Assembly (NCBI GenBank): GCA_017459425.1
Contig: JAFUCZ010000036.1
Coordinates: forward strand, 1-49,232
Length of the DNA: 49,232 bases
Reading direction: 5' to 3'
Source: Bacilli bacterium
Lineage (GTDB): Bacteria; Bacillota_I; Bacilli_A; RF39; UBA660
This document shows positions 1 to 49,232 of this stretch, piece after piece. The position numbers and the translations under genes were made by a program. Each line of letters opens with the position of its first letter. Positions within the stretch are counted from its first letter, which is position 1. The notes under the pieces are model-generated. The model worked only from the letters and a program-made list of their open reading frames with translations. It made no database searches and was not told where the DNA came from.

Positions 1-735
1 ACTTTTAATTATTACCCTAAAATTATTACTAACCTTGAAGATCAATATGAACTTTCTATTTTTTTAGATCAACTAGAAATGCCAAATGAACAAAAAATTC
101 TTGACTTAATTGATTTAGTTAGTTTACTACATAATAAAACTACTCATTATAAAGAAGTAGATATAAGTGATTATAAAAAAATATATGAAGATATTAATAA
201 TAATATAAATTATTTATATAGTTATTACAATGATATGGTAACGGTGATAGAAACAAATATTTTTATGAGCCCAAGTAATTATTTAATTGCAAGAAATATA
301 TCAAAAATATATGCATCACTTAATTTTTGTAAAGGCGAATTAAATAAATGGTATGATCAAGTAAAAAATGAAACTAAGCAAAGAGTAGTAATAGTACATA
401 ATAATTTAGAAATTGATCATTTCATAAGAAATAAAAATTCTTATTTAATTAGTTGGAACAAAGCAAAAATTGATTCGCCCATATTTGATTTATATAAGCT
501 ATATAAAAAACATAGTTTAGACTATGATTTTAATTCAATATTAAATAGATATGAGCATAACTACAAATTAAAAAGTAGTGAACGATTGTTATTATTCATA
601 TTAATTTCATTACCTGATAAAATAGAATTAAATAGTTCTGAATTTAAAATGTGTAAAGATATCAGTAATTTGATAGATAATATTTATAAAACCGAAAAAT
701 TTTTATCACCATATTATTCGAAAGATGCAAAGTAA
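1..735 (+). CDS. Degenerate APH/CotS-like kinase-fold protein (5' partial)
   Basis: The reading frame is open from base 1, so the first Met at 79 is internal and the gene starts outside the window; 244 residues are visible. About 110 residues after that Met there is a stretch reading VHNNLEIDHF followed by YLISWNKAKIDSP.FDLYKLYK. Its layout matches the catalytic loop and metal-binding strand of aminoglycoside/choline-kinase-like proteins (CotS/YtmP type), where HGDLxxxN and IDW/DFD are usual. Here the catalytic Asp position is Asn, the later Asn is His, and the metal Asp is Asn. It may therefore be a pseudokinase or bind a ligand without phosphotransfer. The family assignment rests on motif layout only and is moderate. 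Confidence 0.5.
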   Translation, partial: TFNYYPKIITNLEDQYELSIFLDQLEMPNEQKILDLIDLVSLLHNKTTHYKEVDISDYKKIYEDINNNINYLYSYYNDMVTVIETNIFMSPSNYLIARNISKIYASLNFCKGELNKWYDQVKNETKQRVVIVHNNLEIDHFIRNKNSYLISWNKAKIDSPIFDLYKLYKKHSLDYDFNSILNRYEHNYKLKSSERLLLFILISLPDKIELNSSEFKMCKDISNLIDNIYKTEKFLSPYYSKDAK

Positions 736-885
736 TATTAATAGTAAAAATATAAAAATAAATAACAAATTTAATCTAGTTATAAATATAAACGTAATTA
801 AGACTTGATATACAAGTATTATAGAGAATATAAATAGCATTACAAACCATTTGCCTCTACATCTAAACCAATTATTAAAATTCAT
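706..885 (-). CDS. Possible small hydrophobic membrane protein
   Basis: A 59-residue frame opens at an ATG lying five bases after an AGGTGA Shine-Dalgarno (complement of 891-896). An in-frame ATG at 888 is too close to it. The product begins MNFNNWFRCRGKW and continues as one very hydrophobic stretch long enough for two membrane passes. It ends on TGA inside the 3' end of the convergent upstream gene. It fills an otherwise empty 270-base interval. Long hydrophobic frames arise easily in AT-rich DNA, so the SD is the main argument. No family recognised. Confidence 0.3.
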   Translation of the reverse strand: MNFNNWFRCRGKWFVMLFIFSIILVYQVLITFIFITRLNLLFIFIFLLLILLCIFRIIW

Positions 886-1004
886 CATTATCACCTACCA
901 TATGATATGAAAAACTTTAAAATTAGTTTGGTTATATATACTAAACAATTGAAATAAGTTTTTTATTATGGTAAAATGTTTTATGAAGTTTGGAGGCGAG
1001 AATA

Positions 1005-1526
1005 GTGGAACTATTTATACCAGATATGTATCAAAAAAGTATTTATACAATAGATTATGATAAACTAATAGATAGAGGACTTAAATGTATTTTATTTGAT
1101 TTAGATAATACACTAGTTCCAACAACAATGAATAAACCTAACAAAAAAATTAAAGATTTATTTTCTGAACTTCAATCTAAAGGATTTAAAATAATGATTT
1201 TTTCAAATAGCCCAAAGCATAGAGTTAAAGCTTTTTGTGATGAATTAAACATAGAAGGAATTAGTGGGGCTAGAAAACCTTTTAAAAAAAAGTTTGAACA
1301 ATTAATGTATTCAAACGATTTAAATCAGAGTGAAGTTGTTATAGTCGGAGATCAAATGTTAACAGATATTTATGGAGGAAACAAAGTAGGAATTACAACA
1401 ATTTTTGTTAATCCAGTAGGGGTCAAAGATTTTTTCCTTACAAAAATTAATCGTGTTATTGAATCTATTATAATAAAAAAGCTTGGTGAAAAAGGGTTAT
1501 TTTATAAAGGAAAGTATTATGACTAA
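1005..1526 (+). CDS. yqeG: YqeG family HAD-type phosphatase
   Basis: A 173-residue HAD-superfamily hydrolase. All four HAD motifs are visible: FDLDNT near residues 32-37 (nucleophile and acid Asp), IFSNSP (motif II), the Lys in GARKP (motif III) and GDQMLTD (motif IV). The N-terminal FIPDMYQKSIYTID is the usual YqeG opening. The start is GTG at 1005, eight bases after GGAGG at 992-996; a longer frame from a TTG at 990 would swallow the SD. It overlaps yqeH by 8 bases, the yqeG-yqeH order found in Bacilli. The family is linked to the YqeH ribosome-assembly operon; its substrate is not established from sequence. Confidence 0.92.
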   Translation: MELFIPDMYQKSIYTIDYDKLIDRGLKCILFDLDNTLVPTTMNKPNKKIKDLFSELQSKGFKIMIFSNSPKHRVKAFCDELNIEGISGARKPFKKKFEQLMYSNDLNQSEVVIVGDQMLTDIYGGNKVGITTIFVNPVGVKDFFLTKINRVIESIIIKKLGEKGLFYKGKYYD

Positions 1527-2499
1527 ATGTAGTGGATGTGGAGTAGAATTACAATATGATAATCCTTCAAAAAATGGATACGCTAAAATAAATAGCAATC
1601 TATGTAACAGATGTTTTAGAATTAAAAATTATAATGAATATTTAAATGTTGATATTGATTCAACTAAATTTATTGATATTTTAAAACAAATAAATGAAAC
1701 TAATTCATTAGTTGTTTTAGTGGTAGATTTAATAAATATTCCAAATAACCTTAGTTTAATTACTAAATATTTAAAAAATAAATTACTATTTGTATTTACA
1801 AAAAGAGATTTATTACCTTTATCAGTTAATGATGAAAAAATTTTAAATTATATAGAGTCATTTAATATAAATTATTGTGATAAAGAAATAGTAAGCAGTA
1901 AAAATAATTATAATTTAGATTCATTATATGAAAAAATAAATAAAAATAAAACTAATAATGATGTTTATTTTATAGGATTTACAAATGCAGGGAAATCAAG
2001 CTTAATAAATAAAATCATATATAATTATACAGACATTGATTTTAATATTACAACAAGTATTTTACCTTCAACAACTTTAAATACAATTAGAATTAAAACT
2101 AATGATTTTAATATAATTGATACACCAGGAATAGTAGATGAAGGTAATATAATAGATAAAATTGATAGTGATAAAATTAAAAAAATAATTTCAAAAAAAG
2201 AAATAAAACCAATTACTTATCAATTAAAACCTAACCAATATTTACTAATTGATGATTTTGTTTTAATTAAAAGCAATTCAGATTGTAATTTAACTATATA
2301 TATGTCAAATAATTTAGAAATAAATAGATATTATAAAAAAGTAACACTAAATGATAGTATAACAAACAACTATATTATACAAAAAGATAATGATATAGTA
2401 ATACAAGGGTTAGGATTTATTAAAATAGCAAATGAATCTAATTTAGATATAAGTATTATTAAAAATGTAAATTTATTTATTAGAAAAAGTTTAATATAA
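1519..2499 (+). CDS. yqeH: Ribosome biogenesis GTPase YqeH
   Basis: A 326-residue circularly permuted GTPase for 30S subunit assembly. An N-terminal zinc finger (CSGCG near residues 3-7, CNRC near 27-30) precedes GTPase motifs in permuted order: G4 TKRD, G5 SSKN, G1 GFTNAGKSS, then G3 DTPG. The C-terminal part is the YqeH-specific region. The start is the ATG at 1519, with AAAGG at 1506-1510 ahead of it and the Cys motif directly after; an in-frame TTG at 1483 is not supported. It overlaps yqeG by 8 bases, so the two are translationally coupled, and it ends at a strong hairpin terminator. Confidence 0.95.
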   Translation: MTKCSGCGVELQYDNPSKNGYAKINSNLCNRCFRIKNYNEYLNVDIDSTKFIDILKQINETNSLVVLVVDLINIPNNLSLITKYLKNKLLFVFTKRDLLPLSVNDEKILNYIESFNINYCDKEIVSSKNNYNLDSLYEKINKNKTNNDVYFIGFTNAGKSSLINKIIYNYTDIDFNITTSILPSTTLNTIRIKTNDFNIIDTPGIVDEGNIIDKIDSDKIKKIISKKEIKPITYQLKPNQYLLIDDFVLIKSNSDCNLTIYMSNNLEINRYYKKVTLNDSITNNYIIQKDNDIVIQGLGFIKIANESNLDISIIKNVNLFIRKSLI

Positions 2500-2523
2500 A
2501 ACAGCCTTAATCGGCTGTTTTTT
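2498..2523. terminator. Bidirectional terminator, yqeH / lipoprotein gene
   Basis: A perfect 9-bp stem (AAAACAGCC / GGCTGTTTT) with a 6-base loop, flanked by A-runs on the left and T-runs on the right, so it can serve both strands. The stop codon of the minus-strand lipoprotein lies in the loop and that of yqeH in the left edge. Confidence 0.9.
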
Positions 2524-3109
2524 CTACATAATATTTATCATATATTAATTTTATATCTGTAATTTTATTTTTTTCTAATATATATTTTATTGTAAGCATA
2601 CTTCCATTACCAAATGACCTATAGTAATAATTTATTTCATCGCTTGTTTTTTCTCTTCTCATATAGCGATATTTATAATTAATATTGTTAGTATCATAAT
2701 ATAAAATAGGTACATTATCTTTTAATATATTTACTATATAACTATCAATATAAAGAGTAGCATAATTTAAATTTAATTCTTCATTGTACATAAAATTTAA
2801 GTCAGAATATTTAATAAAATATTTGTCATTTTCTTTATATACACCTTTTGTATTTGGTTCATCAGTTCTTGCTTCATCAGAAAACAAATCTAAAGCTGAA
2901 ATATCTATTATTTTATTAGTAATTGATTCTTTTTGAATTAATTGATCTATTAAATCTACATCATCACTATCTAATTTTGATTTATCATAGTCTAAATTTT
3001 GATGTAAATCAACAATAATATCTGATAGCTTTTCAGTTTTAGAAAGCAATGATCTATTGGTACAACCACATAATGTTAAACAAAAAATTGCAATTATTAT
3101 TTTTTTCAA
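2507..3109 (-). CDS. Predicted lipoprotein of unknown function
   Basis: A 200-residue protein starting at TTG (3109) after GGAGTGATAA. The N-terminus is LKKIIIAIFCLTLCGC, a lipoprotein signal peptide with lipobox LCGC, so it should be anchored on the outer face of the membrane. The rest is hydrophilic, rich in Asp, Asn and Tyr, with no recognised domain. The 10 bases separating it from the pilin-like/C39 gene upstream make one transcript likely. The frame runs on to an ATG-like start at 3208, but that would overlap the upstream gene and bury the signal peptide. Any role in an envelope machine with that gene is inference. Confidence 0.8.
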   Translation of the reverse strand: MKKIIIAIFCLTLCGCTNRSLLSKTEKLSDIIVDLHQNLDYDKSKLDSDDVDLIDQLIQKESITNKIIDISALDLFSDEARTDEPNTKGVYKENDKYFIKYSDLNFMYNEELNLNYATLYIDSYIVNILKDNVPILYYDTNNINYKYRYMRREKTSDEINYYYRSFGNGSMLTIKYILEKNKITDIKLIYDKYYVEKTAD

Positions 3110-3119
3110 ATTATCACTC

Positions 3120-4202
3120 CTATTTATAGTAGCATACTGCCATTCCAAATGAACCATATTTATTTCTGAATTGTTCATAAGTGTACTTACCGTTTTTACT
3201 GTAATCACCAGGATCTAATATATATATATAATTATCTTTCATTCCTGCAAGGGTAATGTAATGGTGTGGAACAAGTGCAACACATGGGTGTCCTTTTTTT
3301 AATTCATTTAATACGGTTTGTTTTTGTGACTCAGTAGGTCCACCAGATGAATCAAAGACACTTGTATATTTTAAATTAAATTTATTTGCAAATGTTCCAT
3401 TTACAAATGGAGCAGTACCAAGATAACCATTATATCCGTGAAACCATTTATCTAATACAGTTTGAGGTATAATATTCGGATTGTCTTTTAATCCTGCAGC
3501 AATCATTGCAAATGATACATATCCGCATCCATTGTTTTGAATGTTAAAAAATGTTCCATTAATTGTATGAGATTTATATCTACTATCACCCTGGTTATAA
3601 TATGGTAGACCTACAGGATTTTCGATTGCCCCATAACTATTTTGAAAATATGCATTACTTTTAACTAAAGTAGCTAATTGTTCTTTCCATTTTTCAATTC
3701 TTGATTTTTTCTCTTCATCTTCTTTAGCTTTTATAGCTGCCTCAACAGTATTTAATCTTTCATTAAAAGCATTAATTAATTCTTCATCACTTAATCGAGA
3801 TAAGTATCCACGTGCGCTACTTAAAGATTTTCTAGTCTTTTGTTTTTCTGCAGTTGCAACTAAATCTTCTGCTTTATTTTGATAAGCAATTAACACATTT
3901 TCTTCAGTTGCGTTTGCATAACATTCAGAATATTCTGATATGTCTTGGGCTAGAGATACTGTAAAATTTATAATTATAGGCACAAAATATATTACAGATA
4001 GGGAAAGAAGACGTTTCGGAAATTTTCTAACATGTCTCATTATATCATCTTCATTTCCAGCCATAACGGCTTTTGCAATATCTATACTGCTAAGTATTAT
4101 TAAAACTATTGGTGCCATTATTTGAGCAATTACAAGTACTTTTTTAATAATTACAATGGTATTTAAAAACTCAGGTGCATCACAACTTAAACTTAATATC
4201 AA
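3120..4202 (-). CDS. TrbC/VirB2-like membrane protein fused to a C39-like peptidase
   Basis: 360 residues, start TTG at 4202 after GAGGTGAT. Residues about 13-42 and 66-86 are hydrophobic and flank a short charged loop (GNEDDIMRHVRKFPKR). This layout recalls pilin-like TrbC/VirB2 proteins of Gram-positive type IV systems. Residues about 90-185 are charged and probably coiled coil. From about 196 a papain-like C39_2 fold follows: YYNQGD.RY, NNGCGYVSFAM with catalytic Cys226, HHYITLAG with His313/314, and ILDPGD with Asp330. The peptidase triad is intact. The head assignment is by pattern and less certain than the peptidase. A lipoprotein gene follows 10 bases downstream. Confidence 0.72.
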   Translation of the reverse strand: MILSLSCDAPEFLNTIVIIKKVLVIAQIMAPIVLIILSSIDIAKAVMAGNEDDIMRHVRKFPKRLLSLSVIYFVPIIINFTVSLAQDISEYSECYANATEENVLIAYQNKAEDLVATAEKQKTRKSLSSARGYLSRLSDEELINAFNERLNTVEAAIKAKEDEEKKSRIEKWKEQLATLVKSNAYFQNSYGAIENPVGLPYYNQGDSRYKSHTINGTFFNIQNNGCGYVSFAMIAAGLKDNPNIIPQTVLDKWFHGYNGYLGTAPFVNGTFANKFNLKYTSVFDSSGGPTESQKQTVLNELKKGHPCVALVPHHYITLAGMKDNYIYILDPGDYSKNGKYTYEQFRNKYGSFGMAVCYYK

Positions 4203-4286
4203 TTAAATCACCTCTTTATTCATAACTATACCTAGTATACCATATTTTAAATAAATGAAATACATTTATCTTGAAATTTAATTTAA

Positions 4287-4311
4287 TTTACTATATACTG
4301 TATATAGTAAA
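4287..4311. promoter_or_regulatory. Perfect 25-bp palindrome between divergent genes
   Basis: The arms TTTACTATATAC and GTATATAGTAAA are exact reverse complements around a single central T. It sits 12 bases upstream of the HerA-like start and about 85 bases upstream of the divergent pilin-like/C39 start, and overlaps the ribosome-binding region of the former. It has no T-run, so it is unlikely to be a terminator. An operator for a dimeric regulator is the simplest reading. The TATACT inside it could also act as a -10 element. Confidence 0.55.
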
Positions 4312-4323
4312 GAGGGTGTCAAA

Positions 4324-6090
4324 ATGTTAGGTAATATTATTTCAATTGAAGGAAATATTGTTGTAATACATCTGAATGTAGATTTAAATAAATTTCAAAG
4401 TTTAGTAAATTTATATGTTATTTTAGAGGAAACAGATAAAATGTGTGTGGGAGAAATTATAGATATAAAAGAAAATAATGCATATATTAATTTGCTTGGT
4501 GAAATTAATGGCGATAAGTTTGTAGCTGGTGTGGTTAGAAAGCCATCTTTTGGAGCGTCAGTTAAGTTAATTTCAAAAGAAAGAATACCATTAATTATAG
4601 GTATGGATAAAAAAGAAGATAATCAATATTTATATTTAGGTAAAAGTCCAGTTTATGAAAATGTGGAATTAGGCGTTGATATAAATAGTTTCTTTAGTAA
4701 TCATTTCGCTATTTTTGGTTCAACTGGAAGTGGTAAATCATGTAGCGTATCTAGAATTTTCCAAAATTTATTTGAAAAAACTAAAGCAGTACCATACAGA
4801 GCAAGTATATTTATATTTGATGCATATGGAGAGTATCATAGTGCTTTCAATAAATTGCATGAAATATCACCTCAAATTAGCTTTAAAGCTTATACTACAA
4901 ATACTAAAATAAGCGATACAGAAATTTTAAAAATTCCACTATGGTTACTTGGAGTAGATGATATAGCACTTTTGCTTGGTGCTGATAAACATTCACAACT
5001 CCCAATAATAGAAAAAGCATTAAAATTAGTAACAATTTTTGGAAGAGAAGAAAGTATTGTGATTAAACATAAAAATGACATTATAGCCAGAGCTTTACTC
5101 GATATACTATCTAGTGGTAATCCACCTGCACAAATACGTGACCAGATATTTTCAGTTTTAAGCTACTATAATACTTCAGATTTGAACTTAGAAACACCAA
5201 TATTTCAACCAGGATATACTAGACCATTAAAACAATTACTAATAATTGATGCTAGTGGTAAAATTAGAGAAATGGAAGCATTAACTAATTTTATAGAATC
5301 ATTTTTATCTGATGAACTAGAACTAAGCTATCCAGATGGAAGTTTTAAATATACATTAAAAGATTTACAGGATGCATTTGATTTCGCGCTTATTTCAGAA
5401 GGTACTTTAAATAGTTCTAAAATATATGATGAGGCAAATGTATTAAAAGTTAGACTTCATGCATTAGTCAGTGGAGATTATAGTACATATTTTGATTATC
5501 CAGAATATATTTCTAGAGAACAATATATAAAGAAATTAATTACTACAGATGACGGAAAAAAAGCTCAAATAATTAATTTTAATATAAATTACATTGATGA
5601 TAGACTTGCTAAAAATATAACTAAAATTTATTCTAAAATGTTATTTGATTTTGCTAAAAGTATGAAAAACAGGGCATCTCTTCCTTTTCATATAATACTA
5701 GAAGAAGCTCATAGATATGTTCAAAATGATAATGATGCATTTTTACTTGGATATAACATATTTGAACGTATTACTAAAGAGGGTAGAAAATATGGAGTAA
5801 TGTTAGGTCTTATTTCACAAAGACCAAGTGAATTATCTGAAACCTCATTATCGCAATGTAACAACTTCTTAATTTTTAAAATGCTGCATCCAAAAGATGT
5901 AGAATATATTAAAGCTATGGTTCCTAATATAACTGAAGAAATAGTTAAAAAAATAAAAATGTTACAACCAGGTACATGTATGGCCTTTGGACTTGCATTT
6001 AAAGTTCCAGTACTTGTTAAGTTTGAAATGCCAAATCCAGCCCCATCAAGCAACAGTTGTGATATTAGTAAAACATGGTTTGTTAGTTAA
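4324..6090 (+). CDS. HerA-type hexameric ATPase/helicase (DUF87)
   Basis: 588 residues. The first ~90 residues look like a HAS-barrel, followed by a FtsK/HerA ATPase core: Walker A FGSTGSGKS at 131-139, Walker B FHIILEEAHRYV near 455-466, and a sensor/arginine-finger region GRKYGVMLGLISQRPSEL. The C-terminal LVKFEMPNP is typical of bacterial HerA. The family pumps or unwinds DNA, often with a NurA nuclease or as part of defence systems; neither nurA nor a SIR2-like partner is in this window. SD GAGGGTG precedes the ATG. A terminator follows. It is divergent from the C39 fusion gene across a palindrome. Confidence 0.88.
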   Translation: MLGNIISIEGNIVVIHLNVDLNKFQSLVNLYVILEETDKMCVGEIIDIKENNAYINLLGEINGDKFVAGVVRKPSFGASVKLISKERIPLIIGMDKKEDNQYLYLGKSPVYENVELGVDINSFFSNHFAIFGSTGSGKSCSVSRIFQNLFEKTKAVPYRASIFIFDAYGEYHSAFNKLHEISPQISFKAYTTNTKISDTEILKIPLWLLGVDDIALLLGADKHSQLPIIEKALKLVTIFGREESIVIKHKNDIIARALLDILSSGNPPAQIRDQIFSVLSYYNTSDLNLETPIFQPGYTRPLKQLLIIDASGKIREMEALTNFIESFLSDELELSYPDGSFKYTLKDLQDAFDFALISEGTLNSSKIYDEANVLKVRLHALVSGDYSTYFDYPEYISREQYIKKLITTDDGKKAQIINFNINYIDDRLAKNITKIYSKMLFDFAKSMKNRASLPFHIILEEAHRYVQNDNDAFLLGYNIFERITKEGRKYGVMLGLISQRPSELSETSLSQCNNFLIFKMLHPKDVEYIKAMVPNITEEIVKKIKMLQPGTCMAFGLAFKVPVLVKFEMPNPAPSSNSCDISKTWFVS

Positions 6091-6119
6091 AAAGAAAATA
6101 TTAAAAATTTTCTTTTTTT
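6088..6119 (+). terminator. Terminator after the HerA-like gene
   Basis: Stem AAAGAAAAT / ATTTTCTTT with a 7-base loop followed by a T-run, beginning directly after the TAA of the ATPase gene. Confidence 0.65.
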
Positions 6120-6141
6120 ATATTATATTTAATGTATTTAT

Positions 6142-6149
6142 GATATAAT
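6142..6149 (+). promoter_or_regulatory. Extended -10 promoter of the surface-repeat gene
   Basis: TGATATAAT is an extended -10 element 30 bases before the ATG of the Cys-repeat protein and after the preceding terminator, so this gene probably starts its own transcript. No convincing -35 is visible, as expected for an extended -10 type. Confidence 0.5.
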
Positions 6150-6179
6150 AAAACTATATAAAGGTAGGTAAGTGTTTAT

Positions 6180-8216
6180 ATGAAAAAGAATATAATTAAA
6201 ATTGGTGCATTTTTAGTATGTATATGTTTTATCATTGTAACTTGTATTTTTCTTGTTAATAGTGGGACACTGGATTTGAGAATGCTAATGGGTAATTCTT
6301 TAAACGACAATTATTATTGTGAACCAGGAGGTAATGTTTTATTAACAGGTAATTTGGCTGATGCATATTCAGATGCTGAGGGTAATTATTTTATTGACTA
6401 CAATGGTGAACAAATTAAAGTAAAGCCTATGACAGGAGATAGGTATTTTACAACTATTACAAATTCAAATTATCAAATAAAAGGTGATAAATGCATATAT
6501 ACTACTGAAACAATTGCAGGCTTATTTTGCAATGATACCGATGCAGAATATTCTATTGGTGCTTTGCGTGAAGGGGAATGTGTATATTATAGTACACATA
6601 AAGAAACAACAAATACTGCTGAGATAGAAAAATTATTATCGCAGAATCAATCAGGTGGGGTATTTTCTATATCTTCATTAGATGAATTAACTAATTCTAA
6701 GATGCAATTAATTTATAGTCAGTATCCAGCTCGTTATGAACCTAAATGTGCAGGTGAACTTGTTGATTCTGGTAATACTTTTAGTACTACTGATGGTAAT
6801 GAAATAAGAAATTATACGGACTATAATTGTAAAAAAATCATTACTAATGATCCGATTAATACTTATATCTGTCCTGGTGGCTACAAATTGAGTGGAACAA
6901 AATGTACAAAAACAACGACAGTTAATGCAACAAAAAAATATAGTTGTTCTGTGTCTGTTTTATTAAGTGGTTATAAAATAAATGGTTCAAAGTGTACAAA
7001 GACAACGACAGTTAATGCAACAAAAAAATATAATTGTCCAACTGGTTACAAATTAAATAATACTAAGTGCATTAAAGGTAAATCTTCAAAAAAAGCCACA
7101 ATAAAATATAGTTGCCCATCAGGTTATAAGTTAAGTGGAACAAAATGTATAAAAACATTAAGTAAAAGTGCTACAGTAAAATATAGTTGTCCATCAGGTT
7201 ATAAGTTAAGTGGAACAAAATGTACAAAAATACTTAGTAAAACAGCAACTATAAAAAGTAATTGTCTAACAGGTTTTTCATATAATTTAGCTAAAAATAA
7301 ATGTGAGCAAATTATTATAAATAAAGCACTTAGAAGTTTTTCATGTGATAACGGGGATACTTTATTATCACAAGAGAATGGAAATTTAAATTGTATTAAA
7401 AATTCAATTACAGTTGATTTAAATCAAATATGTGGAAGTAATCAAACATTAACAAATTTTGATGGTTCAGGGTGGGCATGTAGTAAATTTAAAATAGCGC
7501 ATCCATCAAAATGCCCTAAAGATTATATTTTAAGCGAAGATGATAATATATGTATTAAAACAGAAACTAAGGATGCAAAAAGTTTAGCTACTGGTGTAAA
7601 TATTCTTTATAATACATCAGGCATAGAAAACAATAATGAATTTACAAATCTAAATGGAGATCTTAATATACTGTTGAATGCAGAAGGTGTTATCAATATA
7701 ACAGCATTTCCGGCAAATTCATATATTAATTCTCAAGAATCAAGTATTACAAGCAATGATTCAAATATTATATCAGTTTCATTTAAGGATAATGTTGATT
7801 CCTTTGTTAATAATGAATATGTGTATTTTAAAGCAAACAATATAGGTAATGCACAAATTACTTATAAAGCTGGTAATATAGAAAAAACATTTAATGTAAA
7901 TGTTGTTCCAGTTAAGATTGATGATAAACCATTTATGAGATTCAATGATTATAATTCAAATGAAGTTTATGGTGAGTCAGATGAAATAGACATATCTTCA
8001 AGTAACAATGCACATGAACGTATTTCATTAAATGTTAACACAAATTTAGATGGATATAAAACAGTAAGATATAGATCATCTAATCCAGATAGATTTACTG
8101 TAGATTCAACAGGTCTAATTAATCCGGTATCAATTGGGGAAGCATATTTGGTAGCTTGTGTTGGCCCAAATGATACAGATTACTGTAAAAAAATTAAAAT
8201 AAATGTAACGAAATAA
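6180..8216 (+). CDS. Surface protein with Cys-containing GYKLSGTKC repeats and a Big-like C-terminus
   Basis: 678 residues. A basic N-terminus (MKKNIIK) and one hydrophobic segment (about 8-28) give a signal anchor with the bulk outside. Residues about 225-380 carry five to six imperfect repeats of about 25 residues built on Y.CP.GYKLSGTKC.K followed by a Lys/Thr/Ala linker; each holds two Cys that could pair. After further Cys pairs, the last ~190 residues are beta-rich and end in a bacterial Ig-like (Big_2-type) pattern (VRYRSSNPDRFTVDSTGLI.....G.AYLVA). There is no LPXTG motif. SD AAGGTAGG. Function unknown; adhesion or an envelope structure is inference. Confidence 0.75.
   Translation: MKKNIIKIGAFLVCICFIIVTCIFLVNSGTLDLRMLMGNSLNDNYYCEPGGNVLLTGNLADAYSDAEGNYFIDYNGEQIKVKPMTGDRYFTTITNSNYQIKGDKCIYTTETIAGLFCNDTDAEYSIGALREGECVYYSTHKETTNTAEIEKLLSQNQSGGVFSISSLDELTNSKMQLIYSQYPARYEPKCAGELVDSGNTFSTTDGNEIRNYTDYNCKKIITNDPINTYICPGGYKLSGTKCTKTTTVNATKKYSCSVSVLLSGYKINGSKCTKTTTVNATKKYNCPTGYKLNNTKCIKGKSSKKATIKYSCPSGYKLSGTKCIKTLSKSATVKYSCPSGYKLSGTKCTKILSKTATIKSNCLTGFSYNLAKNKCEQIIINKALRSFSCDNGDTLLSQENGNLNCIKNSITVDLNQICGSNQTLTNFDGSGWACSKFKIAHPSKCPKDYILSEDDNICIKTETKDAKSLATGVNILYNTSGIENNNEFTNLNGDLNILLNAEGVINITAFPANSYINSQESSITSNDSNIISVSFKDNVDSFVNNEYVYFKANNIGNAQITYKAGNIEKTFNVNVVPVKIDDKPFMRFNDYNSNEVYGESDEIDISSSNNAHERISLNVNTNLDGYKTVRYRSSNPDRFTVDSTGLINPVSIGEAYLVACVGPNDTDYCKKIKINVTK
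6853..7310 (+). repeat. Intragenic tandem repeats of the Cys-repeat protein
   Basis: Units of about 75 bases encode Y.CP.GYKLSGTKC.K blocks. Two copies near 7110-7155 and 7185-7230 are almost identical at DNA level (CATCAGGTTATAAGTTAAGT plus flanks). The block ACGACAGTTAATGCAACAAA occurs twice, near 6914 and 7005. Outer copies are more diverged, suggesting recent duplication of the inner ones. Confidence 0.8.
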
Positions 8217-8240
8217 ACTAATTTTACAATTAGTTTTTTT
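8215..8240 (+). terminator. Terminator after the Cys-repeat protein gene
   Basis: AACTAATT / AATTAGTT stem with a 4-base loop and a run of seven or more T. It overlaps the stop codon of the upstream gene and lies just before the SD of prsW. Confidence 0.75.
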
Positions 8241-8254
8241 CAAAAGGAGGATGT

Positions 8255-8968
8255 ATGAACATAATTCCAATAATACTTACAATAATAATAGTTTTCATGA
8301 TATTACTTTATACTTATAAAAAAGATTATATTGAAAAAGAACCTAAGAAAAAAATAATACTATTATTTTTGCTGGGTTTTGTTTCTTTGATTTTATCTAA
8401 ATATATTTTATCCATATTTTTAACATTTTTTCCTGATATATCAGAGGAGGTAAATAATCCTAATACTTTTGTACAAATTGTAATATCTTTTGGTGAAATT
8501 GGATTTATAGAAGAGTTATCCAAATGGATTTTATTAATGATTTTTATATGGAAAAGCAAAGATTTTAATTATGTGTATGATGCTATTGTATATTCAGTGT
8601 GTATTGCGTTAGGATTTGCACTTTTAGAAAACATTATATATGTAATTAATTATGAAAATAATGCCTTAATATTTAGGTTGTTTTTCACAATACCTGTTCA
8701 TGCTACATTTGGAGTAATATCTGGTTTTTATATAGGCAAAGCTAAAGTTTTTTCTAAAAAGAAAGTTGAAAATAATATTACATACAATTTATTTTTAAGT
8801 TTATTTATTCCAATAATTATGCACGGATTATATGATTTTATATTAGTTAAAGGAATAGGAATATATGCAATTATATTTATAGCTATTGTAATTATTTACT
8901 ATATAATTTCTATAATAGCTATTAACTCTACTAATAGAATAGATTATGTGTTATATGAAGACAAATAA
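8255..8968 (+). CDS. prsW: PrsW family intramembrane glutamic-type protease
   Basis: 237 residues with about seven to eight membrane segments. The family's conserved elements are all present: EELSK with Glu86-Glu87, FALLENIIY with Glu125-Asn126, His149 in IPVHATFG, and MHGLYDF with His190 and Asp194. PrsW of B. subtilis makes the first cut in anti-sigma factor RsiW; no RsiW or ECF sigma gene is in this window, so the substrate is unknown. A strong SD (AAAGGAGG) precedes the ATG. The 3' end overlaps the next gene by 14 bases, so the two are probably coupled. Confidence 0.9.
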   Translation: MNIIPIILTIIIVFMILLYTYKKDYIEKEPKKKIILLFLLGFVSLILSKYILSIFLTFFPDISEEVNNPNTFVQIVISFGEIGFIEELSKWILLMIFIWKSKDFNYVYDAIVYSVCIALGFALLENIIYVINYENNALIFRLFFTIPVHATFGVISGFYIGKAKVFSKKKVENNITYNLFLSLFIPIIMHGLYDFILVKGIGIYAIIFIAIVIIYYIISIIAINSTNRIDYVLYEDK

Positions 8969-10601
8969 ATTAGTAGTACATTTAATTTCTGTTTTTGTAT
9001 GCATATTTCCATTTATTACTCTTTTACATATTGAAAAATTGACAGGTATTGATTATTATGTATATCCAAGTCAGAATGGTTATATAGCGGATTATTTTTT
9101 ATATTATAAAGAAGTATTTTTAATATTATTTTCTCTAGTACTAATTTGTTTTTTGATATATGATTTATTATTTAATGAAAATACTAAATTAAAAACCAAA
9201 CAATTTGTTAGTGTATTACCATTTATAATTATATATATAATATTAATTGTTTTATCATCGATAAATTCTTCAAATAAAAATGTAGTTTTAATGGGCTCTT
9301 ATACTGAGTACGAAGGGGTACTTGCTTTAATATCATATATTATTTTGATGATTTCATCTTATAACTTTATTGATGATTATAATAATTATATTTTTAAAAG
9401 GGCAATAATTATATTATCATTTATTATTGGTTTGCTTTCTATAATTGAATTTTTTTATAAACCACTTTTAATGATTGATTTTATAAATAGCAAATTGAGA
9501 TTAAATGAATTAATTATAATGGATTCAAAGGTGGCTTTGACATTTTACAATTCAAATTATTTAGGTGGAATTTGTAGCTTATTATTACCAAGTAATATTA
9601 TTCTTTATTTAAAAAACGAAGGTGTAAAGAAATATTTATATTTTTCTTCATCATGCTTAATATATTTTTCGCTTATAGTTTCTGGCTCAAACGCAAGTAT
9701 ATATTCTTCAATTATTATTTTTAGTATTTTAGTATTATCCAATCTAAAAAAAATAAAGCAATATTTTTTTAAAGTATTAATTATAGCAAGTATTTTTATT
9801 ATATTGCCTATAATATTACTTTTTAATAATAAGTTTAGAAGTCAAATAAACAAACATTTCAAAAAAAATACTGTTAACAATAGTTTTAATATTGATAACA
9901 TATCAACAACAGATGAAAAAATCATTTTAACAAGTACAGATAAATTTATAGAATTCGAAAAAAATAATGGTGATATTGTTATAAATTATAACGATGAAAA
10001 ATTACTTATAAATGAAAAGAACAAAGATTATAATTTGAATAATTATATATTTAATTATGATGGCGAAATTTTAACATGTGAACTTGGTTATCAAAATGCT
10101 CTTTATTTATATTTTAAAGGTAAACCTGGAATTATTGTTAATAAGAAGGTTATTACAAATTTCAAAAAATATAATAATAATTTATACCCAATATATAGTT
10201 TTGCAACCGGTAGGGGTTATATTTGGATAAATAGTATAAAAATATTAAAAAATACAATTTTAATAGGAAAAGGACCGGGTAATTTTATATATAATTACGA
10301 TCAAACTGATGTTGTAGGTTTGTTAAAAGTACACAATAATTCAAATGTAATTATAGATAAACCTCATAACTGGTATTTGCAAATTATAATAAGTACTGGA
10401 TTTATATCATTTATATGTATTAGCATCATTTTTATTAAAATTATATCTAAAAATATAATACAAAAAAATAAAAATCATTTTGATTATGGAATACTAATTG
10501 GGATATGCACATTTTTAGTCGTTGGCGTATTTAATGATAGTATAATATCTGTTAATCCTGTTTTTTGGATATTAATTGGTTATCTTTTAAAAAATCAATA
10601 A
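8955..10601 (+). CDS. O-antigen ligase/Wzy-like polytopic membrane protein
   Basis: About 548 residues with at least ten membrane segments in N- and C-terminal blocks and a large outside loop (about residues 300-420). The loop end carries ATGRGYIWINS...ILIGKGPGNF and DKPHNWYLQIIISTG, the Wzy_C/WaaL signature: conserved Arg, GxGpg, and His in the HN.YL motif. Such proteins join or polymerise lipid-linked glycans on the outer membrane face. No glycosyltransferase cluster is adjacent, so the glycan is unknown. ATG at 8955 or 8946 are both possible inside the end of prsW; neither has a clear SD, suggesting coupling to prsW translation. Confidence 0.78.
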   Translation: MKTNKLVVHLISVFVCIFPFITLLHIEKLTGIDYYVYPSQNGYIADYFLYYKEVFLILFSLVLICFLIYDLLFNENTKLKTKQFVSVLPFIIIYIILIVLSSINSSNKNVVLMGSYTEYEGVLALISYIILMISSYNFIDDYNNYIFKRAIIILSFIIGLLSIIEFFYKPLLMIDFINSKLRLNELIIMDSKVALTFYNSNYLGGICSLLLPSNIILYLKNEGVKKYLYFSSSCLIYFSLIVSGSNASIYSSIIIFSILVLSNLKKIKQYFFKVLIIASIFIILPIILLFNNKFRSQINKHFKKNTVNNSFNIDNISTTDEKIILTSTDKFIEFEKNNGDIVINYNDEKLLINEKNKDYNLNNYIFNYDGEILTCELGYQNALYLYFKGKPGIIVNKKVITNFKKYNNNLYPIYSFATGRGYIWINSIKILKNTILIGKGPGNFIYNYDQTDVVGLLKVHNNSNVIIDKPHNWYLQIIISTGFISFICISIIFIKIISKNIIQKNKNHFDYGILIGICTFLVVGVFNDSIISVNPVFWILIGYLLKNQ

Positions 10602-10611
10602 TTAAGATGAT

Positions 10612-10650
10612 AAAAAAATCTACACAAACAAAAAAGATGTAGATTTTTTT
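10612..10650. terminator. Bidirectional terminator between convergent genes
   Basis: A perfect 13-bp stem (AAAAAAATCTACA / TGTAGATTTTTTT) around a 13-base A-rich loop. A-tract on the left and T-tract on the right allow termination from either side. Confidence 0.85.
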
Positions 10651-10671
10651 ATAAAAAGATAATATGCCATA

Positions 10672-11607
10672 TTATATACAATATTTACCCTGATATGAAT
10701 CTCTTCTTACTAATTCTTTATCTATGTCATTTAATACACATAATTTTTTTACAACCCAATTTGGCTCAATTAAATCTTCTAATTTAGGGTCAGCAGTTAA
10801 TCTATGTATAACTATTTTTTCATTTAGCAATTCTAACTGATCACAAACAATATCAACATATTCTTCTTTTGTAAGAACATTAAATTTATTTTTCTCATAT
10901 ATTTTTTCAAGTTTAGTATTTTTAGTAATTAGAAGCATATGTATTTTAATTCCTTGAATATCTAACTTGTTTAAATGCTTAACAGTTTCTAGCATCATTT
11001 CTTTTGTTTCATTTGGTAGTCCATTGATAATATGTACAACTACATTTATATTTCGTTCTCTTAGTTTTTTAACCATTGTGTCAAATTCTTCTAACGAATG
11101 ACATCTATTAATATAATTAGATGTTTTTTCATGTATAGTTTGAAGACCAAGCTCAACAGTTAAATATGTTCTTGAATTTAATTCTTCTAAGTATTCAAGA
11201 CATTCATCTGTAATTGAATCAGCTCGAGTAGCAATTGAAAGTCCAATTACATCTTTAAGTTTTAAAATAGGTTCAAATTTTTCTTTTAATGTCTTAACGC
11301 TTGCATACGTGTTTGTTCTTGCTTGAAAATAACCTATGTATTTACTGTTGGGCCATTTTTTAAGTATTACATCTTTAACTTCATTAAACTGAGTAATTAA
11401 ATCTTTATTAATATCCCCAGCAAATTCACCACTACCAGATTTGGAACAATAAATGCATCCACCGGTTCCTTTCGTACCATCAATGTTAGGACAAGTAAAT
11501 CCAGCATTTAAGCTTACTTTAAATACCTTAGAATTAAATTTATGTTTATAAAAATAATCTAGAGTATGATATCTTTTATTTGTATCTGAAAATTTAAAAT
11601 TATTCAT
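10672..11607 (-). CDS. Radical SAM protein, YtqA/YhcC (TIGR01212) family
   Basis: 311 residues. The N-terminal KRYHTLDYFYKHKF and the cluster motif Cys39-x11-Cys51-x2-Cys54 (in TCPNIDGTKGTGGCIYC) are typical of the YtqA/YhcC group, whose spacing differs from classic CxxxCxxC. GYFQARTNTYA, GLSIATRADSI and LTVELGLQT follow in the right order along the TIM barrel, and the C-terminal HRLTADP is conserved in the family. The enzymes cleave S-adenosylmethionine with a [4Fe-4S] cluster; I do not assign a substrate. Monocistronic, with its own upstream region shared with the divergent transporter gene. Confidence 0.9.
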   Translation of the reverse strand: MNNFKFSDTNKRYHTLDYFYKHKFNSKVFKVSLNAGFTCPNIDGTKGTGGCIYCSKSGSGEFAGDINKDLITQFNEVKDVILKKWPNSKYIGYFQARTNTYASVKTLKEKFEPILKLKDVIGLSIATRADSITDECLEYLEELNSRTYLTVELGLQTIHEKTSNYINRCHSLEEFDTMVKKLRERNINVVVHIINGLPNETKEMMLETVKHLNKLDIQGIKIHMLLITKNTKLEKIYEKNKFNVLTKEEYVDIVCDQLELLNEKIVIHRLTADPKLEDLIEPNWVVKKLCVLNDIDKELVRRDSYQGKYCI

Positions 11608-11686
11608 TTTCTCACACCTTTTTAAATATTATATCATCTATATTAGTGAAAAATTAATGAAAAATAAAGAAATTATTAAAAAATAT

Positions 11687-11714
11687 TTGTATAATTTTTT
11701 AAAAATGCTATAAT
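11687..11714 (+). promoter_or_regulatory. Sigma-A-type promoter of the YfcC-like transporter gene
   Basis: TTGTAT at 11687-11692 and TATAAT at 11709-11714 with a 16-base spacer. TGC directly before the -10 adds an extended -10 element. The SD AGGAGG follows 7 bases after the -10, so the leader is very short. Confidence 0.6.
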
Positions 11715-11732
11715 TAACTTAGGAGGTAAAAT

Positions 11733-13190
11733 ATGAAAAAGAAAAATTTGTTAAAAGTGTTGGCAATTGTTTTTGCTGTATATGTTATTCTTAGTTGGAT
11801 TATTCCAGCAGGATACTTTCAAGATGGTAAGTTAGTTGCAGATCAAACAACTCCAGTTGGATTATTCTCTATAATCCGTTATCCAATTATAACATTATCT
11901 AGTTCTGTATTCTTACTATATGGATTAATAGTAGTGTTAATTGGTGGACTATATGGTGTTTTAAATAAGACTGGTGCTTATTCAAAATTTGTTGAAAAAG
12001 TCGTAGAAAAAAATAAAGGAAAAGGCAATAAATTTATAATAATTACTATAATTATTTTTGCGCTTTTATCTTCATTAACTGGACTTACATTACCACTTTT
12101 AATACTTGTTCCATTTTTTGTTACAGTATTATTATTACTTGGGTATGATAAACCAGTTGCAATGGTATCTACTTTTGGAGCTATTTTAGTTGGTAATATC
12201 GGATGTACTTATGGATTTAATATAGCAGGATATACTAATTATTTCTTAAATACAGGTATTAACACTGAAATAATATCAAAAGCAATTTTCTTAGTAATTA
12301 TAACATTCTTACTTATTATGTTTGTTATTAGAGCAAGTAAAAAAACTGTAAAAGTAGATAAAAAGAAAAAAGGATTAAAGAAAAAAGAGATAGTAGAAGA
12401 GCATAAAGCTTCAGCACCTTTATATACTAAAACTGATGATAGTAAAAAATCAGTAGTTCCTATTATTGTAATTACATGCTTTGTAGTTGTACTTGCAATA
12501 GTTGGAATGTATAATTGGGAAATAGCATTTAAATTTGATGTATTTAATAATTTCCATGAAAAAATCATGGCAATTAATATAAAAGATTATCCAATTATGA
12601 GTAATATTTTAGGTGGAGTAGATGCACTTGGATATTGGTCAAATTATGATCTTGCAATATTAATTATCCTAGCAACAATTTTAATTGGATGGATTTATAA
12701 TGTTAAAGCAAAAGATTTCTTTAATGGCTTTGTAGAAGGAGTTAAAGAAATGCTTCCAGTAGCATTCTATATGATGATTGCAAATATTATTTTCTTAATT
12801 ATGAATAGTAGTAGTACTGGAGGAACAATGTTTGCTACAATTTCTAATTTCTTCTTAAGCATGACTAAGAATTTTAACGCTGTTGTTATGGTAGTAGTTT
12901 CAGCAATAGGCGGGGTATTCTATAATGATTTCCCATATTTATTAAATACATTAAATTCGCAAATTACAACACTTTATACTGACACAAAATTATATCCTTT
13001 AATTGCATTTATAATGCAATCAATACATGGAATAGTACAGTTATTAGTTCCAACAAGTATGATTCTATTTGGAGGATTAAAATACTTTGGTATTTCATTT
13101 AAAGAATGGATTAAATTTATTTGGAAGTATGTACTTGAAATACTAGCAATTTCTATTGTCATAATGATTGTTATTGCAGTATTAATATAA
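11733..13190 (+). CDS. YfcC/DcuC-like ion-transporter superfamily permease
   Basis: 485 residues, 10-12 membrane segments, with a Lys-rich cytoplasmic loop near residues 200-245. The opening LSWIIPAGYF and the segments LTGLTLPLLILVPFFV, GAILVGNIGCTYGFNIAGYTNYFLN and YYxxNDFPYLLNT-like GVFYNDFPYLLNTL suggest the YfcC/C4-dicarboxylate-carrier (IT superfamily) group, which takes up carboxylates or amino acids. An AbgT-type assignment is a weaker alternative. Substrate cannot be read from the sequence. It has its own promoter and a strong terminator, so it is monocistronic. Confidence 0.65.
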   Translation: MKKKNLLKVLAIVFAVYVILSWIIPAGYFQDGKLVADQTTPVGLFSIIRYPIITLSSSVFLLYGLIVVLIGGLYGVLNKTGAYSKFVEKVVEKNKGKGNKFIIITIIIFALLSSLTGLTLPLLILVPFFVTVLLLLGYDKPVAMVSTFGAILVGNIGCTYGFNIAGYTNYFLNTGINTEIISKAIFLVIITFLLIMFVIRASKKTVKVDKKKKGLKKKEIVEEHKASAPLYTKTDDSKKSVVPIIVITCFVVVLAIVGMYNWEIAFKFDVFNNFHEKIMAINIKDYPIMSNILGGVDALGYWSNYDLAILIILATILIGWIYNVKAKDFFNGFVEGVKEMLPVAFYMMIANIIFLIMNSSSTGGTMFATISNFFLSMTKNFNAVVMVVVSAIGGVFYNDFPYLLNTLNSQITTLYTDTKLYPLIAFIMQSIHGIVQLLVPTSMILFGGLKYFGISFKEWIKFIWKYVLEILAISIVIMIVIAVLI

Positions 13191-13194
13191 AACT

Positions 13195-13220
13195 AGATAC
13201 AAGGTCACTTGTATCTTTTT
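13195..13220 (+). terminator. Terminator after the YfcC-like transporter gene
   Basis: Perfect 9-bp stem AGATACAAG / CTTGTATCT with loop GTCA and five following T, directly after the stop codon. Confidence 0.9.
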
Positions 13221-13267
13221 TATTGTAGATAAATTCAAAATATGTTAATATTTAATTAGGTGAAAGT

Positions 13268-13903
13268 ATGATAATTACAATAAACGATATTGAATATAGT
13301 GTAGTAATAATTAAAAAAAATAATAAAAATACATATATAAGATTAAAAGAAAATAATGTAATACAAGTAACAACATCTTATCTTACAAGTAAAAAAGCAG
13401 TTTTAAATTTAATTTATCAAAATGAAACATATATAAAAAAAATGCAAGAAAAAATAAACAAAAATAATAAAAAAGAAAATGACTTTTACTATTTAGGAAA
13501 TAAATATGACATAGTAGTTATAGATGGCTTAAAAGATATAGACAGAGTAGATAATAAAATATATACACCAAGTATAGAAATATTAAATAAATATATAACT
13601 AAAGAATTAAAAAAAATATATTTAGAACGACTTGATTATTGGTATAATAACTTTGAAGAAAATATTCCATATCCAAAATTAAAAGTTAGAAAAATGAAAA
13701 CAAGATGGGGTGTATGTAATAGAAAAAACATAACAGTTACACTTAATTCAGAACTTATCAGATATAACATAAGATGTTTAGATTATGTTATTGTTCATGA
13801 ATTATCGCATTATATTCATTTTAATCATTCAGCAGCCTTTTGGCAATTAGTTTCTAAATATTGTCCAAATTATAAAGTAATAAGAAAAGAATTAAGAGAT
13901 TAA
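13268..13903 (+). CDS. YgjP-like zinc metallopeptidase (DUF45, M48-related)
   Basis: 211 residues. The zinc motif HELSH is at 177-181, followed by His187 in HFNHSAAFW. The preceding TRWGVCNRKNITVTLNSELI is the family's conserved strand block, and the tail YCPNYKVIRKELRD is also typical. The fold belongs to the YgjP/SprT group of minimal metallopeptidases; a substrate is unknown. ATG follows GGTGAAAG. The N-terminal half is very Lys/Asn-rich, as in AT-rich genomes. Ends in a hairpin at 13885. Confidence 0.88.
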   Translation: MIITINDIEYSVVIIKKNNKNTYIRLKENNVIQVTTSYLTSKKAVLNLIYQNETYIKKMQEKINKNNKKENDFYYLGNKYDIVVIDGLKDIDRVDNKIYTPSIEILNKYITKELKKIYLERLDYWYNNFEENIPYPKLKVRKMKTRWGVCNRKNITVTLNSELIRYNIRCLDYVIVHELSHYIHFNHSAAFWQLVSKYCPNYKVIRKELRD

Positions 13904-13913
13904 TTCTTTTTTT
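13885..13913 (+). terminator. Terminator after the YgjP-like gene
   Basis: AAGAATTA / TAATTCTT stem with a 6-base loop, then a T-run; the stop codon lies in the right arm. Confidence 0.7.
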
Positions 13914-13959
13914 GACATTTAATTTAAACCCAATATATTAATATTAATGTGGTGAGAAA

Positions 13960-14130
13960 ATGAAAGTTAAAATATTTGATGAAGAAAGCGAGTTAGATTT
14001 AGAAGATGATATTAATAAATTTTTATCTGAAGTAAAGGATATTATTGATATAAAATATCAAATATCGGCAAGTGTTTTTTCAGAAGAACAAGTTTATTGT
14101 TTTTCAGCTATGATTATTTATACAAAATAA
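13960..14130 (+). CDS. Cse60-like small sporulation protein
   Basis: 56 residues, too short for most gene callers. MKVKIFDEESELDLEDDINKFL is followed by IDIKYQISAS and ends QVYCFSAMIIYTK. This is the Cse60 pattern: acidic N-terminus, then IKY.......CFSAMIIY. In Bacillus cse60 is a small sigma-E-controlled gene of unknown function. ATG comes after GGTGAG. It ends 60 bases before clpC with no hairpin between them, so it may be the first gene of a clpC operon. Confidence 0.8.
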   Translation: MKVKIFDEESELDLEDDINKFLSEVKDIIDIKYQISASVFSEEQVYCFSAMIIYTK

Positions 14131-14190
14131 ATGATTAAAAAAATAAAAAATACTCAATATAAACATAGAATAATAATGGAGGGTGATGAC

Positions 14191-16506
14191 ATGTTTGGAA
14201 ATTTTACAGAAGAAACAAGAAAAATATTAATTGACGCTAAAAAAGAAATGTACGAATTAAAACATCCTTATGTAGGAAGTGAACATTTACTTCTTGCGAT
14301 TTTAAAAGAAAATAATAATGTTTCAAATAAGCTAAAAGATTATGATTTAACATATAATATTTTAAAAGAAGAAATAATAAAAGTAGTAGGTATAGGAAGT
14401 AGTAACAGTAAATGGTTTTTATATACACCATTATTAAAAAGAGTTATTGAAAATGCAATACTTGACAGCAAAGAAAATAATCAAGGAATTGTTACAATAG
14501 AACACTTATTTTCAAGTTTACTTGAAGAAGGTGAAGGAGTTGCGATTAGAATTCTACTTGGGATGGATATAGATATAGATGCACTATATAGTGAATTTGC
14601 TTATAAACTATCAAATAAGACAAGTAAAAAAAACAAAAAACTACTGCTAGAAGAATTAGGTGTAGATTTAACTAAAAAAGCTTTAAATAATGAATTAGAT
14701 CCTGTAGTTGGTAGGGATACTGAAATTAAAAGAGTTCTTGAAATTTTATCACGTAGAACAAAAAACAATCCTATTTTAATTGGTGAGGCAGGAGTAGGTA
14801 AAACAGCAATAGTAGAGGAATTAAGTAGAATGATTGTTAGTGGTAATGTACCATTACAACTAAAAAATAAAAGAATTATTTCTTTAGATATGGCATCAAC
14901 TGTAGCAGGTACCAAATATAGAGGTGAATTTGAAGATAGAGTAAAAAAAATATTAAAGGAGATAGAAGAAAACGATGATATTATTTTATTTATAGATGAA
15001 ATACATACACTTGTTGGAGCTGGTGGTGCAGAAGGAGCAATTGATGCATCAAATATTTTTAAACCTTCACTTGCTCGCGGAAAATTAAGATGTATTGGTG
15101 CAACCACAATAAATGAATATAAAAAATTTATTGAATCAGATAGTGCGTTAGAAAGAAGATTTCAAAAAGTTTTGATTGATATTCCAGATAAAAAAATGAC
15201 TAGAGAAATTCTTGCTAATTTAAAAGAAATATATGAAGGATTTCATTCAGTTATAATACCAGATGAAATAATAGATTTAATTATAAATTTATCAGAAAAA
15301 TATATTTATGATAGATATAATCCTGATAAAGCGATAGATATACTTGATGAAGTATGTGCGAGTGTAAGCTTAAAGGAAAATAAAAATTTAAAAAAACACC
15401 ATGAACTTACACAACAAATGAAAGATATTATTTTAGAAAAAAATAATGCAATAAAAAAACGTAATTTTGCTTTAGCGTCATCAATGAAAGAAAAAGAAAA
15501 TGAAATAATGGATAAATTAAATAAATTGGAAATAAAACTATTTAGCGAATCGAAGAAACGAATTGTAACAAAAGAAGATGTAGCTACAGTAATAAATTTA
15601 AAAGCAAATATACCTGTATATGAAATATTAAATGACGAATCTAAAATAATGAAAAATTTAGATAAAAACTTAAAATCAAGTATTCTTGGTCAAGATAAAG
15701 CAATAAATGAAGTGTTAAATATTGCAAAAAGAATTAAATTAGGATTAATTGATAATTGTTACTCATTTTTATTTTGTGGTCCATCTGGAGTAGGTAAAAC
15801 TGAATTATCAAAATTATTTGGTAAAAACATTGTAGGTGAATCAAATATAATTAGACTTGATATGAGTGAATATAGCGAAGCTCATTCCATAAGTAAAATA
15901 GTTGGAGCACCACCCGGATATGTGGGATATCAAGATCACTTAAATATTTTAGAAGAAATAAGAAATAAACCATATTCAGTATTAATCTTAGATGAGATAG
16001 AAAAAGCTCATCCAAATATTATCAATTTATTATTCCAAATACTTGAGAATGGGAAAATAAAAGATTCCTCCGGAAGAATCACGAGATTTGATCATGTAAT
16101 CATAATTATGACTTCAAATATTGGATTCTTAGAAAATAACATTGGCTTTAGAGGAAAAGACAATTCTGAATTAAAAACAAAACTAAAAGAGAATTTTTCA
16201 ATACCATTTATTAATAGAATTGATAATATTGTAATATTTAATAGTTTAGATCAAGAAGTAATAAAAACATTAATAAAAAATAAATTAGATAAATTAAAAA
16301 CAAAATATCATAAAAAAAATATAAAAATTTCATACAATAAAAAAATAATTGAACAACTATTAAAAGAATCCAATTATAAAGAATTTGGAGCTAGAAAAAT
16401 AGATAAACTAATCAAAGACAAAGTAGAAGAGTTGATAATAGATTCGATTATTAATAAAGAATATAATATTAACATTAAAACTTTATCGTTAAGTTTATCA
16501 AATTAA
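14191..16506 (+). CDS. clpC: ATP-dependent Clp protease ATP-binding subunit ClpC
   Basis: 771 residues. An N-terminal double Clp-N repeat (FTEETRKILIDAKKEM....HPYVGSEHLLLAIL) precedes AAA-1 with Walker A GEAGVGKT at 198-205 and Walker B ILFIDEIHTL. A UVR-like middle coiled coil (KKRNFALASSMKEKENEI) leads to AAA-2 with GPSGVGKT at 530-537 and VLILDEIEKAHP. The IGF loop (NNIGFRG) for ClpP docking is present. It unfolds proteins for ClpP. The start is the ATG at 14191 after GGAGGGTGATGAC; an in-frame ATG at 14131 lacks an SD. No mcsA, mcsB or ctsR adjoins it, unlike Bacillus. Confidence 0.95.
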   Translation: MFGNFTEETRKILIDAKKEMYELKHPYVGSEHLLLAILKENNNVSNKLKDYDLTYNILKEEIIKVVGIGSSNSKWFLYTPLLKRVIENAILDSKENNQGIVTIEHLFSSLLEEGEGVAIRILLGMDIDIDALYSEFAYKLSNKTSKKNKKLLLEELGVDLTKKALNNELDPVVGRDTEIKRVLEILSRRTKNNPILIGEAGVGKTAIVEELSRMIVSGNVPLQLKNKRIISLDMASTVAGTKYRGEFEDRVKKILKEIEENDDIILFIDEIHTLVGAGGAEGAIDASNIFKPSLARGKLRCIGATTINEYKKFIESDSALERRFQKVLIDIPDKKMTREILANLKEIYEGFHSVIIPDEIIDLIINLSEKYIYDRYNPDKAIDILDEVCASVSLKENKNLKKHHELTQQMKDIILEKNNAIKKRNFALASSMKEKENEIMDKLNKLEIKLFSESKKRIVTKEDVATVINLKANIPVYEILNDESKIMKNLDKNLKSSILGQDKAINEVLNIAKRIKLGLIDNCYSFLFCGPSGVGKTELSKLFGKNIVGESNIIRLDMSEYSEAHSISKIVGAPPGYVGYQDHLNILEEIRNKPYSVLILDEIEKAHPNIINLLFQILENGKIKDSSGRITRFDHVIIIMTSNIGFLENNIGFRGKDNSELKTKLKENFSIPFINRIDNIVIFNSLDQEVIKTLIKNKLDKLKTKYHKKNIKISYNKKIIEQLLKESNYKEFGARKIDKLIKDKVEELIIDSIINKEYNINIKTLSLSLSN

Positions 16507-16537
16507 AAAAATCGATTAATTTTCGATTCTTTTTTTG
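16505..16537. terminator. Bidirectional terminator, clpC / small membrane protein
   Basis: AATCGA / TCGATT stem with A-run left and T-run right. It touches both stop codons of the convergent genes. Confidence 0.65.
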
Positions 16538-16731
16538 TAAATAAATAATTTAAGTATAAAATCAACGAATGCTACAATAATACAAATTATTGCAATTATT
16601 AAAAGAATTCTTGATATAGCACTAGATTCAATACTATTTTTTCCAAAGTAATAGATTCTATTATCTATTTTAAATAAATAAGATACAATTAAAAATAAAA
16701 TTGCTATTACATTAAAACCATTAATTCTCAT
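16516..16731 (-). CDS. Small membrane protein of unknown function
   Basis: 71 residues with two hydrophobic segments (about 6-22 and 41-63), a short Asn/Tyr/Gly loop and a basic tail (KKRIEN), so both ends are probably cytoplasmic. The ATG follows GGGTGGTTAT, and TATAATTATTATAG-like AT-rich sequence just upstream (around 16745-16760) can serve as promoter. Convergent with clpC, sharing its terminator. No family recognised. Confidence 0.7.
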   Translation of the reverse strand: MRINGFNVIAILFLIVSYLFKIDNRIYYFGKNSIESSAISRILLIIAIICIIVAFVDFILKLFIYKKRIEN

Positions 16732-16836
16732 ATAACCACCCTTTACTATAATAATTATACCATGAGTTTTTCCTTTTTAAACATTTTTTCTAGATTTATT
16801 TTAATAAATATGATAAACTGTATATAGGTGAATATC

Positions 16837-17349
16837 ATGTTAGAAGAATCATTAAAACAAAACAATTATTTATCAAATGAAATAAAAGAAAACATAAGTG
16901 AACTTGTAAATACATTTAGTAATAAATTTCCTCAAGTTGATTTAACTAACTTTTATGAGAAAATAAAAACATTGCAAATTAAAAAAATTAGTAAATATTT
17001 AAGTTCTAATATATCGAAATATGATATATTAGAAAATACAATTTATTTTAACAAAGATGAATTAAATAAAGAGTATGATATAAAACATATTTTAATGTAT
17101 GAATTATTAAATGTTATTTCATCAAATGGTTTTAATAATAAAGATGAATTCTTATCACTTAATTGTGGTTTTACTGAAATACTAGCAAATTTACTTGTTG
17201 GAAATGAACTTACTCCTATTTATAAAGAAGAAGCAGTTTATGCAAATATCATATCAATGATGATTGGTGTAGACGTATTACAAGAAGCATATTTTAAAAA
17301 TGATCCAGATTTAATCACAAATGCTTTACAAAGAATTGGAGCGATGTAA
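16837..17349 (+). CDS. Unknown protein resembling a zinc metallopeptidase that has lost its HExxH
   Basis: 170 residues, soluble. The stretch HILMYELLNVIS at 84-95 sits where HExxH proteases have hHELLHVIS: the two His are Tyr88 and Asn92, while Glu89 remains. It is followed by NCGFTEILANLLVGNE at 109-124, like the GFTEYLT motif of Firmicute proteins with this fold, and by YANIISMMIGVDVLQEAYFKND. If the likeness is real, zinc cannot bind as usual. The start is ATG 16837 after AGGTGAAT; the GTG inside the SD is not used. It ends one base before the next gene. Confidence 0.6.
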   Translation: MLEESLKQNNYLSNEIKENISELVNTFSNKFPQVDLTNFYEKIKTLQIKKISKYLSSNISKYDILENTIYFNKDELNKEYDIKHILMYELLNVISSNGFNNKDEFLSLNCGFTEILANLLVGNELTPIYKEEAVYANIISMMIGVDVLQEAYFKNDPDLITNALQRIGAM

Positions 17350-17350
17350 A

Positions 17351-17617
17351 ATGAAATTTAACAACATAAATAAAAGTATGAATTACTTAACTAAAAGATT
17401 TGGTGCAAAAGAAAAAAATTTAGGACCTAATTTAGCAAGTTTAATAAGTTGGGCACGCACAGCAAACATCACAGAAGAAGAAAAACAACAAATTTTAATT
17501 TATATTGAAGATGAAATTAAATATGGCATAAACTTAAGTGATGAACAAAAAGAAATATTACTTGCCCAGATAAATACTGAACCTGTAAAAGAACAGATAA
17601 ATAGTTTTAGAATATAA
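17351..17617 (+). CDS. Conserved-looking small protein of unknown function
   Basis: 88 residues, soluble, probably helical (ITEEEKQQILIYIEDEIKYGINLSDEQKEILLAQI). GGAG at about 17338 lies in the end of the preceding gene, so the two are translationally coupled. The start was placed at 17351 because an upstream in-frame TTG at 17321 would overlap the previous gene by 29 bases. No domain recognised; its pairing with the degenerate-metallopeptidase gene is the only clue to its role. A terminator follows. Confidence 0.7.
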   Translation: MKFNNINKSMNYLTKRFGAKEKNLGPNLASLISWARTANITEEEKQQILIYIEDEIKYGINLSDEQKEILLAQINTEPVKEQINSFRI

Positions 17618-17640
17618 TACATTTAATGTATTTTTTTCTT
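17613..17640 (+). terminator. Terminator after the 17.35 kb small gene
   Basis: ATACATT / AATGTAT stem with a very short TA loop and a run of seven T, overlapping the stop codon. Confidence 0.65.
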
Positions 17641-17697
17641 TATATAGTATACTTGTATTTAAAGCACAAATTTAGTACAATAATTATGGAGGTACAT

Positions 17698-19053
17698 ATG
17701 ATAAATATTAAATCAGACTCAAGAAAAATAAAACCAGGAGATACATTTGTAGCACTTAAATGTGTTGACAATGATGGGCATAAATTTGTAGATAAAGCAA
17801 TAGAAAATGGCGCTAGTAAAGTAATCGTAGAACACGGTAATTATAGTGTTGAAACACAAATAGTAGATAATACTAGAGATTATATAACTTCATTTTTAAA
17901 AGAAAAAAATAAAAAAGAATTAGAAAAAATTAAAATCATAGGTATAACTGGAACAAACGGTAAAACAACTTCAGCATTCCTTTTATATCAGGCTTTAAAT
18001 CTCGCACATCATAAAGCAGCTTATATTGGTACAATTGGTTTTTACATGGATAAAAAAATAACTGATTTACCTAATACTACAGTCGATATAGTAGATTTAT
18101 ATGAATTATTATTGGATTGTGTAGATAATAATGTTGAATATGTTGTAATGGAAGTAAGTAGTGAAGGTTTTTATAGAAGAAGAGTAGAAGGTATAAAATT
18201 TAATTATGCAGCATTTACAAATTTAACTCAAGATCACTTAAATATACATGGTACAATGGAAAACTATATGAAAGCAAAATTACAGCTATTTGATAGTTTA
18301 GATACAGATGCTAAAGCTTTTATAAATATTGACGATCCATATTATCCAAATTTTATGTTAGAAAAAAATAATAATATTGGCTTTGGATTTAAAGATTGTG
18401 AATATCAAGTAATAGATTATCAAATGAATAATAAAGGTAGTGTTTTTTCTTACAAACATAATGATATCGTCAAAAAAGTAAAATCAACTTTAATAGGAAA
18501 ATATAACATTTATAATTTAATACTTGCAATTTCAATATTAAATGAAATTGGAATTGATAATATAGAAAGCATTATTTCAAAATTAACTCCACCTCCAGGA
18601 AGAATGGATATAGTACTATATAACAATAACAGCATTATTATAGATTATGCACATACACCAGATGCAGTAGAAAATATAGTAAAAACTATAAAACAAGTAA
18701 CAAAAGGTAAAGTTTATGTAATATTTGGATGTACTGGTGATAGAGATAAAACAAAACGTCCTATAATGTTTAATCTTGTAGCTAAACTTTCTGACTACTT
18801 TATAATTACAAACGATGATCCCCATAATGAAGATGAACAAAGTATAGTAAATGATATGATAAAAGGATCAAAAGAAACTAATTATGAAGTATGCCTAGAT
18901 AGAAAAAAAGCAATTGAAAAAGGTATAAAACTTTTAAATATAGAAGATTCATTATTGATACTTGGTATGGGCCATCAAGAATACATGATAATAAAAAATG
19001 AAAAGATACCTTATAACGATAAGAAGACTGTTTTAAGTATCATAGGTAAATAA
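17698..19053 (+). CDS. murE: UDP-N-acetylmuramoyl-tripeptide synthetase MurE
   Basis: 451 residues. It adds the third amino acid to UDP-MurNAc-dipeptide in the cytoplasm. SDSRKIKPGDTFVAL is the MurE N-terminal domain, followed by the ATP loop GITGTNGKTTS, EVSSEGFYRRRVEG, TNLTQDHLNIHG, and the ligase C-domain IDYAHTPDAV, FGCTGDRDKTKRP. The position that reads DNPR in meso-diaminopimelate enzymes is DDPHNED, lacking that Arg, so L-Lys or another residue is more likely than meso-DAP. The start is ATG 17698 after GGAGGT at 17688; a longer frame to 17626 is non-coding. dtd follows at one base. Confidence 0.93.
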   Translation: MINIKSDSRKIKPGDTFVALKCVDNDGHKFVDKAIENGASKVIVEHGNYSVETQIVDNTRDYITSFLKEKNKKELEKIKIIGITGTNGKTTSAFLLYQALNLAHHKAAYIGTIGFYMDKKITDLPNTTVDIVDLYELLLDCVDNNVEYVVMEVSSEGFYRRRVEGIKFNYAAFTNLTQDHLNIHGTMENYMKAKLQLFDSLDTDAKAFINIDDPYYPNFMLEKNNNIGFGFKDCEYQVIDYQMNNKGSVFSYKHNDIVKKVKSTLIGKYNIYNLILAISILNEIGIDNIESIISKLTPPPGRMDIVLYNNNSIIIDYAHTPDAVENIVKTIKQVTKGKVYVIFGCTGDRDKTKRPIMFNLVAKLSDYFIITNDDPHNEDEQSIVNDMIKGSKETNYEVCLDRKKAIEKGIKLLNIEDSLLILGMGHQEYMIIKNEKIPYNDKKTVLSIIGK

Positions 19054-19054
19054 C

Positions 19055-19492
19055 ATGAGAGTAGTAGTTCAAAAATGTGATGGGGCTAGTGTTACAATAG
19101 ATGGTAAGCAAGTATCAAAAATAGAAAAAGGATTAATGATCCTAGTAGGATTTACTCATACAGATACACAAAAAGATATTGACTATATAGTAAAAAAAAT
19201 AATAAATTTAAGAATATTTGAAGATGAGTCTGGTGTTATGAATAAAAGCGTAATTGATGAAAAAGGAAGCATTTTATGTGTGAGTCAATTTACACTATAT
19301 GCTAACACTAAAAAAGGTAATAGACCTTCGTATATTGATGCTATGAAAAGTGATGAAGCAATAAACTATTATAACACGTTTTGTGATAGACTAAATGAGT
19401 ATGTAGAAACTAAAATGGGAATATTTGGAGCTGATATGAAAGTTGCGTTAGTTAATAACGGACCAACAACTATTATTATTGATTCAAAATAA
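19055..19492 (+). CDS. dtd: D-aminoacyl-tRNA deacylase
   Basis: 145 residues, full family length. It hydrolyses D-amino acids and glycine wrongly attached to tRNA. Starts MRVVVQKCDGASVTIDG; the active-site motif SQFTLYA is near residue 77-83 and the NGPTTI motif near 137. G.RPS.-like GNRPSYIDA lies between them as expected. It starts one base after the murE stop with no separate SD spacing, so expression depends on murE. A terminator follows. Confidence 0.95.
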   Translation: MRVVVQKCDGASVTIDGKQVSKIEKGLMILVGFTHTDTQKDIDYIVKKIINLRIFEDESGVMNKSVIDEKGSILCVSQFTLYANTKKGNRPSYIDAMKSDEAINYYNTFCDRLNEYVETKMGIFGADMKVALVNNGPTTIIIDSK

Positions 19493-19498
19493 AAAAAT

Positions 19499-19523
19499 GG
19501 TATTTTCAAAATGCCTTTTTTTT
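19499..19523 (+). terminator. Terminator after dtd
   Basis: Stem GGTATTT / AAATGCC (one G-T pair) with a 3-base loop, followed by eight T. Confidence 0.7.
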
Positions 19524-19554
19524 GATAGAATAGTCTTTGCTAGAGGTGATTGAA

Positions 19555-22362
19555 ATGGATAATATTATTATTAAAGGAGCACGTGAAAACAATTTAAAAA
19601 ATATTAATATTACTTTACCAAAAAATAAACTTATTGTAATGACTGGTGTAAGTGGATCTGGTAAAAGTAGTTTAGCGTTTGATACAATTTATGCAGAAGG
19701 TCAAAGAAGATACGTAGAAAGTTTAAGTGCATATGCACGACAATTTTTAGGTGGTTCTGAAAAACCAAATGTAGATACAATAGAGGGATTATCTCCTGCA
19801 ATAAGTATTGATCAAAAAACAACTAACAAAAATCCAAGAAGTACAGTTGGAACAGTAACTGAAATATATGATTACTTAAGATTATTGTATGCTAGAATTG
19901 GTGTTCCTACTTGTCCAAATCATCACAAACCTATTTCAAGTCAAAGTATTGAAGAAATGGTGAATCAAGTACTTAATTTAGAAATAGGAACTAAAATAAG
20001 AGTTTTATCACCAGTAGTTCATGGTGAAAAAGGAACTCATAAAGATTTAATAGAAGATTTAAAAAAATCAGGGTATGCTCGTATAAGAGTTGATAATGAA
20101 GAATATGAATTAACTGACAACATAGAATTATCTAAAACAAAAAAACATAATATTGATGTAGTAATAGATAGATTAATAATAAAAGAAGACATTAGAAGTA
20201 GATTATATGATTCTATTGAAACAGCTTCAAAACTTTCACATGGCAAAGTATTTATTGATGTAGTAGGTGGAGAATCATTTTTGATGAGTGAGTCATATGC
20301 ATGTCCTGATTGTGATTTTTCACTTCCAGAACTAGAACCAAGACTTTTTTCATTTAATGCGCCTTATGGAGCATGTCCTATTTGTAAAGGAATTGGTGTT
20401 CAATACAAATTAGATGAAGATTTAATAATACCTGATAAATCCAAAAGTATTTATGATGGAGCTATAAAAGCTATAAACTTAGAAGATAACAATATAACTG
20501 TAACTGAAATTGAGGCTGTTGCAAAATTCTATAACATTGATTTATCCATTCCTGTAAAAAACATGGATCGCAAAGATTTAGACATAATATTATATGGCTC
20601 AAAAGATATAATTGAATTTAATTATGTCTCTAAAACGGGAAATACAAGAACAAAAAAAGATTTTTATGAAGGTATAATCACAAATTTAGAACGTCGTTAT
20701 ATTGAAACAAAAAGCACATGGATTAGAGCTTGGATAGAACAATATATGACTGAACTTCCATGTCCAAAATGTAATGGGAAACGTTTAAACGAATTAGCGC
20801 TTTCAGTTCTTGTTGGCAAAAAAAATATAATTGAAATAACTGATTTAAGCATTAGAGATCTATATAGTTTTTTTAGTAATTTAAAACTAAGTAAAGAAAA
20901 AGCTACAATTGCAGAATTAGTTATAAAAGAGATTAATTCCAGATTAAATTTTTTAATTAACGTTGGTCTAGAATATTTAACACTATCACGTAATGCTTCA
21001 ACATTAAGTGGAGGGGAAGCACAACGTATAAGATTAGCAACCCAAATTGGATCAAGATTAACAGGAGTATTATATGTACTTGATGAACCAAGTATAGGGT
21101 TACATCAAAGAGATAATAACAGATTAATTAAATCATTACTAGAAATGAGAGATTTAGGCAACACATTAATAGTAGTAGAACATGATACAGATACAATGCT
21201 TGCAGCCGATTATTTAGTTGACATTGGACCTGGTGCGGGACTTCATGGTGGAGAAGTCGTAGCAGAAGGTACTCCAAATGAAGTAATGCATAATGAAAAA
21301 AGTTTAACAGGACGTTATTTGACAGGTAAACTTAAAATAGATGTACCTAAAAAAAGAAGAAAAGGGAAAAAAAAATATTTACAAATTAAAGGAGCCCAAG
21401 AAAATAATTTAAAAAATATTAATGTAAAAATCCCACTTGGTACATTTACATGTATAACAGGTGTAAGTGGAAGTGGTAAATCAACTTTAATTAATGAAAT
21501 ATTATATAAAGCTGTATCGAATAATTTGTATAAATCAAAAGATAAACCAGGCAAATATAAAGAAATAAAAGGTCTTGAAAATATTGATAAAGTAATAGAT
21601 ATTTCACAAGATCCAATTGGAAGAACTCCTCGTAGTAATCCTGCCACATATACAGGAGTATTTGATGATATAAGAGAAGTATTTACAAATACAAAAGAGG
21701 CAAAAATTAGAGGATATGATAAAAGTAGATTTTCATTTAACGTAAAAGGTGGAAGATGTGAAGCATGTTGGGGAGATGGAGTTAAGAAAATAGAAATGCA
21801 TTTCTTGCCAGATGTTTATGTTCCATGTGAAGTATGTGGTGGAACTAGATACAATAGAGAAACCCTACAAGTTAAATTTAAAGAAAAAAGTATTTATGAT
21901 GTACTAGAAATGAGAGTAGAAGAAGCATATAACTTCTTTGAAAATGTTCCAAAAGTTAAAAATAAATTACAAATGCTTATGGATGTTGGACTATCATATA
22001 TAAAACTAGGCCAAAGTGCCCCTACATTAAGTGGAGGAGAAGCAGCACGTGTAAAACTAGCCAAAGAACTACAAAAGAAACCTACAGGTAAAAGCTTATT
22101 TATATTAGATGAACCTACTACTGGTTTACATACAGATGACATAAAAAAATTGCTTGTGATTTTACAAAGAATAGTAGAACATGGTGATACTGTTATTGTA
22201 ATAGAGCATAATTTAGATGTAATAAAAGTAGCAGATTACATAATCGATTTAGGCCCAGAAGGTGGAGACCAAGGTGGTAGCATAGTAGCACAAGGTACAC
22301 CTGAAGAAGTTATAAAAGTAAAAGAAAGTTATACAGGTAAATTTTTAAAAAATATGTTATAA
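19555..22362 (+). CDS. uvrA: UvrABC excinuclease subunit A
   Basis: 935 residues, normal UvrA length. It recognises DNA lesions and loads UvrB. Two ABC ATPase halves are visible: GVSGSGKSS near residue 31 and GVSGSGKST near 640, with signatures LSGGEAQRIRLA and LSGGEAARVKLA. Zinc modules are present (CPDC....CPIC; CEAC....CEVCGGTR). The start is ATG 19555 after GAGGTGATTGAA; the frame from 19537 would include the SD. uvrB, usually next to uvrA in Firmicutes, is absent from the window; two HA-domain genes follow instead. Confidence 0.97.
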   Translation: MDNIIIKGARENNLKNINITLPKNKLIVMTGVSGSGKSSLAFDTIYAEGQRRYVESLSAYARQFLGGSEKPNVDTIEGLSPAISIDQKTTNKNPRSTVGTVTEIYDYLRLLYARIGVPTCPNHHKPISSQSIEEMVNQVLNLEIGTKIRVLSPVVHGEKGTHKDLIEDLKKSGYARIRVDNEEYELTDNIELSKTKKHNIDVVIDRLIIKEDIRSRLYDSIETASKLSHGKVFIDVVGGESFLMSESYACPDCDFSLPELEPRLFSFNAPYGACPICKGIGVQYKLDEDLIIPDKSKSIYDGAIKAINLEDNNITVTEIEAVAKFYNIDLSIPVKNMDRKDLDIILYGSKDIIEFNYVSKTGNTRTKKDFYEGIITNLERRYIETKSTWIRAWIEQYMTELPCPKCNGKRLNELALSVLVGKKNIIEITDLSIRDLYSFFSNLKLSKEKATIAELVIKEINSRLNFLINVGLEYLTLSRNASTLSGGEAQRIRLATQIGSRLTGVLYVLDEPSIGLHQRDNNRLIKSLLEMRDLGNTLIVVEHDTDTMLAADYLVDIGPGAGLHGGEVVAEGTPNEVMHNEKSLTGRYLTGKLKIDVPKKRRKGKKKYLQIKGAQENNLKNINVKIPLGTFTCITGVSGSGKSTLINEILYKAVSNNLYKSKDKPGKYKEIKGLENIDKVIDISQDPIGRTPRSNPATYTGVFDDIREVFTNTKEAKIRGYDKSRFSFNVKGGRCEACWGDGVKKIEMHFLPDVYVPCEVCGGTRYNRETLQVKFKEKSIYDVLEMRVEEAYNFFENVPKVKNKLQMLMDVGLSYIKLGQSAPTLSGGEAARVKLAKELQKKPTGKSLFILDEPTTGLHTDDIKKLLVILQRIVEHGDTVIVIEHNLDVIKVADYIIDLGPEGGDQGGSIVAQGTPEEVIKVKESYTGKFLKNML

Positions 22363-22374
22363 AAAGGTGATAAA

Positions 22375-23382
22375 ATGACACAAAAAACCAAATGGAATAA
22401 CAATTATGAATTAGCGCATATTTATTATGAAGAACATAAAAATTTATTAATTCCAACAGATTATGTAGTAAATGGCGTAAATCTTGGAACATGGTTATTA
22501 AGACAACGTATTTTATATAGATGCGATAAATTACCATTTGATAGAGTAAAAAAATTAGAAAGTATTGGGATTGAATGGCATGATGCAAGAGAAATAAAAT
22601 TTGATTCATCATGGGATGAAAAATATAATTTAGCTAAAAAATATTATATCGAACATAATGATTTATTAATTGCTCAAAACTATGTGATTGATGGCGTCAA
22701 ACTAGGTTCTTGGATATCTAGACAAAGAGAATTGTATAAAAATCATGAATTGCCAGAAGATAAAGTAAAAAAATTAGAAAGTATTGGTATGAATTGGTAT
22801 AATGCAAGGGAATTATTATTTGAAAATATTTGGAATAATAACTACGAATTAGCGCGCAATTATTATTTAGAACACAAAAATTTATTAATAAAAAAAAGTT
22901 ACATTGTAGATAATATAAATCTTGGATCTTGGTTAGCGCGACAATGCAATGAATATACAAAAGATAAATTATCTAAAGAAAGAATTATAAAATTAGAAAA
23001 TATAAACATCGTATGGAATACACACAAAGAAAAACTTTTGAAACAATTAAAAAAAGAAAAAAAATTTGAAAATAAAAAAGATTTAATAGAAGCATTAATT
23101 AATCTATATAGTGAAGAATCAGTAAAAAATATATTTTATTATATAGATGAATGTGATGATGTTTCATTGATTAATGAGTTGTTAAAAACATATTTACCGC
23201 ACGAGTATTATCAAATATTTATATTATATTTAATGGGATTAAATCATCAAAATTTAAGTAAAATATATAATATAAGTATACAAGAAATTGAAAAAATAAG
23301 GTTTATTTCATTTAAAATTTTAATAAAATTATATAATATATATAATCACAATGTTAAAAAGAAGGTAAAAAATGGAAAATAA
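22375..23382 (+). CDS. Helicase-associated-domain (HA) triple-repeat protein with sigma-region-4-like tail, copy 1
   Basis: 335 residues. Three HA repeats of about 65-70 residues (near 3-70, 80-146, 152-215) each follow the pattern W...Y.LA..YY.EH..LLI...Y...G.NLG.WL.RQR......L...R..KLE.IGI.W. HA domains are normally appended to helicases of the SNF2/DEAD type; here they stand alone. After a charged linker the C-terminus (YYQIFILYLMGLNHQNLSKIYNISIQEIEKIR) resembles the helix-turn-helix of sigma-70 region 4. Nucleic-acid binding is likely by inference. SD AAAGGTGAT, 13 bases after uvrA; overlaps its paralogue by 11 bases. Confidence 0.82.
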   Translation: MTQKTKWNNNYELAHIYYEEHKNLLIPTDYVVNGVNLGTWLLRQRILYRCDKLPFDRVKKLESIGIEWHDAREIKFDSSWDEKYNLAKKYYIEHNDLLIAQNYVIDGVKLGSWISRQRELYKNHELPEDKVKKLESIGMNWYNARELLFENIWNNNYELARNYYLEHKNLLIKKSYIVDNINLGSWLARQCNEYTKDKLSKERIIKLENINIVWNTHKEKLLKQLKKEKKFENKKDLIEALINLYSEESVKNIFYYIDECDDVSLINELLKTYLPHEYYQIFILYLMGLNHQNLSKIYNISIQEIEKIRFISFKILIKLYNIYNHNVKKKVKNGK

Positions 23383-24379
23383 TAAATTATGGGAAGAAAA
23401 ATACAATTTGGCCAAACAATACTATGAAGAACACGGTAATATACTAATACCAAATCGTTATAAAATAAATAACATTAATTTAGGGAGATGGCTATCTACA
23501 CAACGCAATTTATATGAAAAAGGCAAACTTAGCCAATATAGAATAGATAAATTAAATGATATAGGCATGATTTGGAAAAGTTTTAAAGATGTTCTTAATA
23601 ATGAAAAATGGGAAGAAAGATATGCTTTAGCTAAAAACTACTATGAAGAACATGGTGATTTATTAATACCAAATAAATACGTAATAAATGGTATAAATTT
23701 AGGAATTTGGTTAACAACACAACGAAGATTATGTGAAAAAAATAGCTTATCAGAAGAAAAAATAGATAAATTAAAAAAAATTGGACTAATTGGAACAAGT
23801 TTTAAAAATAAAATGCTAGATAAAAAATGGGAAGAAAGATATGTTTTAGCTAAAAAATATTATGAAGAACATGGTGATTTATTAATACCAAATAATTATA
23901 CAATAAATGGTATAAATTTAGGCGCTTGGATAATCTCACAAAGAAGAATTAAACTCCTTGGTAAATTATCTCAAAATCGAATTAATAATTTGATTTTAGT
24001 AGATATGGTATGGGATTTAGAAAAAGAAAAAGATATAAACAAAATAAATAGTAAAGATATTTCTTATGAAAAACATAAGTTATTATTACAATTAATCATA
24101 AATAGATATAGCAATAATTTGTTGTTAGATTTATTAAATGATTATTTAGAAGAAGATCAAATATATAAATTAAATAATTTATTAAAAGAAAACATGACAA
24201 GTATAAGTTATGAAATATTTATGTTATATTTACTTGGACTTACTCACAAAAAAATAAGTAAAATTTATGATATAAGTATAAATGAAGTTGAAATAAATAG
24301 ACTTAATTCATTTAAGTTTTTATTTGAAAATATAAATAATAAAGAGAAGCATAAAGAATTAGAAAAGATTAAGTTTTAA
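23372..24379 (+). CDS. Helicase-associated-domain (HA) triple-repeat protein with sigma-region-4-like tail, copy 2
   Basis: 335 residues, same length and layout as the gene before it: HA repeats near 3-70, 80-146 and 154-218, then a linker and SYEIFMLYLLGLTHKKISKIYDISINEVEINR. Repeats 2 and 3 are more alike than those of copy 1 (KWEERY.LAK.YYEEHGDLLIPN.Y.INGINLG.W), and their DNA shares a run of over 30 nearly identical bases near 23640 and 23860. In repeat 2 the closing Trp is Gly and in repeat 3 the loop is changed. SD GAAGGTAAAA lies inside copy 1. The pair arose by tandem duplication and ends the uvrA transcript at a terminator. Confidence 0.82.
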   Translation: MENNKLWEEKYNLAKQYYEEHGNILIPNRYKINNINLGRWLSTQRNLYEKGKLSQYRIDKLNDIGMIWKSFKDVLNNEKWEERYALAKNYYEEHGDLLIPNKYVINGINLGIWLTTQRRLCEKNSLSEEKIDKLKKIGLIGTSFKNKMLDKKWEERYVLAKKYYEEHGDLLIPNNYTINGINLGAWIISQRRIKLLGKLSQNRINNLILVDMVWDLEKEKDINKINSKDISYEKHKLLLQLIINRYSNNLLLDLLNDYLEEDQIYKLNNLLKENMTSISYEIFMLYLLGLTHKKISKIYDISINEVEINRLNSFKFLFENINNKEKHKELEKIKF

Positions 24380-24388
24380 TCTTTTTTT
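24362..24388 (+). terminator. Terminator of the uvrA-HA-HA operon
   Basis: AAAAGATTAA / TTTAATCTTTT stem around a minimal loop with a T-run; the stop codon of the last gene is within it. Confidence 0.75.
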
Positions 24389-24446
24389 AATTTATAAAAC
24401 TTTATATAAAGTCTAAAAAATGTTATACTAAATAAGAGGTGATGAT

Positions 24447-25163
24447 ATGACAGCACATATAAGCGCGAAGAAAGGTGAAATTGCTAAGACAGTTATAATG
24501 CCTGGAGATCCTTTAAGAGCAAAATTTATAGCTGAAAAATATTTAGAAGATTTTAAATTAGTTAGTAGTGTTAGAAATAACTATATATATACAGGTACTT
24601 ACAAAGGTAAAGAAATTTCAGTTATGTCTTCTGGAATGGGAATGCCAAGTATGGGTATATATTCTTATGAATTATTTAATTTTTATGATGTAGAAAATAT
24701 AATTAGAATAGGTACAAGTGGATCAAATAAAAAAGAAGTTAAAATATCAGATATTGTTCTTGCAGAATCAAGTTATTCTTTATCAACGATTGCTAATTTA
24801 TTTGATGATTTTTATGAAAAAGAAATAAAATCAAGTGAAAAACTTAACAATATAATTGAAGACTGTTCTAAACAATTAAACATTGAATTAAAAAAAGGAA
24901 GAATTATAACTACTGATGTTTTTGATGTTTATGTAGATAGTAAAAAATATTTTAACCATTATCCAAAAGATTTAGATACACTTGCTAGTGAGATGGAAGC
25001 ATATATATTATTCTTTTTGGCAAAGAAATTTAAAAAGAACGCAAGCTGTTTACTTACTGTAGTTGACAGTAAATATGAAAAAAAAGAATTAAGTAGTGAG
25101 GATAGAGAAAAAAATTTAATTAATATGATAGAACTTGCACTATTTTCAACAACTAAATTATAA
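24447..25163 (+). CDS. deoD: Purine-nucleoside phosphorylase, DeoD type
   Basis: 238 residues. It splits purine (deoxy)nucleosides with phosphate. The N-terminal TAHISAKKGEIAKTVIMPGDPLRAKFIAE is diagnostic, followed by VSSGMGMPSMGIY-like VMSSGMGMPSMGIYSYEL, IIRIGTSGS and SEMEAYILFFLA (Glu binding ribose). The general acid Asp lies in TVVDS, where many homologues have SD; the loop after it (KYEKKELSSEDREKN) corresponds to the usual TGE.....R region. ATG after GAGGTGATGAT. Forty bases separate it from the M16 pair, with no hairpin, so co-transcription is possible. Confidence 0.93.
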   Translation: MTAHISAKKGEIAKTVIMPGDPLRAKFIAEKYLEDFKLVSSVRNNYIYTGTYKGKEISVMSSGMGMPSMGIYSYELFNFYDVENIIRIGTSGSNKKEVKISDIVLAESSYSLSTIANLFDDFYEKEIKSSEKLNNIIEDCSKQLNIELKKGRIITTDVFDVYVDSKKYFNHYPKDLDTLASEMEAYILFFLAKKFKKNASCLLTVVDSKYEKKELSSEDREKNLINMIELALFSTTKL

Positions 25164-25202
25164 AAATCAAATATTAAGTCATACTAAATGTGAGGTGATT
25201 AA

Positions 25203-26477
25203 ATGGAATATATAGATTTTGATATGGGTTCATATAAGTTACACATTATACCAACTGATAAATTTAAAACTGTAAATATATCAATAAATTTTAAAAGAAA
25301 ACTAAAAAAAGAAGAAATAACATTAAGAAATTTTCTTAATGATATTTTACTTTGTTCAACAAAAAAATATCCAAATAGTAAAGAAATGGAAATAGAATCT
25401 GAAAACCTATATAATCTTCAAGCATATGGAAATACTTCAGTGTCAGGAAAATATGGAATTATATCTATAAACTGATCATTCTTAAATGAAAAATATACTG
25501 AAGCTAATATGAATGAACAAAGTATTAACTTTATTATGGATTTATTATTTAATCCAAATGTTACAAACAACGAATTTAATAAAGAATCATTTGATATAGT
25601 ATATAATGGTTTAAAAGAAGAAATTGAAAGTTTTGAAGAAGATCCAAGGGCATATAGTCAAATAAGATGCTTAGAAGAATTAGATAATAGTTTAGAGTTT
25701 TCATTTAGACAATGTGGATATATAGAAGATTTAAATAATATAACGCCAAAATCATTGTTCGAATATTATAAAAGTGTTCTTAAAAGTGATTTGATAGATA
25801 TATTTATAATTGGAAATATAGACGAAAATAAAATAAAAGAAATTATATCATCAAAATTTAATATAAATACAAAGAAAAAAGAAAGTGACAGTCATTACAT
25901 TAATTTTAATGATTTTCGAAAAAGAGCAAAAGTAGTAAAAGAACAAAAAGATTTCAATCAATCAAAGTTAGTAATTGCAGCTAAAGTAGAAAACTTATCT
26001 GATTTTGAAAAAAAATATGTTCTTAGACTATATTCACATATTTTAGGTGGTGCTCCAGATTCCAAATTATTTCAAACAGTACGTGAAAAACATAGCTTAT
26101 GTTATTATATTACATGTACTTCAAGAATGGTATCTAGTTTAGTCACTATTTCTTCGGGTATAAATAAAGAAAACTATAAAAAATGTGTAACCTTAATAAA
26201 AAAAGAAATGAAAAATATGGAAAATGGCTTAATAAGTGAAGAAGATATTACAAAATCAAAAATCGCATATATTTCATCTTTTAAAGAATTACAGGATAAT
26301 CCATCTGCAATAATTAGAAATGCCTTATCACATGAATATATTCAAACTGATTTAATTGAAGAATCAATAAAAAACATTGAATTAGTAACAAAAGATATGA
26401 TAACTAATGTAGCAAAAAAAGTACATTTAGATACAATTTATTTATTAGAGGGGAGTAGTAAAGATGAAAAAAACTGA
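25203..26477 (+). pseudogene. ymfF: YmfF-like M16 peptidase homologue interrupted by an in-frame TGA
   Basis: The frame runs from ATG 25203 (SD GAGGTGATT) to TGA 26477, but codon 91 (25473-25475) is TGA; removing it gives 424 residues in one frame with no other lesion. The sequence on both sides (YGIISIN, then SFLNEKYTE) forms one continuous YmfF-family region, and the rest (LYSHILGGAPDSKLFQTVREKHSLCYYI) is well kept. YmfF homologues lack the HxxEH zinc site and pair with YmfH. The TGA could be a recent nonsense change (TGG or TTA to TGA), an assembly error, or a readthrough site. An ATG at 25509 could start a shorter product, without an obvious SD. Overlaps ymfH by 14 bases. Confidence 0.8.
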
Positions 26478-27756
26478 TTTTAAAAATTTAGATTTGACAC
26501 TTTATGAAGAAACTCTAGATAATGGTTTAAGAGTATTTATTGTTCCTAAAAATAATGTATCAGGAATTTATGCTACATTCTCAACTAAATATGGCTCAAA
26601 CACTAATGAATTCGTTCCAATTGGTGAAAAAAAGATGATTAGAGTACCAGATGGAGTTGCCCATTTTTTAGAACATAAAGTATTTGAACAAAAAGATGGT
26701 ACTGATCCATTTACATATTTTGGTCAAAGAGGAATAGATGCTAACGCAAATACAAATTATAAAAAAACTACTTATTTAATTTCAGGAATTGATAATTTTA
26801 ATGATTCACTTGAATACTTACTTGATTATGTTCAAGAACCATATTTTACAGATGAAAATGTTGAAAAAGAAAAAGGTATAATTGAACAAGAATTAAAAAT
26901 GTATCAAGACGTACCATATAGAGTTTTAACTGATGGAATTATGTATAATGTTTTAAGTAAAGATCCATCAAGAATTTCTATTGGTGGAACAGTAGAAAGC
27001 ATTTATAAAATAACTAAAGAAGATTTATATAAATGCTACAACACTTTTTATCATCCATCAAATATGTTTTTAGTAGTAACAGGTAATGTAAATAAAGAAG
27101 AAATAATTGAAATAGTAAAAGAAAATCAAAGTAGAAAAAAATTTAGTAAACCATTTAAAATAGAAAAAAAATCATATGATGAACCAGACAAAGTAAAACG
27201 TGAAAAAGAAACAAAAGAAATGAATGTAATAATACCAAAAACATCTATCTGCTATAAAATTAATGTTGATGAATTATTAAAAATAGTAGATGAATTTGAA
27301 CTTGGATATTATGTAAGTTTATTTTTTGACATTAAGTTAGGAAGTACATCAGATTTTATAAATGATTTAAAAAATGATGGTATAGTTACAACTGATTTAA
27401 GTATCGATTTAATGAAAGTAGATAATCATTACTTATCATTAATTTGTTCCGATACTAAAAGTCCTACAGTATTAATAGAAAAAATAGAAAATGTTTTAAA
27501 AGATAAAGAAATTAATGAACAAGATTTTAATAGAAAGAAAAAAACATTGATTAGTTCTTGTATATACATGAGTGATAATATTTATAGCATAAATAATAAA
27601 ATCATGAATAATATTATTATTTATGATAAAGTTATTACTGACGATTATGAAATAATTAAAAATTTAAATTATGAAACATTTAAAAAAATTATTGACAAAA
27701 TTAATTTAAAAAATAAATCTGAATTTACAATATTACCAAAAAAAACTAAGAATTAA
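26464..27756 (+). CDS. ymfH: YmfH-like M16 family zinc peptidase
   Basis: 430 residues. The inverted zinc motif HFLEH is at 67-71 (His67, Glu70, His71) in VAHFLEHKVFEQKDG, with the distal Glu in EKEKGIIEQELKMYQD about 75 residues later, so it is catalytically complete. N- and C-terminal M16 halves are both present. ATG follows GAGGGGAG inside the end of ymfF. The ymfF-ymfH arrangement is standard in Firmicutes, where the two probably form one heterodimeric peptidase. It overlaps the convergent murC end by 11 bases. Confidence 0.9.
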   Translation: MKKTDFKNLDLTLYEETLDNGLRVFIVPKNNVSGIYATFSTKYGSNTNEFVPIGEKKMIRVPDGVAHFLEHKVFEQKDGTDPFTYFGQRGIDANANTNYKKTTYLISGIDNFNDSLEYLLDYVQEPYFTDENVEKEKGIIEQELKMYQDVPYRVLTDGIMYNVLSKDPSRISIGGTVESIYKITKEDLYKCYNTFYHPSNMFLVVTGNVNKEEIIEIVKENQSRKKFSKPFKIEKKSYDEPDKVKREKETKEMNVIIPKTSICYKINVDELLKIVDEFELGYYVSLFFDIKLGSTSDFINDLKNDGIVTTDLSIDLMKVDNHYLSLICSDTKSPTVLIEKIENVLKDKEINEQDFNRKKKTLISSCIYMSDNIYSINNKIMNNIIIYDKVITDDYEIIKNLNYETFKKIIDKINLKNKSEFTILPKKTKN

Positions 27757-27772
27757 CCTTAGTTTTTTTAGA
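27738..27772. terminator. Bidirectional terminator, ymfH / murC
   Basis: AAAAAAACTAAG / CTTAGTTTTTTT perfect stem with a 7-base loop. Both convergent stop codons (murC TAG at 27746-27748, ymfH TAA at 27754-27756) lie inside it. Confidence 0.88.
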
Positions 27773-29056
27773 TTTATAATTTTCAATTAAATGAGAGACA
27801 GAAGCACAACTCATAAAAACAATAACAGAATCTTTAAATTGCAATAATTTATCAACACTTTCTTCATCAATCATTTCGCCATTTTTAAGATTATCAAATA
27901 TTAGTTTTGATGAAACATTAGGATATTCTTCTTGAGTTTCTCTATTGCAATCAATTTCAGTTAAAAATTGATAATCTGCTATATTTAATGCTGATGCAAA
28001 TTCATTATAAAAATCTTTAGTTCTTGAATATGTATTTGGTTTAAATAATGCAACTATTTTTTTATTTGGATATTTTTGACGAGCTGATTTTAAAGTTACT
28101 TCAATTTCGGTAGGGTGATGTGCATAATCATCAATTATAATAACATCATCTAAAACTTCTTCATGAAATCTTCTTTTTGCATTATGAAATGTTTTTAATA
28201 ATTTACAAATAGTATCTGGTTTAATTCCAAGTTTAATACATATAGCAATACAAGCTAAAGTATTTAAAACCATATGTTCTCCAAATAAAGGTAAATCAAA
28301 ATTTCCAATTGATTCATTATTTAGAATTACTTCAAATTGTGAACCAGAACTAGTAAGTTTTACGTTTTTAGCGTATATATCATTTGTATCATTAAATCCG
28401 TAATAAAAAATTTCATCGAGATTTAACTTTCTTATATTTAAATCATCTCCACAAGCAATAATACCTTTAGTTGATTTTAAAGCAAATTCTTTAAATGTAG
28501 CAATTATTTCATCAATATCTTTATATACTTCAGTATGTTCTAATTCAATGTTTGTTATTATAGAATATGTTGGGTGATAAGCTAAAAAGTGTCTATTATA
28601 TTCACATGATTCTATAACAAACAAATTATTATTTTTACTAGCAAATCCACTTCCATCGCCTATGAAATAATTACATCCTAAAGTATTACCTAAAACGTGT
28701 GAAATTAAAGTAGAAGTAGTGGTTTTACCGTGAGTTCCACACACACAAATTGATTCAAATTGTTTTGTTAAATCACCAAGAATATCATGATATTTTTTAA
28801 CCTTTAATCCTAAATCATTTATTCGCTTTATTTCTTTGTGATCAGGCGAGAATGCAGCAGAATATGTAACGATTATATCACTAGGTAAATCATGTGCACT
28901 ATGGTATATTGGAATATGTCTTTTTCTTAAACCATCTTCTGTAAATTTATAATCAACTACATCATCATATCCGATTACTTCATTTCCTAAATCATAAAGT
29001 ATTTGAGCAAGAGTACTCATTCCTGAACCTTTAATTCCTATACAGTAGTATTTCAT
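27746..29056 (-). CDS. murC: UDP-N-acetylmuramate--L-alanine ligase MurC
   Basis: 436 residues. It adds L-Ala to UDP-MurNAc. YYCIGIKGSGMSTLAQIL is the N-terminal nucleotide-binding domain (GIGGxGMS in most; here GIKGSGMS), followed by CGTHGKTTTS (ATP loop), ESCEYNRHFL, TNIELEHTEVY and DDYAHHPTEI. ATG 29056 follows GGAGATGT; an upstream start at 29080 would include this SD. It lies apart from murD and murE, with its own upstream region shared divergently with the DUF308 gene. Confidence 0.95.
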   Translation of the reverse strand: MKYYCIGIKGSGMSTLAQILYDLGNEVIGYDDVVDYKFTEDGLRKRHIPIYHSAHDLPSDIIVTYSAAFSPDHKEIKRINDLGLKVKKYHDILGDLTKQFESICVCGTHGKTTTSTLISHVLGNTLGCNYFIGDGSGFASKNNNLFVIESCEYNRHFLAYHPTYSIITNIELEHTEVYKDIDEIIATFKEFALKSTKGIIACGDDLNIRKLNLDEIFYYGFNDTNDIYAKNVKLTSSGSQFEVILNNESIGNFDLPLFGEHMVLNTLACIAICIKLGIKPDTICKLLKTFHNAKRRFHEEVLDDVIIIDDYAHHPTEIEVTLKSARQKYPNKKIVALFKPNTYSRTKDFYNEFASALNIADYQFLTEIDCNRETQEEYPNVSSKLIFDNLKNGEMIDEESVDKLLQFKDSVIVFMSCASVSHLIENYKSKKTKVNS

Positions 29057-29170
29057 ACATACATCTCCTTTGTAAATCATTATATTTTTATTATAGTATA
29101 AACAAAAAATAATTACAATAATATTTGATTTTTAAAAAAATTTGATATAATAGATATGGAAGGTGATTGA

Positions 29171-29689
29171 ATGAACAAAAATATTTATTATATTTACCCA
29201 CTTATTTATTTACTATCTGGTATTATTATGCTTATTTTTCCATCAAATATAAGTGATACAATTTGCTATTTTATTGGTAGTGTAATTATTATTTATGGTA
29301 TTATTAGTCTTATAACATATTCTAAAGTAGAAGAAGATAATTTTTTCAATAAAATTTTATTAATAATATCACTTGCTTGTATCGTATTTGGTATATTTAT
29401 GATTGCAAAACCAAAAACATTTGTCTCAATCATTCCATTTACAGCTGGAATATTTATATTTGTAGAAAGTATATCAAAACTAAAAGAAGCAATTCGTTTA
29501 AAAAAGGATGGATATAAAAATTGGTGGATAGTGTTGTTATTCTTTATTGAATTATTAATATTCGCACTAATACTATTAATTAATCCATTCAAAGTAATAG
29601 AGGTAACAATTAGATTTATCGGTTTAATATTTATAATAAATGCTTTATCAAGTATATGGCAATTAATTTCAACAAAAAAAGCTATTTAG
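29171..29689 (+). CDS. DUF308/HdeD-like membrane protein
   Basis: 172 residues with six hydrophobic segments in repeated pairs, each pair ending in a turn such as IMLIFPSN, FMIAKPKTF and ILLINPFK. This triple two-helix layout is that of DUF308 (HdeD-like) proteins. ATG after GGAAGGTGATTGA. A TATAAT at about 29146 precedes it. Function unknown in Firmicutes. It overlaps the convergent methyltransferase gene by 8 bases. Confidence 0.8.
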   Translation: MNKNIYYIYPLIYLLSGIIMLIFPSNISDTICYFIGSVIIIYGIISLITYSKVEEDNFFNKILLIISLACIVFGIFMIAKPKTFVSIIPFTAGIFIFVESISKLKEAIRLKKDGYKNWWIVLLFFIELLIFALILLINPFKVIEVTIRFIGLIFIINALSSIWQLISTKKAI

Positions 29690-29709
29690 TAAAACTATTT
29701 AGCTTTTTT
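29674..29709. terminator. Bidirectional terminator, DUF308 / methyltransferase genes
   Basis: AAAAAAGCTA / TAGCTTTTTT stem around an inner partly self-complementary loop. Both convergent stop codons (TAG, TAG) fall inside. Confidence 0.8.
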
Positions 29710-30554
29710 GTATACACAACTATTGAATCGTCAGATGTTTTGTTAACTCTTATTTGCCTTGCATTTAATTTTTTACTGATATAATTAATTTTTGAATAAA
29801 AATTTGGTTTTTTCCATGAATAAGTTACTAAAATTTTTCCATTTTCTTTTAAATTTTTATTATCTAATATATTTATCAAATCAACAAAATCATCAGAATT
29901 ATCAATAAAATTATAAATATTTGACAGATTAATAAAATCATATTTTTTGTGATATTTATTTGGAAGTTCAAAAACATCACATTTTTTAAAATTAATATTA
30001 CTGTTAATGTTTTGTAAAGATTTATATTTTTCTATATCTAAATAGTCAATACCATCAAGTTTATCAGTTTTATTTATAAAACATTCTCTAAATAAATCTC
30101 CTTTTTTACTAAAAATGAAATCCCAAAATATTTTAATGTTTTCTTGAGAAATTGATTCATTAAATTTCAAATAATATTTTTTTCTATTTTTTACAGGAGT
30201 AAGTATGTTATATAAAGTAAGAAAATCTTCAACATCTAGTGATTTGATTGCATTAAGTTTTAACATTAAATTATAATATGAAAGAGTATTTGAATCAAAA
30301 CAATCAATATTTTTCGCACCATGTAAAATTGATGTTATTACTTGATCACCTGATCCAGTAACAGTTAGAACATTTCCATTTTTAATATCAAAAAAATTAA
30401 AATAATCTTTTAAATTTTCATTACTGAATGAATAGGTGGGAGCAAAGTTTTCAAATGAAAGCTCTTCGTCATCCCATTTTACTATTTTTTTATTTTGCTT
30501 TTTTATTTGCTCTAATGTTTTCTTCGCATCAATTAATGCTTGTTTTTCTTTCAT
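29682..30554 (-). CDS. DUF3419/BtaA-like SAM-dependent transferase homologue
   Basis: 290 residues. The segment NVLTVTGSGDQVITSILHGA.NIDCFDSNTLSYYNLMLKLNAI is a Rossmann SAM-binding motif with the BtaA/DUF3419 arrangement (glycine loop, then acidic D.N and a long helix), followed by SLDVEDFLTLY, matching the helix after it in that family. A later KCDVFELPNKYHKKYDFINLSNIYNF is the second half of the methyltransferase core. BtaA makes betaine-lipid headgroups, but short homologues are uncharacterised, so I assign only the fold. ATG after AAGGGGATGT. Monocistronic. Confidence 0.65.
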   Translation of the reverse strand: MKEKQALIDAKKTLEQIKKQNKKIVKWDDEELSFENFAPTYSFSNENLKDYFNFFDIKNGNVLTVTGSGDQVITSILHGAKNIDCFDSNTLSYYNLMLKLNAIKSLDVEDFLTLYNILTPVKNRKKYYLKFNESISQENIKIFWDFIFSKKGDLFRECFINKTDKLDGIDYLDIEKYKSLQNINSNINFKKCDVFELPNKYHKKYDFINLSNIYNFIDNSDDFVDLINILDNKNLKENGKILVTYSWKKPNFYSKINYISKKLNARQIRVNKTSDDSIVVYTKKLNSFTK

Positions 30555-30682
30555 ACAACATCCCCTTAATAAGTTTATAATATTTGAGTATAATTTGTCA
30601 AATATATTTTATTATATGATATATAAACATATTTGATTTATATAGATTTATGTGTTAAAAATTAAAACTATAAAAATAAAAA

Positions 30683-30706
30683 GAAAGTAGATTTTATCTA
30701 CTTTTC
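30683..30706 (+). terminator. Orphan hairpin just upstream of a promoter
   Basis: Perfect 9-bp stem AAAGTAGAT / ATCTACTTT with a 3-base loop and TTTTC after it. No gene ends here on either strand; the next plus gene's -35 starts immediately after. It may insulate that promoter or end a short unannotated transcript. Confidence 0.5.
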
Positions 30707-30734
30707 TTGACTTTTATTAAAAAAAATATATAAT
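30707..30734 (+). promoter_or_regulatory. Sigma-A-type promoter of the sigma-like gene
   Basis: TTGACT at 30707-30712 and TATAAT at 30729-30734 with a 16-base, A-rich spacer. The ATG follows 26 bases later after GGTGGTGG. Confidence 0.75.
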
Positions 30735-30759
30735 AATTACTAATCTTGGTGGTGGTAAT

Positions 30760-32163
30760 ATGGATCCATTATTTAGTTTTTTCAGTAAAGAATTCGAAAA
30801 TATGAATTTAAGTGATTTAGACATAATATGCGCTATAATAAACGCAAAAGCAAAAAGTGATGATGAGTCTCAAATTAAAAGTATTGTTAGAGATGAGTTA
30901 AATCGAGAAGTCATTAGTTATATAAGAAAAACAAATGATATTAAAGTTAGAAATAATTTTATATTAAAGTATTTATATGTCTATAAAATTATATTAAATC
31001 GTAATGCATATATGAAAGAAACTGTCCATAAAATAGAAGAATACGAAAGTGTTACATTTGAAGCAATTTTAAGTACAATTTATAATTATAATTTATCTTC
31101 AAGAACAAAGTATATTACATATTTATATTCAAGCGTTTGGGGAATGCTTTATAGAGATTATTCTAAAAATCAAAGACTTATAAATTATCCATATGAATAC
31201 ATAGGAAATTTAGTAAAAATTAACAAAGTGATAAATGATTATATAGTCTTAAACGGTAAAAATCCTTCATATAAATATATTTCAGATGAAACAGATTTAT
31301 CAGTTAAACAAGTAAAAGAAATATTATCACATGATTATACTGAAGAGTCTTTAAATAAAGTAAGTAATGAAAATGAAGAATTTTATTATGAATTAAAGGA
31401 TCCAAACGGTACAAATTTCATAGATGATGTACTAAATAAAGATTCATTAAATAAATTATTAAATTACATAAAAAAAATATTACCACCTAGTCAATATGAA
31501 ATTTTAGCTTTATTTTTAGGATTAGAATGTAATCCCAAATCACGAAGTCAAATAGCAAAAGAAAATAATGTAACAGTAAGTGCAGTTAGCTTAAGACTTA
31601 GAAAAGCTATACAAAAATTAAAAAATGATGATGGGGTTGTAAAGTATTTGTCAAATGAGCCAATTGACATAACAGATTTAACTGTAAGTTTTTATGACTT
31701 GTTTCCTTATGAAAAAAAACTAGTTAATAGCTTATTTGCTAATTTAGATGAAAAGGATCAAAAATATATTAGGGAATGTTTCGGAAGTAAATTACAACTT
31801 TTAAAGAAATATTCTACTTTAGATAAAAAAGTATTATTTATTATAAATAAAATGAAAAAACAATTACTTATGATAGGTGATAATGAAATAATAAATAATT
31901 ACTATAAACAAGTATCTAAAAATTCTATATTTTTATATTTAATAAAATATTTACCAGTAGAAGAAGCACTTTTATTAACTGTATTTTTAGTTGGATATAA
32001 TGGACAAGCATTTAATTTAAAAGATTTAGGAAATTTATTTTCTATTGATGAAGTGAAAGTTAATTTATACTTAATGGATTTAAAAGGTTTGTTTGAAATT
32101 GAATCAAATGATGAAAACGAAATTAAAAAGCAAGTAAAAGAAAAATGTAAAAAACTGAGCTAA
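30760..32163 (+). CDS. Divergent sigma-70-like protein with a long C-terminal extension
   Basis: 467 residues. Residues ~115-146 (SSRTKYITYLYSSVWGML....NQRLINYP) match the layout of sigma region 2.3-2.4 (F.TYA...I...I.R.....R.IR.P). Residues ~147-205 look like region 3 (GKNPSYKYISDETDLSVKQVKEIL). Residues ~239-292 look like region 4 with its helix-turn-helix (LPPSQYEILALFLGL...SRSQIAKENNVTVSAVSLRLRKAIQKL). The first ~110 residues and the last ~175 have no recognised domain; the C-terminus contains a second weak HTH-like block. Region 2 is poor in the usual aromatic melting residues. It could be an alternative sigma factor or a non-sigma regulator. Own promoter and terminator. Confidence 0.68.
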   Translation: MDPLFSFFSKEFENMNLSDLDIICAIINAKAKSDDESQIKSIVRDELNREVISYIRKTNDIKVRNNFILKYLYVYKIILNRNAYMKETVHKIEEYESVTFEAILSTIYNYNLSSRTKYITYLYSSVWGMLYRDYSKNQRLINYPYEYIGNLVKINKVINDYIVLNGKNPSYKYISDETDLSVKQVKEILSHDYTEESLNKVSNENEEFYYELKDPNGTNFIDDVLNKDSLNKLLNYIKKILPPSQYEILALFLGLECNPKSRSQIAKENNVTVSAVSLRLRKAIQKLKNDDGVVKYLSNEPIDITDLTVSFYDLFPYEKKLVNSLFANLDEKDQKYIRECFGSKLQLLKKYSTLDKKVLFIINKMKKQLLMIGDNEIINNYYKQVSKNSIFLYLIKYLPVEEALLLTVFLVGYNGQAFNLKDLGNLFSIDEVKVNLYLMDLKGLFEIESNDENEIKKQVKEKCKKLS

Positions 32164-32178
32164 AAGGCTCTTTTTTTC
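32155..32178 (+). terminator. Terminator after the sigma-like gene
   Basis: GAGC / GCTC core stem closing a TAAAAG loop, extended by A-T pairs, followed by seven T; it overlaps the stop codon. Confidence 0.65.
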
Positions 32179-32213
32179 TTATTTTATAGTATAATAAGTA
32201 TAGGAGGTATTAA

Positions 32214-33572
32214 ATGGATAAATTTAATGAATATAGGGCTTTATATAACAATTTTATATATAAATCATATGAAGTTAAAAAAAATAATGAAAATATTGAA
32301 ATAACTTTTAATTTTGAAATAGAAAATTTAAAGAATTTTACTCCTACATTAAAAATTGAAAATAAAGGTATTATAAATTATGATGAAAAAATAATAGATA
32401 ATTTAGTTTTTAATTTAGGATTAATAGAACTTATTAGTTATTGGAAATGTACATGTAGTAAAAATGTAATAATAAAATGCGGGTATTTAAATGACGAACA
32501 AATAAATTGGTTTAAAAAATTATATTATAATGGTTTAGGTGAATTTTTTTATATAAATAAAATCGATACTAACATAGATGATTTTATGAATATAATTATA
32601 GATTTTGAAGAAACAAAAGATTATGACGTAAACTATAGTGGGAGTGGTAATTTAATTTGTGTAGGTGGTGGTAAAGATTCTATTGTTTCACTAGAACTAT
32701 TAAAAAACGAAGACAATAAAATTTTTATCGTTAATCCTAAAGATGTAACAATAGATTGTTCAAAAACTGCAGGGTATGATATTAGTGATATAATTGGTGT
32801 AAAGAGAGTAATTGATTCTAATTTACTTGAATTAAATAGTTTAGGATTTTTAAATGGCCATACTCCATTTTCATCTTTACTTGCGTTTTTATCTTATTTA
32901 ACAGCATATTTATATAATAAAAAATATATTGTTTTATCAAATGAAAATAGCGCTAATCAATCTACAGTATTAGGAACTAATGTTAATCACCAATATTCAA
33001 AAACGTATGAATTTGAATGTGATTTTTATAATTATGCATCTAAGTATTTAAAATTACCAATTCATTACTTTAGCTTTTTAAGGCCATTAAATGAATATCA
33101 AATCGCACAGTTGTTTTCAACTTTTAAAAAATATCATAATGTGTTTAAAAGTTGTAATGTAGGAAGTAAAAAAACTCCATGGGAGTGGTGTTGTAAATGT
33201 CCTAAATGCTTATTTATTTATTCTATATTAAGCCCTTTTTTATACAAGGATGAATTAGTAAATATATTTGGAAATGATTTATTTACTAATGAAGAATTAC
33301 TTGATATATTTTTAGAGTTGTTAGGATTAAGTAATAATAAACCATTTGAATGTGTTGGTACAATAGAGGAAATGAATTATGCAATAAGTAAAACAATTAA
33401 AAATTTAAAAGAAAAAAATGTTGAATTACCATTTTTACTTAAATATTTTGATGAACATAATTTAGATAAAAAAATAAGTAATCCACTTGAAGAATATAAT
33501 GATGTGCATAATTTACCAGAACATTTTGAAGAAATATTGAAGGGAGTATTAAATGATAGAGAATTTAATTAA
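32214..33572 (+). CDS. murL: MurL-like UDP-MurNAc-L-Ala-L-Glu epimerase
   Basis: 452 residues. The P-loop GGGKDS near 151-156 (ATP-pyrophosphatase type), NGHTPFSSLLAF near 213-224, SNENSANQST near 242-251 and the Cys cluster WEWCCKCPKCLF near 323-334 match my knowledge of MurL, the ATP-dependent epimerase first described in Xanthomonas. MurL converts the terminal L-Glu of UDP-MurNAc-L-Ala-L-Glu to D-Glu after a MurD-type ligase has added L-Glu. The murD gene overlaps its 3' end by 20 bases, supporting this role. No glutamate racemase (murI) is in the window. SD AGGAGG. Confidence 0.82.
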   Translation: MDKFNEYRALYNNFIYKSYEVKKNNENIEITFNFEIENLKNFTPTLKIENKGIINYDEKIIDNLVFNLGLIELISYWKCTCSKNVIIKCGYLNDEQINWFKKLYYNGLGEFFYINKIDTNIDDFMNIIIDFEETKDYDVNYSGSGNLICVGGGKDSIVSLELLKNEDNKIFIVNPKDVTIDCSKTAGYDISDIIGVKRVIDSNLLELNSLGFLNGHTPFSSLLAFLSYLTAYLYNKKYIVLSNENSANQSTVLGTNVNHQYSKTYEFECDFYNYASKYLKLPIHYFSFLRPLNEYQIAQLFSTFKKYHNVFKSCNVGSKKTPWEWCCKCPKCLFIYSILSPFLYKDELVNIFGNDLFTNEELLDIFLELLGLSNNKPFECVGTIEEMNYAISKTIKNLKEKNVELPFLLKYFDEHNLDKKISNPLEEYNDVHNLPEHFEEILKGVLNDREFN

Positions 33573-34938
33573 TTATTTAAAAAACAAAAACTTAGCAATA
33601 CTAGGTTTTGGAAAAGAAGGAAAATCCACATATAAATTTTTAAGAAAATATGTTGATGTAAATATAACAATATTTGATGTAAATGAAGCAATTAAAGATG
33701 ATCCATTAGTTAGTAATGATTCTAATTTGAAAATTGTTAATGATTACACATATGAAGAAATTTTAGAAAATTATGATTTAGTTATAAAAACACCAGGAAT
33801 TAGTTTAAAAGATGTTGATACAACTAAATATAAAGATAAAATTACTTCTCAAATTGAATTGTTGTTTGAATTTTTTGACATATTAACTATAGGTATTACT
33901 GGAACAAAAGGAAAAAGTACAACTACATCTTTGATATATGAAGTTTTAAAAAATCAATTAAATGATGTTTATATTGGAGGAAATATTGGAATACCAGTAT
34001 TTGATAATTTAGAGAAATTAAATAAAAATAGTATCTATGTAATAGAGCTATCAGCATATCAATTGCAGTATGTAAAAAAATCTCCAAAAATATCTTTACT
34101 TCTTAATTTATTTGAAGAACATTTAGATTTCTTTGGTGGTAAAGATAATTATTATAACGCTAAAATAAATATTGCTAATTACCAAAAAGAAAACGATGTT
34201 TTATTTTATAAAGGAGATAATTTAGATGTTATAAAATATTTAAATGGTCATATTTTTGGAAAAACATATAAAGTTATGGATAAAGATATATTAGATAATA
34301 ATTCTATTTTTATTAAAGACGGATTTGTTTGCTTAAGAGAAAATAATGAAATTACTAAATTATATGATTGTAATTCAGATAGAATTTTAAAAGGAAATAA
34401 CAATTTAAAAGATATCATGTTTGTTATGGGGGTAGCTAAATATTTAAATTTGGATTTAGTTAAGGCAATAAATGACATTAATTCTTTTAAGGGATTAGAA
34501 CATAGAATGGAATATGTAGGTAAAATAGATGAAGTAACATATTATAATGATTCAATTGCAACTATACCACAAGCAACAATTAATAATGTTGAAACTATAG
34601 GTAACGTAGATACACTTATTTTTGGTGGTATGGATAGGGGTATTGACTATAAACCATTAATTAATTATTTAACAGATTGCTCCATTTCTAATTTAATTTG
34701 TATGCCAGAAACTGGTACCAAAATAGGTAAATTTTTACTTGACAATGGATGTTCATCAAACATATATTTTGCAGATACTTTAGAAAGTGCTGTAAGCATT
34801 GCAAAAGAGGTAACAAAAAAGGGCAAAAGTTGTATTATGTCCCCAAGTGCTCCAAGTTATAATTATTTTAAAAATTTTGAAGAAAAAGGGAATTACTTTA
34901 AACAGTTAGTTTTAGAATCAAATATAAAACAAAAATAA
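33553..34938 (+). CDS. murD: MurD-type UDP-MurNAc-L-alanine--glutamate ligase (probably the L-Glu-adding MurD2 type)
   Basis: 461 residues. N-terminal LAILGFGKEGKSTYKFL, VIKTPGIS, ATP loop GITGTKGKSTTT near 114-125, then ELSAYQLQYVKKSP, NLFEEHLDFFGGKDNYYNAK and, in the C-domain, YNDSIATIPQATINNVE. Canonical MurD has E.SSFQL and N...DHLDRH; ELSAYQL and EEHLDFF are the variants I associate with the MurD2 partner of MurL. Together with the 20-base overlap with murL this suggests L-Glu is added and then epimerised. ATG after GAAGGGAG. A D-Glu-using ligase cannot be excluded from sequence. Confidence 0.88.
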   Translation: MIENLINYLKNKNLAILGFGKEGKSTYKFLRKYVDVNITIFDVNEAIKDDPLVSNDSNLKIVNDYTYEEILENYDLVIKTPGISLKDVDTTKYKDKITSQIELLFEFFDILTIGITGTKGKSTTTSLIYEVLKNQLNDVYIGGNIGIPVFDNLEKLNKNSIYVIELSAYQLQYVKKSPKISLLLNLFEEHLDFFGGKDNYYNAKINIANYQKENDVLFYKGDNLDVIKYLNGHIFGKTYKVMDKDILDNNSIFIKDGFVCLRENNEITKLYDCNSDRILKGNNNLKDIMFVMGVAKYLNLDLVKAINDINSFKGLEHRMEYVGKIDEVTYYNDSIATIPQATINNVETIGNVDTLIFGGMDRGIDYKPLINYLTDCSISNLICMPETGTKIGKFLLDNGCSSNIYFADTLESAVSIAKEVTKKGKSCIMSPSAPSYNYFKNFEEKGNYFKQLVLESNIKQK

Positions 34939-34994
34939 TTGCAAAAGACATTTAATTGTGCTAAAATATTTAAGTATTTAAAAGGAGTGAAATA

Positions 34995-36407
34995 ATGAAA
35001 AAAACTAAAATGATTTGTGGTATTGGACCAGCCACACAAGATTGGGAAGTATTTAAAAAATTAGTTAAAAATGGTATGAATGTTGTACGTGTTAATTTTT
35101 CTCATGCTACAATGGAAGAAAGAAGAATTGATGAAGAATTAGCGCTTCGTGCACGTAAAGAATTAGGAGAACAAGTAGCAATTTTATTTGATACTAAAGG
35201 ACCAGATTTAAGAACATGTGTATTTGAAAATGACTTGGTTGAATTTGTTGAAGGAAATACAATTCGTATTGTAAAAGAATCTGTAGTTGGTAATCAAGAG
35301 AGAATTTCATTTAATTATCCACAAGTAATTGATAATTTAGAAGTTGGTACTACAATTTTACTTAATGATGGATTTGTAAGACTTGAAGTAATTTCAGTAG
35401 AAGATGATGGAGTTACATGTAAAATTCTTGACAGCGCTTCTTTAATTAGTAGACGTGGAGTAAATATTCCAGGTGTAGAACTTAATATTCCATTTGTATC
35501 AGAAGATGATGAAGCAGATATTAAATATGCTTGTGAACATGATGGAGATTATTTAGGAATCTCATTTGTTTCAAGTGCTGATGACGTAAAAGCTGCACGT
35601 AGTTTACTTAAAAAATATGGTAGAGAAGATATGCTAATTTTATCAAAAATTGAAACTAAAAAAGCTATTGAAAATATCGACGCAATTATCGATGAAACTG
35701 ATGGTATAATAGTAGCTCGTGGAGATTTGAGTGTTGAAGTACCTTTTGTTGAAGTACCAGTATTGCAAAAAGAAATAGTAAGAAAATGTCGTGAAAAAGG
35801 TAAACTTTGTATAGTTGCTACAGAAATGCTTAAGAGTATGTGTAAAAACTCTAGACCTACAAAAGCAGAATTAACAGACGTTGCAACAGCAGTATTTGAT
35901 GGTGCAGATGCAGTTTGGTTAAGTGATGAAACAACAATTGGTGCTCATCCTGACTTAGCAAGCCAATATTTAGGTGAAATTTGTATGGTTGCTGAAAAAC
36001 ATTATAAAGAATATGCAAGAAATTATAATGTAATAAAAGATCACGATCTTCCAAATTTAATCGCACAAGGTGTTGTTAGTACAGCTGAAGATTTAAATGT
36101 AAAAACAATTGTTGCATCAACAGTTAGTGGTTATACAGCTCAAAAAATCAGTAATTTAAAACCAGACGCATATGTTTTAGCGCCTGTTAAGGATGAAAAA
36201 ATAGCTCGTAAATTAGTATTAAATTATGGTGTTTATCCAATAATTACTAATAAAGAATATAATGATATGGATGATTTAATTGCTGACAGTAAAAAATATG
36301 CTAAAGAATATTTTGATTTACAAAAAGGCGATAAAATTGTAATTACTGGTGGTTTCCCTAGTACTGGTGAAAAAACTACTAATTTCATGAAAATAGAAGA
36401 AATATAG
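34995..36407 (+). CDS. pyk: Pyruvate kinase
   Basis: 470 residues, the compact form without the extra C-terminal PEP-utiliser domain seen in Bacillus. It makes ATP and pyruvate from PEP and ADP. KMICGIGPAT opens it; NVVRVNFSHA, FDTKGPDLRT, ILSKIETKKAIENIDAI (catalytic Lys), ARGDLSVEVP and TEMLKSM..SRPTKAELTDVATAVFDGADAVWLSDET follow in order. In FDTKGPDLRT the usual Glu, whose side chain goes with K+ dependence in characterised enzymes, is Asp. ATG after AAAGGAGTG. It is monocistronic, with more regular codons than its neighbours, as for a well-expressed gene. Confidence 0.96.
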   Translation: MKKTKMICGIGPATQDWEVFKKLVKNGMNVVRVNFSHATMEERRIDEELALRARKELGEQVAILFDTKGPDLRTCVFENDLVEFVEGNTIRIVKESVVGNQERISFNYPQVIDNLEVGTTILLNDGFVRLEVISVEDDGVTCKILDSASLISRRGVNIPGVELNIPFVSEDDEADIKYACEHDGDYLGISFVSSADDVKAARSLLKKYGREDMLILSKIETKKAIENIDAIIDETDGIIVARGDLSVEVPFVEVPVLQKEIVRKCREKGKLCIVATEMLKSMCKNSRPTKAELTDVATAVFDGADAVWLSDETTIGAHPDLASQYLGEICMVAEKHYKEYARNYNVIKDHDLPNLIAQGVVSTAEDLNVKTIVASTVSGYTAQKISNLKPDAYVLAPVKDEKIARKLVLNYGVYPIITNKEYNDMDDLIADSKKYAKEYFDLQKGDKIVITGGFPSTGEKTTNFMKIEEI

Positions 36408-36432
36408 AATATCATTGATATTCTTTTTTTTT
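36405..36432 (+). terminator. Terminator after pyk
   Basis: GAATATCA / TGATATTC perfect stem with a 1-base centre (effective loop from the inner pairs) and eight or more T. Confidence 0.8.
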
Positions 36433-36435
36433 ATA

Positions 36436-36460
36436 AAAAAAAGAGCATTTAGCTCTTAAT
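36436..36460 (-). terminator. Terminator of tmcAL
   Basis: On the minus strand AAGAGC / GCTCTT stem with loop TAAAT, followed by a run of T; the tmcAL stop codon is at its base. It lies back to back with the pyk terminator. Confidence 0.75.
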
Positions 36461-37594
36461 TGGAAAACATTTGTATTCTTCTTCTATAAGTGTTTTTTTA
36501 GATACCTCATCTAGTGTAGATGCATATATTGTATTAACTCTAAATTCTATATCAAGTATTTTATCTTTTATATTAGAGTAATTTGTTATTATTGGAATAG
36601 TTGTATCTTTTTTGATTTCATTTAAATATTTTTGTCCTTTTTTTGAAAATCCAAGTATTCTAATATAAGTAACACTAATATTTTTAGCTTCTTCTTTTGT
36701 GAAGTTACACAATATATGTGTAAACATTCTATTTAATTTTTGATACGTGTATCTTTTAGTTTTGACATTATTTATAAGTTCATCTAAAGAGTTAGATTTA
36801 ATAATGTATTTCTTAATTCTACTATCTAGACCCTCATCAACTGTTTGGTATTTATTTAAATCATTTTCAGATAATATTTTATATTTTAAAAATGGAAAGT
36901 AATCGTTAATAAAATGTAAATTATTGAAATACTTATATGAGTATGTAGGAATATATTTTTTAACATCTAAATTATTTTTTAATGCCTCTCTAATACTAGT
37001 AGCGCTTGTAATAGAACTATCTAATTGTTTACTATTATAATCACTAGTTCTTTTTATACAAATTGGAGTAATTAAGGCATTTTGTTTTATAATTTCACGT
37101 ACATATGATAAACCTAATATATCATTTGGTTTAGTAATTTCAGTACCAGTTATTTTTGATAATGCCCTAGATAATGCGCTAGGGTAGTTTATTCCTAAAT
37201 CTAAATATTCTTTTATATAGTTATCATATTCTTTATTATTTAATTGAATATCAGCAAGTTTTTTAAATAAATTAATATCGTTTGTTTCTGAACCAAAAAT
37301 TAGATATTTAACTTTTAATTCTTTAAGTAGTGTAATACTAGCACGTGCAAATATATCAGCACTTTGAGTAGAAAAAACAAAAGGTAATTCTATAACTAAA
37401 TCAATACCATATTTTAAACAAAGTTCTGTCTTTTCTTTTTTAGAAATTAAACTACAATCTCCTCTTTGTGTAAAGTTTGTAGACATAATTAATATAATGG
37501 GAGCAGATGGATCTATTTCTCTTGCCTTTTTTAAATGATATAAGTGTCCATTATGAAATGGATTGTATTCACAAATTATTCCAATTGAATTCAT
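36449..37594 (-). CDS. tmcAL: tRNA(Met) cytidine acetate ligase TmcAL (YlbM)
   Basis: 381 residues. It activates acetate with ATP and acetylates C34 of elongator tRNA(Met). GIICEYNPFHNGHLYHLKKAR carries the nucleotidyltransferase FHNGH motif at the N-terminus; MSTNFTQRGDCSLISKKEKTEL, IDLVIELPFVFSTQSAD and FGSETND follow as in YlbM, and SATSIR lies near residue 180. The start is ATG 37594 after GGTGGTGATTTT; a start at 37609 would include that SD. It is divergent from ylbN-rpmF, the usual Bacilli order. Confidence 0.94.
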   Translation of the reverse strand: MNSIGIICEYNPFHNGHLYHLKKAREIDPSAPIILIMSTNFTQRGDCSLISKKEKTELCLKYGIDLVIELPFVFSTQSADIFARASITLLKELKVKYLIFGSETNDINLFKKLADIQLNNKEYDNYIKEYLDLGINYPSALSRALSKITGTEITKPNDILGLSYVREIIKQNALITPICIKRTSDYNSKQLDSSITSATSIREALKNNLDVKKYIPTYSYKYFNNLHFINDYFPFLKYKILSENDLNKYQTVDEGLDSRIKKYIIKSNSLDELINNVKTKRYTYQKLNRMFTHILCNFTKEEAKNISVTYIRILGFSKKGQKYLNEIKKDTTIPIITNYSNIKDKILDIEFRVNTIYASTLDEVSKKTLIEEEYKCFPIKS

Positions 37595-37724
37595 AAAATC
37601 ACCACCCATATATTACCACATTTTAATTTATAATAATATAAAAAATTGTAAAACGTTATAAAAAATGTTATTATATATTTGCTTTTGTTTATTTATTTTT
37701 GTATAATTTTGTGTGGTGAAGAAT

Positions 37725-38222
37725 ATGATTATTGATTTAACAAAATTAAAAAGTGGTATTGAAAAAGAAATTGTAATTAATAATAGTTATTCATTTAGTA
37801 AAGATGAACTTAAAGGTACTGAAATAATATCTTTAGATGATGTTAGTATTACTGGTAATATACACATGAATAGTTTAAATGAATATTTCATAAATTTAAC
37901 TATTGATGGAGTTATGTATTTACCATGTGCAGTAACTCTAGAACCAGTTGATTATAAGTTTCATGTAGAAATTAGTGATTCATTAGAGAAAATAATGGAA
38001 GAAATTTCAGAAAATTACAAAAAAATTGAGAATTCTATTGATATTTTGCCAATAATATGGGAAAATATATTAATGGAAATTCCCATGAGAGTTGTTAGTA
38101 AAAAAGCTCATGATATTAAATTATCTGGAGATGGATGGAAATTAATTACTGAAGATAATCATGAGAAGGTTAATCCTGAATTTGAAAAATTAAAAGATTT
38201 ATTAAAAGAGAAAGAGGTGTAA
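37725..38222 (+). CDS. ylbN: YlbN/YceD family protein (DUF177)
   Basis: 165 residues. The family partners rpmF in nearly all bacteria and is tied to ribosome or 23S rRNA metabolism. The middle stretch [25 protein letters not shown] corresponds to the conserved C.R.L....... core, and [19 protein letters not shown] matches the DLG..V.E.L.L.LP block near residue 110-128. ATG 37725 follows GGTGAAG. It ends two bases before rpmF. Confidence 0.9.
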
Positions 38223-38224
38223 GA

Positions 38225-38416
38225 ATGGCTGTACCATTTAGAAGAGTAAGTAAAACTAGAGGTAGAAAACGTCGTACTCATTATAAAATAGCTGAAGGTA
38301 CTACTACAACTTGTCCAAAATGTGGCGCTAGTATAAAACCACATAGAGTATGTACTGAATGCGGATTTTACAAAGGAAAAGAAGTTATAACAAAAAAAGA
38401 AGAAACTAATGAATAG
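38225..38416 (+). CDS. rpmF: 50S ribosomal protein L32
   Basis: 63 residues. [20 protein letters not shown] is the standard L32 opening. Cys30-x2-Cys33 and Cys43-x2-Cys46 form an intact zinc ribbon, so this is the zinc-binding (C+) form. It follows ylbN by two bases with SD AGAGGTGTAAG at the end of that gene. The tail ends in an acidic extension, and the stop lies in a hairpin shared with rodA. Confidence 0.97.
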
Positions 38417-38427
38417 TTTCTTTTTTA
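38399..38427. terminator. Bidirectional terminator, rpmF / rodA
   Basis: AAGAAACTA / TAGTTTCTT stem, 5-base loop, T-run on the right and A-run on the left. The rpmF stop is within it and the rodA stop at its edge. Confidence 0.82.
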
Positions 38428-39552
38428 ATTTGTATATCTAAGTGTTTCATTTGATATATTAAATATAATTCCAGCCATTATCATATAGCTTAATAAACTT
38501 GATCCACCATAACTTATAAATGGAAGTGTAATTCCGGTTATTGGCATGACACCTATAGTCATTCCAATATTTTGGATTTGTTGATATATAAGCATTCCTA
38601 CAATACCAGCTATTACGTATTTATTTATATTGTTATTATTTTTTAATGCTACAATAATAAGTTTAATATCAAAAAATAGTATAAGTGATAAAAGTATTAT
38701 TGAACCAAGTAATCCAAAATTACTTGCATAAACTGCGAATATAAAATCTGTTTGTGGTTCTGGAAAATAAAGTGGGGTATTGTTAAATCCATTTCCAAGA
38801 AAACCAGATGATCCAATTGACGCAAGCCCGTTTTCAAGCTGATATCCACTTTTACTTGACCAATCAAGTAATCTATCTACTCTTAAAAAGAAATTTGTTC
38901 CAAATATTTTTATAAATAAATCTTGATTTAATTTATATGTAACTAGAACTATTAATACAGATAATAATAGAATACTAAATAGAATTATAAACCACCTATA
39001 TCTAATACCTGATATAAAAAGCATTACAATTGTTATTAATAAATAAATTAGAACTACACCTGTATCTGGTTGTAAAAATGTAAGTAAACTTGGTATTGCA
39101 ACAACTATTACAATGGATATTAGAAATTTAAATTCATCCATTACTGTTGGATTAGGATGTCTTTCATTAAATCTATGGATTAGTGTAGCGTTAGTTAGTA
39201 TAAGAATTATTTTCATAAATTCACTAGGTTGAATTGTTCCTATTCCTGGTATTTTAAACCAACATCGTGCATTATTTATTTCTGTTCCAAAAAATAATAA
39301 TAGTATTAGTGATATAACTCCAACTATATAAAGAATCTTAATATTATTATATATGAAATCATTACCTATAAACATTATAAAATACGCTAGACCGAATCCT
39401 ACTGCGTACCACATTATTTGCTTTAAGACTAGATTTTCTTTTTCTAGCAATAAATTTTGAGCACTATATATTGTAATTATACTAATGATTGCAAATAATA
39501 TTAGTGGAATTAATATTCCTTTATCAACTTTGTATTTGGAAATTTTTTTCAT
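38425..39552 (-). CDS. rodA: SEDS peptidoglycan glycosyltransferase RodA
   Basis: 375 residues, about ten membrane segments. RodA polymerises lipid II during cell elongation. GWCFKI.G.-like ARCWFKIPGIGTIQPSEFMKI carries the conserved SEDS QPSE motif, LLTFLQPDTG holds the essential Asp, and GLLGSIIL and MPITGITLPFISYGGSSLLSYMIMAG close the protein. The pattern favours RodA over FtsW. ATG 39552 follows GGGTGA. Its partner PBP2 and mreBCD are not in the window. Confidence 0.9.
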   Translation of the reverse strand: MKKISKYKVDKGILIPLILFAIISIITIYSAQNLLLEKENLVLKQIMWYAVGFGLAYFIMFIGNDFIYNNIKILYIVGVISLILLLFFGTEINNARCWFKIPGIGTIQPSEFMKIILILTNATLIHRFNERHPNPTVMDEFKFLISIVIVVAIPSLLTFLQPDTGVVLIYLLITIVMLFISGIRYRWFIILFSILLLSVLIVLVTYKLNQDLFIKIFGTNFFLRVDRLLDWSSKSGYQLENGLASIGSSGFLGNGFNNTPLYFPEPQTDFIFAVYASNFGLLGSIILLSLILFFDIKLIIVALKNNNNINKYVIAGIVGMLIYQQIQNIGMTIGVMPITGITLPFISYGGSSLLSYMIMAGIIFNISNETLRYTN

Positions 39553-39663
39553 AAAATCACCCATTAATTATATTACACGAATTTGACGTTTTATACAATG
39601 AATAAGTAAAAATAGTTTTAATTTTAATAAAAAATATAGTATAATATTCTATGGAGGGTATTT

Positions 39664-39981
39664 ATGGAATATATACAATACATTATAATTATAGTTATAC
39701 TTTTAATAATAGCACTTGCAATTACTAAATCTAAAAAGAAAGATTTTAAATTAGACGCTAATAAGCTTGTTACATATTTAGGCGGTAAAGAAAATATTAT
39801 TAATTATGAAGTTAATAAATCAAGATTTATAGTAGAAGTTAATGATGTTGAAAAGGTTAATAAAGACGCTATTCAAAAATTAGGTGCTCAAGGGATAGTT
39901 GAAATTGATAACCAATTAAAAATAATACTTGGCAATAATGCTATTCAATTAAAAAAATATATAGATGAGTTAAAACGATGA
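39664..39981 (+). CDS. Membrane-tethered PTS EIIB-like protein lacking the active-site Cys
   Basis: 105 residues: one N-terminal membrane segment (4-21), a Lys-rich cytoplasmic side (TKSKKKD) and an EIIB-like domain. The domain has KLVTYLGGKENI near 34-45 and the closing KLGAQGIVEIDNQLKIILGNNA near 72-93, as in glucose-type EIIB. In real EIIB the active site reads AC.TRLR; here it is EVNKSRF with Asn51 at the Cys position, so phosphate cannot be carried in the usual way. A sensor or structural role is inference. It ends on TGA within its terminator, which argues that TGA is a stop in this genome. Confidence 0.75.
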   Translation: MEYIQYIIIIVILLIIALAITKSKKKDFKLDANKLVTYLGGKENIINYEVNKSRFIVEVNDVEKVNKDAIQKLGAQGIVEIDNQLKIILGNNAIQLKKYIDELKR

Positions 39982-39999
39982 ATTTCATCGTTTTTTTAC
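39970..39999 (+). terminator. Terminator after the EIIB-like gene
   Basis: AAACGATGAA / TTCATCGTTT stem with a minimal loop and seven T; the TGA stop codon is inside the left arm. Confidence 0.85.
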
Positions 40000-40055
40000 A
40001 TATTTCGACAAAATTCGACAAATTGATTTTATATAATTAATTTGAGGTGATTTTG

Positions 40056-41285
40056 ATGAACATTTTTGATGGATTAATATTAGATATTATTTTAATATCT
40101 TTTCCAATACTTTTATATACTTTGTATGAAGCTTATAGAAAAAATATAGGACAAGATGAAAAAATTTTGTTTTTAGATTTCGCACTTTTATCTTCATTTT
40201 ATTTGATTTTAAAATTTGGATATTCAATAGAGAAGGTAATGCTTTTAAATTTTAATGTTATTTTGATACTAGCATTAATTAGAAATAGAAAAATAGTAAG
40301 TTTTATATGTATTGGTTATTCGATATTTCATTATAAGTATTTTTTCGATTTTAATTTGTATTTACTTTTATTTGAGTATGGTTTGTATATTATTTTATAT
40401 GTTTTTAAAACAAAAAATAAAATTAGTAATAATATTTTACTAAATGCTTTTATGATTTTAAAATCATCTTTTTTCGCACTACAACTTTTACTTTTAAATA
40501 CTATTAAATTACCAAGCAATTTGTTTATTTTAGTAATTATTTTAGTTTTTTATTCAGTTACATATTTATCTATTATTTTATTTGATATGGGTGAGGAAGT
40601 CATAAAGTATCATTTAAATATTAAAGAATTAGAACAAGAAAAACAAATAAGGATGTCTTTATTTAAAATAACTCATGAAATAAAAAATCCAATTGCAGTA
40701 TGTAAAGGATATTTAGATATGTTTGATGTAAATAATATTTCACATAGCAAAAAATATGTGCCAATATTAAAAGAAGAAATAAATAGGACTTTAATACTAC
40801 TAGAAGATTTTCTTTGTTTTACAAAAGTAAAAGTAGAAAAAGAATTAATGGATATAACTTTGTTACTTGAAGAAGTAACAGATAATTTTGAATTAATGTT
40901 TAAAGAAAAAAATATTGAATTTAATTTAAATTTACCTGATGATGAACTTTATATAATGGGTGATTATAACAGACTTACTCAAGTAATGATTAATTTAATT
41001 AAGAATAGTATAGAATCTATTGAAAATAATGGTAAAATAAGTGTCGAATGCTTAGATAAAGATGATAAAGTTTATGTAGTTGTAAGTGATAATGGAAAGG
41101 GCATAAAAGAAGAAGATTTAGAAAAACTAAAACAACCATTTTTTACAACTAAGCAAAATGGAACTGGATTAGGAGTGTGCCTATCAAGAGAAATTATAAA
41201 GGCACATAATGGAACTATAAGTTATAAATCAAAAGAATCCGTAGGAACTAAAGTGACAATAAAATTAAAAAAGGTTATTAATTAA
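40056..41285 (+). CDS. Orphan sensor histidine kinase with a polytopic N-terminus
   Basis: 409 residues. About 175 hydrophobic residues form five to six membrane helices. A short coiled linker leads to the H box THEIKNPIA with phospho-acceptor His207, then N box MINLIKNSIESI, G1 DNGKGI, F box PFFTTK and G2 GTGLGVCLS, all intact. The layout (no HAMP or PAS, membrane helices directly before the kinase) resembles sporulation kinase KinB. No response regulator is adjacent, so it is an orphan. The start is ATG 40056 after GAGGTGATT. It overlaps the stop of the convergent RNase J gene by four bases. Confidence 0.88.
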   Translation: MNIFDGLILDIILISFPILLYTLYEAYRKNIGQDEKILFLDFALLSSFYLILKFGYSIEKVMLLNFNVILILALIRNRKIVSFICIGYSIFHYKYFFDFNLYLLLFEYGLYIILYVFKTKNKISNNILLNAFMILKSSFFALQLLLLNTIKLPSNLFILVIILVFYSVTYLSIILFDMGEEVIKYHLNIKELEQEKQIRMSLFKITHEIKNPIAVCKGYLDMFDVNNISHSKKYVPILKEEINRTLILLEDFLCFTKVKVEKELMDITLLLEEVTDNFELMFKEKNIEFNLNLPDDELYIMGDYNRLTQVMINLIKNSIESIENNGKISVECLDKDDKVYVVVSDNGKGIKEEDLEKLKQPFFTTKQNGTGLGVCLSREIIKAHNGTISYKSKESVGTKVTIKLKKVIN

Positions 41286-41294
41286 CCTTTTTTT
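41268..41294. terminator. Bidirectional terminator, histidine kinase / RNase J
   Basis: AAAAAGGTTA / TAACCTTTTT stem with a 5-base loop. Both convergent stop codons overlap inside it. Confidence 0.88.
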
Positions 41295-42958
41295 ATATCC
41301 ATTATAATAGGTAAAATTATAGGATTTCTACCTGTTTTTTCAGATGCATAATTTGAAATAGAAGAAATTATGTCTTGTTTAATTTCTGAATGATTATTTG
41401 TATGAGTTAATGAATTTGTAATTGTTTTTTTAGCTATGTCTTCAATTTCATTTAATAATTCAATATTATCATTAACTAAAACAAATCCACGTGTAGTAAT
41501 ATTTATTCTACCAAGTATTTTTTTAGAATTCATATTAATATTTGCTATTACAACTATAATTCCATCACTTGACATTATTTTTCTATCTCTAATTACAGCA
41601 TTACTAACGTCACCAATTCTATTTCCATCAACATAAGTATCTCCAGCTTCAATTTTTCCAGCCCTTTTAATTGTACCTTTATACATTGATAATACATCAC
41701 CGTTTTCAAGTACAAATGTGTTTTGCTTTGGAATACCGCATTCAACACCTATGTCAGCATGTCTTTTAAGCATTCTATGTTCACCATGAAATGGCATAAA
41801 ATATTTTGGCTTAATTAGATGAATCATTAATTTTAATTCTTCTTCATTACCATGTCCAGAGGCGTGTATATCGCTTAATGAAGTATTTGTATAAACTTTA
41901 ATTCCTTTTAAATAAAGTTTGTTTATAGTTCTTGAGATACTAAGTGCATTACCTGGTATTGCAGATGAAGCGAAAATAACAGTATCATCTGGTTGTAGTT
42001 TTATTTGTTTGTGACTTCCATTTGCTATACGAGATAAAGCTGCAAGAGGTTCTCCTTGAGTACCTGTACATAATATACATACTTTGTTTGGTGGAAGCAT
42101 ATTTGCTTCTTCAGCACTTATAAATATTTCTTTATTTTTTATGTATCCGCCTTCTATAGATATTTCTATATTGTTTTCCATACTTCTTCCGAAGGTTACA
42201 ATTTTTCTATTGTTTCTTTTACAAGTATCTACAATATGTTTTAATCGGTATATATTTGATGCGAATGTTGCTATTATAATTCTTCCTGTTGTGTGTGTTT
42301 TTAAAATTTCTGATAATGCATCATCTACTTTAGATTCACTTTTTGAAATACCTTCATTAAGTGCATTTGTACTATCACTTAATAGAAGTGTTACACCAAG
42401 ACTACCAATTCTTGCCATTTTGTGCAAATTCGCAACTGGTCCAATAGGTGTGAAATCAAATTTAAAATCTCCTGTTGTAACTACAGTACCATTTGGAGTA
42501 TGAATACATATTCCATGAGAATCAGGTATAGAGTGTGTAGTTCTAAAAAATTCAACTTCAATATGTTTGAATTTAACTTTAGTTTTTTCATTATATACAA
42601 ATAAATTTTTATATTGTATATTTCTATCTTCTAATTTTCTTTTTATTAAACCAACAGCTTGATTAGGAGCATATATAGCTGGAATATTTACAGTTTGAAT
42701 TAAAAATGGTATTCCGCCGATGTGATCTTCATGACCATGTGTTATAAATAATGCTTTAATTTTACTTTCATTTTTCTTTAAAAATGTAAAGTCAGGTATT
42801 ATATAATCTACACCCATAAGTTCACCTTGTGGAAAAGATATACCAACATCTGTAATAACTATTTCATTATTATGCATTACACAATACATATTTTTTCCAA
42901 CTTCACCTAAGCCACCAAGCGCAAATATTTTTGTATCGTCGTTATTAAAAAATTTCAT
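41282..42958 (-). CDS. rnj: Ribonuclease J
   Basis: 558 residues. A metallo-beta-lactamase/beta-CASP 5'-exonuclease and endonuclease for RNA decay. FALGGLGEVGKNMY opens it; HGHEDHIGG at 74-82 binds the metals, SDSTNAL and FASNIYRLKHIVDTCKRNNRK follow, then GTQGEPLAALSRIA and HASGHGNEEELKLMIHLIKPKYFMPFHGE. Whether it is J1 or J2 cannot be told by eye. A strong SD (AAGGAGG) precedes the ATG. Divergent from the SPFH gene across about 155 bases that hold promoters only. Confidence 0.95.
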   Translation of the reverse strand: MKFFNNDDTKIFALGGLGEVGKNMYCVMHNNEIVITDVGISFPQGELMGVDYIIPDFTFLKKNESKIKALFITHGHEDHIGGIPFLIQTVNIPAIYAPNQAVGLIKRKLEDRNIQYKNLFVYNEKTKVKFKHIEVEFFRTTHSIPDSHGICIHTPNGTVVTTGDFKFDFTPIGPVANLHKMARIGSLGVTLLLSDSTNALNEGISKSESKVDDALSEILKTHTTGRIIIATFASNIYRLKHIVDTCKRNNRKIVTFGRSMENNIEISIEGGYIKNKEIFISAEEANMLPPNKVCILCTGTQGEPLAALSRIANGSHKQIKLQPDDTVIFASSAIPGNALSISRTINKLYLKGIKVYTNTSLSDIHASGHGNEEELKLMIHLIKPKYFMPFHGEHRMLKRHADIGVECGIPKQNTFVLENGDVLSMYKGTIKRAGKIEAGDTYVDGNRIGDVSNAVIRDRKIMSSDGIIVVIANINMNSKKILGRINITTRGFVLVNDNIELLNEIEDIAKKTITNSLTHTNNHSEIKQDIISSISNYASEKTGRNPIILPIIMDIKKG

Positions 42959-43112
42959 AGGTTCCTCCTTTCTTTTTTTATAAATATAACTATAACATTA
43001 TATCTTTTTTTTTTGATTTTGTCTAGTTTCGTTAAAAATTGTTTTATTTTGATAGTCATTATGATATAATTTATATAGATATTATATATCAAAATTAGAA
43101 AGAAGGTAATTT

Positions 43113-44246
43113 ATGGGACTTATAACAGCAGCAGTAGCATCTGCAGCAACAGGTATTGGAGATCAGTTTAAGGAGTTTATCACTTGTCCTGATACTGATA
43201 AAAATGTATTAATTCAAAGAGGTGAAGTTCACCACGGTAAAGGAAATGTAATTCATTCTGGTGTTATTACAAATGGAAGTAAAATAGTTGTACCACAGGG
43301 AATGGCTATGATGATTATTGATAATGGAGTTGTAAAAGAATTTTCAGCTGAACCAGGAGAATATATTTACGATTCAAGTAGTGAACCTAGTGTATTTACT
43401 GGCGGATTTTTAAAAGGTGTTAAAGATACAATTAAAACAATTGGTAATCGTATAACTTATGGTGGTCAAGCAGCAAGAGACCAAAGAGTATATTATGTAA
43501 ATTTATTAAAAATTACAGGTAATCCTTTTGGATCACCACAACCTAAAAAAATAACTGATGATAGATATGGTATGCTTGAAGTTACATTCTTTGGAACTTA
43601 TGCATTCCAAGTAGTAGATCCAGTTAGATTAATTCATGGTGTAATTGGTGCGAATGCAAAAGATACTGTTACATATGATGAAGTAGTAGGGGATCAATTA
43701 AGTGGTAAATTTGTAGAAAGACTTTCACAAGCTATATCTACAGTTATGAGAAAAAATCATGTTTCATTTGGTGATATTTTACTTCACAATAGTGAAATAA
43801 CTGATGAGATGAATGTGGCATTAGATGACTCATGGAGAGAACAATATGGTTTAGAAATAACTGATGTTTCATTAAATGATTTAAATTTAACTGATGAATC
43901 AATGGCTCGTGTAACTAAATTAGATGATGCTACACTATACTCTAATGTTGATTTAAGAAACGGAATGCTTGCATCTCAAACTGCAGATGCTATGAATAAA
44001 GCAGCTTCTAATACAAATGGTGCTATGGCAGGATTTATGGGTATGGGATTTGCTGGTCAAACTGGTGCAAATGCAATGCAATCTTCTAGTACTAATGGAA
44101 CTCCTTTTAATCCAACACCATTTGCTAGTGTATCAACTGATAATTCTTCACAACAAAGTGAAGATACTGTAAAAAAATATTGTGGAAATTGTGGTACAGA
44201 AGTAACTACTAAATTTTGTCCAAATTGTGGAACACAAGTAGATTAA
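43113..44246 (+). CDS. SPFH-domain protein with a C-terminal zinc ribbon (YdjI-like)
   Basis: 377 residues. DQFKEFITCPDTDKNVLIQRGEV starts the SPFH-like ('virion core protein', YdjI) domain, which continues through VVPQGMAMMIIDNGVVKEFSAEPGEY and ITDVSLNDLNLTDE to about residue 280. A Met/Ala/Gly/Asn-rich linker follows. The tail has a zinc ribbon CGNCGTEV.....FCPNCGTQ. In B. subtilis YdjI works with YdjG and YdjH at the membrane to recruit PspA. Here homologues of YdjG and YdjH follow directly, but no pspA is nearby. SD AGAAGG. A hairpin lies between it and the next gene. Confidence 0.85.
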   Translation: MGLITAAVASAATGIGDQFKEFITCPDTDKNVLIQRGEVHHGKGNVIHSGVITNGSKIVVPQGMAMMIIDNGVVKEFSAEPGEYIYDSSSEPSVFTGGFLKGVKDTIKTIGNRITYGGQAARDQRVYYVNLLKITGNPFGSPQPKKITDDRYGMLEVTFFGTYAFQVVDPVRLIHGVIGANAKDTVTYDEVVGDQLSGKFVERLSQAISTVMRKNHVSFGDILLHNSEITDEMNVALDDSWREQYGLEITDVSLNDLNLTDESMARVTKLDDATLYSNVDLRNGMLASQTADAMNKAASNTNGAMAGFMGMGFAGQTGANAMQSSSTNGTPFNPTPFASVSTDNSSQQSEDTVKKYCGNCGTEVTTKFCPNCGTQVD

Positions 44247-44267
44247 AGCATATTTTATGCTTTTTCT
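44244..44267 (+). terminator. Hairpin between the YdjI-like and YdjG-like genes
   Basis: AAAGCATA / TATGCTTT stem with a short TTT loop and TTTTT after it, overlapping the stop codon. Inside an apparent operon it may cut transcription partly, giving more of the SPFH protein than of the membrane proteins. Confidence 0.65.
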
Positions 44268-44284
44268 TGTTAAGGAGGTAAATT

Positions 44285-45334
44285 ATGGCAGTGGCTGATC
44301 ATAAGTGTCCTAGTTGTGGGGCACCCTTAAAATTTAATCCGAAAAATCAAAAATTTGATTGTAGTTATTGTAAATCAAGTTTTAAAATTGAGGATTTAGA
44401 AAAAAATGAAAAAAAATATGAAAATGTAAAAGCAGAAGAAGCAAAAGAAAATTATACTTTAGATTTATATAAATGTCCTGATTGTGGAGCAGAAATTGTA
44501 GCTGATGAAAATACTTCTGCAACATTTTGTGTTTACTGTAAGAATACTGCAATACTTAAAAATAAATTAGTAGGTAAGTTTGAGCCAGATTATATAATAC
44601 CATTTCAAAATACTATGGAAGATGCTACAAATGCTTTTAAAAACATTTGTAAAAAAAGACCGCTTTCACCTAAATTTTTTAGTAATCCTGAAAATATAGC
44701 AGAGATGAAAGGAGTTTATATACCATTTTGGTTATTTGAATGTGATTCAAGTGGTTCTATTACTGCTAATGCTACTCATGTACATAGTTGGACTCAAGGT
44801 AATAAACATTACACAAAAACTGATACTTTTTTATGTACGAGGGGCGGCAATTTAAAGTTTGAAAATGTTCCTGTGGATGGGTCAAAGCATTTTGATAATG
44901 CAATAATGAATTCGATTGAACCATTTGATTATAAAAAAATGGTAAAATTTAAACATTCATATTTATCTGGATTTTTGGCTGAAAAATATGATTTAAATAG
45001 TGATGAAACTTTTGATGATGTAAAAAATAGGGCAGAGCAAACTACAGAAAATTCGCTTAAAAATAGTATTAAAGGGTATAGTTCAGTTCTTGTTACGGAT
45101 AAAGATATAAATGTGTCTAAAACAGATGTGAAATATGCATTACTTCCAGTTTGGATGTTAAATGTTAAATATAAGGATAAAATATATCCATTTGCTATGA
45201 ATGGAACAACTGGCAAGCTTATTGGTAATATTCCTGTTGATAAGAAAAAAGCTGTTATTGTTGGTATTTGTATATTTGTGTCTTGTTTTGCTTTATTTAT
45301 AGTTGCTCAAATCATAGCAGGAGGTAAATTTTAA
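44285..45334 (+). CDS. Zinc-ribbon membrane protein (YdjG-like)
   Basis: 349 residues. Two N-terminal zinc ribbons (CPSCGAPL....CSYC near 8-32; CPDCGAEI....CVYC near 56-80) are followed by a soluble domain with KFEPDYIIPFQ and EMKGVYIPFWLFECD, and one C-terminal membrane helix (about 322-343) before a short Lys end. B. subtilis YdjG has the same parts and anchors the PspA complex. SD AAGGAGG. Its stop overlaps the start of the TPM gene (TAATG), so the two are coupled. Confidence 0.82.
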   Translation: MAVADHKCPSCGAPLKFNPKNQKFDCSYCKSSFKIEDLEKNEKKYENVKAEEAKENYTLDLYKCPDCGAEIVADENTSATFCVYCKNTAILKNKLVGKFEPDYIIPFQNTMEDATNAFKNICKKRPLSPKFFSNPENIAEMKGVYIPFWLFECDSSGSITANATHVHSWTQGNKHYTKTDTFLCTRGGNLKFENVPVDGSKHFDNAIMNSIEPFDYKKMVKFKHSYLSGFLAEKYDLNSDETFDDVKNRAEQTTENSLKNSIKGYSSVLVTDKDINVSKTDVKYALLPVWMLNVKYKDKIYPFAMNGTTGKLIGNIPVDKKKAVIVGICIFVSCFALFIVAQIIAGGKF

Positions 45335-46230
45335 TGAAAAAGTATATTTTAAGTTTTTTATTGTTATTGTTACCTTTTAGCGTAAGTGCTTCAACTAATA
45401 CTTTTGAACGTACACTTGATGATTTAAGAGTTAATGACTATATTAATGTTACAGATAATAATAGAAATATAATCTTAAATACGCCAAGTGTTGATGAAAG
45501 TGAAAAAATATATGATTTTGCTGATTTATTTACTGATGATGAAGAGGAAGAATTATATAATGAAGTAATCGATTATATTGAAAAATATAATATGGATTTT
45601 GCAATTGTCACAATAAATGATAATAATAAAGGCAGTGCAATGAAATATTCTGATGATTTTTATGACTATAATAATTTTGGTATAAATAAAACAAATGATG
45701 GAATTTTATTTTTAATTGATATGGATACTAGAAATTACTATGTAAGTACAACTGGCGAGGCAATTAGAGTATATAATGATTCAAGAATTGATAGTATTTT
45801 AGATTATGCTGAATACAATATGAGAAATGGCAATTACTTTGGCGCTGCAAAAAATGTAATTTTTAAAGCAACTGTTTTTGCTTCAGATGGAATCCCAAGT
45901 GGGAATAAGAACTCATATATCAATGAACATGGTGATATTGTTTATGTTAAAAAAATTAATATTTCAGCATCTTTAATTGCTAGTAGTATAATAACATTAA
46001 TTGTTATGTTAATTTTAATTAAGAGAAATAAAATGATAAAAAAAGCAATCACAGCTGATCAATATATCAGTAAAGCTTTAAATTTAACTGAAAAATCAGA
46101 TAATTTTATTAGTACACATACTAGTGTTACTACTATAAATACTTCTAGTGGAAGCCACGGTGGTGGAGGTAGTTCAACACATATAGGCAGCAGTGGAATT
46201 AGTCACGGTGGTGGCGGTAGAGGATTTTAA
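45334..46230 (+). CDS. TPM-domain membrane protein (YdjH-like)
   Basis: 298 residues. A signal peptide (MKKYILSFLLLLLPFSVSA) precedes a TPM domain (YDFADLFTDDEEEELYNEV...., GILFLIDMDTRNYYVSTTGEAIRVY) outside the membrane. One membrane helix follows near 210-230, then a cytoplasmic tail ending in a Gly/Ser/His-rich stretch (SGISHGGGGRGF). This Gly-rich end is usual in TPM proteins. The SD AGGAGG is within the end of the YdjG-like gene and the start overlaps its stop by one base. Last gene of the operon; a strong terminator follows. Confidence 0.85.
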   Translation: MKKYILSFLLLLLPFSVSASTNTFERTLDDLRVNDYINVTDNNRNIILNTPSVDESEKIYDFADLFTDDEEEELYNEVIDYIEKYNMDFAIVTINDNNKGSAMKYSDDFYDYNNFGINKTNDGILFLIDMDTRNYYVSTTGEAIRVYNDSRIDSILDYAEYNMRNGNYFGAAKNVIFKATVFASDGIPSGNKNSYINEHGDIVYVKKINISASLIASSIITLIVMLILIKRNKMIKKAITADQYISKALNLTEKSDNFISTHTSVTTINTSSGSHGGGGSSTHIGSSGISHGGGGRGF

Positions 46231-46256
46231 GCATGAATTATTTCATGCTTTTTTTG
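46226..46256 (+). terminator. Terminator of the YdjI/G/H-like operon
   Basis: AAGCATGAA / TTCATGCTT stem with a 4-base loop and seven T, starting at the stop codon. Confidence 0.88.
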
Positions 46257-46257
46257 A

Positions 46258-46285
46258 TAAAAAAAAGAAGCTTTTTAGCTTCTAT
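46258..46285 (-). terminator. Terminator of rpsD
   Basis: On the minus strand AGAAGC / GCTTCT with an A-rich 6-base loop and a following T-run; it starts at the rpsD stop codon. Confidence 0.8.
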
Positions 46286-46884
46286 CTGTTGTAGTATTCA
46301 ACTATTAATGATTCATTAATATCAGCATTTAATTCGCTTCTTTCTGGATATCTTACATAAGTTCCAGCCATTTTGTTTTCATCGTAAGTTACAAATTCTA
46401 CACGATTATGAAGTGAATCAAGTGAAGATTTAATTATAGTCATATCTTTAGCATTATCCTTAACTGAAATAACATCTCCAGGTTTACATCTGTATGAAGG
46501 GATATCAACTTTTTTACCATTTACTAAAATGTGACCATGGTTAACAAGTTGTCTAGCACCTTTTCTAGTAGTTGAAAAACCAATTCTATAAACTAAGTTA
46601 TCTAATCTACTTTCAAGTAATTTTAAGAAATCTTCACCATGAACTCCCTTAAGTTTACCTGCATCATCAAATATTCTTCTGAATTGTTTTTCGTTTACAC
46701 CATACATAAATCTAACTTTTTGTTTTTCTTGTAATTGAACTCCATAGTTAGATAATTTTTTACCACGTGAATGTCCGTGTTGACCTGGTATATAAGGTTT
46801 TTTTGCTAATTCTTTACCGTTTTCTAAAACAGAAAATGATAATCTTCTTGATTTTTTGTAATCTGGGCCAGTATATCTTGCCAT
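46282..46884 (-). CDS. rpsD: 30S ribosomal protein S4
   Basis: 200 residues, full length. S4 starts 30S assembly on 16S r[56 protein letters not shown] and an S4 RNA-binding domain ([34 protein letters not shown]) are in order. There is no N-terminal CxxC, so it is the zinc-free form. SD AAGGAGG. It is transcribed alone from a strong promoter with a leader of about 155 bases, as in Bacillales, where S4 represses its own translation. Confidence 0.97.
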
Positions 46885-47041
46885 ATTTTTCCTCCTTCAA
46901 TTTTGATTGACTCGAGGTTATTTGCCAAACAATAGGGTGTTTACTTAAATATCTTCGCTTACGCAGCTTTTAGTTACACAATAACCCTTGATAGGTAATA
47001 AACACGTTAATGAATTCAAATAACGCTGCAAATTCAATGCA
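46885..47041 (-). promoter_or_regulatory. rpsD 5' leader, candidate S4 autoregulatory RNA
   Basis: About 155 bases between the promoter and rpsD are much richer in G and C than the other gaps here. On the minus strand AACTGCATTGAATTTGCAG (around 47042-47024) can form a hairpin, and AGGGTTATTG (around 46997-46988) pairs in part with CAAATAACCT further down. This suits a pseudoknotted leader like the Firmicute S4 leader, but I identify it from position and pairing only. With the ezrA promoter region this accounts for the 333-base stretch 46885-47217, which has no gene. Confidence 0.6.
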
Positions 47042-47047
47042 GTTAAT

Positions 47048-47076
47048 ATTATATTAGGTTTTTAATATTTAGTCAA
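47048..47076 (-). promoter_or_regulatory. Strong sigma-A promoter of rpsD
   Basis: On the minus strand TTGACT (47076-47071) and TATAAT (47053-47048) with an exact 17-base spacer, about 165 bases before the rpsD start. Confidence 0.88.
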
Positions 47077-47217
47077 TACTTTAATATAGTAAATTATATT
47101 TTTTATATAGATATTTATTATATTAAATATGGTTTTTTGAAATAAAGTTAATTATTTTTAAAAAATGTTATAAAAAATGTCATATTTTGTGGTAAAATTA
47201 TAATAGGCGGTGATTAT

Positions 47218-48936
47218 ATGGAAAGTATTACATTAATTTTTATTACACTTTTTATAGTTGCATCCGTACTTATTGTAGGAATACTTTATTTAATACAAAA
47301 TGTAAAGAATAAGAAATATAAAAAACGTTTAGAAGAATTAGAAATTGAAAAGAATAAAATATATAGTGCTCCAATTGCTTCTGAACTTGCAAAAATAGAA
47401 ACATTTTTAAATAATGAAAAATTGAATAATTTGTATGGTGACTGGAAAAATAGATTTGAAAATATTAAAAAACATCAAATTCCAAAAATAACTGATATGA
47501 TATTGGAAGCTGATTATTCATTATCACAACTTGATTATAAATCTACTGTTTATAAACTTGCAAAACTAGAAATGGAACTATATAGAGTTAAAACAAATAG
47601 CGAATTGCTTCTTAATCAGATCAAGGAAGTTACAACTAGTGAAGAAAGAAATAGAGCAATTGTTACTAAATTAAAAGCTACATATAGAGAATTGTATCAA
47701 AAATTTACAGATACTAAAAGTGATTATAAAGAAACTTCAAAACCTATAACTTTACAATTTGAAAATATTGCTAAAAGGTTTGAAGATTTTGAACTTATAA
47801 TGGAAAATAATGAATACACTGAAGTTACAAAAATAATAAAAGTAATAGATGAAATGTTAAAACACATGGAAGTTGTAATAGAAGAAATGCCTTCTATAAT
47901 GTTAATGGCTCGTGATTTGCTTCCAAAACGCATTAAAGAAATAGAGGATATTTATAAGAAAATGATGAAAGAAGGATATCCACTAGATTATTTGAATGTT
48001 GATTATAACATAGCTGAAGCAAACAAAAAAATAAATGATATTCTCGATAGAAGTAAAGTATTAAATCTAGAAGATAGTTTATTTGAATTAAAAGTATTGA
48101 TGGAATATTTTGATGCTTTATATGGAGATTTTGAAAAAGAAAAACTTAATAAACAACATTATGAAGAATCCAATAGTTTATTTAAAAACAAACTTGATAA
48201 AACTTCAAAACTTGTTGGTGATATGGTTAGTAAAGTAGATGAAATTAAAAATGCTTATGATCTATCTGATGATGATTTATCTGTTTTATCTGATGTTAAA
48301 TACGAATTAGATAAACTAGAAAATGATTATAGAATTTTAACAAATCATACAAGTAATCATACATTCGCATATTCTAAATTAATAAAAGAAGTAGAAGGTT
48401 TAGTACTTAGACTTGCAAATATTGAAGAAAAACTTGATTCTTCCTTAGATGAATTAGGTAGTATGAGAGAAGATGAAGTTAGAGCTCGTCAACAACTTGA
48501 TGAAGTTAAATTAATTTTAAAAGAATCTAAACAAAAAATACGCGAATATAACTTACCAGTTATACCAAAAAATTATTTTGTTGAACTTAATGAAGCAAGT
48601 GAGGCAATAAAAGAAATTGTAAAAGAATTAAATAAAAAACCAATTACTATAAGTGTCTTAAATACTCGCGTTGATACAGCTCGTGATTTAGTTTTAAAAT
48701 TGTTTACAACAACTAAAGAAATGATGAAAACTGCTATGTTTGCTGAAATGGCAATAGTATATGGTAATAGATATAGAAGTAATGTTGATGAATTAGATAA
48801 GTGTTTAACTTATTCTGAAGTATTATTCTATAAAGGCGAGTATCAAAAATCACTTGAACTTACTATAAATTCACTTAATCGTATTGAACCAGGTATATAT
48901 AATAAATTATTAAAATTATATTCTGATGAAAAGTAA
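47218..48936 (+). CDS. ezrA: Septation ring formation regulator EzrA
   Basis: 572 residues, normal length. One N-terminal membrane helix (about 5-26) is followed by a long helical coiled-coil cytoplasmic part (KKYKKRLEELEIEKNKIYSAPIASELAKIE....) resembling the spectrin-like repeats of EzrA. The conserved LYGDWKNRFENI and SLSQLDYKSTV near the N-terminus and NRYRSNVDELDKCLTYSEVLFYKGEYQKSLEL near the C-terminus (QNR-patch region) match the family. EzrA restrains FtsZ rings. SD GGCGGTGATT; TATAAT at 47199-47204 is the likely -10. Divergent from rpsD. The tail ends in DEK without extra domains. Confidence 0.94.
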   Translation: MESITLIFITLFIVASVLIVGILYLIQNVKNKKYKKRLEELEIEKNKIYSAPIASELAKIETFLNNEKLNNLYGDWKNRFENIKKHQIPKITDMILEADYSLSQLDYKSTVYKLAKLEMELYRVKTNSELLLNQIKEVTTSEERNRAIVTKLKATYRELYQKFTDTKSDYKETSKPITLQFENIAKRFEDFELIMENNEYTEVTKIIKVIDEMLKHMEVVIEEMPSIMLMARDLLPKRIKEIEDIYKKMMKEGYPLDYLNVDYNIAEANKKINDILDRSKVLNLEDSLFELKVLMEYFDALYGDFEKEKLNKQHYEESNSLFKNKLDKTSKLVGDMVSKVDEIKNAYDLSDDDLSVLSDVKYELDKLENDYRILTNHTSNHTFAYSKLIKEVEGLVLRLANIEEKLDSSLDELGSMREDEVRARQQLDEVKLILKESKQKIREYNLPVIPKNYFVELNEASEAIKEIVKELNKKPITISVLNTRVDTARDLVLKLFTTTKEMMKTAMFAEMAIVYGNRYRSNVDELDKCLTYSEVLFYKGEYQKSLELTINSLNRIEPGIYNKLLKLYSDEK

Positions 48937-49003
48937 ATTTGTAAAATAAGTGTAAATTTAAAATTTAGTTTAGCCTTATAAAATAAGGGTTAATTAAAAA
49001 ATG

Positions 49004-49036
49004 AAATGAGAAGTTTAATAAATTTCTCATTTTCTA
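49004..49036 (+). terminator. Terminator after ezrA
   Basis: AAATGAGAA / TTCTCATTT perfect stem with an A/T loop and TTTTC after it, about 70 bases past the ezrA stop and directly before the next promoter. A weaker hairpin around CCTTATAAAATAAGG (48974-48988) lies upstream. Confidence 0.75.
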
Positions 49037-49067
49037 TTGACAAGTAGGGGGGGGGTTGTGATATAAT
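49037..49067 (+). promoter_or_regulatory. Promoter with a G9 tract in the spacer (candidate phase-variable switch)
   Basis: Consensus TTGACA at 49037-49042 and TATAAT at 49062-49067 are 19 bases apart. The spacer contains nine consecutive G (49047-49055). Optimal spacing is 17, which would be reached with G7. In DNA this AT-rich such a G run is exceptional. Slippage that alters promoter spacing is a known way to switch surface genes. Confidence 0.75.
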
Positions 49068-49092
49068 GTGTTTGTAAAATAGAGGAGGAATT

Positions 49093-49232
49093 ATGACAGA
49101 AAGAAACAAAAACATCCTACTAGGAGTACTTGTAGTAGGAATAGTATCAATGACAGTAGTCTTTGCAGCACTATCCCAAAACTTAAATATTAATGGGCGT
49201 GCAAAAGTACAAAATTTAGATAGTAGTTGGAA
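49093..49232 (+). CDS. N-terminus of a secreted or surface protein (3' partial)
   Basis: 46 codons are visible before the window ends. MTERNKNILLGVLVVGIVSMTVVFAALSQNLNINGRAKVQNLDSSW has a charged start, one long hydrophobic helix (about 8-27) ending in AALS, a plausible signal-peptidase site, then a beta-type start (LNINGRAKVQNLDSSW). Proteins opening this way in gut Bacilli are secreted TasA/camelysin-like or beta-sandwich surface proteins; only the signal segment can be supported here. SD GAGGAGG. Expression depends on the G9 promoter just upstream. Confidence 0.8.
   Translation, partial: MTERNKNILLGVLVVGIVSMTVVFAALSQNLNINGRAKVQNLDSSW

Follow-up and report, generated by a model that had tools for sequence, protein, structure and literature searches.

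A nine-G tract in a promoter spacer of an uncultured Bacilli genome as a probable slipped-strand switch for a surface protein

At the right end of a contig from an uncultured member of the Bacilli, nine consecutive G residues separate the −35 and −10 hexamers of a promoter that faces a truncated surface-protein gene, and the question is what such a tract does there. A first-pass annotation, made from the sequence alone, had read it as a likely site of slipped-strand phase variation. The window analysed is the whole of contig C32 (49,232 bases), which belongs to a draft genome (G000) of 1.09 Mb in 36 contigs that is 85.6% complete.

The promoter and its copies in one genome

All features of the promoter lie on the forward strand. 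The −35 hexamer TTGACA is at 49037..49042, and the 19-base spacer that follows (49043-49061) reads AGTA, then nine G (49047..49055), then TTGTGA before TATAAT, with the −10 hexamer at 49062-49067 forming part of an extended −10, TGA-TATAAT, at 49059..49067. The −10 ends 25 bases upstream of the truncated gene, whose start ATG is at 49093, and a ribosome binding site, GAGGAGG, is found between the two at 49082..49088. The anatomy as first annotated (TTGACA, G9, TATAAT and a spacer of 19) is exact in every detail, and the remark that no other such run occurs in the window also holds, the G9 being the sole run of more than five G and the next longest being of five. A first-order Markov model with both strands counted predicts about 0.006 runs of at least nine G for the window, and Rfam and tRNA searches gave no feature that accounts for the poly-G site. 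The upstream neighbour is ezrA (47218..48936, forward strand; PF06160, E=4.8e-102), a gene that suits a host among the Bacilli, and between it and the promoter is an AT-rich inverted repeat (49004..49032, forward strand, with arms at 49004-49012 and 49024-49032). Since the left arm is missing from the promoter copy on contig C30, this repeat is likelier to be the end of the ezrA transcript than a part of the switch, and probably has no role in the latter.

The gene itself (49093..49232, forward strand) is seen as a 5' part only, 46 residues being visible because the frame (MTERNKNILLGVLVVGIVSMTVVFAALSQ...) leaves the contig at 49232. Its N-terminus is hydrophobic, in keeping with the signal peptide or anchor claimed for it at first, and a complete paralogue of 362 aa is present on C30 behind the same promoter. 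A tentative assignment to a TasA/camelysin-like family comes from a match to PF12389 (Peptidase_M73) of 27.9 bits against a cut-off of 22.5, while the NCBIfam TasA model gave 20.3 bits, far under its cut-off of 450, and the comparison with solved TasA gave E=0.045. Fragments of this gene family sit at several contig ends of G000, and the window stops at the gene because the family repeat probably broke the assembly.

Throughout the 1.09 Mb assembly there are only two runs of seven or more G, both of them G9 and both in this promoter, the second being at C30:74840. A third copy of the promoter, on C17, reads TTGACAAGTA-G6-TTGTGATATAAT, and the gene upstream of it is read, from its translated end, as a prepilin peptidase. 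The −35 hexamer is kept in the C17 and C30 copies and the spacer flanks of the three promoters are letter-identical, and these copies differ in tract length, carrying nine, nine and six G to give spacers of 19, 19 and 16. The same tract was therefore to be found before paralogous surface genes when it was looked for there, G9 on C30 and G6 on C17, and the genes concerned are near-identical. On C6 the start of the gene recurs behind a different promoter, one without a G run.

The mechanism proposed is that the G9 tract acts as a slipped-strand mispairing site within the spacer of a sigma-70-type promoter, such that gains and losses of G at replication would alter the distance between −35 and −10, and the altered distance would change transcription of the surface-anchored TasA/camelysin-like protein. 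The promoter belongs to a promoter-plus-gene cassette present in several copies in G000, and has many counterparts across an uncultured family of Bacilli. For the most part the proteins driven by these promoters are secreted, sortase-anchored, pilin-like or of the SipW-type matrix class, and some of them are targets of diversity-generating retroelements (DGRs). That the tract slips in a population, and that transcription changes as a result, is what we infer from the arrangements described here.

Recurrence, tract length and spacer length in the family

A search of 291 genomes of the same family with the pattern TTGACA-N(0-11)-G6-N(0-13)-TATAAT found poly-G spacer promoters in 46 of them, across 35 genera and with up to 21 sites per genome, and the reversed pattern used as control gave a single match in this set. 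A G8 pattern was applied to a phylum-wide draw, and of 373 genomes from other families it matched 14, several of these within a single family. Among the matches listed, the named genomes were mostly MAGs of gut Bacilli and Clostridia, with Saccharibacteria, Ancillula, Treponema ruminis and Streptobacillus also present. In some genomes the long G runs are all located in such spacers (8/8 in G058, 3/3 in G249), and some others hold long G runs additional to those in promoter spacers. Long G runs number about 39 in genome G240, and in G131 there are about 52 runs of at least eight G, many of them outside strict TTGACA/TATAAT spacers. By genus the tract ranges from abutting the −35 to abutting the −10, with unrelated flanks, and what the genera have in common is placement in the spacer, there being no shared motif around the tract. 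That this placement is kept while tract position and flanks differ is what a device working through the length of the spacer would lead one to expect.

These observations bear on the idea that the promoter is constitutive and that its tract regulates nothing, being a relic fixed when the cassette was duplicated. All three copies in G000 are indeed one duplicated cassette, but this AT-rich genome has very few long G runs, and such runs are nevertheless found at the same promoter position in 35 genera, among which the flanks differ, and the idea seems highly improbable.

Tract length varies between paralogous promoters that are otherwise the same. When promoters of one genome were grouped by identical non-G letters between TTGACA and TATAAT, 17 of the 21 groups held more than one tract length, their members differing in the number of G alone; these are comparisons between paralogues, in which differences of ±1 in a G run can be assembly error. 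Examples are 7/7/9/9/9 in G249, 13/16/16 in G153 and 6/9/9 in G000, and across the family tracts run from 6 to 16. Variation is not universal, since all ten copies in G118, which form two flank-identical groups (of eight and two), are G9. The genus of G000 is represented by one genome, and a search of viral contigs for conspecific tract variants found no conspecific contig. Could the tracts then be artefacts, whether poly-G from base-calling or lengths misassembled in metagenomes? The genomes are largely fragmented drafts in which many copies lie at the ends of contigs, and the length of a homopolymer is prone to error. Tracts are also contig-internal, though, with matching sequence on both sides, and are placed specifically between TTGACA and TATAAT in the 46 genomes as against the lone reversed-pattern match, while differences such as G6 from G9, G7 from G9 and G13 from G16 go beyond ±1; an artefact is accordingly given very little credence. 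Taken with the paralogue copies and the recurrence in the family, the groups that vary in length support the slipped-strand reading with which the locus was first annotated. The further idea in that annotation, that the position of the tract suits it to altering promoter strength alone, is more conjectural.

Quite how tract length would map onto promoter strength is less simple. In the same DNA, TTGACA/TATAAT pairs of the ordinary kind most often have a spacer of 17 (four of the six with spacers of 15-23), and in named loci 9 of 14 ordinary pairs have a spacer of 17. Poly-G promoters peak instead at 19 (34/107) and are rarely at 17 (3/107), so that family-wide the assembled poly-G spacers cluster at 16 and at 19-20 and avoid 17. 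The spacer of 19 given for the G9 promoter in the first-pass annotation stands, whereas the view that G9 makes the spacer simply two bases too long, with an optimum at 17, is uncertain because poly-G promoters cluster at 19 and seldom have 17. A cluster at 19 with few members at 17 is a departure from a simple model with the optimum at 17, unless most copies are off, and the peak would reflect either most copies being in a low state or stacked G residues shifting the optimum.

The clustering at 19 rather than 17 also lends something to another explanation, in which the tract is a needed binding site or structural element of the spacer (a site for a regulator, A-like DNA or half of a G-quadruplex) and the variation in length is a tolerated by-product. 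Retention of a long tract in many genera, and of G9 in both of the flank-identical groups of G118, would fit such an element, but the tract may lie anywhere between −35 and −10 amid unrelated flanks, and lengths of 6 to 16 suit a device that sets spacer length better than a defined operator. This explanation is judged unlikely, if less so than the two above. Because similar length-varying G runs recur before surface genes of the family, it is very probable, as far as sequence comparison goes, that the G9 tract is a slipped-strand promoter switch for a surface protein, both within its cassette and as a member of a family-wide set.

Genes behind poly-G promoters and their link to DGRs

Surface proteins are enriched behind the poly-G promoters. 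Where the downstream gene could be read, which was so at 98 sites, 88 of the encoded proteins have a strongly hydrophobic N-terminal stretch; the same scoring of 39 genes from the window gave 12. Ninety-five of these downstream proteins were included in a Pfam scan, whose matches included camelysin-like Peptidase_M73 (8), the prepilin N-methylation motif (5), BspA-type LRR (4), the Listeria-Bacteroides repeat (4), UDP-galactopyranose mutase (1) and sugar transferase (1), with a Gp10_C domain in five of the poly-G-driven members scanned. Many C-termini carry sortase-like signals, such as NPNTSD or NPATGD, together with a terminal membrane segment. There are exceptions, in that poly-G promoters in G240 and G135 (L247-L251) precede genes for proteins that are not exported, an ABC transporter ATPase among them. 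Small anchored proteins stand behind poly-G promoters in G131 and G237 (L218-L227), some of which probably carry Gp10_C, a phage baseplate-like C-terminal domain, and in G209 two exported poly-G-driven proteins (L265, L267) apparently end in a Hint/intein-like domain.

The C30 paralogue of the window gene is linked to a DGR. Its GC content is 53% in the last 150 bases against 34% overall, and its C-terminus is a DGR variable region that matches a template repeat (TR) at C1:1214-1352, itself placed after another member of the gene family with a variable region. A reverse transcriptase (RT) lies beside the TR at C1:1950-3053, and the DGR locus as a whole (C1:1214-3053) comprises the TR, an Avd-like frame and the RT and adjoins the surface gene with the variable region; the avd frame appears interrupted, by frameshift or assembly error. 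Relative to the TR, substitutions in the C1 variable region fall at 26 of 45 A positions and 12 of 93 others (p=8e-8), and in that of C30 at 20 of 43 and 20 of 92 (p=3.5e-3). A second DGR-like RT (C18:26653-27654, reverse strand), 44% identical to the first, is some 8.5 kb from two members of the gene family without a variable region. On C14 (~2286-3110) a type IV prepilin N-terminus (KKGFTLVELLAVI) is fused to a C-terminal domain of the kind seen in DGR targets, which suggests a variable pilin tip, and the end of this protein aligns poorly to the C1 template.

In G008 the parts form a contiguous unit of a G10 promoter, a SipW-type matrix protein (TIGR04090, over cut-off), a variable region, a template, an Avd-like gene (NF033474 E=1.7e-8, below cut-off; PHROG Avd E=1.1e-11) and an RT, with template/variable mismatches at 14/31 A and 2/80 other positions. 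In G229 and G249, too, genes behind poly-G promoters match a template in the neighbourhood of an RT, with mismatches biased to A (p=9e-6 and p=6.5e-4, respectively), and judged by such template matches at least four genomes have a DGR target under a poly-G promoter. A DGR-target-like C-terminal domain is present in approximately 29 of the 98 poly-G-driven proteins by a hand-made motif. The TR search in G083, G058, G118 and G209 gave no clean template near the RT, and in G058, G118 and G209 a different target gene matched best. By hand count an RT match occurs in 26 of 46 poly-G genomes and 110 of 245 others, with no clear enrichment, and the link between DGR and poly-G tract is therefore at the level of the gene only; for want of such genome-level enrichment neither device seems to require the other, though they share a common gene class. 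Rather tentatively, and at somewhat less than even chance, a system of antigenic variation in two layers may be envisaged for these gut Bacilli of reduced genome, in which DGRs rewrite the C-termini of surface paralogues and independent poly-G switches choose at random the paralogues that are expressed, most being off at any time, the last point being drawn from the avoidance of 17 by assembled spacers.

Relation to known systems

Poly-G switches in promoter spacers are best known from a few pathogens, and here the same device would extend to uncultured gut commensals belonging to dozens of genera, in which a genome of ~1.2 Mb often has several copies in front of surface genes. If it is confirmed, its signature could be counted in existing metagenome reads, making switching in the gut measurable, and random expression would be paired with targeted hypermutation of the same surface proteins. 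A literature search gave nothing relevant on poly-G promoters in gut metagenomes and no paper joining DGRs with phase variation, and so, as far as these searches show, the type of switch is known, while how widely it is used by uncultured gut Bacilli, and that it coincides with surface proteins diversified by DGRs, are undescribed.

The vlp genes of Mycoplasma hyorhinis are a surface-gene family in a small AT-rich genome, each promoter with its own poly-A spacer. The present promoters resemble them in having a homopolymer per promoter of a surface-gene family in a small AT-rich genome, and differ in that the tract is poly-G and in the DGR link, which vlp is not known to have. As in the DGR of Bordetella phage type, G000 and its relatives have an RT, an Avd-like gene, a TR and variable regions in which substitutions favour template A, but with several dispersed targets, some of them poly-G-driven.

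Tracts in porA of Neisseria meningitidis are about nine to eleven long. Transcription of PorA is dependent on poly-G that lies between its −10 and −35, and gain or loss of one base in the tract alters it (PMC3899988). The promoters described here likewise serve surface-protein genes and have a homopolymer of G as part of the spacer, with the differences of a consensus −35, an uncultured low-GC Bacilli host and many possible loci per genome. In Haemophilus influenzae, changes in a TA repeat alter the −10/−35 spacing of the surface appendage genes hifA and hifB (PMC3899988), and repeat length is predicted to set this spacing for surface genes here also; in hifA/hifB the repeat is a dinucleotide in one shared bidirectional promoter, whereas in these Bacilli it is a mononucleotide G in many separate promoters.
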